This document shows, one piece after another, positions 1-51,558 of a stretch of 51,558 nt of DNA. The notes beneath the pieces were generated by a model. The model worked only from the letters and a program-made list of their open reading frames with translations, did not search any database and was not told the origin of the DNA. Within the stretch, counting starts at the first letter, position 1, and the number at the start of each line of letters is the position of its first letter. This DNA comes from an uncultured Pelagibacteraceae bacterium. Lineage in GTDB: Bacteria > Pseudomonadota > Alphaproteobacteria > Pelagibacterales > Pelagibacteraceae. The stretch covers positions 1-51,558 of the forward strand of contig CACJIJ010000005.1 of the NCBI GenBank assembly GCA_902593445.1. Direction: 5' to 3'. A program made the translations under genes and the position numbers.

Positions 1-404
1 GATTTTTTAAAGAAATCCAACATCATATTAATATCATGAGTTCCAGGAACTCCTCTAGTAAGTAACATAGGGTGTACTTTTTTTGATAAAGCTATTCTTT
101 CTTTTCTAGTTTTGTAAAAATCATCAATAGAAATCTTAAATACATTTAGTTTGAAATACTTTTCTAAAATTATCTTTATTATTGAACTTATTGTTGTTTT
201 TCCTGTCCCCTGTCCTCCAGCTAATCCAACAAAGTAAGGTTTATTGTTATTTGCTTTTTTTGCAATCCAAAAACATATTGGGATCAAATAATTCCTTATC
301 ATCCCCTCCTTATTTCCAAACTTTTCGGTTGATGTTTCTTGTGATTTAATAAATTTAAAACAATCCTTTTTAACTTTTTTAAAACACTCTTCAGATAATT
401 TCAT
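1..404 (-). CDS. D-glycerate 3-kinase-like P-loop kinase, N-terminal part (cut by window edge)
   Basis: The minus-strand frame from an ATG at 404 stays open to the window edge, giving about 134 residues of the N-terminal part. Residues near 62-71 form a Walker A loop (GGQGTGKTT), followed by SIDDFYKTR and HPMLLTRGVPGTHD, which are hallmarks of the glycerate kinase family related to plant GLYK and yeast YGR205W. The family phosphorylates D-glycerate to 3-phosphoglycerate with ATP in the cytoplasm. It starts 7 bases after the stop of the GFA gene and is probably in the same transcript. The start has only a weak ribosome site. A uridine-kinase-like paralogue cannot be excluded from this fragment, but the RGVPGTHD motif favours glycerate kinase. 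Confidence 0.8.
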   Translation of the reverse strand, partial: MKLSEECFKKVKKDCFKFIKSQETSTEKFGNKEGMIRNYLIPICFWIAKKANNNKPYFVGLAGGQGTGKTTISSIIKIILEKYFKLNVFKISIDDFYKTRKERIALSKKVHPMLLTRGVPGTHDINMMLDFFKK

Positions 405-411
405 TGGAGTT

Positions 412-777
412 TTATTTTTCTTGATCCATTGGATGGTTTAGACCATCAAAGTTAGTTACTTCTTTTAAATCTTCTACTTTAACTTCATCAACACACCCTA
501 AATTAAAACCAGTCATAGCAGGTGCACTTCTTGGATTGTGGTGAGTGTAAATTCCACATTCAGTACAAAAGTAATGGTTGGCAACTTTAGTATGGTACTG
601 ATAAAGTTTTAATTTATCTTCCCCTTTAGTAACTTTAAAGTCTTCATTTTTAACCATACCCATTGTTGCATTTTTTCTTTTACAAATAGAACAATTACAT
701 CTTACAATTTTTGCTAGTTCGTTAACTGTAGCATTAATTTCTGCTTCAACAGCTCCACAATGACAATTTAATTTCAT
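412..777 (-). CDS. GFA/CENP-V domain zinc protein
   Basis: A 121-residue protein spanning a single GFA-type domain. It shows the expected zinc cysteines: CHCGA at the N-terminus, CNCSIC around residues 27-32, and FCTECG in the middle, followed by the usual aromatic/HHNPRS region. The family is named after glutathione-dependent formaldehyde-activating enzyme, but many members have no proven enzyme function, so none is assigned. The ATG at 777 has a good GAGGTAG ribosome site. It lies between a VOC protein and a glycerate kinase on the same strand with short gaps, suggesting co-transcription. Confidence 0.85.
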   Translation of the reverse strand: MKLNCHCGAVEAEINATVNELAKIVRCNCSICKRKNATMGMVKNEDFKVTKGEDKLKLYQYHTKVANHYFCTECGIYTHHNPRSAPAMTGFNLGCVDEVKVEDLKEVTNFDGLNHPMDQEK

Positions 778-790
778 ATCTACCTCATTT

Positions 791-1174
791 CTATTTTAAA
801 TTACTTTTAGCTGCAATCTTATTTCCATCAAAGTCACGGATATAAGCATAATAATTTCCATCACTTCTTACTCCTGGTTCTCCCTCGTCAGTAGCTCCTT
901 TTGACATTGCAATTTCATAAAACTTTTCTACTGCTTCTTTAGATTCTGCTAATAAAGTTATTTGTGTTCCATTACCAAATGTTGCTGGTTCACCATTTAC
1001 AGGGCTTGTTACATAGAATAGAGTTTTGTCAGGATCACTTGAGTGAGCGTAACCAATATATTTTTCTGTTGTTACAGTTTTTTTTAATTTTAATGGTTCC
1101 AGAATTGCATCATAGAACTCACTTGATTTTTTATAATCATTAGAACCAACCATTACAAAATCTAAAACATTCAT
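791..1174 (-). CDS. VOC (glyoxalase/bleomycin-resistance fold) family protein
   Basis: A 127-residue single-domain protein with two βαβββ modules typical of the vicinal oxygen chelate superfamily. It opens with LDFVMVGSNDYKKSSEFYDA and ends with YYAYIRDFDGNKIAA, where the family commonly places a C-terminal metal or substrate residue. The substrate cannot be deduced. Members include lyases, dioxygenases and resistance proteins. It is 13 bases upstream of the GFA gene and 9 bases downstream of a small ORF on the same strand. Confidence is high for the fold and low for any reaction. Confidence 0.85.
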   Translation of the reverse strand: MNVLDFVMVGSNDYKKSSEFYDAILEPLKLKKTVTTEKYIGYAHSSDPDKTLFYVTSPVNGEPATFGNGTQITLLAESKEAVEKFYEIAMSKGATDEGEPGVRSDGNYYAYIRDFDGNKIAAKSNLK

Positions 1175-1183
1175 AATTTTTAT

Positions 1184-1381
1184 TTATTTACTATTATATA
1201 GCTCGTAAACTTTTTCTCTCTCACTTTTGTTCATTCCCTTGGTTTCTTCTATAAACTTATTTCTTAATTCTCTTGTTTTTAATATGAAAAAACAAACAGT
1301 ATCTTTGCTATGGTAAACTGCTTTTAATTCATCATCTATTTCGTTTAACTCTTCTGGAATATCAGCTTTAATACAAATCAT
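1184..1381 (-). CDS. small hypothetical protein (65 aa)
   Basis: I do not recognise this protein. The frame can be read from a TTG at 1396, but the ATG at 1381 is preceded by AAAAGGAAAATT, a good ribosome site with proper spacing, so I chose 1381. The product (MICIKADIPEELNEIDDELK onward) is charged, has one hydrophobic strand (VCFFIL) and no signal peptide or membrane helix. It is the first gene of the short minus-strand group with the VOC, GFA and glycerate kinase genes, and it is divergent from umuD. Confidence 0.6.
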   Translation of the reverse strand: MICIKADIPEELNEIDDELKAVYHSKDTVCFFILKTRELRNKFIEETKGMNKSEREKVYELYNSK

Positions 1382-1457
1382 AATTTTCCTTTTCAAATCA
1401 CTTTAAGACTACTTATTGTAAAAGTTATCCACATGTCCACCAAATGTTGTTTTCGAT

Positions 1458-1526
1458 GTTCACGTTTTGATTCACTTTTGATTCAATTACGGACTCAAAA
1501 TACAAACTCTTGAGTGTATTGTATAA
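1458..1526 (+). promoter_or_regulatory. umuDC promoter with candidate SOS-type operator repeats
   Basis: The intergenic region before umuD has TTGATT (1478-1483), a 17-base spacer and TACAAA (1501-1506), a plausible sigma-70 promoter. Just downstream is the perfect palindrome ACTCTTGAGT (1506-1515), itself inside a wider ACTCAA...TTGAGT inverted repeat (1493-1515). Upstream, TTTTGATTCA is repeated at 1465-1474 and 1476-1485, an 11-base period, and a further GTTCA lies at 1458. The classic alphaproteobacterial GTTC-N7-GTTC SOS box is not exactly present. A regulator binding here would be expected from umuDC biology; which one is not known. Confidence 0.45.
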
Positions 1527-1952
1527 ATGGTCTATAAATTAGAACAAAACAAGAACATGAAACTAACAATCCCTTATTATCTACATAAAGCAGGCGCTGG
1601 TTTTCCTTCCCCTGCTACTGATTATATCGAAGAAGATATTGATCTGAACATGCATTTAATAAGAAATGTTCCGGCAACTTTCATCATTAGAGTTCAAGGT
1701 AAATCAATGGTTGATGTTGGGATTAATGATGGTGACTTATTAGTGGTTGATAAAAGTTTAAAACCAAAAAACTTTTCAACCGTGATTGCAAATGTTCATG
1801 ATGAGCTTGTGGTTAAAACTTTAGTTCAAGAAAGAGATAAAAAATTTTTAACTTCTGGTTCTAAAGAATTTTCTGACAGAATTTTAATTAACGAAGAACA
1901 AGATATTTTTATTTGGGGGGTTGTTACTTATGTCATCCATTCAACATACTAA
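1527..1952 (+). CDS. umuD: UmuD, self-cleaving SOS polymerase accessory protein
   Basis: A 141-residue protein of the LexA/UmuD S24 peptidase family. The catalytic pair falls at Ser60 (QGKSM) and Lys97 (VVKTL), the same numbers as in Escherichia coli UmuD, and the predicted self-cleavage point is Ala24-Gly25 in [10 protein letters not shown]. This match supports the ATG at 1527 over the internal Met at residue 11. In the known system, RecA-stimulated cleavage gives UmuD', which binds UmuC to form DNA polymerase V. There is no DNA-binding domain, so it is not LexA. It overlaps umuC by 23 bases, implying translational coupling. Confidence 0.95.
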
Positions 1953-3207
1953 AAAGATAGCATTAATTGATTGTAATTCTTTTTATGTCTCATGTGAGCG
2001 TTTATTTAATCCCAAAATAAGAAGAAAGCCTGTTGTCGTTCTATCTAATAATGATGGCTGTATCATCTCAAGATCAAATGAAGCAAAAGCTTTAGGAATT
2101 AAAATGGGTGAACCCTATTTTAAAGCAAAAGATATTATTCTTAAAAATAAAGTTGAAGTTTTCTCATCTAATTATTCTTTATATGGAGATTTATCTAGAA
2201 GAGTGATGCGAACTCTTAAAAGATTTAATTCAGAAATAGAAGTTTATTCAATTGATGAAGCTTTTCTAGATTTGTCAAACTTTCCTGATAGTGAAGTAGA
2301 AAAAGTTGGAAAAGAAATTAGAGAAACAGTTTTACAATGGACAGGTATTCCAACGAGCATTGGAATAGCAAATACAAAAACATTAAGTAAAGTTGCAAAT
2401 CATATTGCAAAGAAAAAACAATCAGGGGTGACAAGTTTAATTGGAATAGATAACTTAGATCCTATTTTAGAAAAAGTTGAAATTAACGATGTCTGGGGTG
2501 TTGGTAGGCAACTAACAAAGTTTTATCAAAAACATGGAATTTATAATGCTAAACAATTAAAAAATAAATCTAACACATGGATCAAGAAAAGTTCAAACGT
2601 TCTAAGTTCAAGAACTGCAATGGAGCTTAGAGGAGTTTCTTGTATAGGTTTAGAGACAACTACAACTAAAAGAAAAAGCTGTGTAGTTTCAAGATCATTT
2701 GGAAAAAGAATTGAAACGTTCCAAGAATTAAAAGAAGCAGTTGCAAATTATTGTTTAAATGCATCTGAAAAAATTAGATCAGAGTCGTTAGTCGCAAAAG
2801 CAATTACTGTATTTGTTAGAACCAGTCCTTTTCAAAGAAATTTCGGTTACTATTCAAATGCAAAGACTGTTGATTTTCCCATTGCAACAAATAATAGTAT
2901 TGAAACTGTTAAGACAGCAGTTTCAATATTAGAGAGTATTTTTAAAAATGGATATCGTTATCAAAAAGCAGGTATCATGCTGACAGGATTATCTAATGCA
3001 AGTGACAAAACAAATTTATTTACTTCTGAAAAGGATGAAAAAATAAATAGCCTGATGAAATCTATTGATAATACTAATCACCGATATGGAAGATCTACCT
3101 TAAGTGTTGCAAGTGCAGGTGTTCACAAAAAGTGGAATATGCGAAGACAGTATTCTTCTAAAATTGATACGGCTGACTTTTATTGTTTACCAACGATTAG
3201 AACTTGA
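1930..3207 (+). CDS. umuC: UmuC, Y-family translesion DNA polymerase subunit
   Basis: A 425-residue Y-family polymerase of normal UmuC length. [13 protein letters not shown] carries the first catalytic Asp (Asp14), and SIDEAFLDL carries the Asp-Glu pair of the palm. [13 protein letters not shown] is the typical UmuC finger region, and a DUF4113-like C-terminus ([21 protein letters not shown]) closes the protein. The frame opens upstream at a TTG (1921), but the ATG at 1930 has a G-rich ribosome site and gives the standard N-terminus. It forms polymerase V with UmuD' and copies damaged DNA at the cost of mutations. It is convergent with the urease operon, 10 bases away. Confidence 0.95.
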
Positions 3208-3217
3208 ATCTAAATAT

Positions 3218-3829
3218 TTAAAGGCCGCCTGACGAAAATAAGAATTTAGCAACATCTTCAACACCAATTTGCTTTTTCATCTGACAAAAAACATAAGGTA
3301 AGCCATTACGGGCTTTTTTTACGTCTTCTTTCATGGTTTCAAGATTAACTTCTACATGAGGGGCTAAATCTGTCTTATTAATAATTAACAAATCTGACTT
3401 TTGGATAGCAGGACCGCCTTTTCTAGGAATATCTCCACCCATACCAACGTCAATAACATAAATAGATAGATCGACTAGTTCCGGACTAAAAGTTGCTGCT
3501 AAATTATCTCCACCAGACTCAATTAAAATCAAATCAAGATCAGGAAATTTTTTTTTCATATTTTCTACAGCAAGCATATTAATTGAAGCATCTTCACGTA
3601 TTGCGGTATGTGGACAACCTCCTGTTTCAACTCCTTTAATTCTTTCAAGAGGTAAAGCTTGAACTTTCATTAAAAATTCTGCATCCTCTTTTGTATAAAT
3701 ATCGTTTGATATTACAGCCATAGAAATTTTCTTCGATAAAAACTTACACAACTCAGCAGTCAGACTTGTCTTACCTGCACCAACAGGTCCTCCTATACCA
3801 ACTTTTAATGGTCCATTTATATTTTTCAT
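3218..3829 (-). CDS. ureG: UreG, urease accessory GTPase
   Basis: A 203-residue SIMIBI GTPase that delivers nickel during urease maturation. Visible motifs are the P-loop [10 protein letters not shown] near residues 14-23, the metal-binding motif around [13 protein letters not shown] (the CPH that binds nickel or zinc), [15 protein letters not shown], and the G4 motif NKTDLAPH. The length is normal. It is the last gene of the operon, and its ATG overlaps the ureF stop (ATGA). The histidine-rich N-terminal extension of some UreG proteins is absent, so nickel storage must rest on other parts such as the UreE tail. Confidence 0.97.
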
Positions 3830-4506
3830 GTTTTATAAATTCGTGTTTTTAAGTTTTCATGCTTGATACTATAGATGTCACTATTAAAACAAATTCCACC
3901 TAAGTCTTCTAAATTTAAATTTTCACTTTCTTTCTCTAGTTCTCTTATTAAGTCATAAGTCTGTATTATACAGTCTTGTCCAATTTTTTGTCCAATTGGT
4001 ATATGCTTTATGCATACATTAATCAGATTTGATGCAAAAGATTGTAGATAAGATACTAATGTTAAGTTCAGCGGTATATTAAAATGTTTAGCTGCCTTAG
4101 CAACTGCAATTGGATACGCAGTATTTTCTTGAATATTAAAATCCCAACTATCAGACAAAACTTTTCTAAAAGCATTACCCATTTCAATAGACTCGATTTT
4201 TCTTTCCTTACTAGGACAAAGTGAAAGAGCAAGTTCATTTAATTCTTCTCCCTGATAAGTATATTTCATTAAAATTATATCATTTCTACCAGTTCCATAT
4301 TTTAAAATACATTTTAAATAATCCAAAATATCTTCTTTTGACTTAACTAAATTATCATTAATAATCGCTTCTAAACCATGAGAATATGAAAAACTTCCAA
4401 TAGGAAATGATGGTGAAAACCAAGTTTGAAGAATTTGTAAAGACTCTTTTAAATCTTTTTTATTTTTTAATTTAGTGTTTATGGCTATGGGTTCTACCAA
4501 TTCCAT
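3826..4506 (-). CDS. ureF: UreF, urease accessory protein
   Basis: A 226-residue all-helical urease accessory protein, recognised by [22 protein letters not shown] near the N-terminus and by helices with [13 protein letters not shown] and IKHIPIGQ. UreF bridges UreD-bound apo-urease and UreG and controls GTP hydrolysis during nickel insertion. The frame is open from 4557, but the ATG at 4506 sits 5-7 bases after a GAGGGAGGAG ribosome site, so this start is chosen. It overlaps the 3' end of ureE by 35 bases in another frame, so the ribosome site lies inside ureE. Confidence 0.93.
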
Positions 4507-4915
4507 ATGCTCCTCCCTCTGGTTTAAAAGGTCTTGAAACTTTCTTAACCTTTCCACCTAATTTTAATATCATTTTTCTTATTACTTCATCATTCTGAAT
4601 AAAAATTTTATCTTTTTCAATTTGACATGGCATATGTCTATTTCCAATATGCCATATAAGTTGCATTAAATTTTTTCCTTTTATTTCGAGTAAACTTTCT
4701 TTTTTATTTTTGATTAAAATCAAATTTCCACTTTGAAGTCTAAATGCTTGATTTTCTGAAAGTGATTTTGTCTCTGGTAAATTGACTAAAAATTCAAAAC
4801 CATTATCTGAAACAAGTTTTTTTCTTCTTAAAAAACGCTCATCATAAGACAAAGAAATATAATCTTTTGCTTTATTTTTGGCTATTTTATTTACTATTAA
4901 AAAACAATTTTCCAT
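4472..4915 (-). CDS. ureE: UreE, urease nickel chaperone
   Basis: A 147-residue UreE with an N-terminal peptide-binding domain and a C-terminal metal-binding domain. The signature WHIGNRHMPCQIE holds the conserved dimer-interface nickel histidine. The tail THSHKH is short but still histidine-rich, consistent with a modest nickel reservoir. The protein passes nickel to UreG in the UreDFG maturation complex. It starts 3 bases after the ureC stop and its end overlaps ureF. The length is slightly under that of UreE proteins with long His tails, as is common in streamlined genomes. Confidence 0.94.
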   Translation of the reverse strand: MENCFLIVNKIAKNKAKDYISLSYDERFLRRKKLVSDNGFEFLVNLPETKSLSENQAFRLQSGNLILIKNKKESLLEIKGKNLMQLIWHIGNRHMPCQIEKDKIFIQNDEVIRKMILKLGGKVKKVSRPFKPEGGAYGIGRTHSHKH

Positions 4916-4918
4916 AAG

Positions 4919-6625
4919 CTAAAACATAAAATATCTTTGTGCCAAAGGAAGTTCTTTAGCTGGTTCACATGTAATTATCTCACCATCAGCTTTTACTTCA
5001 TATGTCTCGGGGTTAACCTCAATCTTTGGACACTTATTATTTAAAATCATATCTTTTTTAGATATAGCCCTAGTATTTTCTACAGGTAATAAGTCTTTTC
5101 TTATACTTGCATCTTTTAATGAATTCTTTTCAAGAGCAAGTTTGCTTGTGAAAATTACCGAAGATTTTTCTAAAGAAGTCCCAAATGATGAAAACATTGG
5201 TCTGGTGTATACAGGCTGTGGAGTTGGAATTGATGCATTTGGGTCTCCCATTTGAGCACAAGCTATACTTCCACCTATTAAAATCATCTCTGGCTTTGCA
5301 CCAAAGAATGCTGGGTCCCATAAAACTAAATCTGCACGTTTATTTTTTTCAATACTACCAATATATTTTGAAATCCCATGAGCAATTGCAGGATTAATTG
5401 TGTATTTTGCTAAATATCTTTTAACTCTAAAGTTGTCATTGTCTCCTTTTTCCTCTGGTAAACTTCCTCTTTGAACTTTCATTTTATGTGCAGTTTGCCA
5501 AGTTCTAATTATAACTTCTCCAACTCTACCCATAGCCTGACTATCTGATGCAATAATTGAAAAGGCTCCCATATCATGCAGAATATCTTCTGCTGCAATT
5601 GTTTCTCTTCTTATTCTACTTTCAGCAAATGCTACATCCTCTGGAATAGATTTATCAAGATGATGACAAACCATTAGCATATCCAAATGTTCTTCTATTG
5701 TATTAACTGTGTATGGCCTAGTAGGGTTTGTTGAAGAGGGAATAACATACTCTTCTCCACAAACTTTAATTATATCTGGCGCATGTCCACCACCCGCACC
5801 TTCCGTATGAAAAGCATGAATAGTTCTTTTGTTAATTGCTTTTATAGTATTTTCTACAAATCCACTTTCATTTAAAGTGTCTGTATGAATCATTACTTGA
5901 ACATCATTTTTGTCAGCAATATTTAAACAATTATCAATTGCTCCAGGAGTAGTACCCCAATCCTCATGTAATTTTAAAGCTGAGGCTCCAGCTAGAATTT
6001 GTTCCTCAAGACCTTCTGGCAATGAAGAATTTCCTTTTCCAGCAAAAGCTAAATTCATAGAAAAACCATCAGCAGATTGAATCATTCTTTGTATATGCCA
6101 TGGACCAGGTGTACACGTTGTTGCAAGTGTTCCATGCGCTGGTCCGGTCCCTCCTCCAAGCATGGTTGTAATACCTGAGTGCAAAGCATCATCAATTTGT
6201 TGAGGACATATATAATGAATATGACTATCAAAACCTCCAGCTGTTAAAATTTTTCCTTCTCCAGCAATTATCTCTGTTCCTGGACCAATAATAATATTTA
6301 CCTTAGATTGAGTATCTGGATTACCTGCTTTACCAATTTCAAATATTTTTCCATCTTTTAAACCAACATCAGCTTTATAAATTCCATTTACATCAACTAT
6401 TAAAGCATTAGTTATAACTGTATCAGCAGCTCCTTTTTTTCTACTAATTTGTGATTGACCCATGCCATCTCTTATTACTTTTCCGCCACCAAACTTTACT
6501 TCTTCACCATAAGTAGTTAAGTCGTTCTCAACTTCAATAAATAAGTCAGTATCTGCAAGCCTAACTTTATCTCCTGTAGTAGGCCCATACATATCTGCAT
6601 AAGCTGCTCTAGAAATTTTAGCCAC
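4919..6625 (-). CDS. ureC: urease alpha subunit, catalytic
   Basis: A 568-residue amidohydrolase that hydrolyses urea to ammonia and carbamate on a binuclear nickel centre in the cytoplasm. Nickel ligands are visible: His135 and His137 (HIHYICPQ), the carbamylated Lys218 (ALKLHEDWG), and His247, His273 and Asp361 by alignment with the Klebsiella enzyme at an offset of one. The catalytic flap with His321 is MVCHHLDKS. Full length and intact. It starts with GTG at 6625, overlapping the ureB stop by one base. Nothing in the active site is missing, so an active enzyme is expected if nickel is supplied. Confidence 0.98.
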
Positions 6626-6930
6626 TATAAATTACCCATAACTTTCTTATTGAACCCGTATATTTTTTTTAATCCATTTATTTCTATAAGCTCAACATCT
6701 TTAGATTGACCTGGTTCAAATCTCACAGCAGTTCCTGATGGTATATTTAATCTTTTTCCATATGATAATTTCCTATCAAAAACTAAATACTCGTTTGTTT
6801 CAAAAAAATGATAATGGCTTCCAACTTGTACGGGTCTATCTCCAGAATTAGAAATTTTTATCTTAGTAACTTTAGAGTCTTTATTTAAGTCTATTTTCTC
6901 GTTTTTTGTAATTACTTCACCTGGCTTCAT
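6625..6930 (-). CDS. ureB: urease beta subunit
   Basis: A 101-residue beta subunit, starting MKPGEV as the family normally starts with M-x-PGE. The frame can also begin at a GTG at 6939 overlapping the ureA stop, but AGGTGA lies 5 bases before the ATG at 6930, so that start is used. [10 protein letters not shown] and [16 protein letters not shown] are family landmarks. The beta subunit packs against the alpha subunit in the urease trimer. ureA and ureB are separate here, as in most bacteria, and not fused as in Helicobacter. Confidence 0.96.
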
Positions 6931-6935
6931 AATTA

Positions 6936-7238
6936 TCACCTAATAGGTTTGTGCACCGTTACTAACTTAGTCCCATCAGGAAAAGTAGCTTCTACTTGAA
7001 CCTCTTTAACCATATCTGGAATGCCTTTCATACAATCCTCTTTTTTAATAACATGAGCTCCTGCCTCCATCAATTCTGCAACACTTTTGCCTTCTCTAGC
7101 TCCCTCTACTACGAAATCTGTTATTAAAGCTATAGCTTCTGGATAATTTAATTTTATACCCTTTGACAATCTATTTTTAGCAACGATTGCTGCAAGACTT
7201 ATTAAAAGTTTATCTTTTTCTCTAGGAGTCAGTTTCAT
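6936..7238 (-). CDS. ureA: urease gamma subunit
   Basis: A 100-residue gamma subunit of standard length. It opens [17 protein letters not shown], contains [10 protein letters not shown] and [13 protein letters not shown], and ends with [20 protein letters not shown], all characteristic of UreA. It is the smallest structural subunit of the (alpha-beta-gamma)3 urease. The gene abuts ureD, with the ureD stop directly before the ureA ATG, and is followed within a few bases by ureB. The order D-A-B-C-E-F-G matches the common bacterial urease operon. Confidence 0.97.
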
Positions 7239-8048
7239 TTATACGTTCCATATTTTTGGTATTTTTGAACCTTCAAAAAAATAAGACAAAAGTTTATCAA
7301 TTGCAAATTTAAGATTATAACTATCTTTAGATAAAAGTCTTACGATCAATTTATTTTCCCAGTGGGAATAATTTGAAGTTGTATTTTCATTATTTGTTAG
7401 AGTTTCAGATAAATTATTTACATTATTCAAAAATTTATTTCCTACAATAATAATTGTCGCAACTGCAGAATTATTATTTAATGTCGAAAAACTATTCAAA
7501 TATTTTTTCTCAAATAAATCTGTATTTATGGCTTCGGCATGAATTAATTTATTATCAATATTAATATTCCAAAAATCTGAAAAATATCCTTTTTCAAATG
7601 TCTCATTCATTGAAGTACGTCCAAAAATTATATTTTCACAAAGGAGTAGATTTGAATCTTTAGATAAATTTAAATTTATTTTTCTTTTTAAATTACAATT
7701 ATTAAATAAAATTAATTCTTTAGGTAACCAAAATAAACTTGAATTATTTAATAAATTTAAATTAATTTCTAAGTTTGCTGGACTACCAAACCCACTGTAA
7801 ATTTTTTCTGCTGCCTGAGTTGAAATACAAAGTTTCGATTTTTCAATTTCTATATCATATTTGTATTCATCTCCGCTAGTAATTCCACCGGCAGTATTTA
7901 TAAGCATTAATTGTTTTAAATTTTCATGAAAATCTGGCATTAAAGCTTTTGAAGATCCTTGTTGATAAAGTTTTTGTAAGTTTTGATCTTTTATTTTTAT
8001 TTTTAATCTACCTTTAGATTTTTCTAATTTTTTTTGACTAATATTCAC
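7239..8048 (-). CDS. ureD: UreD (UreH), urease accessory scaffold
   Basis: A 269-residue accessory protein that opens the operon. Recognisable blocks are LMLINTAGGITSGDEYKYDI, STQAAEKIYSG and LFWLPKELILFNNCNLKRK, all typical of UreD. The protein binds apo-urease and forms the tunnel through which nickel reaches the active site. Residue composition is extreme in Asn, Lys and Ile, reflecting AT pressure. The start is a GTG at 8048 with AGGA about 8 bases upstream. It is divergent from the 73-residue ORF, so the 86-base gap must contain both promoters. Confidence 0.9.
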   Translation of the reverse strand: MNISQKKLEKSKGRLKIKIKDQNLQKLYQQGSSKALMPDFHENLKQLMLINTAGGITSGDEYKYDIEIEKSKLCISTQAAEKIYSGFGSPANLEINLNLLNNSSLFWLPKELILFNNCNLKRKINLNLSKDSNLLLCENIIFGRTSMNETFEKGYFSDFWNINIDNKLIHAEAINTDLFEKKYLNSFSTLNNNSAVATIIIVGNKFLNNVNNLSETLTNNENTTSNYSHWENKLIVRLLSKDSYNLKFAIDKLLSYFFEGSKIPKIWNV

Positions 8049-8110
8049 AATGTTATCCTAGCACAAAATCACCATTTTTTAGTTTGCGATTTTTTAGAGC
8101 TTGAATTATT

Positions 8111-8133
8111 TGTCTTTTTTAATACAAAAGACA
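8111..8133. promoter_or_regulatory. perfect 8-bp inverted repeat between ureD and the 73-aa gene
   Basis: TGTCTTTT (8111-8118) and AAAAGACA (8126-8133) form a perfect inverted repeat with a 7-base spacer containing TAATAC. It ends one base before the ATG of the 73-residue gene and lies in the divergent gap with ureD. It could be an operator overlapping the promoter, or a hairpin at the start of the mRNA. There is no long T run after it that would make it a good terminator. The function is inferred from position only. Confidence 0.4.
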
Positions 8134-8134
8134 C

Positions 8135-8356
8135 ATGCAAAATCAGGAGATAGTTAAAATAATTGAAAATCTTAAAGGGAGAAGAAATTATGAGGAAAAA
8201 AGAGCCATTAAATTAGGTTTTGCGTCTCTTTATGATTACTTTGAAGATAAGATTTCAAAGAAACAAAAAGCAATTGAAGAAGAGCAGAAAAAAATAGAAG
8301 ATACAAAAACTGAGGATCAGCAAATAAAAAGTAAGAAGAGTTGCAGTTGTTGCTAA
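8135..8356 (+). CDS. small charged protein with C-terminal CSCC (73 aa)
   Basis: I do not recognise a named family. The protein has an N-terminal helix (QEIVKIIENLKGRRNYEEKRA), then KLGFASLYDYFEDKISKKQ, a strongly charged predicted coiled-coil stretch, and ends in KKSCSCC. The last five residues contain three cysteines, which suggests metal binding or thiol chemistry at the tail. It begins next to an inverted repeat and ends 3 bases before the BKACE gene, so the two are probably co-transcribed. No signal peptide or membrane segment is visible. Confidence 0.75.
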   Translation: MQNQEIVKIIENLKGRRNYEEKRAIKLGFASLYDYFEDKISKKQKAIEEEQKKIEDTKTEDQQIKSKKSCSCC

Positions 8357-8359
8357 TTA

Positions 8360-9145
8360 ATGAGTTTTTATCAACCAGAAAATTTACCTAAAATTATGAT
8401 AGCTCCTAATGGAGCGAGACCTAAAAAAAAGGATCATATTGAGGTTCCTGTAACCATAGATGAGGTGGTAGAAACAGCAAAATTATGTTTTGATGAAGGG
8501 GCAGAGGGAATACATTTTCATCTAAGGGACGAAAAAGGTGATCATATACTAAGTTCAGAAATGTGTTTGAAAGCTTTAAATGATTTACAATTAAGCGTCC
8601 CTAAAATGCATCTACAAGTAACTACAGAAGCTGTTGGAAGGTACTCACCAAGTGAAATGAGGAAACTTGCATATGAGGTAACACCTCCAGGCATTTCTAT
8701 AGGAATAAGAGAGATGATACCTTCAAGAAATCCAACTGAAGAAGATATAAAATTATATCAATCTCTAACTGAAAATGGGACAAAAATTCAACACATATGT
8801 TATGAACCAGAAGATTTAGATTTACTTTCCGATGTATTAAATAAAGGAAAAATATCTAAAGAAGGAACATGGTGTTTATTTGTTATTGGTCACTACTCTG
8901 GAAAAATAAGTGATCCAAATAAAATTCCATTATTTTTAGATAAATTAAATAATAATAATTTAAATGCAGATTGGGCAGTTTGTGCTTTTGGTAAAGAAGA
9001 GATTGATTGTTTAAAAAAAGCTATAAGTTTAGATGGAAAAATTAGGATTGGATTTGAAAATTCAATGCTAATGCCAAATGGCGAAATAGCTCCAAATAAT
9101 CATACAAAAGTTAAGGCTGTTAAAGAGCTTTTAAATTTAAATTAA
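8360..9145 (+). CDS. BKACE (DUF849) beta-keto acid cleavage enzyme
   Basis: A 261-residue TIM-barrel protein of the beta-keto acid cleavage enzyme family, whose founding member is 3-keto-5-aminohexanoate cleavage enzyme Kce. Family members use zinc to condense a beta-keto acid with acetyl-CoA, giving a CoA ester and acetoacetate. Evidence is IMIAPNGARP at the first strand, the metal histidines His52 and His54 in GIHFHLRD, and IRIGFENSMLMPNGEIAPNN near the end. The substrate cannot be predicted. It is slightly shorter than typical members (about 270-310). It overlaps the convergent flavin hydroxylase by 9 bases. Confidence 0.88.
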   Translation: MSFYQPENLPKIMIAPNGARPKKKDHIEVPVTIDEVVETAKLCFDEGAEGIHFHLRDEKGDHILSSEMCLKALNDLQLSVPKMHLQVTTEAVGRYSPSEMRKLAYEVTPPGISIGIREMIPSRNPTEEDIKLYQSLTENGTKIQHICYEPEDLDLLSDVLNKGKISKEGTWCLFVIGHYSGKISDPNKIPLFLDKLNNNNLNADWAVCAFGKEEIDCLKKAISLDGKIRIGFENSMLMPNGEIAPNNHTKVKAVKELLNLN

Positions 9146-10594
9146 TAATTTTAAATTTCTTTTTGTTATTAATTTAACATCTTTCAAGTTTTTAATTGAT
9201 GCAAGAATAAATCTATCAGGTCTAACAATTAGACCTTCACAATTTACATTTTCTAAATATCTTGAAAGATTAGTATTACTTTTGTTTCTATAAAAGTTAA
9301 TTTTATTTGATAATGGTTGTTTGAATTTGTCTGAAAGAACTAAAATTGGTTTTTTTGAAAATTTTATATCTAAATTTTTTCCATTATTTTTAAATTGTGG
9401 AAAAATGTTTCCTCTAAATTTATCGTTTGGCTTACCTAAACCACGTCCAAGCTTAGGTTTTATTGATTTCATACTTTTTCTACCTTTGCTATCTGCAGAA
9501 ATATTATTAGTTATTGGAGATTTTCCTACTGCATTTACAAATTCTCCCATACGCATTGTGGTTTCTATGTACTCTTTAACATTTGAAGATCTTTCAGATT
9601 GATAAGTACTTAAAAGCTTATCATCGTGTTTTTTTCTTAAACAATGTGAAATCTTCCATGCAAGATTTGAAACATCTCTTATACCAGCACACATTCCTTG
9701 ACCCATAAACGGTGGCATCAAGTGGGCCGCATCTCCAGCTAAAAAAATTCTCCCTTTTTTCCAACTTTTAGCTAGTGCTGATTGAAATGTGTATATTGTT
9801 TTTCTCTCCATTCGAGCTTCTTTTTTGTTAAGCCATGGCTTTAAAAAATTCCAAATATATTTTTCAGAAAGAATAGTCTCTATTTTTTCAGTTTTTTTAA
9901 TTGCAAACTCCCATCTTCTTCTTTTACCCACGTTTCTACAATAAGTAGCGGGTCTTGTAGGATTTGAATATTGAATAGTCCTGTCAGGTAAACTTTTCTT
10001 ATTTTTATTTAATATTAAATCTATTACTGCCCATTTTTGAGTAAAACCAAGATTATTCATTTTTGTTTTCATTTGTGATCTTGTTATTGAATTAGCTCCA
10101 TCACAACCAATTAAATATTTTGATTTTATTTCAAATATTTTTTTTGAATTAATGTCTTCAAACCTGATATCTACATCATTTTTATTATTCATTATTTTTT
10201 TGACATTAGAACTTTGTTTAATCTCAACCTTTTTGTAAGATTTTAGTTTCTTTCTAAGTTCTCTTTCTAAATCAGGTTGGTTAAATCTATAACTAGGATA
10301 CCATCCATTCTCTGTGATTTCTCTTGGTCTTGGCCAATCTAAAATTACTCTATTTTTTTTATCAACAAACTTTGTTCCTTTATTAATTATTGTATGTTTT
10401 AAAAAAGTGTTGGTTATACCAATTGTTTCAAACACTCTCATAACCTCGTCATCAAAGTGTACTGCTCTTGGTAATGGATAAAAACTTTTTTCCTTTTCCA
10501 AAACTAAAATTGAAAAACCGTGTAGAGCTAATAAATTTGCTAAAGTGCCTCCTGTTGGACCAAAACCTACAATTACAACATCATACTTTTTCAT
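9137..10594 (-). CDS. FAD-dependent aromatic hydroxylase (PHBH/MhpA-like)
   Basis: A 485-residue flavoprotein monooxygenase. It has the dinucleotide motif VVIVGFGPTGGTLANLL at the N-terminus, the DG motif YLIGCDGANSITR near residue 165, and the FAD-ribityl motif RIFLAGDAAHLMPPFMGQGM near residue 280. LPRAVHFDDEVMRVFETIG closely resembles 3-(3-hydroxyphenyl)propionate hydroxylase (MhpA) relatives. The family adds one oxygen ortho to a phenolic OH using NAD(P)H. The gene lies 19 bases after the extradiol dioxygenase on the same strand, supporting a role in making a catechol for ring cleavage. The C-terminal thioredoxin-like extension of MhpA appears reduced. The substrate is unknown. Confidence 0.88.
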   Translation of the reverse strand: MKKYDVVIVGFGPTGGTLANLLALHGFSILVLEKEKSFYPLPRAVHFDDEVMRVFETIGITNTFLKHTIINKGTKFVDKKNRVILDWPRPREITENGWYPSYRFNQPDLERELRKKLKSYKKVEIKQSSNVKKIMNNKNDVDIRFEDINSKKIFEIKSKYLIGCDGANSITRSQMKTKMNNLGFTQKWAVIDLILNKNKKSLPDRTIQYSNPTRPATYCRNVGKRRRWEFAIKKTEKIETILSEKYIWNFLKPWLNKKEARMERKTIYTFQSALAKSWKKGRIFLAGDAAHLMPPFMGQGMCAGIRDVSNLAWKISHCLRKKHDDKLLSTYQSERSSNVKEYIETTMRMGEFVNAVGKSPITNNISADSKGRKSMKSIKPKLGRGLGKPNDKFRGNIFPQFKNNGKNLDIKFSKKPILVLSDKFKQPLSNKINFYRNKSNTNLSRYLENVNCEGLIVRPDRFILASIKNLKDVKLITKRNLKLLI

Positions 10595-10613
10595 TTACAA
10601 AATAATAATCCTG

Positions 10614-11588
10614 TTATTTTTTGTTTATAGTATTTGAATATAACCAAGGGCAATCAATAAAAAGTGGCGCTTGTTTTCCTTCTGAAGCGGTTTCTAATCT
10701 TTTGTTTCTAAATTTCATTCTCTCTTCATCTGGCAAATATAATCTTTCATGACCCCAAAAACTTGGTCCTTCAAAAGTTTCAATGGGTTTCCATGTTTTT
10801 GGATCAATAATTCTTCCACCCCAACCATTTTCAATAAAAAAACCAGATGGTGTTATTGAATAAAATGAAGTCATATAATCATTCGTATGTCTACCTAAGG
10901 TGTAAGCAATTTTATTATCCTGATATTGTAATAAATCATATCCTTGACCAACATCATCAAGACTATTGTATTCGACCATAAAATGATGAAAGCCTGTTCT
11001 TCCAGATCCAAATAAAGCTAAACTATGATGTCTTCCGTTTACATGAAAAAAACATAAAGAAATAGGTGTATGACTGTAGTCACTTATTTTGAAACCTAAG
11101 ACTTCTGTATAAAATGGTATCAAGTCATCAATTTTTTTTACATGTACGACAGCGTGACCCATACCTAATGCACCAGTTTTAAATCCTGAAATTGGACGCC
11201 CTGGTTTAAATGGATCGGTATCATTCATTGGATTGTAAACCAATTCAATTCTATTTCCTTGTGGGTCATCAAAATATATTAAATCTTCTACAAATCTCTG
11301 ATCAGCAAATGAACTTTTTCCTTGGGTTACCTCAATTTTATTTTCTTGTAACTTTGAGGCAAAAGATTGTAAGTCATCTTTCTTTTCAACTTCCCAACCT
11401 AAAAATCCAAGATTATCTCCTTTATCACCTGTAATGGTTAAACGTTGTTTTTGATCGTCCATTCGAAAAGATAAAATACCTTTTCCTCTATCAACTAGTT
11501 GCATTCCTAAATTTTTTTGACTGTAATAAGACCAGTCTTCAAATTTATCTGAATTTACTCCAATATAACTTAGAGCTTTTATAGCCAT
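10614..11588 (-). CDS. extradiol (type I, VOC) ring-cleavage dioxygenase
   Basis: A 324-residue two-domain extradiol dioxygenase like 2,3-dihydroxybiphenyl or catechol 2,3-dioxygenases. Iron ligands can be placed at His145 (GMGHAVVHV), His202 (FHHFMVEY) and Glu252 (FFIENGWGG). Second-shell residues His188, His233 (LGRHTND) and Tyr242 are also present, so the site is complete. It cleaves a catechol next to its hydroxyls using Fe(II) and O2. It stands directly upstream of the flavin hydroxylase, and a hairpin separates it from dctP. AAGGAA supplies a ribosome site before the ATG at 11588. The true catechol substrate is not known. Confidence 0.9.
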   Translation of the reverse strand: MAIKALSYIGVNSDKFEDWSYYSQKNLGMQLVDRGKGILSFRMDDQKQRLTITGDKGDNLGFLGWEVEKKDDLQSFASKLQENKIEVTQGKSSFADQRFVEDLIYFDDPQGNRIELVYNPMNDTDPFKPGRPISGFKTGALGMGHAVVHVKKIDDLIPFYTEVLGFKISDYSHTPISLCFFHVNGRHHSLALFGSGRTGFHHFMVEYNSLDDVGQGYDLLQYQDNKIAYTLGRHTNDYMTSFYSITPSGFFIENGWGGRIIDPKTWKPIETFEGPSFWGHERLYLPDEERMKFRNKRLETASEGKQAPLFIDCPWLYSNTINKK

Positions 11589-11607
11589 TAAAATTCCTTA
11601 AATTAAA

Positions 11608-11632
11608 TGAGCCCACATAAAATGTGGGCTCA
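11608..11632 (-). terminator. 11-bp stem hairpin after dctP (terminator or attenuator)
   Basis: TGAGCCCACAT (11608-11618) and ATGTGGGCTCA (11622-11632) form a perfect 11-bp GC-rich stem with a 3-base loop. It lies 21 bases downstream of dctP and upstream of the dioxygenase, both on the minus strand. The following bases on that strand are TTTAATTT, a short T-rich tract, so termination is probably partial. A plausible effect is to give more binding-protein mRNA than catabolic enzyme mRNA, or to stabilise the 3' end of dctP mRNA. Confidence 0.75.
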
Positions 11633-11652
11633 TAAATATAGTGTGTGTTATT

Positions 11653-12666
11653 TTAGCCTTCTACAGCAGTGATGATTTCTCTCGCTCTGTTAAGAACAGC
11701 ATCACCATCAAGACCTTTTCCACTCATTTCTTTTAACCAATTTGATTCAATTGGAGCCAAGATCTTTTTATATTCAGCAATAACATCATCTGAGGCAATT
11801 ATAATTTCATGCCCATCTCTTTTTGAGATTTCATTTTTCATAATTGCATTTTGATTATCAATCAGACCTGATGCCCAATCACCAAACGCATGGCCACTAA
11901 ATTTATTTATACAAGCCTGAGCTCCTGCTGGCAAACTATTGAATTTATCTTCATTCATAATTAAACCAAATGTAGCGTTAGTGATATTAACTTCAGTATG
12001 ATACTTGGTTACATCAAACAATCTAAATGAACCTACAGCAGTGTATGGAAATGGAGTTCCATCTACAACACCTTTGCTTAAAGCTTCAGAAGTTCCTGGA
12101 GCAGGTACTTTCACTCCTGTTGCACCTAAAGTTTTTAAAATTGTTCCTGCAATTTTACTTGGTACTCTCATTTTTTTACCTTTAAAATCTGCAGGTTTAA
12201 CAACTTTAGTATCCTTCATATGAATTTGATATCCAGGATTAGAGTGTAGACCTATTACTTTTATTCCTTTCATTTCTTTATCTAAATATCCCTCATTAAA
12301 AAGAGTATTTAGAGCTGTAGTTCCAGCTTTAGATGTTCTTGTAAGAAACGGTAATTCAATTACTGAACTTAAAGGAAATTGACCTCCAATATATCCTAAA
12401 ACTGTCCATGAAATATCTGCAACACCTGATGTTACAATATCATATTGTTTAGGAGGGCTTCCTAATACTCCACCAGCATACATTTTTACATTTAATGCTC
12501 CAGCCGAACATTGATTAACTTTTGTTGCCCAAGCTGCAAGAATTTTACTTGCAATAAATGCCTTTGGTGGTTCAAAAGTTGCCAACTTAAGCTCGGTTGC
12601 AGAAGATGCACTAACTATACTGAAAGAAAAAATTCCAATAATTAATCCAATTAATTTCTTTTTCAT
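11653..12666 (-). CDS. dctP: TRAP transporter substrate-binding protein (DctP family)
   Basis: A 337-residue periplasmic binding protein with a clear Sec signal peptide (MKKKLIGLIIGIFSFSIVSA, cleaved near SSA-T). The mature part shows DctP landmarks: YAGGVLGSPPKQYDIVTSGVADI, the Arg in KKMRVPSKIAGTIL that normally grips the substrate carboxylate, and the GTSEALSKGVVDGT segment. It captures an organic acid, inferred to be an aromatic acid from its neighbours. The cognate DctQ and DctM genes are on the opposite strand beyond the FAH-like gene. A strong hairpin follows the gene. Confidence 0.93.
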   Translation of the reverse strand: MKKKLIGLIIGIFSFSIVSASSATELKLATFEPPKAFIASKILAAWATKVNQCSAGALNVKMYAGGVLGSPPKQYDIVTSGVADISWTVLGYIGGQFPLSSVIELPFLTRTSKAGTTALNTLFNEGYLDKEMKGIKVIGLHSNPGYQIHMKDTKVVKPADFKGKKMRVPSKIAGTILKTLGATGVKVPAPGTSEALSKGVVDGTPFPYTAVGSFRLFDVTKYHTEVNITNATFGLIMNEDKFNSLPAGAQACINKFSGHAFGDWASGLIDNQNAIMKNEISKRDGHEIIIASDDVIAEYKKILAPIESNWLKEMSGKGLDGDAVLNRAREIITAVEG

Positions 12667-12716
12667 AAAATTATCCCCTTATTGTTTAAAATTATTCTAA
12701 AATAGTAACTTGAAAT

Positions 12717-13568
12717 TTAGATTATTTCATCTTTAATTGTGTTAGATAAAACACCAATTTGGGTCACCTCTACTTCAACTTTATCGCCAGGTTTCATGAA
12801 AATAGGTGGATTTCTCTTAAATCCAACTCCTCCAGGAGTTCCTGTGACCAAAACATCTCCAGCCCTCCAAGCCATTGCTTTTGAAACATAAGAAATCAAT
12901 ATTGGAATATCAAAAATTAATTGGCTTAATTTAGCATTTTGCATGACTTCACCATTTAATCTTGTTTCAAGAGTAAGCTCTTTATAATCTTTAATATCTT
13001 CAGCAAGAACCATGTGCGGTCCAAAGCTTCCTGTTTTTTCAAAATTTTTTCCCATCCCGAATTGTCTAGTATGTCTCTGCCAATCTCTAACAGTACTCTC
13101 ATTATAACAAGAATAACCAACTATGTGTTTTAAAGCATCCTCTGGCTTTATATGTTTACCAGCTTCTCCCATTATTACAGCCATCTCACCCTCAAAATCT
13201 AAATTGTCAGAAGCAATCGGTCTTTGAATTGCTTGCAAATGTGCAGTTTGACTTTCTGGGAAACGATGAAAAATTACAGGATTTTCCTCAACAGTTCTAT
13301 TTGTTTCCTTAACATGTTCGCTATAATTTAAACCTACACAAATAATTTTTCCAGGATTTGGTATTAGTGGTAAATATTTAATATCTTTTACACTCAAATT
13401 ACCAGGGTTTGCAGAAGTATATTTCTTTGCTTCCGAGATACCTTTTTTTAAAATTAAATCTTTTAAAGAAGTTGCTCCTGATATTTTACCTGTAAGATCT
13501 GTTATAAGATCATTATCTAAAATACCAAATTTATGTTCATCGTTATGCGAATAAGAAATAAACTTCAT
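12717..13568 (-). CDS. fumarylacetoacetate hydrolase (FAH) family enzyme
   Basis: A 283-residue FAH-fold enzyme. Residues near 73-85 (KIICVGLNYSEHVKE) and LDFEGEMAVIMG give the Glu/Asp metal ligands, RDWQRHTRQFGMGKNF is the conserved central block, and LVTGTPGGVGFKR closes the active site. Members hydrolyse or decarboxylate the open-chain diketo acids formed by ring cleavage, for example acylpyruvates or hydroxymuconates. Placed beside an extradiol dioxygenase and hydroxylase it probably processes the cleavage product. It is divergent from dctQ and 50 bases upstream of dctP. The exact substrate is uncertain. Confidence 0.88.
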   Translation of the reverse strand: MKFISYSHNDEHKFGILDNDLITDLTGKISGATSLKDLILKKGISEAKKYTSANPGNLSVKDIKYLPLIPNPGKIICVGLNYSEHVKETNRTVEENPVIFHRFPESQTAHLQAIQRPIASDNLDFEGEMAVIMGEAGKHIKPEDALKHIVGYSCYNESTVRDWQRHTRQFGMGKNFEKTGSFGPHMVLAEDIKDYKELTLETRLNGEVMQNAKLSQLIFDIPILISYVSKAMAWRAGDVLVTGTPGGVGFKRNPPIFMKPGDKVEVEVTQIGVLSNTIKDEII

Positions 13569-13640
13569 AAATAATACTTTCTGTTTTAAACCAACCTTAT
13601 ATGCTAATGTTTCATATATTTGAAGATAGTTTTTTAAAAT

Positions 13641-14120
13641 ATGAATAAAATATTTGATTACTCAGCTATTGCCTCTGGTTTAATACTTTTACTATTATCA
13701 GTATTAACTTTCTGTGACGTATTTGGTCGAAGATTTTTAAACTCTCCTGTTACAGGAACGATCGAATTGGTTGAAATTGGTATGGCTTTAGTTGCTTTCT
13801 TAGCAATGCCCAGAGCTTTTTTCTTAAACGCAAATGTATCTGCCGATTTTATTAATAATTTAAATTTAGGAATATTTAAAACTTGGCTAATAATTCTTAA
13901 ATTTTTTTTAATGATAATCATTATGTCTTTAATGGCTTATGCAACTACGAAAACATCATTAAAATTTATGTCAAATGAAAGAGTTACAATTGATTTAGAA
14001 CTATATTTTTATCCTTTTTATTTTATTTGTGCTTTTGGTATGTGGCTAAGTGTATTAGCTATTATTTTTTGGTTTATTAAAGAATTATCTCAATCAAAGA
14101 CTATAAAGGAAGATATTTAA
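13641..14120 (+). CDS. dctQ: TRAP transporter small membrane subunit (DctQ family)
   Basis: A 159-residue integral membrane protein with four predicted helices (near residues 10-28, 45-60, 88-107 and 128-148). FCDVFGRRFLNSPVTGTIELVE is the typical DctQ block. It partners DctM and takes sodium-driven organic-acid uptake from the DctP protein. Its stop overlaps the dctM start (TAATG), so the two are translationally coupled. It is divergent from the FAH gene, and the 72-base gap must hold both promoters. It must work with the dctP on the other strand, the only binding protein nearby. Confidence 0.9.
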   Translation: MNKIFDYSAIASGLILLLLSVLTFCDVFGRRFLNSPVTGTIELVEIGMALVAFLAMPRAFFLNANVSADFINNLNLGIFKTWLIILKFFLMIIIMSLMAYATTKTSLKFMSNERVTIDLELYFYPFYFICAFGMWLSVLAIIFWFIKELSQSKTIKEDI

Positions 14121-15433
14121 TGGAAATGGGTCCAATCATTAATGGAGGCATAGCTTTTGCAGCAGTCTTAATACTAATGGTCTTAAACATTCCAATCGGA
14201 ATTGCAATGTTGCTTGTGGGGTTCACTGGATTTGCATTAATATCTGGTTTTGATCCTGCTATTTTTGTTTTAGGCACTGCACCTTTTGATGCAGTATCAA
14301 AATATACTTTATCAGTACTTCCTCTTTTTGTTTTAATGGGAAATCTTGCTAATAGTGCAAATTTATCAAGAAATTTATATGATGCTGCTTACGCAGTTGT
14401 TGGTCATTACAAAGGTGGATTGGCAATGTCTACAGTTGGAGCTTGTGCAGGTTTTGGAATGATTTGTGGATCTTCAATTGCAACTGCTGCAACGATGTCT
14501 CAAATGGCAGGACCAGAAATGAAAAGGCATGGATACAGTGATGCTTTAATAAGCGGATCAATTGCATCTGGAGGAACTCTTGGAATTATAATCCCACCAA
14601 GTGTTATTCTGGTAATTTATGCATATTTAACAGAACAATCAGTTCAAGAACTTTTCTTTGCAGCATTAATTCCGGGACTTATAGCTGTAATTTTATATAT
14701 GATAGCAATAAGGGTTTATCTCATAGTCTATCCATCACAGGGAGGTTATGGGAAAAAAATGCCTCTTAAAGAAAGAATTTCGGCAATTTCAAAAGTATTT
14801 CCAATCTTTTTAATCTTTGTAATTATAATGGGTGGTCTTTATTTAGGTTTTTTTACAGCCACAGAAAGTGCTGCTGTAGGAGTAATCTTAGTTTTAATAT
14901 TTATTTTCGCTAGAGGGCAACTTACATTAAGCTTATTGAAAGAAGCCTTATGGACAACCATAAAAACTGTTGGTTCATTATATCTAATTGTAATTGGAGC
15001 AAGTATATTCAATTACTTAATTACAGTTACACAGCTACCTTTTGCTGTTGTTGATTTTATAAATTATTTAGAACTAACACCATTAGGAATTATATTAGTT
15101 ATCTGTGTAATCTACCTGGTGCTTGGAACTGTAATGGACTCTTTAGCAATGTTATTTTTAACAATCCCAGTTTTTTTTCCAGTTATTGTTGATGCAGGTA
15201 TAGATCCTGTTTGGTTTGGTATATTTGCTGTAATAGTGGTTGAGTTTGGATTGGTCTCACCCCCTGTAGGAATGAATTTGTTTGTAATTAAAGGAGTGAT
15301 GCAAAATACACCTCTACAAACTATTTGGTTTGGAACAATTCCCTTTTTACTAACTGATGTGATTAGAGTTGCACTTATTATTGCTTTTCCAGCGATATGT
15401 TTGTATTTGCCTAGTTTAATGGCATCTTCATAA
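14120..15433 (+). CDS. dctM: TRAP transporter large permease (DctM family)
   Basis: A 437-residue polytopic protein with about 12 helices, the transport channel of the TRAP system. Recognisable DctM blocks are FVLMGNLANSANLSRNLYDA, GFGMICGSSIATAATMSQMA, ASGGTLGIIIPPSVILVIY and LVSPPVGMNLFVIKG. Transport is normally coupled to a sodium gradient. It begins one base within the dctQ stop and ends one base before the convergent sulfatase stop. The length is normal and nothing is disrupted. Confidence 0.95.
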   Translation: MEMGPIINGGIAFAAVLILMVLNIPIGIAMLLVGFTGFALISGFDPAIFVLGTAPFDAVSKYTLSVLPLFVLMGNLANSANLSRNLYDAAYAVVGHYKGGLAMSTVGACAGFGMICGSSIATAATMSQMAGPEMKRHGYSDALISGSIASGGTLGIIIPPSVILVIYAYLTEQSVQELFFAALIPGLIAVILYMIAIRVYLIVYPSQGGYGKKMPLKERISAISKVFPIFLIFVIIMGGLYLGFFTATESAAVGVILVLIFIFARGQLTLSLLKEALWTTIKTVGSLYLIVIGASIFNYLITVTQLPFAVVDFINYLELTPLGIILVICVIYLVLGTVMDSLAMLFLTIPVFFPVIVDAGIDPVWFGIFAVIVVEFGLVSPPVGMNLFVIKGVMQNTPLQTIWFGTIPFLLTDVIRVALIIAFPAICLYLPSLMASS

Positions 15434-17017
15434 TTACCAAACACCAATCATGATGCCATCATCTTTAGTGTAATCTCTTTCTTTAGTTACAAACTCATCG
15501 GTAGCTGCAACTCTATTTTTTCTATCTATAATTCTTTTTAAAAGCAATTCTTTCAGTTCTTCTCTAATTTTTGAATGTTTTTCAGATTTTCCTAAATCAT
15601 TAAATTCATCAGGATCATTTTTTAAATCAAACAATTGCGGCTCAAATCCTTTGTAATAAATATACTTCCAATCATTATTTCTTATCATAAAGGCTCTTGC
15701 ATCCGAGGCTCCTATGTTCAGAATTTTTCTTGCTTCATTAAACGCATAATCAATTTCACTAAATACAAATTCTTTCCAATTTTTAGTACTTTCTCCCTTT
15801 AATAAAGGAATTAAAGAATTTCCCTCTAATCGATGTTTGCTGACTGGACTTTCTACTGCATCCAAAAAAGTTGGGAGCAAATCTATTGCTTCAATAAATC
15901 TTTGTTCTTTTGTTCCTCTAGTTTTATTTGCATAATCACTTGGATCATAAATAATCATTGGAACTCTAACTGACTGCTCATGAAATAATTCTTTTTCTCC
16001 CAACCAATGATCACCTTGGTAATCTCCATGATCTGAAGTAAATATGATCATAGTATCCTCCATATGACCTGTCTCCTCTACAAATTTAAATAACCTTCCT
16101 AAGTTATCGTCAATTTGTTTAATTAAGCCCATGTAACCAGAAAGCACTGTATTTCTTACTTCATCTTTTGAAAAAGTTTTGGAAATACTATTTTCCATAA
16201 ACGCTTTGTAAACTGGGTGATCATTCTTTCGTTCGGTATCGTTTCTGTGAACAGGATAAAATTCATTAGCAGAATACATGTTGTGATAAGGAGCTGGTGC
16301 CATATATGGCCAATGAGGTTTAATATAAGACAAATGTAAAAACCATGGTTTGTCTTTACTTTCCTCTATAAATTCCATTGCTCGATTAGTCATAAAAGCT
16401 GTTTCTGAATGCTCTTCAGGAATTCTTGCAGGCTTATTGGAATTTCTTAATCGCCAACCACTTAGTATTTCACCATTTTCTCCTTCTGCAGAATTTGCCC
16501 AATCATTCCATGGATTAGGTCCGTCATACCCAAGTTTATTTAGCCATTCATTATAAGATAAAGTTTTTTTTGAATTTTTAATTTGATTATTTGGATGTAG
16601 TCCATCATCTCTTTCATAAGGATCAAAACCAGGTTCACTAACAATCAATCCTATTTCAGTGTCCTTTGTAATACCAAGTCTGCTCATACCATCTAAATCT
16701 GGTCTCATATGTGTTTTTCCAACTACGCCAGTTCTTATTCCTGATTGTCTTAAATAGTCTCCAATAGTTAATTCTCCGATTGGGAGAGGAACCTGGTTCC
16801 ATGTAGAGCCATGACTAAACACAGTTCTACCAGTATAGTAAGATGCTCTTGATGGGCCGCATACAGGAGATTGAACAAAAGCAGACTCAAATTGAACTCC
16901 TTTTTTTGCTAAATTATCTATATGAGGAGTTTTTAAATGAGGATGACCATAACAAGAAAGATAATCCCATCTTAACTGGTCAGCCATTATAAAAAGTATA
17001 TTTTTAACTTTTCCCAT
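15434..17017 (-). CDS. type I sulfatase family hydrolase (cytoplasmic)
   Basis: A 527-residue alkaline-phosphatase-superfamily enzyme. Cys53 in CGPSRAS fits the C-x-P-S-R formylglycine signature of type I sulfatases. Metal residues appear in IMADQLR near the N-terminus and in FTSDHGDYQGDHWLGEKELFHE. Related family members hydrolyse sulfate esters or phosphonate monoesters, so the substrate is not certain. There is no signal peptide, so it should act in the cytoplasm on an imported compound. The maturase needed to make formylglycine is not in this window. Its stop abuts dctM convergently, tying it to the TRAP and aromatic cluster by position only. Confidence 0.9.
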   Translation of the reverse strand: MGKVKNILFIMADQLRWDYLSCYGHPHLKTPHIDNLAKKGVQFESAFVQSPVCGPSRASYYTGRTVFSHGSTWNQVPLPIGELTIGDYLRQSGIRTGVVGKTHMRPDLDGMSRLGITKDTEIGLIVSEPGFDPYERDDGLHPNNQIKNSKKTLSYNEWLNKLGYDGPNPWNDWANSAEGENGEILSGWRLRNSNKPARIPEEHSETAFMTNRAMEFIEESKDKPWFLHLSYIKPHWPYMAPAPYHNMYSANEFYPVHRNDTERKNDHPVYKAFMENSISKTFSKDEVRNTVLSGYMGLIKQIDDNLGRLFKFVEETGHMEDTMIIFTSDHGDYQGDHWLGEKELFHEQSVRVPMIIYDPSDYANKTRGTKEQRFIEAIDLLPTFLDAVESPVSKHRLEGNSLIPLLKGESTKNWKEFVFSEIDYAFNEARKILNIGASDARAFMIRNNDWKYIYYKGFEPQLFDLKNDPDEFNDLGKSEKHSKIREELKELLLKRIIDRKNRVAATDEFVTKERDYTKDDGIMIGVW

Positions 17018-17126
17018 AAAAAATAATTAGTATTTTTTTCATTAAATTAAATATACCAACTTTTTCTTAAGATAAACATTGGAATATTTTGAGATAAGTG
17101 ATTTAATCAATTTCATTTAAACAATT

Positions 17127-17645
17127 ATGAAAGATATTTATATAACTTGGGATGATTATCATAAAAAGATAGAGCAATTAGCAAAAAAAGTTCATAAGGA
17201 CAATTTAAAATTCAATCAAATTATTTGTATTGCAAAAGGTGGCTTAAGAGTAGGAGATGTTTTTAGCAGACTCTTTAATGTTCCTTTAGCTATCTTATCT
17301 GTCGAATCTTACCATGGTGACAGTGATGATATTAAAAATCAACAAGGACAATTTACTTTTTCAAGAGATTTAGCAAAAACTACTCCCAACTTAGGTTCAC
17401 ATGTTTTATTGGTTGACGATTTAGCAGACTCTGGGAAAACTTTAATCAAAAGTATTAAATGGTTAGAGCATTTTTACGGATTTTATTTAGATGAAAAAAT
17501 TAAAACTGCAGTTATATGGCACAAATCAACTTCAAAATTTAAACCTGATTACTGTGTAGATTATTTAAAAGACTCTCCTTGGATACATATGCCTTTTGAG
17601 AAATATGAAACGACAAATATAAAAAATTTTAAGTTTGAAAAATAA
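17127..17645 (+). CDS. purine-type phosphoribosyltransferase
   Basis: A 172-residue type I phosphoribosyltransferase. HVLLVDDLADSGKTL around residues 91-105 is the PRPP-binding loop, and ICIAKGGLRVGDVFSR is the early strand-loop. The C-terminal hood (DYCVDYLKDSPWIHMPFEKYE) resembles xanthine-guanine or hypoxanthine enzymes, which salvage purine bases with PRPP. It is convergent with GMP reductase, with the two stops two bases apart, fitting a purine-salvage pairing. Which base it prefers cannot be read from the sequence. Confidence 0.85.
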   Translation: MKDIYITWDDYHKKIEQLAKKVHKDNLKFNQIICIAKGGLRVGDVFSRLFNVPLAILSVESYHGDSDDIKNQQGQFTFSRDLAKTTPNLGSHVLLVDDLADSGKTLIKSIKWLEHFYGFYLDEKIKTAVIWHKSTSKFKPDYCVDYLKDSPWIHMPFEKYETTNIKNFKFEK

Positions 17646-17646
17646 A

Positions 17647-18681
17647 TTATTTAATTAAACTATCGTTAAACTGATTGGATACTCTAACGAACGTTGTACA
17701 TTTGCTTAATTGTTTAAGTGAAGGTGCTCCTACATAAGTACAACTACTTCTTACACCACCAAGAATATTTAAAACAGTGTCGTTTATTTTACCTCTATAT
17801 TTAACCCGTACTTTTCTTCCCTCGCTACTTCTGTAATCTGCTAAACCACCATAATGTTTTTTATTAGCAACTTCAGAACTTGATCCATAAAATTCAATAT
17901 ATTTTGAGCCATTTGATTTAACTAGTTTACCTTTTCCTTCATCATGTCCTGCTAACATTCCTCCAAGCATTACAAAGTCTGCACCTCCACCAAAACCTTT
18001 TGCAACATCTCCGGGACAAGTACATCCACCATCAGCTATTACATGTGCTCCTAACCCATGTGCTGCATCAGCACACTCAATAACTGCGCTCAATTGTGGG
18101 TAACCAACCCCAGTTTGAATTCTTGTTGTACAAACACTTCCGGGTCCTATCCCAACTTTTACTATATCTGCTCCGCTAAGAACCAATTCTTGTGTCATAT
18201 CTGCAGTAACTACATTACCTGCAATGATAGTTTTTGTGGGATATTTATCTCTTACTGATTTTATAAAATTAGTAAAATGTTCTGAGTATCCATTAGCAAC
18301 ATCAATACAAATAAATTTAAAAAAACTAAATTCCTTTAAAACCTTATCTAGGTTTTGAAAGTCCTCTTTTTTAATACCAACGCTAAGTGCAATGTTGGCA
18401 TAGATTTTTTTAATATTTTTATTTTGTTTAATTTTTTTTACATCATGCTGCTTTGTTAAACATGTGATCATTCGATATTCATTTAATTTCTCAGCTATAC
18501 CCAATTCACCAACTCCATCCATATTTGCTGCCATAATAGGAATTCCAGACCATTCATTTTTACTATATTTAAATCTATAGGTTCTAAGAAGATTTACATC
18601 CTTACGACTTTTAAGAGTGCTTCTTTTGGGTCTGAACAAAACATCAGAATAATCTAATTTTATTTCTTCCTCAATTCTCAT
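17647..18681 (-). CDS. guaC: GMP reductase
   Basis: A 344-residue IMPDH/GMPR TIM-barrel enzyme without CBS domains. The catalytic cysteine is Cys184 in VGIGPGSVCTTR, followed by GVGYPQLSAV. Length (about 345) and PMMAANMDGVGEL-like N-terminal block (IPIMAANMDGVGELG) fit GMP reductase, which converts GMP to IMP and ammonia with NADPH, better than IMP dehydrogenase (about 480). LADYRSSEGRKVRVKYRG is also GuaC-like. It is followed by the convergent phosphoribosyltransferase, so together they could recycle purine nucleotides. Confidence 0.9.
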   Translation of the reverse strand: MRIEEEIKLDYSDVLFRPKRSTLKSRKDVNLLRTYRFKYSKNEWSGIPIMAANMDGVGELGIAEKLNEYRMITCLTKQHDVKKIKQNKNIKKIYANIALSVGIKKEDFQNLDKVLKEFSFFKFICIDVANGYSEHFTNFIKSVRDKYPTKTIIAGNVVTADMTQELVLSGADIVKVGIGPGSVCTTRIQTGVGYPQLSAVIECADAAHGLGAHVIADGGCTCPGDVAKGFGGGADFVMLGGMLAGHDEGKGKLVKSNGSKYIEFYGSSSEVANKKHYGGLADYRSSEGRKVRVKYRGKINDTVLNILGGVRSSCTYVGAPSLKQLSKCTTFVRVSNQFNDSLIK

Positions 18682-18758
18682 ATATAAAAAAGTATAATTA
18701 TTTAAAATTATTTCAAATAAAATATAGGTTGTGGATAAGTTTTTTAATTATAGTTTTC

Positions 18759-19772
18759 CTAAAATTCTAAAATTTTTGTTGAACCGTCATTGTAAGTAAA
18801 TTCTACTTTTTTTTGTGAAATACTCTTTATTGATGTAAAACCGTCATATTCTAAAATAAATTCATTTAATTTTTTTCGACTTTTTTTACTCATTTTTTTT
18901 CCTGGAGCATTTACACCAACATCAATAATCAGCTCAGCTCCATTTAAAAATGCATTTACCCAAGCTTTTACTGGGGGACCACAGGTCATGGCCTCTGTTA
19001 ACCATATGGGCTTGTTTACATTTACGCTTTTTAATAAATCAGAAAATTCATCCACCCAAAGCTCCTTGTCACATTGTCCATCTGGACCACTTATATGGTG
19101 AATATTTGCGATATCAAAATGATCTTTAATTTTAGGTAAAACAGATTTCCAATATCTTTTATTTTCTGGAAACATTCCTGCAGCTCCAGCCATAATAATT
19201 ACTGCATCTGGTTGCTTTTCTTTAATTACTTTTGATGAAAAATTGAAAATCTCGATAAAGTCTTCCTTGCTTCCTTTAAAAAACATATCAAACTCAGGTT
19301 CATTCATCACATCCCAATATTTAATTGGTTTATTTAATCCTGGCATATCATTTGATCCGTCTCCATCATAACGATCAACTAACTTTAAAAGAAAAGCTTT
19401 GTAATCTTCCATTGAACAAGGCTTACTTAAATACTTTGTAAATTTTTTTCCAAAGGGACTTCTCGATTTTTTTCTTTTACAAGATTTTTGTTCCCAATTT
19501 GCATGAGGCCAGATCGTTGCTAAAATTGTTTGATTATGTTTTTGAGAATAAATTACATGTTTATCAGCATCATCCCAAAAAAACTTTCCTTTTTCTTTTT
19601 CTATATGATTCCAAATAAAAGGTCCTGGATGAGGTCTTACCCATTGATTATCTTTACCTCTCATTTTTTCATCACGCATTTCCGTAAGCTCCCCAAATCT
19701 TGAGTCAGAAAATGAACTGCTTGAAATAGAAAGAAAAATTAAAAAATTAATTAAAATAATTTTTTTAATCAC
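18759..19772 (-). CDS. secreted glycoside hydrolase-like protein (clan GH-A type)
   Basis: A 337-residue protein with a Sec signal peptide (MIKKIILINFLIFLSISSSS, then FSDSR). The body looks like a TIM-barrel glycosidase: IKYWDVMNEPEFDMFF has the Asn-Glu pair of the acid/base site, and PIWLTEAMTCG has a Glu where the nucleophile lies in clan GH-A. The family and substrate cannot be fixed by eye; GH39- or GH5-like enzymes are possible. It starts with GTG, has no strong ribosome site, and follows the Met/Gly-rich gene by 11 bases. It is the last gene of the surface locus. Confidence 0.75.
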   Translation of the reverse strand: MIKKIILINFLIFLSISSSSFSDSRFGELTEMRDEKMRGKDNQWVRPHPGPFIWNHIEKEKGKFFWDDADKHVIYSQKHNQTILATIWPHANWEQKSCKRKKSRSPFGKKFTKYLSKPCSMEDYKAFLLKLVDRYDGDGSNDMPGLNKPIKYWDVMNEPEFDMFFKGSKEDFIEIFNFSSKVIKEKQPDAVIIMAGAAGMFPENKRYWKSVLPKIKDHFDIANIHHISGPDGQCDKELWVDEFSDLLKSVNVNKPIWLTEAMTCGPPVKAWVNAFLNGAELIIDVGVNAPGKKMSKKSRKKLNEFILEYDGFTSIKSISQKKVEFTYNDGSTKILEF

Positions 19773-19783
19773 ATCAATATAAA

Positions 19784-22261
19784 TTATTTTGGACCTGGGT
19801 CTCCACCACCTGGGCCTTCTGGACCACCTGGGCCACCCGGGCCTTCTGGACCACCTGGACCACCTGGACCACCTGGACCACCTGGGCCACCCATTGCGCC
19901 TTCAACAGCACCACCAATATCTCCCATGGCACCACCCATCATATCTCCACCCATGGCTCCACCCATGTCACCCATAGGTCCTCCATCAGGTCCTCCCATG
20001 GCTCCACCCATGTCACCCATTGGACCCATATCGCCTGGACCACCTGGGCCTCCAGCCATTGCACCAGCCATAGCTCCGCCCATCGTTCCGGACATACCTT
20101 CTTGCATTGCACCACCCATGGCTTTACCCATGTCTCCTTCGCCCATACCACCAACTCCCATTGCAGCTCCCATTGCATGCGAGCCCATAGCTGAAGCTGC
20201 AGCTCCTTGAGCAGACATAGCAGCTCCCATTGCAGCACCTGCTAAACCACTACCAGCTTCTCCCGCTGCCATTGCTGCACCAGCAACCGAACCAATAGCT
20301 GCTCCTGGGTCTACTCCAGTTCCCATAGCTGCAGATACTTGACTCAAATTCATTCCACCTTTCATTGCGCCATCCAAACCTTCAGGTCCTCCACCCATTA
20401 TGTCTCCTAATTTTGCTCCTCCAGGGCCACCTGCTATTCCCATGCTCGCAGCCATTTCAGGATTCATTTGCGCATCTAAATTCATTTCACCCATTCCTGT
20501 CATACCACCACTCATTGCAGCTAATCCCATGTCACCACCTTCCATTCCCATGGCTCCACTTAATTCTTTCATTCCTTCTGCACCCATTGCTGCCATTGTA
20601 CCTTGGTTTACTAAACCTATTTCCATCATGTCTCCCATCATTCCAGCAGACATATCACCTGTTTTAGCCATGTTTGCTATTCCTTGAACAGCTTTACTTC
20701 CAAGCCCAGCTACATTTGTTGACATCACAGAAGTTATATCCATTCCAGCCATTCCTGCTGCACCCATACTTGCAACCATTCCAGGTGTTAATCCAGTCTG
20801 TGCTGCCATATCAGCCATGCCTAACTTATCCATTTCACCAATATCCATTCCTGTCATGCCTGCCATGGCTGCTCCCATTTCTGCTTTTCCCATATCCTTC
20901 ATCATATCTCCCATCATCATTCCCTCGGATGGTGCATTGCCCGAAAGCATAGAGCCCATTGCTTTTGCTGTCATTCCTTTTGGAGGTGCCATTGCGCCTG
21001 GCAAGCCTCCAGCCAGAGACGGTTTTGCCATAACCATTGCTCCCATCATCATTCCTGACTCGCTTACATTCTCTGGCATCTCTATAGCCTCAGGTCCTTT
21101 TTCAGCCATACCACTTGCAAATGAACCTTTCATTTCAGATCCTTTTTGTATCGCATTCTGTTCTTTAGGAGCTTTGCCTGATATAGCTTGAGAAATCATT
21201 CCTACAGTACCAGACATAGCTGAGGTAATTCCAACTTCTGGATTTGCAAACGCGGTTGATAAAGACTTAGCCATTTCTTCCATTCCCATATCAGCCATTG
21301 CTTTTCCAATTTCTTTCATACCTCCAACACCACCCATGTTTTCTGCCATTTCCGCCATACCTTGCATCCCAATGTTGCCTTCCATACTTTTCATCATATC
21401 GGCACCCATTCCTTTAGCGCTCATAGTCGCAACAATTGCACCTGTCATTGTTTGACCCATCTGACTCATTGCTTCAGGATTAGCTGCAAGTGTTTCTAAA
21501 GCAGCTGTTGCAGCTCCAATAGGTAAAGCTTCTAATGCTCCAGCCATCATTGATGGATTCATTCCCATTTCAGCTACATTCATCGAGGCAAAATCTCCAG
21601 GATTAAAATTTGTCATATCAAAATTTGTAGAGCCTGTAATTGCTTGCATGTCAACCATTCCTGCGCCAGCGAGCCCTTCCATTGCAGCACCCATTCCAAT
21701 TCCCTTAGCATCAAGTGATCCCATCATTCCTTTGGCATCAAAACCTGCTGCACCTAATGCATTCATCTGACCAGCCATTTTTTGTAAAGCCACAACTTTT
21801 CCAGCACCCATCTGCCCTGCAATACTAGATAAAGCAGCCATTTCCTCTGGTGAAAAATCTTTTGTAAAATCAATTCCTGTCATATCTAAAGCTGTTGGAT
21901 CTGGTATAGCGCCTAAAGCCATATCGGTAACACCTTCAACTAAAGACATTGCTTGAACAGCAGAAGTAATATCACCTTTTGCCAAACTCTCTGTAGCAAA
22001 TGCCATTGCACTTTCAGCCTGTTCAATTGAAGCGTCAAGAGCTTTACCTATATCACTTTTGGCCTCACCCAACGCTTCTGTTGCTCCCGCAATATTTTCA
22101 GCAACCATTCCTGCATCAGAAGCCAATTGATCAGCTGCAGCTTGGGCAGAACTTCCTGCAGCTTCAGAAATATCAGACATTGAAGAAATATCATTTGCTT
22201 TCACAAGTATATTTGAAAACAAAAATAATATTAAAAAAGAACTTATAATTACTTTTTTCAT
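19784..22261 (-). CDS. secreted Met/Gly/Ala-rich protein with collagen-like Gly-Gly-Pro tail
   Basis: An 825-residue protein I cannot match to a known family. A Sec signal peptide (MKKVIISSFLILFLFSNILV, cleaved near KA-ND) is followed by an Ala/Ser-rich helical part (to about residue 120), a long irregular region where Met, Gly and Ala dominate (Met exceeds one residue in ten), then a Gly-rich end with repeated GGAMGG/PMGDMGG units and a tail of Gly-Gly-Pro triplets. It lacks Cys, Trp and Tyr. Aspartate and glutamate exceed lysine, so it is acidic. It begins 2 bases after the Lys-rich 200-residue gene. A structural matrix, filament or metal-binding role is possible but unproven. Confidence 0.85.
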   Translation of the reverse strand: MKKVIISSFLILFLFSNILVKANDISSMSDISEAAGSSAQAAADQLASDAGMVAENIAGATEALGEAKSDIGKALDASIEQAESAMAFATESLAKGDITSAVQAMSLVEGVTDMALGAIPDPTALDMTGIDFTKDFSPEEMAALSSIAGQMGAGKVVALQKMAGQMNALGAAGFDAKGMMGSLDAKGIGMGAAMEGLAGAGMVDMQAITGSTNFDMTNFNPGDFASMNVAEMGMNPSMMAGALEALPIGAATAALETLAANPEAMSQMGQTMTGAIVATMSAKGMGADMMKSMEGNIGMQGMAEMAENMGGVGGMKEIGKAMADMGMEEMAKSLSTAFANPEVGITSAMSGTVGMISQAISGKAPKEQNAIQKGSEMKGSFASGMAEKGPEAIEMPENVSESGMMMGAMVMAKPSLAGGLPGAMAPPKGMTAKAMGSMLSGNAPSEGMMMGDMMKDMGKAEMGAAMAGMTGMDIGEMDKLGMADMAAQTGLTPGMVASMGAAGMAGMDITSVMSTNVAGLGSKAVQGIANMAKTGDMSAGMMGDMMEIGLVNQGTMAAMGAEGMKELSGAMGMEGGDMGLAAMSGGMTGMGEMNLDAQMNPEMAASMGIAGGPGGAKLGDIMGGGPEGLDGAMKGGMNLSQVSAAMGTGVDPGAAIGSVAGAAMAAGEAGSGLAGAAMGAAMSAQGAAASAMGSHAMGAAMGVGGMGEGDMGKAMGGAMQEGMSGTMGGAMAGAMAGGPGGPGDMGPMGDMGGAMGGPDGGPMGDMGGAMGGDMMGGAMGDIGGAVEGAMGGPGGPGGPGGPGGPEGPGGPGGPEGPGGGDPGPK
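19806..19886 (-). repeat. nine tandem 9-bp units coding the Gly-Gly-Pro tail
   Basis: Nine consecutive 9-base units, variants of CCACCTGGA on the plus strand, with CCTTCTGGA variants giving the Glu positions. They encode the Gly-Gly-Pro/Glu-Gly-Pro tail of the Met/Gly-rich protein. Four units at 19851-19886 are near identical. Further out, a 25-base block starting CCCATGGCTCC recurs at about 19950 and again about 45 bases on. Short, near-perfect units suggest recent slippage and possible length variation between strains. Confidence 0.85.
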
Positions 22262-22263
22262 TC

Positions 22264-22866
22264 CTAGTTTTCTCCCTCAATCTTTTCTTGTGCTTTAATT
22301 GTTGCGGCACGTTGCGCATTAACTTTTGCAGTTGCAATTTGTTTTTTTAAATTTGCTAAAACTGCTGCACGTTCTGCTATTTCAGGAGTTAATTGTTTTG
22401 CCTTTTTTTTCTTTTTCTTTTTATTTTTTTTATGTGCTGCATATAACATTTTACCTGTTGCCCAAAATTTCAAAACTGCTTCAGAGGACTTTGCTTTTGG
22501 AGAAATATTTAAACTCATCCGCATTGCTTCTCTTCCTTTTTTTAAACCTTCTAGAGTTTCAACCTTTGCTTTTTTGTCATTAAGCATTTCATTAAATAAT
22601 GCTTCAAAGTAAGCCATATCTCTAATCATATGATGCTGGTATTTGTTTAAGCTTGACTTTCCTTTAACAAATCTTTGATAAACTTTTTTTCCTGCTTCAC
22701 CTTGTTTTTGTTTGCTCTTAATCAAACTTTCGTGAAACATTCCTTCTGGATAATCTATTTTTTCGTAAATAAATGCTGCAGGTCTTTCACTTTCAGGCCA
22801 ATCGCTTAGCTTTTCATATTTTTTACAGTAAATGCAGTCTTTCTTCTTTTCTTCCGCTGCTTCCAA
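22264..22866 (-). CDS. Lys-rich CxxC exported protein of unknown function
   Basis: I do not recognise the family. The TTG at 22866 gives 200 residues: DCIYCKKYEKLSDWPESERPA with a CxxC pair, a helical middle, a run of lysines (around residues 140-149) and a C-terminal helix rich in Ala and Lys. The frame stays open upstream to 22954 and there encodes LFKLLILFLIILISTS just before LEAAEEKKK, an obvious signal peptide, so the real protein probably starts before 22917 although no ATG, GTG or TTG is in that frame. The basic protein precedes the acidic Met-rich gene by 2 bases, so the two may bind each other. Confidence 0.75.
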   Translation of the reverse strand: MEAAEEKKKDCIYCKKYEKLSDWPESERPAAFIYEKIDYPEGMFHESLIKSKQKQGEAGKKVYQRFVKGKSSLNKYQHHMIRDMAYFEALFNEMLNDKKAKVETLEGLKKGREAMRMSLNISPKAKSSEAVLKFWATGKMLYAAHKKNKKKKKKKAKQLTPEIAERAAVLANLKKQIATAKVNAQRAATIKAQEKIEGEN

Positions 22867-22922
22867 ATTGGAAGTGGAAATAAGAATTATTAAAAATAAA
22901 ATTAATAATTTAAATAAGTTAG

Positions 22923-22939
22923 TGGCAGATTTTCTGCCA
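22923..22939 (-). other. hairpin in the leader of the CxxC/Met-rich gene pair
   Basis: TGGCAGA and TCTGCCA (22923-22929 and 22933-22939) form a perfect 7-bp stem with a 3-base loop. On the minus-strand RNA it lies just before the signal-peptide codons. A further GCCA at 22948-22951 could pair with the same TGGC, so two exclusive folds are possible, as in switching leaders. I do not recognise a known riboswitch class. The lack of a T run argues against a normal terminator. Confidence 0.4.
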
Positions 22940-23074
22940 ATATCACCTGGCTAAACCTTTCATAAACAAATGTTACACTTAATTGTCGCACTAAAAAAGC
23001 TCTTATAACTGTGTGAAAACAGGTTTTATTAAAACTTTATTCAACTTTTGATTGTTAAAAATGATTTATTTTTT

Positions 23075-23914
23075 TTATTTTTGATTTTTAAATTTCTCTT
23101 CTTTTTTTGGTTTTCTAAAAACTATGCTGTCTAAATAAACTCTTTGATCAGGTAAACTTTCCCAATCAGAATTCCAATAACCAATCGTACGGTGTCTATA
23201 AATTCCAAATTTCATATAACCACCTGTACAAGTATCAGCTAAAGTTTTTATATTCTTAAGATCAGCGATTACTTCATTATTTTTATAAATTTTAAATCTT
23301 CCTGTTTCATCTAATTTCCAAAGAACATGAAACTTTAAGTGTGTCCATTTTCCTTTAAGATCTTCAATTTTTCCAATGACAACAGGTTCAGATGAATAGG
23401 CTGCTTTACTAGCCCAGCTATAATAATGCTCCCCTTTATATTTAAAATCTTGAGCCCAAAAATGACAACAACTATGACAACCTTTTGCTTTGTTGTCAGT
23501 ATGCATCTGTCCAATTATTACTACTGCACCTTTTTTTAAAGGCTCATAAGTTTCATCAAAATACACAGCGTACTCAAAAATATGCTCTTTATTCTTAAGT
23601 TTCATATCACCCAAATTTAATTCTTGCCTACTTCTATTGCCCTTACCATCACATTGAATTTGGGTAGTTTGTGCTTTACCTGTGCCACAACCTGCATCTT
23701 CTCTATTTACTGTAACTTGAATACTTGTTTTTCCCTCGTATACTGGAAATCCCTCAGATGCTTTTACTTCTATAATTCTATTTACTTTTTTTTTATGCAT
23801 AGAAATAAATTGCTTTTTATAGCCTTTAATATCTTTGAATTTTACTTTGTGGCCATCTGAAAATGCTGTGCCAGAAAATAATAAAAATGAAATTATTAAA
23901 ATAATATTTTTCAT
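23075..23914 (-). CDS. secreted polysaccharide lyase-like (jelly-roll) protein
   Basis: A 279-residue protein with a Sec signal peptide (MKNIILIISFLLFSGTAFSD). The mature part resembles the heparin lyase I-like/Polysacc_lyase jelly-roll family: NRSRQELNLGD (Arg and Glu of the substrate groove), FEYAVYFDETYEPL, GKWTHLKFHVLWKLDETGRFKIYKN, and a C-terminal YMKFGIYRH and RVYLDSIVFRK. These proteins bind or cleave acidic polysaccharides. Six or more cysteines (GCGTGK, GCHSCCH, DTCTGG) could form disulfides in the periplasm. Its ATG overlaps the DUF1501 stop by one base. The substrate is unknown and catalysis is not certain. Confidence 0.7.
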   Translation of the reverse strand: MKNIILIISFLLFSGTAFSDGHKVKFKDIKGYKKQFISMHKKKVNRIIEVKASEGFPVYEGKTSIQVTVNREDAGCGTGKAQTTQIQCDGKGNRSRQELNLGDMKLKNKEHIFEYAVYFDETYEPLKKGAVVIIGQMHTDNKAKGCHSCCHFWAQDFKYKGEHYYSWASKAAYSSEPVVIGKIEDLKGKWTHLKFHVLWKLDETGRFKIYKNNEVIADLKNIKTLADTCTGGYMKFGIYRHRTIGYWNSDWESLPDQRVYLDSIVFRKPKKEEKFKNQK

Positions 23915-25062
23915 TAAACTTTAAAAAGTTTATCAGACATGTTTAGTAAATTTTCACCCCAGAAAACTTCTTTAGTGATTTTTTTGAAATCTACGTCAAA
24001 GACTGTAGACATTGCAGAAGCATAAATTGCTCTTGAGTCTATTGTAGAATTTAAATCCCTTCCTTCAAATAATTCTTTTTTCTTTAATCCTGGCCAATCG
24101 GTGTGAACTTGTGCCTTTTTAACAAGCCCTCCTGCCATTAAGATAGCTGAGCCGTAACCATGCTCCGTCCCATTGCTACTGTTCTGCTTAATTGTTCTTC
24201 CAAACTCAGTTAGGGTTAAAACTAATGTATTATTAAATGCCTCTTCAGACATTGAAGATTTTAAAGATCTAACAATATTATCATAATCTGATAGACAATC
24301 TGCATGAGCACCATCTGTTGCTCCTTGGGCTGCATGGGTATCGAAACCATCCACTTCGAAGACTGCAACTTTAGGTCCATTTGGTTTTGATAACTCTGTA
24401 CCAGCACTTGAAGCTAAAATCCAAGCATCATCTCTTGATCTATTATTAAAATCTCTATTTAAAATTATTTCTAAATTATCACTTAATAATTTTTCATCGT
24501 GCTCTTTGTATGCTTGTTTTATTAATTCTAGAGTGTCAGGATATGGAAGACTACGACCTACAGGAAAATAATTATTATTCATTGGAACACCCCTAATTAA
24601 TAAAGGCATTGGTAAAGCTAAAGCTAATCCCTGTCCTGTTAATCCAGCTACTTTCATTCCTCTTCCGAGCCAACCTGTTTTTTCTTGGTAAGGTATTTTA
24701 CCACCAGACTCCATTAAATTTTGACCATCAAAGTGTGATCTTCCAGTATAAGGGATATTTGTTGCGTGAACCGCAGCACTTAAATTTTGATCCCAAAGAC
24801 TTTTGAATGTTTTTAATGCTGGGTGTAAATCAAAATCTGATGTTAATTTTAAAGTTCTTTCAAGATTAATTTTGCTTCTTAATTTTTCAAAATTCTTATC
24901 ACCTTTAATTGGAATTGCACATAAACCATCCATTCCTCCGCGTAACATAATTATCACTAAATTTTTTTTTGTTTGCGAGGCATAAGCTGGTGCTCCAAAA
25001 CCAGCAAAATATAATGACGTTAAAGCTGTAGTTTTTAAAAAATTTCTTCTTGATATTTTCAT
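23914..25062 (-). CDS. DUF1501 family protein, Tat-exported
   Basis: A 382-residue DUF1501 protein with a twin-arginine signal (MKISRRNFLKTTALTSLYFA then GAPAYA), so it is exported folded, perhaps with a cofactor or metal. NLVIIMLRGGMDGLCAIPIKG, FDGQNLMESGGK, DGFDTHAAQG and LTLTEFGRTIKQN are family landmarks. The fold is thought related to alkaline phosphatase/sulfatase enzymes, but the activity is not established. It overlaps the preceding DUF1800 gene by 4 bases (ATGA), the classic DUF1800-DUF1501 pairing, and the following lyase-like gene by one base. Confidence 0.93.
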   Translation of the reverse strand: MKISRRNFLKTTALTSLYFAGFGAPAYASQTKKNLVIIMLRGGMDGLCAIPIKGDKNFEKLRSKINLERTLKLTSDFDLHPALKTFKSLWDQNLSAAVHATNIPYTGRSHFDGQNLMESGGKIPYQEKTGWLGRGMKVAGLTGQGLALALPMPLLIRGVPMNNNYFPVGRSLPYPDTLELIKQAYKEHDEKLLSDNLEIILNRDFNNRSRDDAWILASSAGTELSKPNGPKVAVFEVDGFDTHAAQGATDGAHADCLSDYDNIVRSLKSSMSEEAFNNTLVLTLTEFGRTIKQNSSNGTEHGYGSAILMAGGLVKKAQVHTDWPGLKKKELFEGRDLNSTIDSRAIYASAMSTVFDVDFKKITKEVFWGENLLNMSDKLFKV

Positions 25063-26495
25063 GCCTTTAAAAACTCCGGGTGATTAAAAAGTAAAGTATG
25101 TTTTTCAACAGACCTATTTTTTTGATTTATGTATTTCATTATTTTGCTTGGATTGTCGAAATTTTTTTCAACCATTTCTTCATAATATGCAGTATTTTTA
25201 TTATTTTCCATTTTTGAGAAATTGTAACTCGCTTTTGCATATACAAGTCTTCTGATTAATAATTCTGGTGAAATCCAATCATCAGAATGGTCTGACCAAC
25301 CATTTGGTTGTTTTGCTCTGTAAGGATGATGACCAATATTTCTCAAAAGTCGCTCTGGTTCTCGATGTGAACCAAACGGTTTTTGACCAAGCTCGTACTT
25401 ATCCATTAGATCTGGTGATGGCGGCCAATTAAGATCTGCAATTTTAGCAACTTGAATTAACCAATTTTCAGGTGTTTGAAATTTTTTATGTTTATCGTTG
25501 TAATCAAATGCAACCCTTAATGCAGCCTTATGTATTTCTGGCAAATTTCCATCAGATTTTTCAAAAGCATCAATAATCGGCTGCTTCATTTCTTTTGTAG
25601 GTTCATCTGTGATTAAAAATCTGCATAGCCTTTCCGCAACAAAATCTCTACAGTTAGGATGGTTTACTAAATCTTTAATAACAACAGCTAATGCTTTTTT
25701 ACCTTTTTTATATTCTTTTCCCAAAACATTTTTTTTACCTATTTGATGATATTCTGAATTAAACCAGACATTACCTGTTTCTAAATTTTTTTTACTCCAT
25801 CTATGTTGCCAGCCAGTCATAATATATGCTAATTGAATTACATCATCTTGGGTATAACCAGCTTTTGGAGATACTGTATGAAGTTCTAAAAGTTCTCTTG
25901 CATGATTTTCATTAATGGTTGCAGGTTCTTTTTTTCTTCTTCTCCACTCTTCACTTGCTGTAACACTTTTTGGACCAGCACTCTCACTATTATCTAAATG
26001 ATGGATCATAGCCCATGAGGTTGTCACATCATAAACCATTTTTTCAAATGATTGATTTAAATTTGGTCGAATAATTTCTCTTTGGTAAGGACCAGTTGAA
26101 TAATTTGCTAAAAAATCTTTTTCACTTATTGCAAAAAAATTTCCCCAAAACATCCATAATTTTGCTAAAACTGGATGACTACTATTAATTCCTTCATTAT
26201 GTCTTATTGAAATTTCTAAAGACTCCCAAAACTTTTGCCCTGTTTTATGTCTAAGAATATCTTTATGAGTTTTGTATAGTGTTTTGTTATCTTTATACTT
26301 TTTTCTTAAAACTTTTCTGTCTCCATAAACCCAATCTCTATAATGTTTTCTTAATTCTTTCTCTGAGTGTATTTTTCCTGTCCAGGATAACTTTGGAATA
26401 TCATCTAGTTGATTTAGGGCCCAATTAAGTGGATCGGAAGGAACTTCCTCATTAGGACTTATGCCAAAGGCAACTTTTCTAAAAAAGTTTTTCAT
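25059..26495 (-). CDS. DUF1800 family protein
   Basis: A 478-residue DUF1800 protein. NENHARELLELHTVSP followed by GYTQDDVIQLAYIMTGW is the family hallmark, with a helical N-terminal half and NGWSDHSDDWISPELLIRRL near the end. No signal peptide is evident, so its location is unclear. DUF1800 genes are regularly paired with DUF1501, as here, and no biochemical role is established. It begins 3 bases after the glycosyltransferase stop and overlaps DUF1501, so the pair is co-translated. It is the largest intact member of the locus after the Met-rich protein. Confidence 0.93.
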   Translation of the reverse strand: MKNFFRKVAFGISPNEEVPSDPLNWALNQLDDIPKLSWTGKIHSEKELRKHYRDWVYGDRKVLRKKYKDNKTLYKTHKDILRHKTGQKFWESLEISIRHNEGINSSHPVLAKLWMFWGNFFAISEKDFLANYSTGPYQREIIRPNLNQSFEKMVYDVTTSWAMIHHLDNSESAGPKSVTASEEWRRRKKEPATINENHARELLELHTVSPKAGYTQDDVIQLAYIMTGWQHRWSKKNLETGNVWFNSEYHQIGKKNVLGKEYKKGKKALAVVIKDLVNHPNCRDFVAERLCRFLITDEPTKEMKQPIIDAFEKSDGNLPEIHKAALRVAFDYNDKHKKFQTPENWLIQVAKIADLNWPPSPDLMDKYELGQKPFGSHREPERLLRNIGHHPYRAKQPNGWSDHSDDWISPELLIRRLVYAKASYNFSKMENNKNTAYYEEMVEKNFDNPSKIMKYINQKNRSVEKHTLLFNHPEFLKA

Positions 26496-26498
26496 ACT

Positions 26499-27368
26499 TC
26501 ATTTTATTTTATCAATGTCATGAATATTTGCTAAAGAATTATTAAATTCATCCATATTTTCTCTCAAAGCTAAACTAGAAATGGAATAAATCATTATTAA
26601 TAATAACACTAAAGGTAATGATGTAATTACTGATGCATAACTTTTAATGAGTAATATATAAAAAACTATAAATAAAGCTGATCTAACTAAAACTGCTTTT
26701 CTAAAAACACTAATAATTGAAAGTGAGTGTTTTAATAAATTAAAAAAACTCATTTTAGAGGGTCCATAATATCTTTTCCCTCTGATTGATGGTGAAGATA
26801 TAAAATCTTTTTCAATTTTTTTTAAAGATCCAGAAAAACTATTCCATGTAGCTTTCTCCTCTAACATTTTTTTTACTGTTGAGTTAGAAAGACAAGTAAA
26901 ATTTCCAAATTTTATAGATTGTCCAGTAAAAACCAAAGTTATAAATTTATGAAAATAGTAACTTAATTGAAAAAATAAACTTTCGGATCTCTTAACCCTT
27001 TGGCCAATAATTGGTCTACCACTTGATTGTTCTGAGAGCTTAATAAAATTTTTAATTTCCTCAGGCCTGTCCTCTCCATCACCATCCATGGGAATTACAT
27101 AATCAAATTCTTTCTTTTCAAAGATAAATTTTAACCCTGATGCAATACATCTAGCATGACCTTTATTCTCCTTCATATTTACAATCTCAATTGAACTTAT
27201 ATTTTCTACATTTGGGTAGGTATCAATTATCTGTTGTGATGATGCATCATTTATAACAACTAATGATATCTCATGATTTAAATCTTTTATTTCAAAATTA
27301 ATTTTATCAATAAGTAATTTTAGAGACTCTCTCTCATTATAAATGGGAATTAAAATTACGTATTTCAT
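26499..27368 (-). CDS. family 2 glycosyltransferase (polyprenyl-phosphate sugar synthase-like)
   Basis: A 289-residue GT-A glycosyltransferase. VILIPIYNERESLKLLIDKI starts the Rossmann-like fold, VVINDASS and MDGDGEDRPEEI carry the Asp residues that hold the nucleotide-sugar metal. The C-terminal third has two hydrophobic helices (VRSALFIVFYILLI and ITSLPLVLLLIMIYSI). This architecture fits dolichol-phosphate mannose synthase or ArnC-like enzymes, which load a sugar onto a membrane lipid carrier. It abuts the ArnT-like gene and would supply that enzyme's donor. The sugar is unknown. Confidence 0.87.
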   Translation of the reverse strand: MKYVILIPIYNERESLKLLIDKINFEIKDLNHEISLVVINDASSQQIIDTYPNVENISSIEIVNMKENKGHARCIASGLKFIFEKKEFDYVIPMDGDGEDRPEEIKNFIKLSEQSSGRPIIGQRVKRSESLFFQLSYYFHKFITLVFTGQSIKFGNFTCLSNSTVKKMLEEKATWNSFSGSLKKIEKDFISSPSIRGKRYYGPSKMSFFNLLKHSLSIISVFRKAVLVRSALFIVFYILLIKSYASVITSLPLVLLLIMIYSISSLALRENMDEFNNSLANIHDIDKIK

Positions 27369-28691
27369 TTATCTTGATCCTACACAAACATTATCAAGGC
27401 ACATATAATCTTTCAATTCATCAAGTTTTTCTCTTTGAACAAATCCTTCCCAAATTGGTCGTGACTTCAAGTGATATGATAAATTCCCAGCATTCCATTC
27501 ATCACCCAAAACAACATTTATTGTTGAATTAAATTGTTGATCCCATGCATATTGAGTTTTAATAGCGATTTCTTTACCAGGATAATCTGTTCTCTTATAA
27601 TCTTTAGTTATAGAGACATAAGCATAAAGAACTGGTGATAGGAAAAAAAAGAAAAAAAAACCAATCATAAATATTTTTAATTTTTTAATATTAATTTGTG
27701 TTTGAAGTAAATAAACAAATAATGTTCCAAAAAATAAATAGAAAGGTGTCATCCACATTGTCCTTATTTTTGATCCCATTATTAAAGAAGTCAAAAACAT
27801 AAAAACAATTGGTAAAATATTAATCGTTAATAAAAAAAGCAAATTTTTATCTTTAAAATTAATTTTAAATTTAATTTTTTTTACTAACAACCAAACTAGA
27901 ATTAAAAATGGTGTTATAATTCCTATTTGCTTAAACAAGAAAATTACAGGATACCTAATATGATCAATAAAACTAGATTGTTCTAAGCCAGTTCTAGCCA
28001 ATCCATAAGTAATAGTAATAAATTCATTATTATTTAACCAAATTAAATGTGGAACTAAAACAACTAAGAAGACTTCGAAGGTTATTAGATATTTAAAATC
28101 AAATTTTCTGTCCTTTTTAAAAAATATTAAATAAATAAAAAGAAGATCAATTGATACTAATAAATAGATAAATAAATATTTAGACAAAAATCCAAGTGCT
28201 GCAAATAAACCTACTAAAAAACAATCTAAAAACTTTATTTGTTTGTCATTATAAACTTTCCAAGAATAAAAAACAGTTAATGACCAAAAAGGTAATTGAC
28301 ATACGTTTACATTGAACTCGGGTGTTGTGAAATTATAAAAATAAATTGACTCAATTAAAAAAACTGAAATTAAGCCATATATATTACTTTTTAAAATTTC
28401 CTTTGAAAATTGAAATACATAATAAAAAGAAATAATTACAAAAATTTGACTTAACAAATAATAAACCCAGTCTTGTGATCCAAAAATTTGAAAAAAAACT
28501 TCTGGAAAAAAAGCACTCATTGGTGGATGTTTATTAAAGCCCCAATCTAAATTACTTCCCCAAGCTAATGCCTCAATTGTATCCAATGGCAAATTGTGAT
28601 TTGTAACTGATGGAATCAAAGTCCAAAAAAGAAGGTGAGCTGTAACAAAAATATAAAAGGCATTATTAATATTTTTGTTATTAATGGTCAT
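27369..28691 (-). CDS. ArnT/PMT-like integral membrane glycosyltransferase (GT39/GT83 type)
   Basis: A 440-residue multi-pass protein (about 10-11 helices) of the polyprenyl-phosphate-dependent GT-C class. The first periplasmic loop carries PLDTIEALAWGSNLDWGFNKHPPM, with the Asp/Glu pair expected at the active site. Such enzymes move a sugar from a lipid carrier to lipid A, another glycolipid or a protein on the outer face of the inner membrane. It directly precedes the GT2 gene (stop adjoining start) and opens the surface locus. The acceptor may be the glycan or protein made or exported by the downstream genes; this is inference. Confidence 0.85.
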   Translation of the reverse strand: MTINNKNINNAFYIFVTAHLLFWTLIPSVTNHNLPLDTIEALAWGSNLDWGFNKHPPMSAFFPEVFFQIFGSQDWVYYLLSQIFVIISFYYVFQFSKEILKSNIYGLISVFLIESIYFYNFTTPEFNVNVCQLPFWSLTVFYSWKVYNDKQIKFLDCFLVGLFAALGFLSKYLFIYLLVSIDLLFIYLIFFKKDRKFDFKYLITFEVFLVVLVPHLIWLNNNEFITITYGLARTGLEQSSFIDHIRYPVIFLFKQIGIITPFLILVWLLVKKIKFKINFKDKNLLFLLTINILPIVFMFLTSLIMGSKIRTMWMTPFYLFFGTLFVYLLQTQINIKKLKIFMIGFFFFFFLSPVLYAYVSITKDYKRTDYPGKEIAIKTQYAWDQQFNSTINVVLGDEWNAGNLSYHLKSRPIWEGFVQREKLDELKDYMCLDNVCVGSR

Positions 28692-28720
28692 TTATAAATA
28701 TTTATATCAATTAAGCTTGC

Positions 28721-28748
28721 TTGACACCCATAATTTGCTGAATATACT
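28721..28748 (+). promoter_or_regulatory. sigma-70 promoter of dksA
   Basis: TTGACA (28721-28726) and TATACT (28743-28748) are separated by 16 bases and sit 21 bases ahead of the dksA ATG. This is the clearest consensus-like promoter in the window and implies steady expression. It lies in the divergent gap with the ArnT-like gene. Confidence 0.75.
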
Positions 28749-28769
28749 CCGATCGATTAAAATTAAGCT

Positions 28770-29285
28770 ATGCCAAAGACTGCTAAAGCAAAGAAAAAAG
28801 TATCAAAAACAAAATCTAAAGCTGGAAGTAAACCCAAACCAACAGCATCTAAAATTGTTTCTAAAGGTCCTTTAAAAATTTCAAAAACTTATGTTCCAAA
28901 AGAAACTGAAAAATATATGTGTGAAAAACATAAAGTATATTTCAGAATGAGATTAACAGAATGGAAAAAAGAATTAATTAAAACAAATAATGAGGCTCTT
29001 TATAATGGTGGCATGGATGACAATAACATTTCTGCTGATATTGTTGACCAAGCAAACTCATATATTGACAGCAATGTGGAAATGAAAGCAATAAATCGAC
29101 AAATTAAATTAATATCAGAAATCGATAAAGCTTTGAGAAGAATTAGGGAAGATACATATGGATATTGTTTAGACACAGCGGAACCAATTGGATTAAAAAG
29201 ATTAATGGCAAGACCTGTTGCTAAATACACTATAGCAGCTCAGGAAAAGCATGAAAAAGAGGAAAAAGTTCATGCAGACGACTAA
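28770..29285 (+). CDS. dksA: DksA/TraR-family transcription regulator
   Basis: A 171-residue DksA-type protein. After a Lys/Ala-rich leader of about 40 residues come the paired coiled-coil helices (to about residue 125) and the tip segment with ADIVDQANSYIDSN, the DxxDxA-like motif that works in the RNA polymerase secondary channel. The C-terminal finger YGYCLDTAEPIGLKRLMARP keeps one Cys of the usual four, as in many alphaproteobacterial DksA proteins, so zinc binding may be lost. With ppGpp, DksA adjusts transcription in starvation. It is preceded by a near-consensus promoter and followed directly by two tiny ORFs. Confidence 0.93.
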   Translation: MPKTAKAKKKVSKTKSKAGSKPKPTASKIVSKGPLKISKTYVPKETEKYMCEKHKVYFRMRLTEWKKELIKTNNEALYNGGMDDNNISADIVDQANSYIDSNVEMKAINRQIKLISEIDKALRRIREDTYGYCLDTAEPIGLKRLMARPVAKYTIAAQEKHEKEEKVHADD

Positions 29286-29402
29286 ATGAAAAAAAAATCT
29301 AATAAACAAAATTCAATTTCATTTCTTTTTGCAAAGAAATACATTTATTTTTACTATCCTTTTTTCTGGATCTTATTGTTGTTATATTTGTTTTTGAAAT
29401 GA
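29286..29402 (+). CDS. tiny membrane protein (38 aa)
   Basis: An ATG directly after the dksA stop opens a 38-codon ORF: a Lys/Asn/Ser-rich head, then FLFAKKYIYFYYPFFWILLL and LYLFLK, one membrane helix. Its TGA overlaps the next ORF's ATG (ATGA), a hallmark of coupled real genes. I know no family for it. Evidence is position, spacing and composition only. Confidence 0.5.
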   Translation: MKKKSNKQNSISFLFAKKYIYFYYPFFWILLLLYLFLK

Positions 29403-29494
29403 ATAAAAAATTAATTTTAATTATTATAATTATTGTTGCTATTGAATTTTCCGGTTATGGAATTCTTAGTACACTCTATAGATTGTTTGGATAA
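29399..29494 (+). CDS. tiny membrane protein (31 aa)
   Basis: A 31-codon ORF overlapping the preceding tiny gene by four bases. MNKKLILIIIIIVAIEFSGY, then GILSTLYRLFG, reads as a short signal-anchor helix. It is close behind dksA and ends 4 bases before the convergent GST gene. No family is recognised. The tight coupling makes coding plausible. Confidence 0.45.
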   Translation: MNKKLILIIIIIVAIEFSGYGILSTLYRLFG

Positions 29495-29498
29495 ATTC

Positions 29499-30125
29499 TT
29501 AAAGTTTTGGAATTTTAGCTTCTTTGTCCATAAAACTATAACCTTTAATAACAGCTTCACGCTCAGATATTTCTAAATACCATCTTGATAAATTTTTATA
29601 TTTTTTTAAACCTATATCATGCCATTCATGTCTTGCCATCCACGGCCAGGTTGCGATATCTGCAATTGTATATTCTTTGCCTGCAAGATATTTTGACTCT
29701 TCTAGTCTTGCGTCCAATTCTCCATAAATCCTTTTTGTAATTTTAAAGTACCTTTCTTCTCCAAATTCACTTTTTCCTGGATTGTAATGATGAAACTGAT
29801 GATGTTGACCAATCATAGGTCCTACAGTTCCCATTTGAGCCATTAACCATTGATTAATAACTAGTCTTTCTTTTTCATTATAAAGTTTTCCACTTTTATC
29901 CGCTAAATACATTAATATCGCCCCAGACTCGAAAACACTTTTGTTATTATCATGGTCGATGATTACTGGGATTTTTCCAAAAGGACTTATTTTTATATAC
30001 TCTGGTTTAAATTGTTCGTCTTTACTTAAATCAACTTTGGTAACCTTGTACTCATAACCAATTTCTTCAAGCATGATACTTATTTTCCACCCATTAGGAG
30101 TATTAGCAGAAAAAAGTTCTATCAT
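29499..30125 (-). CDS. glutathione S-transferase-like protein
   Basis: A 208-residue GST with the thioredoxin-fold N-terminal domain (MIELFSANTPNGWKISIMLE, then PFGKIPVIIDHD and SGAILMYLADKSG) and an all-helical C-terminal domain. TPNGWKI resembles the GSH-binding loop of Nu/Ure2p-like (YghU, YfcG) GSTs, which can act on disulfides or peroxides. Reaction and substrate are not fixed. Its ATG overlaps the ferredoxin reductase stop (ATGA), so it is in the same transcript. Confidence 0.88.
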   Translation of the reverse strand: MIELFSANTPNGWKISIMLEEIGYEYKVTKVDLSKDEQFKPEYIKISPFGKIPVIIDHDNNKSVFESGAILMYLADKSGKLYNEKERLVINQWLMAQMGTVGPMIGQHHQFHHYNPGKSEFGEERYFKITKRIYGELDARLEESKYLAGKEYTIADIATWPWMARHEWHDIGLKKYKNLSRWYLEISEREAVIKGYSFMDKEAKIPKL

Positions 30126-31138
30126 TTTTTTATTCCGAGTCTTTCTTGTGCAGCTTTAGAAGTTGTTGTGAACTCAAATCTCAATTTTTCATCAGGTTTG
30201 GCATATTTAAAACATCCTCTTGCAGCTAATGCACCTTCATGAAAACCTGAAAGAATTAATTTTAATTTTCCTGGATAATAACAAATATCTCCAATTGCAA
30301 ATATACCACTTACATTTGTCTCGAAATTTTCAGTATTTACCTGAACAGTTTTTTTATCAATATTTAATCCCCAATCTAAAATAGGACCGAGTTGCATAAT
30401 TAAACCAAAAAAACCTAGTACATAATCAGATTTAATTTCTTTAATTTCTCCTTCATCATGTATTATTTTTACTGCTTCGATATTTTTGTCTCCTAGGACT
30501 GAGTCCATTTGATATTTTGTGTATAAATTTAATTTTCTTTGATCATTAAGTTCTTTTACTTTTTGAACACTCGCTTCTGCTCCACTAAAACCGTCTCTTC
30601 TATGAATTAAATTTACTTTTGAGGTATTTGATAATTCGATAGCCCAATCTAAAGCCGAGTCTCCTCCACCAAAAATTGAAATAGTTTTATCTTTAAAAAT
30701 TGATTTATCTTTGATTGAGTAAAATAAAGAATTTCCCTCAAATTTTTCACACTCCTTTACTGGAAATTTTCTAGGTTCAAAAGAACCAACTCCACCAGCT
30801 ATTACAATTGCTGCAACATCAAACTCTAATCCACCAGAGGTTTTAACATGCCATCTATTTTCAAATTTTTTAATTTCTTCCACTCTTTCATTTAAATGGA
30901 AATTTACATTGAAAGGTTTAATTTGTCGTAAAAGATTATTTGTTAACTCTTCCCCAGTACACTCCGGTACAGCTGGAATGTCGTAAATAGGTTTATCAGG
31001 ATAAAGCTCGATGCATTGTCCTCCTGCTTTATCAAGATTATCCACTATCTCGCAACTCAACCCTATAATTCCGAGTTGATGAGCACAAAATAAACCTGTG
31101 GGTCCCGCTCCAATAATTAATACATCTGTTTTATTCAT
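30122..31138 (-). CDS. ferredoxin-NADP reductase, thioredoxin-reductase-like type
   Basis: A 338-residue flavoprotein with FAD motif VLIIGAGPTGLFCAHQLG, an NADPH-binding core (SIFGGGDSALDWAIELS) and FAIGDICYYPGKLKLILSG at the end. It lacks the CxxC pair of thioredoxin reductase, so it fits the YumC-like ferredoxin-NADP(+) reductase type. It should exchange electrons between NADPH and the adjacent [2Fe-2S] ferredoxin; the two genes abut. The electrons may feed the desaturase just upstream, and this is inferred from position. Confidence 0.9.
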   Translation of the reverse strand: MNKTDVLIIGAGPTGLFCAHQLGIIGLSCEIVDNLDKAGGQCIELYPDKPIYDIPAVPECTGEELTNNLLRQIKPFNVNFHLNERVEEIKKFENRWHVKTSGGLEFDVAAIVIAGGVGSFEPRKFPVKECEKFEGNSLFYSIKDKSIFKDKTISIFGGGDSALDWAIELSNTSKVNLIHRRDGFSGAEASVQKVKELNDQRKLNLYTKYQMDSVLGDKNIEAVKIIHDEGEIKEIKSDYVLGFFGLIMQLGPILDWGLNIDKKTVQVNTENFETNVSGIFAIGDICYYPGKLKLILSGFHEGALAARGCFKYAKPDEKLRFEFTTTSKAAQERLGIKK

Positions 31139-31459
31139 TTAACCTTGCTTTGATGGAATATTTACTTCTAATCCGTCCAACTCATCTGAAACAATTAATT
31201 GACAACTCAACCTACTATTATTTTTTGGTTCAAATGCCATATCAAGCATATCTTCCTCACCATCTTCTTTTGCCGGAAGCTTATCTAACCATTCTTCTTT
31301 GACATAAACGTGGCATGTAGCACAGGCCATTCCACCTCCACAATCAGCATCAATTCCTGGAATATCATTTTGTACTGCACCTTCCATTACAGTTAATCCG
31401 TTTTGGACATCAATAGTGTGAGTTTTGTTGTCGTGAGTATTGTAAGTAATTTTTGCCAT
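31139..31459 (-). CDS. [2Fe-2S] ferredoxin, adrenodoxin type
   Basis: A 106-residue ferredoxin with cluster ligands in [15 protein letters not shown] (Cys-x5-Cys-x2-Cys) and a fourth Cys in [15 protein letters not shown]. The spacing is of the adrenodoxin/ISC type. It carries electrons from the reductase next door to an acceptor such as a desaturase or a hydroxylase. It directly abuts the reductase gene and lies 60 bases after the desaturase. Confidence 0.93.
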
Positions 31460-31519
31460 GCGTTATATATAGTTTCTTATCTAAATTGAGCAAGTAAGTA
31501 AAAACATACTTGATCAAAT

Positions 31520-32521
31520 TTATGCATTTTGTAGGTCTGGGACTTCTTTTTTAAAAAAGTAGCTAGAATCTTCTTTTTGTTTCATCAAAGCTGGTAAAAT
31601 TTCTTTATAAGCCTCAATTAAACCATTATTTGTTCTAGGTAATTGATCCTTTATATGGTGATGAAGTTTATCTAAGTTATAAGATGGAACTGTTGGAAAC
31701 ATATGATGTGTTACATGGTATTCCATTTTCCAATATAAAAAGCTTAAAACAGGATTTAAATACATTTCTCTTGTTGTATACCTGTGATCTTTAATATCTC
31801 TTGCTAAACCTGCATGTTGAGTAAAAGAAACAAGTTTGTGTAAAGTTCTTCCATAATATTTTGGTAATAAAAAAAATAAAACTGGTAACCACGATAATGT
31901 AATTAAAGACCAAAAAATAATTGCAATCCAAATCCCAACAAAAACTCTAGAATTTAAAATAACTTTTGGTTGTGCATTTTCAGGTATACAGTCTTGCATT
32001 ACTTTTGTTTTTATACCCAATGCGTGTTGAATAATTTCGTATGCTATACTTTTTTTAAAATACAAAAGTTCCATAAAAGGAATTAAATTCATTAATAAAC
32101 CTTTTGGGGTTTCTTTTAAATTATTTCCATATTCAATTTCATGATCAAATGGATTTTCTGTTGAATATGTATTTCCATGATGAACAAAATGCGTATATCT
32201 CCATCTTACTGGTTCAAAATTAGAAAGATATGAAGAGATATAGTAAAAAAATTCGTTTAAAAATTTTGATTGGAAAGCAGTTTTGTGACCTGTCTCATGC
32301 CATAATGGATTTGAGAAACCATAAATATTTCCGTAAATCAAAAACCAAAAAGCAGACCACCATGTACCCCAAGTAATATATGCCAAAATTCCTGTTACTA
32401 ATAACAATCCAAAAAAAGCTGAAACATGTTGAAGCCCTTTAATGTCAGATTTTTTTGAAAGTTCTTTAAGAACTTCTATATCAACTTTACATCGATGCCA
32501 TTTTTCTAATTTTACGTCCAT
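31520..32521 (-). CDS. membrane fatty-acid desaturase-like di-iron enzyme
   Basis: A 333-residue membrane di-iron protein. The three histidine boxes are present: HETGH near residue 75, HFVHH near residue 110, and HVTHH near residue 270, with hydrophobic helices at about 35-60, 195-225 and others. The family introduces double bonds or hydroxylates lipid chains. A ferredoxin and its reductase follow in the same direction, an attractive electron source. A perfect inverted repeat sits 7 bases ahead of the ATG, suggesting regulated expression. Ribosome binding is weak, so a very short or absent leader is possible. Confidence 0.9.
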   Translation of the reverse strand: MDVKLEKWHRCKVDIEVLKELSKKSDIKGLQHVSAFFGLLLVTGILAYITWGTWWSAFWFLIYGNIYGFSNPLWHETGHKTAFQSKFLNEFFYYISSYLSNFEPVRWRYTHFVHHGNTYSTENPFDHEIEYGNNLKETPKGLLMNLIPFMELLYFKKSIAYEIIQHALGIKTKVMQDCIPENAQPKVILNSRVFVGIWIAIIFWSLITLSWLPVLFFLLPKYYGRTLHKLVSFTQHAGLARDIKDHRYTTREMYLNPVLSFLYWKMEYHVTHHMFPTVPSYNLDKLHHHIKDQLPRTNNGLIEAYKEILPALMKQKEDSSYFFKKEVPDLQNA

Positions 32522-32528
32522 AAAAAAA

Positions 32529-32553
32529 ATTATGTATAATTGTTATACATAAT
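32529..32553 (-). promoter_or_regulatory. perfect 11-bp inverted repeat at the desaturase promoter
   Basis: ATTATGTATAA (32529-32539) and TTATACATAAT (32543-32553) are perfect inverted copies around a 3-base centre. The element is 7 bases upstream of the desaturase ATG and contains -10-like TATACA, so a bound repressor would block transcription. The sequence does not match a regulator site I know. A TetR/FadR-type lipid-sensing regulator would be the natural candidate, and none is encoded in this window. Confidence 0.6.
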
Positions 32554-32564
32554 TTACAAAAGGT

Positions 32565-32601
32565 AAAAAAAAAGGGCAAGTACATAATTGTACCTGCCCT
32601 T
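32565..32601 (-). terminator. intrinsic terminator of the proteorhodopsin gene
   Basis: AAGGGCA and TGCCCTT (32572-32578, 32595-32601) plus an inner GTACA/TGTAC form a long hairpin with a 4-base loop and one mismatch. On the minus strand it is followed by a run of T (the A run at 32565-32573). It lies 20 bases after the proteorhodopsin stop and isolates that gene from the desaturase promoter. Confidence 0.9.
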
Positions 32602-32620
32602 AATTTAATTTTTTATTTAA

Positions 32621-33394
32621 TTACTTAGCTCTTTTTCCACTTGAACTAGTTGCAGCAGCCCAGATTACTAGACCAAATGCAATTTTGTTAATGAAGTCAG
32701 CTAAGTTATAAACGACGTTAAGTGAGTCTGCGTCTACACCACCAGTTAAGTAACCAAATACATAACCTAATGGGTAAATTGCCCAACCTACTGTAACAAT
32801 CATTCTCATTGCTCCGAATGCAGTTACAAGAGCTTTGTTACCGCTCTTCGATGCAGCTTTTCCAGCTTCACCTGAGAATACTTCATAAAGAATGTATACC
32901 CAACCTGCCATTCCGATGATGAAACCTAGTGTAGCATTAATGTATCCTGCTTCACCCAAGTATCCACCGATTAGCATAACTAATGAACCAATTAACAATC
33001 TCCAGAACATTCCAGAGTTTGCTTTGTTAATAGCTGCTAGAATTAAATAGAATTCTACCATCTGTAAAGGCACAGTAATTAACCAGTCAATGTATCTGTA
33101 AACAGTTGGCGAGTCTCCAGTAGCAACCCATACTTCTCTCATGTACATGTAGTGTATGAATGCAATACCAGTTACTAGACCAGCAACAATAACTGATGTT
33201 CTCCAGCCTGATGCGACATTGCCCGCTTCCATGAAAAAGAAAGCAGTAGCTGCTAACATCCCCATAGAGATAACCCAGAATGAAATTCCGACGAAGTCAT
33301 CTTGGCTCAACATCGTTGCGTCTGCTGCAATAGCTATACCTGAAAATCCAATCAGAGCCATAGCTGCTAAAGCAAACAGTTTAAGTTTTTTCAT
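32621..33394 (-). CDS. proteorhodopsin, blue-absorbing type light-driven proton pump
   Basis: A 257-residue seven-helix rhodopsin with an N-terminal signal peptide (cleaved near GIAIA). Offset by six from the green prototype, the proton acceptor is Asp103 (RYIDWL), the donor Glu114 (QMVEFY) and the retinal lysine Lys237 (FINKIAF). Gln111 stands at the spectral tuning site (position 105 in the prototype), the state of blue-absorbing forms, while green forms have Leu or Met. His81 is the conserved partner of the acceptor. It pumps protons out of the cell in light. It has a strong GAGGGAG ribosome site and its own terminator, so it is probably expressed alone and highly. Retinal synthesis genes are not in this window. 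Confidence 0.98.
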   Translation of the reverse strand: MKKLKLFALAAMALIGFSGIAIAADATMLSQDDFVGISFWVISMGMLAATAFFFMEAGNVASGWRTSVIVAGLVTGIAFIHYMYMREVWVATGDSPTVYRYIDWLITVPLQMVEFYLILAAINKANSGMFWRLLIGSLVMLIGGYLGEAGYINATLGFIIGMAGWVYILYEVFSGEAGKAASKSGNKALVTAFGAMRMIVTVGWAIYPLGYVFGYLTGGVDADSLNVVYNLADFINKIAFGLVIWAAATSSSGKRAK

Positions 33395-33424
33395 AAAAAA
33401 CTCCCTCTTCGTTAGTTTTTATTT

Positions 33425-33440
33425 TAGTTTATATAAACTA
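33425..33440. promoter_or_regulatory. 16-bp perfect palindrome upstream of proteorhodopsin
   Basis: TAGTTTATATAAACTA is a perfect 16-base palindrome 30 bases upstream of the proteorhodopsin ATG, in the divergent gap with the acyl-CoA ligase. It includes TATATA-like -10 sequence, so it may be part of the promoter, an operator, or both. AT-rich palindromes arise easily by chance in this DNA, so confidence is limited. Confidence 0.4.
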
Positions 33441-33602
33441 GACTTAAGTTTCCCTAAGCCAATGACGCGGTTAATAGCAAATTAAATTAGATAAATGAAG
33501 ACTTAATTGCGACTAATTCTCATTGATTTTACTTAATTTTTAAAATTAAATACAATTTATAAGTTAAAAATCAAAAAAAATAAGGAAATCGAATCAAATT
33601 TT

Positions 33603-35504
33603 ATGCAAAAAAAATTTCAAGAGATTTATGAGAATTCTATAAAAAATCCTGAAAAATTTTGGCAAGAAGCCTCTGAAGATATATTTTGGTTTAAAAAACC
33701 AGACAAAATTTTAAATAAATCTAACCCACCTTTCTATAAATGGTTCGAAGATGGTGTCACAAACACCTGTTATAACGCTTTAGACATCCATATTGACCAA
33801 GGTAAAGGTAAAAAAACAGCCTTAATCTACGATAGTCCAATTACAGGGAATAAAAGTCAGTTCACTTATGAGGAATTAAGGTCAAAGGTGTCTAAGTTTG
33901 CAGGAGCATTGAAAGCCCAGGGCGCAAATAAAGGTGATCGGGTGATCATTTACATGCCAATGATCCCTGAAGCAGTGGTTGCTATGCTAGCTTGTGCTAG
34001 AATTGGTGCAATTCACTCTGTTGTATTTGGAGGATTTGCCTCAAATGAACTTGCAAGCAGAATTGATGACAGTAAAGCAAAGTTATTAGTAACTGCTTCG
34101 TGCGGTTTTGAGCCAGGAAGAACAGTTGAGTATAAACCCCTCGTAGATGAGGCTATAAAAATAGCCAATCACAAAATTGAAAAGATGATTTTATTCCAAC
34201 GACCTGGTCACGAGGTTAAATTAAATGCTACTACAGAGATCAGTTGGGAAGAAGTTATATCTAATGCTAAAGATGCTGACTGTGTTGAGATGAATTCAAA
34301 TGAGTTTGCTTATATTCTATATACATCTGGTACAACTGGAACTCCAAAAGGTATTGTAAGGGACATTGGAGGTCACATTGTTGCTCTTAAGTGGACTATG
34401 AAAAATATCTACAACATTGATACAGATGACATTTGGTGGTCTGCAAGTGACATTGGCTGGATTGTTGGTCACTCTTATATTGTCTACGCTCCATTATTTA
34501 AAGGATGCGCTACAGTTTTGTTCGAAGGTAAGCCAGTTGGGACACCGGACGCTGGCGCATTTTGGAAAATAATCTCTGATTATAAAGTAAAATCTCTTTT
34601 TACAGCTCCAACAGCTTTTAGAGCTATTAAGAAAGAAGATCCTGAGGGTAAATTTTTCTCAAAATATGATTTAAGCAGTTTTGAAAGCTTATTTCTTGCT
34701 GGTGAAAGAGCTGACCCAGATACAATTAAATGGGCAGAAAATTTACTCAAAATTCCAGTAATTGATCATTGGTGGCAAACTGAGACTAGCTGGGCAATTA
34801 GCTCAAATTGTACTGGTATAGAAATGATGGAAACAAAATATGGTTCTGCATGTAAGGCTGTACCTGGGTATGATGTAAAAATCATTAAGCCAGATCAATC
34901 TTTAGCAAAACCAAATGAAATGGGAGATATTGTTGTAAAACTACCTTTGCCTCCAGGAACCTTCCCAACATTATGGAATGCAGATCAAAGATATAAAGAA
35001 AACTATATGTCTAATTATGAAGGATATTACCAAACGTATGATGCGGGTCACATCGATGATGATGGTTATATATGGATAATGTCTAGAACTGATGACATAA
35101 TTAATGTAGCAGGCCATAGATTATCTACAGGTGCTATCGAAGAAGTTTTGTCAGAACATCAATCTGTTGCGGAATGTGCAGTGCTTGGAATTGCAGATAA
35201 ATTAAAAGGTCAATTACCTATTGGATTAGTAGTTCTAAAATCTGGTGTGGATAAAGATAATGAAACTATTTCAAAGGAATGTGTTCAGATGGTCAGAGAT
35301 AAAATAGGCCCAGTTGCTGCATTTAAAGTTGTAATTGTCATTAAAAGATTACCAAAAACAAGATCGGGTAAAATTTTAAGAGGAACAATAAGAAAAATTG
35401 CAGATGGTGTTGAATACAAAATACCACCAACAATTGATGATCCTGCAATTTTAACAGAAATAAAAGAGGATTTAATTAAACATAAAATTTTAAACGATGG
35501 TTAA
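33603..35504 (+). CDS. prpE: propionyl-CoA synthetase-like acyl-CoA ligase (PrpE type)
   Basis: A 633-residue AMP-forming acyl-CoA synthetase. YILYTSGTTGTPKGIVRD is the phosphate-binding loop, YDAGHIDDDGYIWIMSRTDDIINVAGHR is the hinge and A8 region, and KTRSGKILR holds the C-terminal catalytic lysine. The N-terminus (FWQEASEDIFWFKKPDKIL) and AVPGYDVKII match PrpE better than acetyl-CoA synthetase. It activates propionate (or acetate) to the CoA ester with ATP. It is divergent from proteorhodopsin and overlaps the small SMR gene. A link to light energy is not shown. Confidence 0.9.
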   Translation: MQKKFQEIYENSIKNPEKFWQEASEDIFWFKKPDKILNKSNPPFYKWFEDGVTNTCYNALDIHIDQGKGKKTALIYDSPITGNKSQFTYEELRSKVSKFAGALKAQGANKGDRVIIYMPMIPEAVVAMLACARIGAIHSVVFGGFASNELASRIDDSKAKLLVTASCGFEPGRTVEYKPLVDEAIKIANHKIEKMILFQRPGHEVKLNATTEISWEEVISNAKDADCVEMNSNEFAYILYTSGTTGTPKGIVRDIGGHIVALKWTMKNIYNIDTDDIWWSASDIGWIVGHSYIVYAPLFKGCATVLFEGKPVGTPDAGAFWKIISDYKVKSLFTAPTAFRAIKKEDPEGKFFSKYDLSSFESLFLAGERADPDTIKWAENLLKIPVIDHWWQTETSWAISSNCTGIEMMETKYGSACKAVPGYDVKIIKPDQSLAKPNEMGDIVVKLPLPPGTFPTLWNADQRYKENYMSNYEGYYQTYDAGHIDDDGYIWIMSRTDDIINVAGHRLSTGAIEEVLSEHQSVAECAVLGIADKLKGQLPIGLVVLKSGVDKDNETISKECVQMVRDKIGPVAAFKVVIVIKRLPKTRSGKILRGTIRKIADGVEYKIPPTIDDPAILTEIKEDLIKHKILNDG

Positions 35505-35829
35505 AACATATTTATTTCTTGCAGGTGCAGTGTTTTTTGAGGTTGCTGGTACAATGTTATTACCTGTAACTCAAAATTTTACAAAACTAATCCCAACAGC
35601 TGCTCTAGCATTCTTTTATCTTTGTGCATTCTATCTTTTAACTTTTGTAGCAGACAAGATTCCTATCGCTATTATGTATGCAACATGGAGCGGTCTTGGA
35701 ATTTTTACTATAGCAATCCTTGGATATATATTTTTTAAACAAACTTTGGCTTGGCAAGCAATAATGGGACTATTCTTAATAGTGATAGGTATAATTTTAG
35801 TAAATAGTTTTACTGGAAAGCTTAGCTAA
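35497..35829 (+). CDS. SMR-family small multidrug/metabolite transporter
   Basis: A 110-residue four-helix membrane protein. The essential glutamate is in the first helix (FFEVAGTMLLP), and later helices hold PIAIMYATWSGLGIFTIAILGYIFF, matching the EmrE/Qac/SugE family. These act as proton-coupled dimers exporting cations or guanidinium compounds. Whether it transports quaternary amines or guanidine is not known. It overlaps the prpE-like stop by 8 bases and the dihydroorotase stop by 8 bases from the other side. Confidence 0.88.
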   Translation: MVKTYLFLAGAVFFEVAGTMLLPVTQNFTKLIPTAALAFFYLCAFYLLTFVADKIPIAIMYATWSGLGIFTIAILGYIFFKQTLAWQAIMGLFLIVIGIILVNSFTGKLS

Positions 35830-37129
35830 ACTGTAAAGGGGTTCCATCAGGATCACCTAAAATTTTTCCATCCTGCATTTTAATTTTTCCGGCAATTATT
35901 GTGTGTGTTGGTGTTCCCTTAAATTTAAATCCATTAAATGGTGACCATTTACATTTACTTTCTATATTTTCATTTTTAATTTCGATTGTTTTGTTCATAT
36001 CAACGATTGTAAAGTCTGCATCATAACCTTCTTTAATAAATCCTTTGTTTTTTATTCCAAAGATTTTCACGGGATTTTCACAAACAAAGTTCATCAATTG
36101 GTTAAGAGATAATTTTCCATCATTAATGTGATTTAACATTACAGGCATTAAAGTTTGAACTCCTGGCATCCCTGAAGGAGTATTTGGATATACCTTATCC
36201 TTATTTTCTTTTAAATGAGGGGCGTGATCTGACCCGATAGTATCATTGAAGTTATTTCTCACTCCATACCACAATCTATCATAATGAGATTTGTCTCTTA
36301 ATGGTGGGTTCATCTGGGCATAAGTCCCAAGCTTGTCATAACAATCTGGAGCATAGAGAGTTAAATGCTGAGGAGTAATCTCAAATGTAATGTTTCCTTT
36401 GTGTTGAGATAGAAAATCAATTTCTTCTTTTGTTGTAATATGAAGTACATGAGCTTTTTTGTTGTGCTTTTCTGCTATTCGAACAATTCTTCTGGTAGAT
36501 GCTATTGCACATTCTGCACTCCTCCACACAGGATGAGTATGCACATCTCCTTTTTTAATCAATTTCTTATTAACTTTTAAAATTGCCTCATCTTCAGAAT
36601 GGACTGCTACGACTTTTGAGGCGTTTTGAAAAACCTTATCTATATCCTCCTCTTCAGCAACTAATAAATTACCAGTTGATGACCCTGCAAAAAGTTTAAT
36701 TCCACAACAACCTTCTAAACCTTCTAAACTTGCTAAATCATCTGCATTGTCTGCTGTTGCTCCAAAATAAAAAGCATAATTGGAATACATTCTATTTTTA
36801 GCGAGATCTAGTTTTCTTTGAAACTCTTTCATATTTGAAGTTGGCGGATTAGTATTTGGCATTTCAAATACACTTGTAATACCTCCTGCTATTGCTGCTC
36901 TACTGCCTGAGTGAAGATCCTCTGTATCTGTTGATCCAGGTTCTCTAAAATGTGTTTGGGTATCTATACAACCAGGTAATACTGTATGCCCTTCCGCATT
37001 AATTGTCTCTTTTGCTTCTTCTGAAATTTGTCCAATCTGTTGTATTTTTCCATCTTTTATAGCAACATCAACATCTTTTAACTCACCATCGATGTAACAT
37101 TGTCCGTTTTTAATTATAAGATCTAACAT
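35822..37129 (-). CDS. dihydroorotase-type amidohydrolase
   Basis: A 435-residue amidohydrolase of the PyrC/AllB class I group. The carbamylated lysine is in GCCGIKLFAGSS, the metal histidines in VAVHSEDE and KAHVLHITTKE, and the catalytic Asp in IGSDHAPHLKE. The first motif reads DTQTHFREPG, with Gln58 in place of the first histidine of the usual H-x-H and only His60 retained. This variant also occurs in other alphaproteobacterial dihydroorotase-annotated proteins and may change the metal site. Probable role: closing carbamoyl aspartate to dihydroorotate in pyrimidine synthesis. A hydantoinase or allantoinase role is a weaker alternative. It ends overlapping the SMR gene. Confidence 0.85.
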   Translation of the reverse strand: MLDLIIKNGQCYIDGELKDVDVAIKDGKIQQIGQISEEAKETINAEGHTVLPGCIDTQTHFREPGSTDTEDLHSGSRAAIAGGITSVFEMPNTNPPTSNMKEFQRKLDLAKNRMYSNYAFYFGATADNADDLASLEGLEGCCGIKLFAGSSTGNLLVAEEEDIDKVFQNASKVVAVHSEDEAILKVNKKLIKKGDVHTHPVWRSAECAIASTRRIVRIAEKHNKKAHVLHITTKEEIDFLSQHKGNITFEITPQHLTLYAPDCYDKLGTYAQMNPPLRDKSHYDRLWYGVRNNFNDTIGSDHAPHLKENKDKVYPNTPSGMPGVQTLMPVMLNHINDGKLSLNQLMNFVCENPVKIFGIKNKGFIKEGYDADFTIVDMNKTIEIKNENIESKCKWSPFNGFKFKGTPTHTIIAGKIKMQDGKILGDPDGTPLQFS

Positions 37130-37172
37130 TTTGAGAAATTGTTATTATATTACATTCTATAATTAATCAATT

Positions 37173-38063
37173 ATGAATATTAAAAACGTTTACATTTTAG
37201 ATGACAGAGCAATTCTTTATATTAGCGGAGAAGATTCAAAAGAGTTTCTTCAAAATCTTATAAGTAACGACATAAACAAAGTAAGCGATGTAAATAGTTC
37301 TTTTAGTTCCTTGCTTACACCTCAAGGTAAATTTTTATATGAATTTATAATTGTAAAACATAAGTCTGGATATATTTTGGATTGTGAAAAACCTCAGGCA
37401 GAGGAGTTATTCAAGCAATTATCCCTATATAAGCTAAGATCAAAAGTTGAAATTCTAAATTTAAGTAATGAATTTGTTGTAGCAGCATTTTCTCATGAGA
37501 AATTCTTAACTTTTGATGAAGCAAAAGATCAACCTGGATACACAATTAAATATAGAGAAGATCCAATATTTTTAGATCCAAGAAATAAGGATTTAGGTGC
37601 GAGATTAATAATTAATTTAGAAAAACTTTATTTATCTTTAAAAAAACTAGATCTTCATGATGCTAATCTTAAAGAATATTATTCATTAAGTCATAGTCTT
37701 GGAATAGTTCCAAAAGATTTAAATAAATTAAAAGACAAATTGTTTGGTATTGAATGTAATTTTGAAGAATTAAACGGAATTGATTTCAAAAAAGGTTGTT
37801 ATGTTGGTCAAGAAAATACAGCACGAATTAAATTAAAGAACAAACTTTCAAAAAGATTGTTTCCAATTAATCTAATTAATGGAAAACTACACGAAGGTGA
37901 AAGTATTTATAATAATAAAATTGAAATAGGTAAGGTTTTGATTGATAGCGACTACCCTTTTGCTTTAATTAAATACTTAAACGAAAACTTTGATGAAAAA
38001 GCAAATTTTAAAACAAAAGAAGCTTCAATAAATATCAATAAACCTGATTGGATAAAAAACTAA
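37173..38063 (+). CDS. ygfZ: YgfZ/GcvT-fold tRNA modification and Fe-S repair protein
   Basis: A 296-residue folate-binding protein of the YgfZ/CAF17 family. The diagnostic motif KKGCYVGQENTAR (K-G-C-Y-x-G-Q-E) lies near residues 206-218, in a GcvT-like fold beginning with AILYISGEDSKEFLQNLISND. The family supports Fe-S enzymes such as MiaB with tetrahydrofolate. It is divergent from dihydroorotase. The length is typical. The functional call comes from the motif. Confidence 0.92.
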   Translation: MNIKNVYILDDRAILYISGEDSKEFLQNLISNDINKVSDVNSSFSSLLTPQGKFLYEFIIVKHKSGYILDCEKPQAEELFKQLSLYKLRSKVEILNLSNEFVVAAFSHEKFLTFDEAKDQPGYTIKYREDPIFLDPRNKDLGARLIINLEKLYLSLKKLDLHDANLKEYYSLSHSLGIVPKDLNKLKDKLFGIECNFEELNGIDFKKGCYVGQENTARIKLKNKLSKRLFPINLINGKLHEGESIYNNKIEIGKVLIDSDYPFALIKYLNENFDEKANFKTKEASININKPDWIKN

Positions 38064-38106
38064 TTTTCTTATTTAAATAAGTAAACAATAATTAAAATTA
38101 TAAAGA

Positions 38107-38229
38107 CTATAATAATCTAAATACTGAGATTTTAAAAAATTGCTTTAATTTAGAATTTGACTGTAAAAAACTTGGACGAACTAAAAGCAAAACCCATACC
38201 ATAAATATTACTGAAAGTAATTTATCCAT
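38107..38229 (-). CDS. small hypothetical membrane peptide (40 aa)
   Basis: A 40-codon minus-strand ORF beginning MDKLLSVIFMVWVLLLVRPS, one hydrophobic helix, followed by a basic tail. AGGAG lies 6 bases before its ATG, a much better ribosome site than chance suggests. It lies just downstream of the tRNA-Leu gene in the same direction and could share its transcript. No homologous family is known to me. Coding is likely but unproven. Confidence 0.4.
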   Translation of the reverse strand: MDKLLSVIFMVWVLLLVRPSFLQSNSKLKQFFKISVFRLL

Positions 38230-38255
38230 CAAAAACTCCTATATAAAATTCATTT

Positions 38256-38341
38256 TGGTGCGGTCGGAGAGACTCGAACTCTCATGGACTAAGTCCACAC
38301 GGCCCTCAACCGTGCCTGTCTACCAATTTCAGCACGACCGC
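38256..38341 (-). tRNA. tRNA-Leu (anticodon GAG)
   Basis: The minus-strand sequence folds as a class II tRNA: acceptor GCGGTCG...CGACCGC, D arm with TGGTAGAC, anticodon stem CACGG...CCGTG with loop TTGAGGG (anticodon GAG), a long variable arm, T arm GTTCGAGTC, discriminator A and an encoded CCA (38256-38258). It reads CUC/CUU leucine codons. It is preceded by a sigma-70-like promoter and separated from nadA on the other strand. Confidence 0.96.
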
Positions 38342-38351
38342 GATATGTCCC

Positions 38352-38380
38352 ATAATAAATGAATGACAATTATGATTCAA
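38352..38380 (-). promoter_or_regulatory. promoter of tRNA-Leu
   Basis: On the minus strand, TTGAAT (38375-38380) and TATTAT (38352-38357) are separated by 17 bases and end 10 bases before the tRNA 5' end. Spacing and position fit a sigma-70 promoter for the tRNA. The nadA start codon lies 17 bases beyond on the other strand. Confidence 0.65.
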
Positions 38381-38396
38381 ATTGGTAAAAATCCTC

Positions 38397-39386
38397 ATGG
38401 AATTTACACAAGAAGTACGTAAAGCGACAGATCCTATTTATCAAAAAATTTCTAAGGTAATGCCTGAAATTGAATGGTCGGTACATGCTCCGTATATTCA
38501 TAAAATCAATAAATTAAAAAAAGAAAAGAATGCCGTAATTCTTGCTCACAACTATCAAACACCAGAAATTTATCATGGTGTAGCAGATTTTTCTGCAGAT
38601 TCTTTAGCATTAGCAGTTGAAGCCTCAAAAACTTCAGCTGATATTATTTTAATGGCTGGAGTACATTTTATGGCTGAGACTGCAAAATTAATGAGCCCGG
38701 ATAAAAAAGTTATTCTACCTGATATGAATGCCGGGTGTTCTTTATCATCCTCAATTACTGGTAAAGATGTGAGATTATTAAAAGAGAAATACCCAGGAGT
38801 ACCTGTTGTATCTTATGTAAATACTTCTGCTGAAGTAAAAGCTGAAACAGATGTTTGTTGCACATCAGCAAATGCAGTCAAAATTGTTAAATCACTTGGT
38901 GTAAAAAAAGTAATATTTTTACCTGATGATTATCTTGCAAAGTATGTTGCATCTCAGACTGATGTAGAAATTATATCTTGGAAGGGAATTTGTATTGTTC
39001 ATGATCAATTTAATAAAAAAGAAATAGAAGATATTAGAAAAAATAATCCAGGGATTAAAATTATAGCACACCCAGAGTGCCCACCTGATGTAATTGAAGC
39101 AAGTGATTTTGCTGGGTCAACATCTGGAATGATAAAATATGTAAAAGATAATCAACCAAAAAAAGTAATGATGGTTACTGAGTGTTCGATGAGTGACAAT
39201 ATTCAAATAGAAAATCCAAATGTAGACTTTGTTAAACCATGTAATATGTGTCCCCATATGAAGAAAATTACACTTCCGAAAATATTAGATTGTTTGGAAA
39301 ATGAGACTGGTGAAATTATTATGGACAAAGAAACAATTGAGAAAGCTAGAATATCTGTAGAGAGAATGGCAGCTATTGGCAGATAA
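38397..39386 (+). CDS. nadA: quinolinate synthase A
   Basis: A 329-residue quinolinate synthase, which joins iminoaspartate and dihydroxyacetone phosphate to make quinolinate for NAD. The frame opens at a TTG at 38382, but the ATG at 38397 gives the usual N-terminus and is chosen. ILAHNYQTPEIYHGVADFSADS is the first domain core. [4Fe-4S] ligands fit TDVCCTSANAV, HPECPPDV and VKPCNMCPHMKK. It precedes nadC by four bases, the common nadA-nadC order. nadB (aspartate oxidase) is not in this window. Confidence 0.96.
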   Translation: MEFTQEVRKATDPIYQKISKVMPEIEWSVHAPYIHKINKLKKEKNAVILAHNYQTPEIYHGVADFSADSLALAVEASKTSADIILMAGVHFMAETAKLMSPDKKVILPDMNAGCSLSSSITGKDVRLLKEKYPGVPVVSYVNTSAEVKAETDVCCTSANAVKIVKSLGVKKVIFLPDDYLAKYVASQTDVEIISWKGICIVHDQFNKKEIEDIRKNNPGIKIIAHPECPPDVIEASDFAGSTSGMIKYVKDNQPKKVMMVTECSMSDNIQIENPNVDFVKPCNMCPHMKKITLPKILDCLENETGEIIMDKETIEKARISVERMAAIGR

Positions 39387-39390
39387 ATAA

Positions 39391-40224
39391 GTGTCAAAAA
39401 TAAAACTTAGCAAAGAATTTATCAAAAGCACTGTTAAGCTAGCATTGAATGAAGATCTTTACCCTTCAGGAGATATTACTTCAAGTTTAATTAATAAAGA
39501 TAATATTGTTACTGTTAAATTAATTTCAAATCAAAAAGCAATTGTTGGGGGATTGTTGTTTGCAAAAGAAGCATTTTCGTTAATTGATAATAAAATAAAA
39601 TTTATTGTTAAGAAAAAAGATGGTGCAGGAGTAAAAAAAGGTTCTTTAGTTGCTCTAATTAAAGGAAAAGCAAAAAATATTTTAATTGCAGAAAGGGTTG
39701 CTTTAAATTTTTTATCTCACATTTCTGGAATAGCAACTAAAACAAATGAATTTGTTAAATTAGCTGGTAAAAAAACTAAAATTTGTTGCACAAGAAAAAC
39801 AATTCCAAATTTAAGAGTTATCCAAAAATATGCTGTTAAATTAGGAGGAGGTACAAATCATAGATTTAATTTAAGTGATGAGTATTTAATTAAAGATAAC
39901 CACATCGCGAGTTCAGATTTAAAGAGTATATTATTAAAAGCCATTAAAAATAAAAAAGGAAAAAAAATTACAGTTGAGGTTGATACAATCGAACAACTTA
40001 AATCAATTTTAGGTCTAAAATTTAATACTGTTCTGCTTGACAACATGAATTTAAAAAATTTAAGAGAAAGTGTTAAAATAGTTAAAAAACTTTATGAAAC
40101 TGAAGCTTCTGGAAATGTTAGTTTAAAAACTGTTAAAGCTATTGCATCTACCGGAGTTAATAGAATTTCTGTTGGCAGTATTACACATAGCGCTCCTGGT
40201 GTTGACTTTAAGTTAGAAATCTAA
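39391..40224 (+). CDS. nadC: quinolinate phosphoribosyltransferase
   Basis: A 277-residue enzyme that converts quinolinate and PRPP to nicotinate mononucleotide, the next step after nadA. The active-site block CTRKTIPNLRVIQKYAVKLG is followed by GGTNHRFNLSDEYLIKDNH, and the barrel ends with SVGSITHSAPGVDFKLEI. The start is a GTG four bases after the nadA stop, so the two are one operon. Length is standard for NadC. The end overlaps the convergent MazG-like gene by four bases. Confidence 0.96.
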   Translation: MSKIKLSKEFIKSTVKLALNEDLYPSGDITSSLINKDNIVTVKLISNQKAIVGGLLFAKEAFSLIDNKIKFIVKKKDGAGVKKGSLVALIKGKAKNILIAERVALNFLSHISGIATKTNEFVKLAGKKTKICCTRKTIPNLRVIQKYAVKLGGGTNHRFNLSDEYLIKDNHIASSDLKSILLKAIKNKKGKKITVEVDTIEQLKSILGLKFNTVLLDNMNLKNLRESVKIVKKLYETEASGNVSLKTVKAIASTGVNRISVGSITHSAPGVDFKLEI

Positions 40225-40592
40225 TTTACGAATTTAGAAAGATTAGGTTTAAAATAGTTTGGACCTTTCATGACTTTTCCAGAGTCATTGTAAATAGGTT
40301 TACCATTTTCGTCTAACTTACTCATGTTTGAATTTTGGACTTCATCAAAACATTTATCTAGATCAATTCCAAATGCATGTCCTGCTCCATAAGTAACATA
40401 TAATATATCTGTTAGCGCATCAGCTACTTCTAATAAATCCTTGTTATTGATTGCTTCTGTAAGCTCTTCTAGTTCCTCTTTAATTAGATCTAACCTTAAT
40501 TTATTTATTTTATCACTACTGAATGAAGGTTTAGTTTTAACCTCCTGACCAAAAGTTTTCATGAAAGTGCCTACTTTGCTAAAATTCGACAT
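40221..40592 (-). CDS. MazG/PRA-PH-like nucleotide pyrophosphohydrolase
   Basis: A 123-residue all-alpha NTP pyrophosphatase-like protein. The metal motif appears as KEELEELTEAI followed by EVADALTDILYVTYGAGHAFG, i.e. Glu-Glu-x-x-Glu and Glu-x-x-Asp. It resembles the phosphoribosyl-ATP pyrophosphohydrolase-like group found in many bacteria and phages. It may clean up non-canonical or damaged nucleotides. The family has many substrates, so no specific one is assigned. It is convergent with nadC and divergent from fumC. Confidence 0.85.
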   Translation of the reverse strand: MSNFSKVGTFMKTFGQEVKTKPSFSSDKINKLRLDLIKEELEELTEAINNKDLLEVADALTDILYVTYGAGHAFGIDLDKCFDEVQNSNMSKLDENGKPIYNDSGKVMKGPNYFKPNLSKFVN

Positions 40593-40658
40593 AATGCTCC
40601 TGTATGTTTTTAAAAATTTATTGTATGTTAATAATTATTTGTTACTTAAAATTTATCA

Positions 40659-42047
40659 ATGAAATTAAGAAAAGAATTTGACAGTATCGGAAGTATAAAT
40701 GTCCCAAATGATAAGTATTGGGGCGCATCTACTCAAAGATCCAACAAATATTTTAATATAGGTAAAATTTTAGTTAATATTTCAATCATTAAATCAATTG
40801 CAATTATAAAAAGATCAGCTGCAATAGTGCATGCAAAAGACAAATTGATTGATGGTAGAATTTCTAAAGCAATAATCAAAGCATCAGATGAAGTGATTAA
40901 AGGTAAATTAGATGATAACTTTCCTTTAAAAGTTTGGCAAACAGGTTCGGGAACACAAACAAACATGAATGTAAATGAAGTTATTGCTAACAGAGCAATA
41001 GAAATTTTAGGTGGTAAAAAAGGAACCAAAAAACCTGTACATCCAAATGATCATGTAAATAAATCTCAATCTACAAACGATGTTTTTCCGACAGCGATGC
41101 ATATCTCTGTTGCAAAAGAGACTATTTCTAAAATGCTACCAAGCTTAAAAATTTTAGAAAAGGAACTAAAAAGAAAATCTAATGAATTTAAAAACATAGT
41201 TAAAATTGGAAGAACTCATTTACAAGATGCTACGCCACTTTCTCTTGGACAAGAATTCTCTGGATATCATACTCAAGTCAAAAAAAGTATTGAAAGAATA
41301 GAATATGCACTAAAAGAAATATTGTTTCTTGCGCAAGGTGGTACTGCTGTAGGCACTGGAATAAATTCAAAGAAAAATTTTGACAAAAAAATTGTTAAAG
41401 AAATTGCAAAATTTACAAAAATAAAATTTAAACCAGCTCCTAATAAATTTGCTGAACTTGCTGCTCATGATGCAATAGTAAATTTTTCTGGGACATTAAA
41501 TACTTGTGCAGTTGCTCTTATGAAAATATCTAATGATATTCGTTTCTTAGGTTCTGGTCCTAGAGCTGGATATGGAGAATTAATCTTACCTGAAAATGAG
41601 CCAGGCTCATCTATAATGCCAGGGAAAGTAAATCCAACACAATGTGAAGCTGTAACAATGGTTTGTGTAAAAGTAATTGGCAATCATAATGGTATAACTA
41701 TGGCTGGTTCTCATGGGCATTTTGAACTAAATGTTTTTAAACCTTTAATTGCTCATAACATCTTACAATCTATCGACTTGATAGCTGACAGCACAAAGAA
41801 TTTTGCTCTTTATTGCGTCAAAGGAATAAAAGCTAATAAAAAGAAAATACAAGAACATTTAGATAATTCATTAATGCTTGTTACTGCACTCGCTCCTCAT
41901 ATTGGATACGATAATGCAGCAAAAATTGCAAAAACTGCTCTTAAAAATAACACAACGTTAAAACATGAAACTTTAAAAACAGGATTAATAAAAGAAAAAG
42001 ATTACAATAAAATAGTAGATCCTAAAAAAATGATCTATCCAGCATAA
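40659..42047 (+). CDS. fumC: class II fumarase
   Basis: A 462-residue fumarate hydratase of the TCA cycle. [40 protein letters not shown] and the superfamily signature [14 protein letters not shown] are all present. [11 protein letters not shown] and the length favour FumC over aspartase. It needs no iron-sulfur cluster, which saves iron. The gene overlaps the 3' end of the convergent AsmA-like gene by 13 bases. Confidence 0.97.
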
Positions 42048-43525
42048 TTCTTGAAAACTTCATTTAATAAATTTTTAAAATAAATTCTGTTTTGAAGATC
42101 ATCTTTTTTTAAAATTATATTATTCAAAATTTGATTAACATTTTCATTAGTATTATTGTCAATTTTTATATCTTTTAATTCAGCAATATTTTGGTCAAAA
42201 TTATAAGTAAAGTTAAAATCTATTTTATTTATTTTATGTCTATAATTTTTTGGAGTAACTAGAAATTTATACAATTCATTATAGTCATTAATACTTATAT
42301 TTAATTTTCCGTCTAAAACTAATTCACCATCTCTAACAAAAATTAAGCTTTCTAATAATTTAAAATCTGCAAAATCTTTCCACTCAAATTTTGTATTGTC
42401 GATATCTATTAAACCCTCTTTAATTTTTGAATTTAAATTTATATTTTTAAAATTTAAATTGTTATGAATATTGTCAGATTTAATATTTAATTTAAAATCT
42501 ATGTTTTTGTTATTTAATATTTCAGTTTTTAAAAATTGAGCAATTATTGGATTATAACCAAATAGATAATTAAAATTTATTTCAGCTAAATCGCCATCTA
42601 GATTTGCATAAAAAGGTTTAAAATTAAATTTTCCTTTTAAAGTTATGCTTGGCTCAACTCTTTTATCAAAAACATGAAATATAAAATAATTTTTTTGAAC
42701 CTCATATTCTACAGTTCGTTTTAATTTATTGTAAACAAACTCAGATTTTCCTTTTTTTTCTTGATTATTTAAATTCAATTCATTTTCAATTTGTAATTTA
42801 ATTAAATCAAGATTTAACTTTGAATATATTTCGTTTTCATTTTCACCAAAAAAAGTTTCCATTGAAAAAGGCATGTTAAAAATTTCATTTTCTGAATAAA
42901 TAAAATTTTTTAATTCTTTTGATTGATAATAATATTTAATCTTCAAAATTTTACTTATAAATAATACTTCGTCTAATAAATTTCTAAAAAAAATATTGCT
43001 ATTTTTTATTAATAAATTTCCATCTTTAAAATCTTTATTTAAGAGTTTGAGAAAAAAATTATAATTATTTTTATTCAAATTAAAATTTGCATTTTCAAAT
43101 ATTAAATCTCTAACCTTGATATTTTTTAATGAAAAAAAATTATCTAGAGATACAAAAATTTTTAAATTATTTATCTTCGATATTTCACCTTGTTCATTAT
43201 AAATAATTGATTCAACTGTTGTAAAATGAGGTTTTGGAAAAAAGTTATATTTTATATTTTGAGAAAATTTAAATTTTAAATTCAATTTAGTTTGGAGCTC
43301 ATTTTTTAACTTTTTTGAAATCTCGGTTTGATCATAAAAAGTAGGTAATAACAAGTAAGATATAAATACAACAAAAAGTGCGACAAAAGTTAAAATTATT
43401 TTATTGTTTATTAATAAATAACTAAGATTTTTTAAATTTAACTTGTTTAAATTTTTCTCTAAAAGATTATTAATAAAATTAATTATGCCTTTTAGATATT
43501 TAAGAAAAAAATTTGTTTTACTCAT
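42035..43525 (-). CDS. AsmA-like membrane-anchored protein
   Basis: A 496-residue protein from the ATG at 43525; the frame also opens at a TTG at 43534. A transmembrane helix ([20 protein letters not shown]) near residues 43-62 is followed by a periplasmic part starting [20 protein letters not shown] and [21 protein letters not shown], which are typical AsmA N-terminal repeats. AsmA/TamB relatives are thought to move phospholipids to the outer membrane. The rest is long beta-strand-like sequence very rich in Asn, Lys and Phe. It is divergent from the helicase gene. Confidence 0.8.
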
Positions 43526-43559
43526 AACAATCAAAAAGGTTTATAAAGTATTATTTTAA

Positions 43560-45596
43560 ATGATAAACAACGATTATTTGAAAAATTTAAATGATGCTCA
43601 AAAAGAGGCTGTTAGGTATCTAGATGGGCCTTTATTGATTGTTGCAGGAGCAGGATCAGGAAAAACTAAAGTTCTAACATCAAGAATTGCTAATATAATT
43701 GATGAAAAAAAGGCATTTCCTAATCAAATACTGGCAGTAACATTTACTAACAAAGCCGCGAAAGAAATGCAAAATAGAGTTAGTAAAATTCTTGGCTCTA
43801 CCGCGGTAGGGCTCTCTTGGCTTGGTACATTTCACTCAATCTGTGCAAAATTATTAAGAAAACATGCGTCTGCCGCAAACCTTAATTCTAACTTTACTAT
43901 TGTAGACACAGATGACCAAATAAGACTTATCAAAAATATTTGCAAAGCAGAAAATGTTGACATTAAACAATTATCACCAAGATTCATATTGACAATAATT
44001 GATCGATGGAAAAATAAAGGATTTTATCCTAACGAAGTAATTATAAACAAAAAAGATATTTACGAAAAAACAATTCTACCACTTTATAAAATTTATCAAC
44101 AAAAGTTAACCGATCTAAACTCTTGTGACTTTGGAGATCTTATTTTACATACTGTAAAAATTTTAGAGTTTAATTCTGACATCAGAGAAATATATTCAAA
44201 AAATTTCAAATATATTCTTGTTGATGAGTATCAAGATACGAATTTTATACAAAGTAAATGGCTTAATCTTTTGGCAGAAAGAAATAAAAATATTTGCTGT
44301 GTTGGAGATGATGATCAATCAATTTATAGTTGGAGGGGTGCAGAGATAAAAAATTTTTTAGAGTTCGATCAAGTTTATGAAAATACGAAAGTAATAAGAT
44401 TGGAGCAAAATTATAGATCTTCTCAAAATATTTTATCTGTAGCTTCAAATCTTATTTCTAATAACCAAAATAGAGTTGGTAAAACATTAATTACTTCAAT
44501 GGATGAAGGTGATTTGGTTAAACTAAATTGTTTTAAAAATGGTAAAGATGAAGCGGTTGGAGTTTCAGATGAAATAGAGAAAAATATCAAAAAAAAATTT
44601 TCTTTTAACAATATTGCCATTCTTGTAAGAGCTATTTTTCAAACTCGTGAATTTGAAGAAAGATTTCTTAAAATTGGTATGCCTTACAGAATATTAGGGG
44701 GTACAAAATTTTATGAAAGAGCTGAAATAAAAGACTGTGTTGCTTATTTAAGATTGATTTATCAAGAAAAAGATGATCTTGCTTTTGAAAGAATTGTTAA
44801 CAACCCAAAAAGATCTATTGGAGATAGTACTTTAAAAAATATTCATGAATATGCAAAAAAAAATAATTTAAGTTTAGAAAGAGCATCAATTAAAATGCTT
44901 GAACAAAATTTAATAAAGCCAAAACCTAAAATTGGTTTAAATTTATTTATAAATTCTTTATCTAAGTGGAGAAATGAACTAGCATTAAATAAATCAAATC
45001 ATATTAAATTATTACAAATTGTCCTAGATGAATCTGGTTATTCAGCAATGTTAAAGAATAAAAAAGATGTTGATAATGAAAATAGACTAGAAAACATTAA
45101 AGAGTTATTAAGCGCTATGAAAGAATTTGATAATTTAGAAAGTTTTTTAGAACATGTCTCACTAGCAACTTCAGTAGATCAAGAATGGGATGGTGAAAAG
45201 ATTAACATGATGACAATGCACGCAGCAAAAGGATTAGAATTTGAAGTTGTTTTTCTACCTGGTTGGGAAGAAGGTTTATTTCCTCATCAAAAATCTATTG
45301 AGGAAAAAGGACAAAGTGGCCTGGAAGAAGAAAGACGTTTAGCTTACGTGGGTATTACTAGGGCTAAGAAAAAAGCTATAATATCATTTTCAATGAACAG
45401 ATTTTATCAAGGTGACTGGATAGATAGTATGGCCTCAAGATTTATAGATGAATTACCTGAAAAACATCTCGAAAAAAATTCTTTTTTTGATGAAGAAATT
45501 AATAATGATGATGATTTTGAATTTAATCAAGATTTCGAAATTGAGGAAGGAACAAGAAGTCCTGGATGGATAAGATATCAGAAAAGAATTAAATGA
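43560..45596 (+). CDS. UvrD/PcrA/Rep-type DNA helicase
   Basis: A 678-residue superfamily 1A helicase. Walker A VAGAGSGKTKVL is at residues 28-39. Motif II is ILVDEYQDTN, motif III CVGDDDQSIYSWRGA, motif V MTMHAAKGLEFEVVFLPGWE and motif VI RRLAYVGITRAKKKA. It unwinds DNA 3' to 5' in repair and replication restart. The acidic C-terminus (EEINNDDDFEFNQDFE) ends before the pepP start, which overlaps its stop by four bases. UvrD and PcrA cannot be separated by eye. Confidence 0.95.
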   Translation: MINNDYLKNLNDAQKEAVRYLDGPLLIVAGAGSGKTKVLTSRIANIIDEKKAFPNQILAVTFTNKAAKEMQNRVSKILGSTAVGLSWLGTFHSICAKLLRKHASAANLNSNFTIVDTDDQIRLIKNICKAENVDIKQLSPRFILTIIDRWKNKGFYPNEVIINKKDIYEKTILPLYKIYQQKLTDLNSCDFGDLILHTVKILEFNSDIREIYSKNFKYILVDEYQDTNFIQSKWLNLLAERNKNICCVGDDDQSIYSWRGAEIKNFLEFDQVYENTKVIRLEQNYRSSQNILSVASNLISNNQNRVGKTLITSMDEGDLVKLNCFKNGKDEAVGVSDEIEKNIKKKFSFNNIAILVRAIFQTREFEERFLKIGMPYRILGGTKFYERAEIKDCVAYLRLIYQEKDDLAFERIVNNPKRSIGDSTLKNIHEYAKKNNLSLERASIKMLEQNLIKPKPKIGLNLFINSLSKWRNELALNKSNHIKLLQIVLDESGYSAMLKNKKDVDNENRLENIKELLSAMKEFDNLESFLEHVSLATSVDQEWDGEKINMMTMHAAKGLEFEVVFLPGWEEGLFPHQKSIEEKGQSGLEEERRLAYVGITRAKKKAIISFSMNRFYQGDWIDSMASRFIDELPEKHLEKNSFFDEEINNDDDFEFNQDFEIEEGTRSPGWIRYQKRIK

Positions 45597-47287
45597 AAAA
45601 TTACATAAAAATTTTACGCAATCAATTTAAAAAGTATGAAATTGACGGTTACGTAATTCCAAAAAATGACGATTTTTTTACAGAATATTCAAAATTAAAT
45701 AGATTAGAAGTTATTTCAAATTTTAGTGGATCAGCTGGGTTAGCTATTATCCTTAAAAATAAAAATTATTTATTTACTGATGGAAGGTATACTATTCAAA
45801 GTAAAATTGAGAGTGGAAAAAATTTTAAAATTTATGGATTTGAAAAATTAATAAATTGTAATTTATTTAAAAATTTTACACTTGGTATAGATCCAAAATT
45901 ATTTACCAATACCCAAATAAAAAATTATTTTTTAAAATACAATAAAATAAAACATATTGAAAAAAATCTAATTGATGAAATTAAAAGACAAAAAAAAAAT
46001 ACTTATATTCCATTTTTTTCTCTAGAAAAAAAAGTTGTTGGTGAAAGTGTAAATTCTAAAATAAATAAAATAGCTAATTACTTAAAAAAAAATAAATCTG
46101 ATTATATTTTTATAAGTGCACCAGAAAATGTTGCCTGGATTTTAAATATACGTGGTAGTGATGGCCCAAATAGTCCTGTTCCCAATTCAAGACTGATAGT
46201 AAGTAAATCAAAAAAAATATTACTAATAAGCAATCGAAAAAAATGTAAGCATTTATTAAAAAATAAAATTATCATGACAGACGAATTTTTAGATACAAAT
46301 GATTTACCGAAAGAAATATTAAAACTTAAAGGAAAAAATTTTATAATAGATGATAAATCTTGTTCAATATTTTACGAGAATCTAATTAAATCAAAATTCA
46401 AAATTATCGATAGAGAAGACCCAACTTATCTTTTAAAAGCAATTAAAAATAAAAGTGAAATTAAGAATATGATTAATGCTCATATCTTAGATGGAGTAGC
46501 ATTAACAAAATTTTTATATTGGATTAAAAAAATTAATAAAAAAAGAATTACAGAAGTAGAGGCTGCAAAAAAATTAGAAGTATTTAGAAAATTAAATAAA
46601 AACTTTCTTTATCCTAGTTTTGATACCATTGCAGGCTCTGGAAAAAACGGTGCTATTGTACATTACCGTGCTAAAAAAGAAAATTGCAGAATAATAAACA
46701 AAAATGATATTTTACTCTGTGACTCAGGAGGCCAATATAAATATGGGACAACTGATGTTACCAGGACAATTTGTTTTTCAAATCAAAAACAAAATATTAA
46801 AAATATTTTTACTAAAGTATTAAAAGGTCATATTGCTGTTGCTATGACTGACATCAATAAAGATGATATAGGTAAAAAAATTGATAAAAGAGCAAGAAAA
46901 TTTTTAAATAAAAGCAACTTAGATTACGCACATGGTACAGGACATGGTGTAGGTTTTTTTCTTAATGTCCATGAGGGACCACAATCAATTACAAAAATAA
47001 ATAAAATAAAAATAAGAGAAGGTATGATTTTAAGTAATGAACCTGGATATTATAAACCCAATGAGTATGGAATAAGAATTGAAAATTTAGTTTATGTTAA
47101 AAAAGTAAAGAACAAGTTGTTTTTTAAAAATCTAACAATGGCTCCAATAGAAAAAGATTTGATAAATATTAATTTATTAACAAGTCATGAGAAAAATTAT
47201 TTATTCAAATACCATTTAGAAGTTTATTCAAAAATATCTAAATATTTAAATCCAAATGAAAAAAAATGGCTAGCTAGTTTTATTTAG
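45593..47287 (+). CDS. pepP: Xaa-Pro aminopeptidase (M24, three-domain)
   Basis: A 564-residue metallopeptidase that removes the first residue before proline. Metal ligands appear in LLCDSGGQYKYGTTDVTRTICF (two Asp), GTGHGVGFFLNVHEGPQS (His and nearby His), LSNEPGYYKPNEYG and IRIENLVYV (two Glu). The N-terminal creatinase domains (LEVISNFSGSAGLAIIL, then LFTDGRYTIQ) are of the larger eukaryote-like type, so it is longer than E. coli PepP (441). It overlaps the helicase gene by four bases and the convergent ligA by 18. Confidence 0.93.
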   Translation: MKNYIKILRNQFKKYEIDGYVIPKNDDFFTEYSKLNRLEVISNFSGSAGLAIILKNKNYLFTDGRYTIQSKIESGKNFKIYGFEKLINCNLFKNFTLGIDPKLFTNTQIKNYFLKYNKIKHIEKNLIDEIKRQKKNTYIPFFSLEKKVVGESVNSKINKIANYLKKNKSDYIFISAPENVAWILNIRGSDGPNSPVPNSRLIVSKSKKILLISNRKKCKHLLKNKIIMTDEFLDTNDLPKEILKLKGKNFIIDDKSCSIFYENLIKSKFKIIDREDPTYLLKAIKNKSEIKNMINAHILDGVALTKFLYWIKKINKKRITEVEAAKKLEVFRKLNKNFLYPSFDTIAGSGKNGAIVHYRAKKENCRIINKNDILLCDSGGQYKYGTTDVTRTICFSNQKQNIKNIFTKVLKGHIAVAMTDINKDDIGKKIDKRARKFLNKSNLDYAHGTGHGVGFFLNVHEGPQSITKINKIKIREGMILSNEPGYYKPNEYGIRIENLVYVKKVKNKLFFKNLTMAPIEKDLININLLTSHEKNYLFKYHLEVYSKISKYLNPNEKKWLASFI

Positions 47288-49309
47288 CATTCTCAAAAAT
47301 TCAACTTGATTAATAACTTTTATTTTTAGCTCTTTAGCGTTGTCTACTTTCTTTTTAGTTGGTTTTTCACCAGTTATTAAATAATTTAGTTTTTTTGAAA
47401 CGCTGCTAATTGTTTTGCCGGAATTTTCTTCAATCAATGATTTAACTTCAGCTCTACTAATTCCGTTTAATTTACCAGTAACTAAAAAAGTCTTATTTTT
47501 TAATAAACCACTATCTGAATTTTGAATAGCATCTTTAATTTCTAAAACTTTTTCCAATTCATTCAAAACTTTTTTGTTAGCCTCAGTTAAAAAAAAACTT
47601 TTAATTGAATTTACTTGTGTATCTCCAATCCCATCAATATTTAACAAATCTTCAAAATGATTTTGCTTAGAGAAATTTTTAAATTTTGAAAATGAAATAA
47701 AATGTTTTGATAACAGTTTTGCATTTTCTAGTCCTATGTGCCTGATTCCTAAAGAATATATAAATCTTTCTAGTGAAATATTTTTCTTCTGATTTATGGA
47801 ATATTTTAAATTTTGAACAGATAGTTTTCCCCAACCATCTAATTTTTCGATTTTTAAATAATCTAATTTAAATATATCTTGAGGATATTTTATTAATTTT
47901 AATTTCCAAAAACTTTCAACTATTTTTTTTCCAAAACCGTCTATATTAAATGCTTCTTTTGAAACAAAATGTTTTAATTTTTCAATTGATATTTTGTTAC
48001 AATTATAATCCTCACTAGAACATCTCCTGACTGCATCAACTTTTTTTGTAAACTTATTATATTCTTTAATTGTTTCTGATCCACATGATGGACAATTTTT
48101 TGGAAATATGAATTTTTTTGAGTTTGATGATCTTTTTTGTTTATCTATAGAAAGTATATGTGGTATTACATCGCCAGCTCTCTCTATAACTGCAGTATCA
48201 CCTATTCTTATATCTTTTCGATTAATTTCATCCTCATTATGCAATGTTGCATTTGAAACTATAACACCACCAATATTAATTGGTTTTATTTTTGCAACTG
48301 GTGTTAAAGCACCAGTCCGACCTATCTGAATTTCTATATCTAAAATTTTAGAAACTGCTTTATTAGATGAAAATTTGTGTGCAATAGCCCACCTTGGAGC
48401 ATTAGCCACATTACCCAATCTTTTTTGCATTACAAAATCATTCACTTTGTAAACTATTCCATCTATATCAAAATCTATGTTAGCTCTTTTTTTTTCAATT
48501 TCTTTATAATTTTCCATCAAATTTTTTATACCTGAGGTTAAATTATTTAATGGATTTGTTTTAAATCCCCACTCATTTAATTTGTTAAGAAAATCTGATT
48601 GATTGTTAACCATAAGTCCTTTTTCATATCCAAATGTATAGGCAATAAATTTTAAAGGTATTTTTTTTGTTTCCTCTGGATTTTTTTGCCTAAGAGAACC
48701 AGATGCTGCATTCCTAGGATTAGCAAATTTCTCGCTTAAACTTTTAAAATCACTATTTTGAATAAAAATTTCTCCTCTTATATCAATTTCTTTTGGAAAA
48801 TCTTTTGATAAAATTTTCTTAGGTATATCTAAAATTGTTTTAAGATTTTCAGTAATATCTTCTCCCTCTTTACCATCCCCTCTAGAAAGACCTTTTTCAA
48901 AATTGCCATTTTTGTAGGTTAAAGAAGCAGAAATACCATCAATTTTTGGCTCAGCACTGTAAAAAATTTTAAAATTTTTGTTTATAGATAAAAAATTAAT
49001 TATTTTTTTTTCAAAATTTATTAGATCTTCTTCCGAAAAAGCATTTGCTAAAGAAAGCATTGGAGCTCTATGTAAAATTTTTTTAAAATTTTTTGAGGGT
49101 TTAAAACCTACATTTTTAGATGGTGAGAACTTTGAATCAAGATAATCATAATCATTTTCTAATTTTAAAATCTCCATTTTTAAATTATCATATTTATTAT
49201 CTGATACTAATGGACTATTTTTATCAAAGTAATATTTATTATACTTTTTAATTAGATCTATTTTAGACTTATATATTTTTTTTATATTTTTTTTTTCCAT
49301 ATCATTCAA
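47270..49309 (-). CDS. ligA: NAD-dependent DNA ligase
   Basis: A 679-residue DNA ligase. Lys122 in EPKIDG receives AMP from NAD. The OB fold and a four-cysteine zinc finger (CPSCG, then RRCSS and NCNK) are followed by helix-hairpin-helix repeats (IDGFGKKIVE, IDGIGDTQVNSI) and a BRCT domain (LLKNKTFLVTGKLNGISRAEVK). It seals nicks in replication and repair. It overlaps the upstream bamD stop by eight bases and the convergent pepP by 18. The start could also be the Met at residue 4. Confidence 0.97.
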   Translation of the reverse strand: MNDMEKKNIKKIYKSKIDLIKKYNKYYFDKNSPLVSDNKYDNLKMEILKLENDYDYLDSKFSPSKNVGFKPSKNFKKILHRAPMLSLANAFSEEDLINFEKKIINFLSINKNFKIFYSAEPKIDGISASLTYKNGNFEKGLSRGDGKEGEDITENLKTILDIPKKILSKDFPKEIDIRGEIFIQNSDFKSLSEKFANPRNAASGSLRQKNPEETKKIPLKFIAYTFGYEKGLMVNNQSDFLNKLNEWGFKTNPLNNLTSGIKNLMENYKEIEKKRANIDFDIDGIVYKVNDFVMQKRLGNVANAPRWAIAHKFSSNKAVSKILDIEIQIGRTGALTPVAKIKPINIGGVIVSNATLHNEDEINRKDIRIGDTAVIERAGDVIPHILSIDKQKRSSNSKKFIFPKNCPSCGSETIKEYNKFTKKVDAVRRCSSEDYNCNKISIEKLKHFVSKEAFNIDGFGKKIVESFWKLKLIKYPQDIFKLDYLKIEKLDGWGKLSVQNLKYSINQKKNISLERFIYSLGIRHIGLENAKLLSKHFISFSKFKNFSKQNHFEDLLNIDGIGDTQVNSIKSFFLTEANKKVLNELEKVLEIKDAIQNSDSGLLKNKTFLVTGKLNGISRAEVKSLIEENSGKTISSVSKKLNYLITGEKPTKKKVDNAKELKIKVINQVEFLRMLNKTS

Positions 49310-50144
49310 AAAGAGATTTAAATTTTCTCAAAATGATATTAGTTTTTTTATTTTTACTAAAATTTTTCTTCTTGTTTACTTCGTACATTTCATCAAAAAC
49401 AGCATATGATCTTTCATACCATTGGGATGATTGGTAATTATAGCCTAATAAATTTGCATATTTTTTAGACTCATTTTTTAATCCTAATATGTAATGAATC
49501 TCTACTAATCTGTGTAAGGCCTCTTCTGTATAAATGGTTTGATCAAACTCATCTACTACTGTTCGAAATCTATTAATTGCAGCTATCCACTTTTTTTTGT
49601 CAAAGTAATATCGACCAATGTACATTTCTTTTGAGGCAATAATATCATTGATCATATTCAATTTAAATTCTGCATCAATTGCATACTCAGTATTTGGATA
49701 TTTTTTTAGTAAATTATTAAAAGTTTTTTTTGCCATTACTATAGATTGCAAATCTTTTTTTTCATCAACTATTTGCTCATAGTAAGCTACACCTAATAGA
49801 TAATAAGCGTAGGGTAAATCTTTATGGTTAGGATAAACTCTTATAAATCTATCTAACTCTGCAACCACATCCCCGTAATAGTCTTGTTTATAATATGAGT
49901 AAGCAGCCATTAATGCTGACTTGGGTGCCCAGTCAGATTGTGGAAATAATATTTCAGCTTCATTAAATTTTTTTGCAGCATAGAGCACATCATTTGCATC
50001 TAATGCTTTCATTCCTTCTTCATAAGCTTCTATAACTTGTAGTTCTAGACTTTTTTCTTGTATTACAGATTTTTTTATTTCTTTTGATGAGCACGAAACT
50101 ACTAAAATGAAAATGATAAATAATATAATTTTCTTTAATACCAT
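49302..50144 (-). CDS. bamD: BamD, outer-membrane assembly lipoprotein
   Basis: A 280-residue lipoprotein with a lipobox (VVSC; lipidated Cys18) after MVLKKIILFIIFILVV. TPR-like repeats follow: AYEEGMKALDANDVLYAAKK, FNEAEILFPQSDWAPKSALM and YPNHKDLPYAYYLLGVAYYEQ. This matches BamD/ComL, a scaffold of the BAM complex that folds beta-barrel proteins into the outer membrane. It lies between lpxC and ligA, a common alphaproteobacterial order, and is presumably co-transcribed with lpxC. Confidence 0.93.
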   Translation of the reverse strand: MVLKKIILFIIFILVVSCSSKEIKKSVIQEKSLELQVIEAYEEGMKALDANDVLYAAKKFNEAEILFPQSDWAPKSALMAAYSYYKQDYYGDVVAELDRFIRVYPNHKDLPYAYYLLGVAYYEQIVDEKKDLQSIVMAKKTFNNLLKKYPNTEYAIDAEFKLNMINDIIASKEMYIGRYYFDKKKWIAAINRFRTVVDEFDQTIYTEEALHRLVEIHYILGLKNESKKYANLLGYNYQSSQWYERSYAVFDEMYEVNKKKNFSKNKKTNIILRKFKSLFE

Positions 50145-50191
50145 ATCAAATTTATACTTAGTTAAGTAACAATTTAAAAGTTATCTTTCTA

Positions 50192-51112
50192 TTAAGCTAT
50201 AGATTTTAACAGATTTCTATTAATTAGTGTATGGGGAAGATTTTTTTCTTTTATTTCTAGAATTGAAAAATTTTCTTTTTTCTCAAATACTTTTCTTAAT
50301 AATTTATTTGTTAAATAATGGCCACCTTGAGAACATTTTATTGATGCAACTATTCTATAACCAGAAGTATATAAATCTCCCAAGCAATCTAATATTTTAT
50401 GATTCACGAATTCTTTCTCATTCCTTAGGCCTTCGGTATTTAATATTTCTTCATCTTTAACCACTATTGCATTTTCTAAACTTCCACCTTTAGCAAGACC
50501 TTTTCTTTTAATTAATTCAATATCCTCATATAAACAATAAGTCCTTGAATTATATATATCCGACAAATCTTCCTCATAAACTTTGATTTTATTTCTTTGA
50601 TTTCCTATAATTGAATTTTTATATTTAAGCTCAAAGTCGATGTCCAAACTCAAGGTACTTGGTTTGATTGAAATAAATCTTTCACCATCTGAATAATTTA
50701 TTTCTTTATCAATTTTTATAATTTTAATTGGCGATTTGCTAATTTTTAAACCAACTGAAATAATTTTCTCAATAAAAATTTTTGCAGATCCATCTAGTAT
50801 TGGAACCTCTTCATTGTCAATTTCTATTAAAGCATTGTCGATCCCCAAACAGAACAACGCACCCATTAGATGCTCTATAGTTGAAACTTTTGCACCATAT
50901 TCATTTTGCACAGTTGTATTTAAAGCTGTATTAGAAACATTCATGAAATTTGGGAAAACTAAATTATCATTTGCTAGATCAACTCTTTTAAAAACAATTC
51001 CAAAGTTATCTTCAGCAGGTTTAATACATACATTAACATTTAGTCCACTATGTAATGCGATGCCACTAAAAGAAACAATATTTTTTAAAGTTTTTTGAGT
51101 TAAATAAGACAC
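50192..51112 (-). CDS. lpxC: LpxC, UDP-acyl-GlcNAc deacetylase of lipid A synthesis
   Basis: A 306-residue zinc deacetylase, the committed step of lipid A synthesis. His81 in STIEHLMGALFCLGIDNA is a zinc ligand. FVNHKILDCLGDLYTSGY supplies His and Asp, and QGGHYLTNKLLRK the C-terminal His. VPILDGSA is another signature. It starts with GTG at 51112 with little ribosome site. The presence of LpxC and BamD shows a Gram-negative envelope. It is 79 bases before the next upstream (partial) gene on the same strand. Confidence 0.96.
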   Translation of the reverse strand: MSYLTQKTLKNIVSFSGIALHSGLNVNVCIKPAEDNFGIVFKRVDLANDNLVFPNFMNVSNTALNTTVQNEYGAKVSTIEHLMGALFCLGIDNALIEIDNEEVPILDGSAKIFIEKIISVGLKISKSPIKIIKIDKEINYSDGERFISIKPSTLSLDIDFELKYKNSIIGNQRNKIKVYEEDLSDIYNSRTYCLYEDIELIKRKGLAKGGSLENAIVVKDEEILNTEGLRNEKEFVNHKILDCLGDLYTSGYRIVASIKCSQGGHYLTNKLLRKVFEKKENFSILEIKEKNLPHTLINRNLLKSIA

Positions 51113-51175
51113 CCGAACATTTAATTTGAATTTAAATTAATTTAAAAACAACTAATGTTACGAGAAAAAACAATT

Positions 51176-51558
51176 TTAACTAAATAGTTGAAAAAATTTC
51201 TCGAAAAAGCCCATTTTTTTTACATTTTTAGGAATTAGTTTTACTTCATTGTTATTAAAACCATTTTGAACTTTGTAAGCCATTTCAGAAATTTCCAAAT
51301 AATCATTTTTAAAAAGATTTTTAATATAATTACCGTCCAAAAACTGATTTGCACTAATTTGGTATTTTCTCAAAGTTTTTTCAATTTCAAAAATCATTTG
51401 ACTTGATAAATAAATAAATTCCAATTCTAAACAAAAATTATCTCCACTTATATTTTCCTCATATGAAGAATAATGACTCCCATTTACAAGATATCTTTTC
51501 AACAAAATATGCATAATTTTCTCATTTTGAAAATTCTCTTTAAATAAATCTTTGGCAT
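51176..51558 (-). CDS. unidentified protein, C-terminal part (cut by window edge)
   Basis: The minus-strand frame is open from the window edge to a stop at 51176, about 126 residues including AKDLFKENFQNEKI before the first Met at 51514, so the gene probably begins outside the window. I do not recognise the family. The segment is charged, with strands such as FCLELEFIYLSS and helices such as QMIFEIEKTLRKYQI, and ends in KKMGFFEKFFQLFS, an amphipathic helix like the membrane-targeting end of some cell-division proteins. An FtsA-like identity is possible from position before lpxC but is not shown by the sequence. Confidence 0.6.
   Translation of the reverse strand, partial: AKDLFKENFQNEKIMHILLKRYLVNGSHYSSYEENISGDNFCLELEFIYLSSQMIFEIEKTLRKYQISANQFLDGNYIKNLFKNDYLEISEMAYKVQNGFNNNEVKLIPKNVKKMGFFEKFFQLFS

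Follow-up and report, generated by a model that had tools for sequence, protein, structure and literature searches.

The window, by which we mean the whole stretch of 51,558 nucleotides analysed here, carries on its minus strand a large gene, M, whose product is rich in Met, Gly and Ala, and directly upstream of it a smaller one, S. The 825-residue frame at 19784-22261 had been recognised correctly by the first-pass annotation, which left out its strand (the plus-strand frame across these positions is full of stops, and M is coded on the minus strand) and overlooked both the partner gene S and the absence of a start codon in it. The features of M and of its two neighbours are the following:

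19784..22261, minus strand: M protein (Met/Gly/Ala-rich, exported), 825 aa, stop codon included; from ORF reading, composition and homologues
22196..22261, minus strand: signal peptide, M residues 1-22, recognised by eye
21662..22192, minus strand: N-terminal helical module, about residues 24-200, common to the partners of other S genes (hmmsearch, AlphaFold2)
20342..21664, minus strand: Met-rich body with predicted short helices, about residues 200-640, the prediction being of low confidence past residue 275
20042..20344, minus strand: Gly/Ala/Met-rich region, about residues 640-740, poor in charges and with frequent small-xxx-small spacings
19805..19891, minus strand: Gly-Gly-Pro tail of 9-bp units, 9.7 copies, varying between orthologues
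22264..22947, minus strand: partner gene S, main frame, exported, basic, with a CxxC (CxYC motif); its stop lies 2 nt before the M start
18759..19772, minus strand: exported GH10-like protein, the usual but not obligatory third gene

Full-length M contains 14.5% Met, 20.8% Gly and 17.2% Ala, no Cys, Trp, Tyr or Arg and a single His, for a net charge of -51, while the mature protein contains 14.8% Met (119 residues), 21.4% Gly and 17.6% Ala, for a net charge of -54. Given the composition of the other ORFs of at least 150 aa in the window, the probability of finding at least 120 Met in 825 residues is about 8e-59, and that of finding no Cys, Trp or Tyr about 4e-23. The earlier description of a secreted protein with Met above one residue in ten and with none of these three residues was accurate (the signal peptide, MKKVIISSFLILFLFSNILVKA-ND, is recognised by eye), and the genome is indeed small, and AT-rich. 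The GGAMGG and PMGDMGG repeats are present, in two copies each. The protein is repetitive in such places; its body, on the other hand, is not a simple repeat, but is predicted to be helical and is conserved column by column. The nine tandem 9-bp units reported at the end of the gene correspond to the 9.7 copies of the tail, with 80% matches, in a tract that Glu interrupts. M resembles collagen-like bacterial proteins in its C-terminal Gly-Pro-X triplets. We nevertheless dropped the label "collagen-like": the longest Gly-X-Y run has 10 triplets here, 3-5 in 9 of the 26 Met-rich orthologues and a single one in each of the two low-Met homologues described below; many orthologues thus have a short or interrupted tail and the low-Met ones have none, and the body is predicted to be helical, unlike that of collagen-like proteins.

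The M gene has a GC content of 46.6%, against 30.2% for the window, and of 27% at third codon positions, much of which is the G of ATG. Its codon use is ordinary: the fraction of C-ending codons is 0.19, as compared with 0.74 (for N/D/F/Y/H) in the gene at 32621-33394 on the minus strand, which we take from its sequence to be rhodopsin-like. The latter gene stands apart from the 14 other genes sampled, M among them, in which this fraction is 0.10-0.29. Codon use thus gives no support to a high expression of M, and it speaks against a very abundant fibre.

The dN/dS ratio of M, calculated against five orthologues, is about 0.11-0.27, and none of the matched relatives has an internal stop in M, the lone TAA that was flagged being the end of the frame; the frame looks translated and under purifying selection. 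Homologues with the same layout exist in related genomes. The outcomes that the first-pass annotation had named as refuting it (no such homologues, stop codons in relatives) are hence not those observed, as far as sequence tells. Neither M nor S matches any family in Pfam, NCBIfam or PHROGs, and in a sequence search of the PDB the best E values were 0.32 for M and 0.034 for S (to IF-3), weak matches which we discounted. By the evidence of its frame and of its relatives, M is a real, conserved, exported SAR11 protein without a name in the libraries searched. A large, sulfur-rich exported protein under purifying selection must repay its cost.

The relatives used throughout this work belong to one bacterial order. 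The 35 loci that we obtained from named genomes with S as the query are all from Pelagibacteraceae, mostly from single-cell genomes, and in all 35 M lies directly after S on the same strand. In G269 and G023, where M was matched but the contig shows no S, the contig ends within M. Of 297 genomes sampled from the order, 15 gave M-type matches in a profile search, two of them only weak and to giant relatives, so most of the SAR11 genomes sampled are without M. The S-family profile matched 21 of these 297 genomes and, in a sample of 385 genomes of the class, the genome of the window only; a narrower profile of the giant-type S matched 28 of the 297, several marginally. From these counts, the pair has a patchy distribution in SAR11, and the samples gave no example of it beyond SAR11.

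Among the 34 loci with sufficient contig, 23 have a gene for a secreted GH10-like protein after M; against PF00331 the one in the window scores 14.2 bits, under the curated cut-off of 22.1. The surroundings in the window include a sulfatase, a PF14099 polysaccharide lyase, DUF1501 and DUF1800 proteins and glycosyltransferases. Three of these (PF14099, DUF1501, DUF1800) stand in a row upstream of S, at 23075-26495 on the minus strand, in a set which differs among relatives. In the relatives the pair is found in the same region, or near genes among which we recognised by eye an ABC transporter and dehydrogenases; in L086 and L087 it is sited elsewhere. A phage origin was considered and rejected: two scans of viral contigs with the S and M profiles gave no relatives, a search with S gave no match in 50,697 phage records, and neither M, S nor a low-Met homologue matched PHROGs. 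One distant S had a weak match to a PHROGs portal family (E 0.0043 over 35 residues), which we discounted.

The S product, about 230 aa with its leader, has a signal peptide recognised by eye. Distant S families exist in SAR11 and match S (hhalign, 97.65%). When the unfused distant S genes were aligned, seven of the eight were found directly to precede a gene for an exported protein of 319-1648 aa, several of these being long coiled-coils; the eighth (L048, 11479-12189) has a coiled-coil protein before it and not after it. The N-terminal module of M was detected in the partners of seven distant S genes by hmmsearch in a database of 40 proteins: strongly in five (1.8e-16 to 9e-8), two of which, L118 and L119, are closely related, then at 6e-6 in the partner of L122 and at only 0.005 in that of L121. 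Furthermore, in five loci (L051, L120, L123, L124, L125) an exported protein of 575-915 aa carries a fused S domain at its N-terminus; the module of M is not clearly present in these fused partners. The recurrence of the module beside distant S genes, together with the fusions, leads us to infer that S and its partner act together. Among the partners of distant S genes are giant exported coiled-coil proteins of 1424-1648 aa (L048 3381-8324, L049 4862-9307, L050 5564-9835), one giant partner matching SMC-type coiled-coil profiles below the cut-off. The genome G201 has three S-family genes.

For residues 24-275 of M, AlphaFold2 run on 35 sequences predicted an all-helical structure (pLDDT 79.1, pTM 0.73), while the full-length prediction from 14 sequences was unreliable (mean pLDDT 41, pTM 0.26). 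We tentatively favour the view that M is the large partner of an exported two-protein system, a helical component of the envelope or surface with a structural or adhesive role. Both proteins would take the Sec route, S and the N-terminal module of M would be the conserved coupling parts, and the rest of M would form a helical body, with Met at the places where relatives have Leu, Ile or Val, and behind it a flexible tail rich in Gly and Pro. The complex, if S and M indeed bind each other, would most likely be structural or adhesive, in the periplasm or at the cell surface, and is often encoded with a secreted glycosidase-like protein. The fibre or surface coat suggested by the first-pass annotation would belong to the same kind of reading. 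Two-gene exported adhesin or surface systems are known in general. S and M resemble them in combining a small conserved exported protein with a large variable exported partner, in some cases a coiled-coil, and in their patchy distribution; they differ in that we identified neither an exporter nor a barrel gene next to S and M, and no PDB sequence matched at E <0.03. As M and S match no Pfam, NCBIfam or PHROGs family, no anchor or adhesin domain backs the surface reading. The S/M family would be an unnamed part of the SAR11 envelope.

Among the 35 S-linked M proteins the Met content is 11-16% in 33 and about 3% in two, L086 and L087, which align with M over its whole length. We defined 95 conserved Met columns, with Met in at least 80% of the 26 Met-rich orthologues. 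The 190 cells of the two low-Met homologues at these columns contain L 53 times, I 49, M 29, V 23, a gap 9 and other residues 27 times; that is, 154 of the 181 ungapped cells hold L, I, V or M. Within M, the spacing i+4 between Met residues is favoured (z 3.7) and the spacings i+1 (z -2.1) and i+2 (z -3.5) are avoided, as in amphipathic helices. Both results show Met occupying hydrophobic helical positions. Both trees place the low-Met pair within the Met-rich set; a Met-rich clade is nevertheless not rejected by the data of the N-terminal module (p-AU 0.399), and some of the branches are long. This exchange of Met for Leu, Ile and Val is a natural experiment on why one would build a protein on methionine.

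Across 17 close loci, M retains its Met in 91.8% of 1991 cells and its Leu, Ile and Val in 80.1%, which is not what one expects of a purely structural protein. In neighbouring genes of 80-86% identity (D1501, GT2, PMT, D1800, DksA) Met is kept mostly at 74-86%, but it is kept at 98% in the GH-like gene, at 99% in S and at 92.7% in all ten genes other than M pooled, whose overall identity is higher, so that the excess in M is suggestive only. Some selection for Met itself is nonetheless likely, since the change from ATG to ATA is easy in an AT-rich genome.

These observations bear on the main rival to the structural reading, namely that M is not just an oxidant sink, as the first-pass annotation had suggested, but a renewable one, the exported Met being oxidised in place of other proteins and reduced again by periplasmic Msr enzymes. 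The 119 Met of the mature protein, the near absence of other oxidisable residues (no Cys, Trp or Tyr and one His) and the better retention of Met than of Leu, Ile or Val within M are what such a sink would display, and the SAR11 genomes tested have Msr genes of periplasmic type: PF00174 (the MsrP family) is found in 13 of 19 chosen genomes, and in the genome of the window we recognised by eye an MsrP-like protein with an adjoining MsrQ-like one. The same Msr genes, however, occur in genomes without M, so that this repertoire allows a sink without favouring it. None of the 635 ORFs of at least 80 aa in the 35 loci and the window matches SAR11 MsrP, MsrQ, MsrA or MsrB at E 1e-4. Cys, Trp and His are missing from the low-Met homologues as well, and their loss is hence not tied to Met; the Met residues are at hydrophobic, probably buried positions; and the pooled neighbours retain Met too, at a higher overall identity. 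The known case, MrpX/BcrX of Azospira and Brucella, is a Met-rich peptide of MXKDX repeats whose gene adjoins msrQP and an ECF sigma/anti-sigma pair (PMC8315932, partial text). M is likewise Met-rich and exported (by its signal peptide, seen by eye), with the MsrP/MsrQ-like pair elsewhere in its genome; it differs from the peptide described in that partial text by its 825 aa, its partner S and the lack of any Msr gene nearby. The Msr genes mark the known case; we regard the sink as rather unlikely. The six genomes without PF00174 (G004, G176, G263, G211, G062, G221) all carry extra MsrA of greater length, 192-210 aa, and we read this longer MsrA and PF00174 as alternative sets for the periplasmic repair of Met sulfoxide. 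By eye, MsrA is exported in G004, G176 and G211, and MsrB looks exported in G004 and G211.

A second alternative is that M was shaped by nutrients, either as an exported protein cheap in carbon and nitrogen or as a store of sulfur in the form of Met. Among the 40 ORFs of at least 150 aa in the window, the side chains of M have the lowest content of nitrogen (0.096 per residue, median 0.3465) and of carbon (1.96, median 3.15) and the highest of sulfur (0.145, median 0.033). Ca. P. ubique, which lacks assimilatory sulfate reduction, has to rely on reduced sulfur (PMC5069961, partial text), and we count this in favour of the nutrient alternative. Yet a Met store would be costly for a sulfur auxotroph and export an odd location for it, the column conservation of M is unexpected for a mere store, and the low cost may be a by-product of the richness in Gly and Ala. 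We consider this explanation improbable.

The first-pass annotation had also proposed that M binds copper or silver through Met motifs. Many Met residues do lie at i+3 to i+5, and copper storage proteins are among the best, though weak, VIA-align rows for residues 24-275, at Z 5.5. According to the tool itself, however, such a Z falls within the background for helical bundles; Foldseek found no match with E <1 for the same residues in the PDB. The Csp copper storage fold is a four-helix bundle lined with Cys, whereas M has no Cys and one His, and the low-Met homologues mostly have L, I or V in place of Met. The metal role is thus left with no positive evidence and appears very improbable indeed.

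We now come to the start of S. The gene could be read by its Cys motif in 34 cases among the window and the 35 loci, L084 and L086 being unreadable. In 16 of the 34 there is an in-frame ATG. The other 18 (the window, L053-L067, L069 and L079), which are related and do not count as independent cases, have no usable start in frame: the S frame opens after a TAG and shows no ATG, GTG or TTG before the mature part, except in three of them for a late TTG, behind the hydrophobic stretch. The region contains the following elements:

22943..22963, minus strand: frame-0 leader ORF ATG AAA GGT TTA GCC AGG TGA (MKGLAR)
22945..22954, minus strand: candidate +1 frameshift site TTA GCC AGG T, TTAGCCAGGY in 18/18 loci
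22923..22939, minus strand: 7-bp hairpin on the 3' side of the candidate site, clear in about 8/18 loci
22970..22975, minus strand: -10-like TAACAT, 6 nt before the leader ATG, seen by eye

All 18 loci have this upstream ATG frame, which encodes MKGLAR or a variant, contains TTA-GCC-AGG-Y and ends after 6-13 codons. If translation passed there into the +1 frame, S would resume as Gly (GGY) and give products of 231-236 aa with a signal peptide (184 aa in L079, apparently because of a second frame break). The reading frame from the ATG to the site is preserved through an insertion of 3 nt in L060 and with a different ATG in L065 and L069. Of six genomes searched within the branch, five have the 12-mer GGTTTAGCCAGG at this site, as against none of eight others, reversed controls giving 0; a further copy of GGTTTAGCCAGG in G165 is antisense within another gene. 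In the ORFs of at least 150 aa of the window, AGG accounts for 46 of the 457 Arg codons and GCC for 59 of the 956 Ala codons. We found 29 tRNA genes in this genome, which is 87% complete: for Ala the only anticodon is UGC, for Gly there are GCC and UCC, and Arg-CCU was not found, an absence which is weak evidence because Arg-UCU is also missing.

A programmed +1 frameshift in S is the likeliest reading of these data, and we believe it probable. The other explanation is that S begins at a non-canonical codon (ATT, GTT etc.) in its own frame, the ATG leader being a short regulatory ORF and no frameshift taking place. An ATT does follow the site in the window and in several relatives, and the hairpin clear in about 8 of the 18 loci could serve for control by a leader peptide. 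But the codon at this place is not conserved over the 18 loci (ATT, TTT, GTT, ACT, AAT and others), a TAG stands directly upstream in the S frame in all 18, and the ATG holds one frame relative to the site despite the insertion in L060 and the shifted ATG of L065 and L069. This explanation is therefore somewhat unlikely, though it keeps some weight. As to the frameshift, the hairpin cannot be essential to it, being clear in so few loci. With the -10-like TAACAT so close to the leader ATG, the mRNA is possibly leaderless.

Known sites of +1 frameshifting offer precedents: those of yeast Ty1 (CUU_A.GG_C) and Ty3 (GCG_A.GU_U) have a slow A-site codon and that of bacterial prfB an internal Shine-Dalgarno sequence (PMC5009743, PMC12661321, partial texts). 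S would share with prfB, Ty1 and Ty3 a short frame-0 ORF followed by a body in the +1 frame, with Ty1 an A-site AGG followed by GGY (in 18/18 S sites), with Ty3 and antizyme an Ala codon in the P site, and with prfB, as these partial texts describe it, a Shine-Dalgarno-like element, AAAGGT, upstream of the site in most loci. Unlike the UGA of prfB, the codon of the S site is a sense codon, AGG, with a frame-0 UGA after it in only 4 of the 18 loci; unlike in these systems, the Ala codon is GCC and the gene, from SAR11, codes for an exported protein. S, and possibly M through coupling, would in one branch of SAR11 be expressed by a +1 frameshift at GCC-AGG-Y, GCC being codon 5 to 9. The parts of the literature on unusual proteins and on frameshifting in SAR11/Pelagibacter that were available to us showed nothing on M or on a frameshift in S. 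If the frameshift is real, it would be a further bacterial case beside prfB, in which the ribosome shifts by +1 at a sense codon, in an operon of an abundant lineage.

The whole picture is a tentative but quite possible one: a diversified SAR11 family of paired exported proteins, unnamed in the libraries searched, in which, in one branch, the operon of a Met-rich, Arg-free member may be gated by a Ty1/Ty3-like +1 frameshift at the rare AGG, so that its output could follow the supply of arginyl-tRNA, that is of nitrogen.

Finally, no riboswitch or known RNA matched the leader of S at the Rfam gathering score, seven weak matches being discounted. Elsewhere in the window, Rfam matches were obtained for the SAR11_0636 sRNA at 1417-1507 on the minus strand and for 5_ureB_sRNA at 6195-6468 on the plus strand, the latter antisense to the urease gene at 4919-6625.
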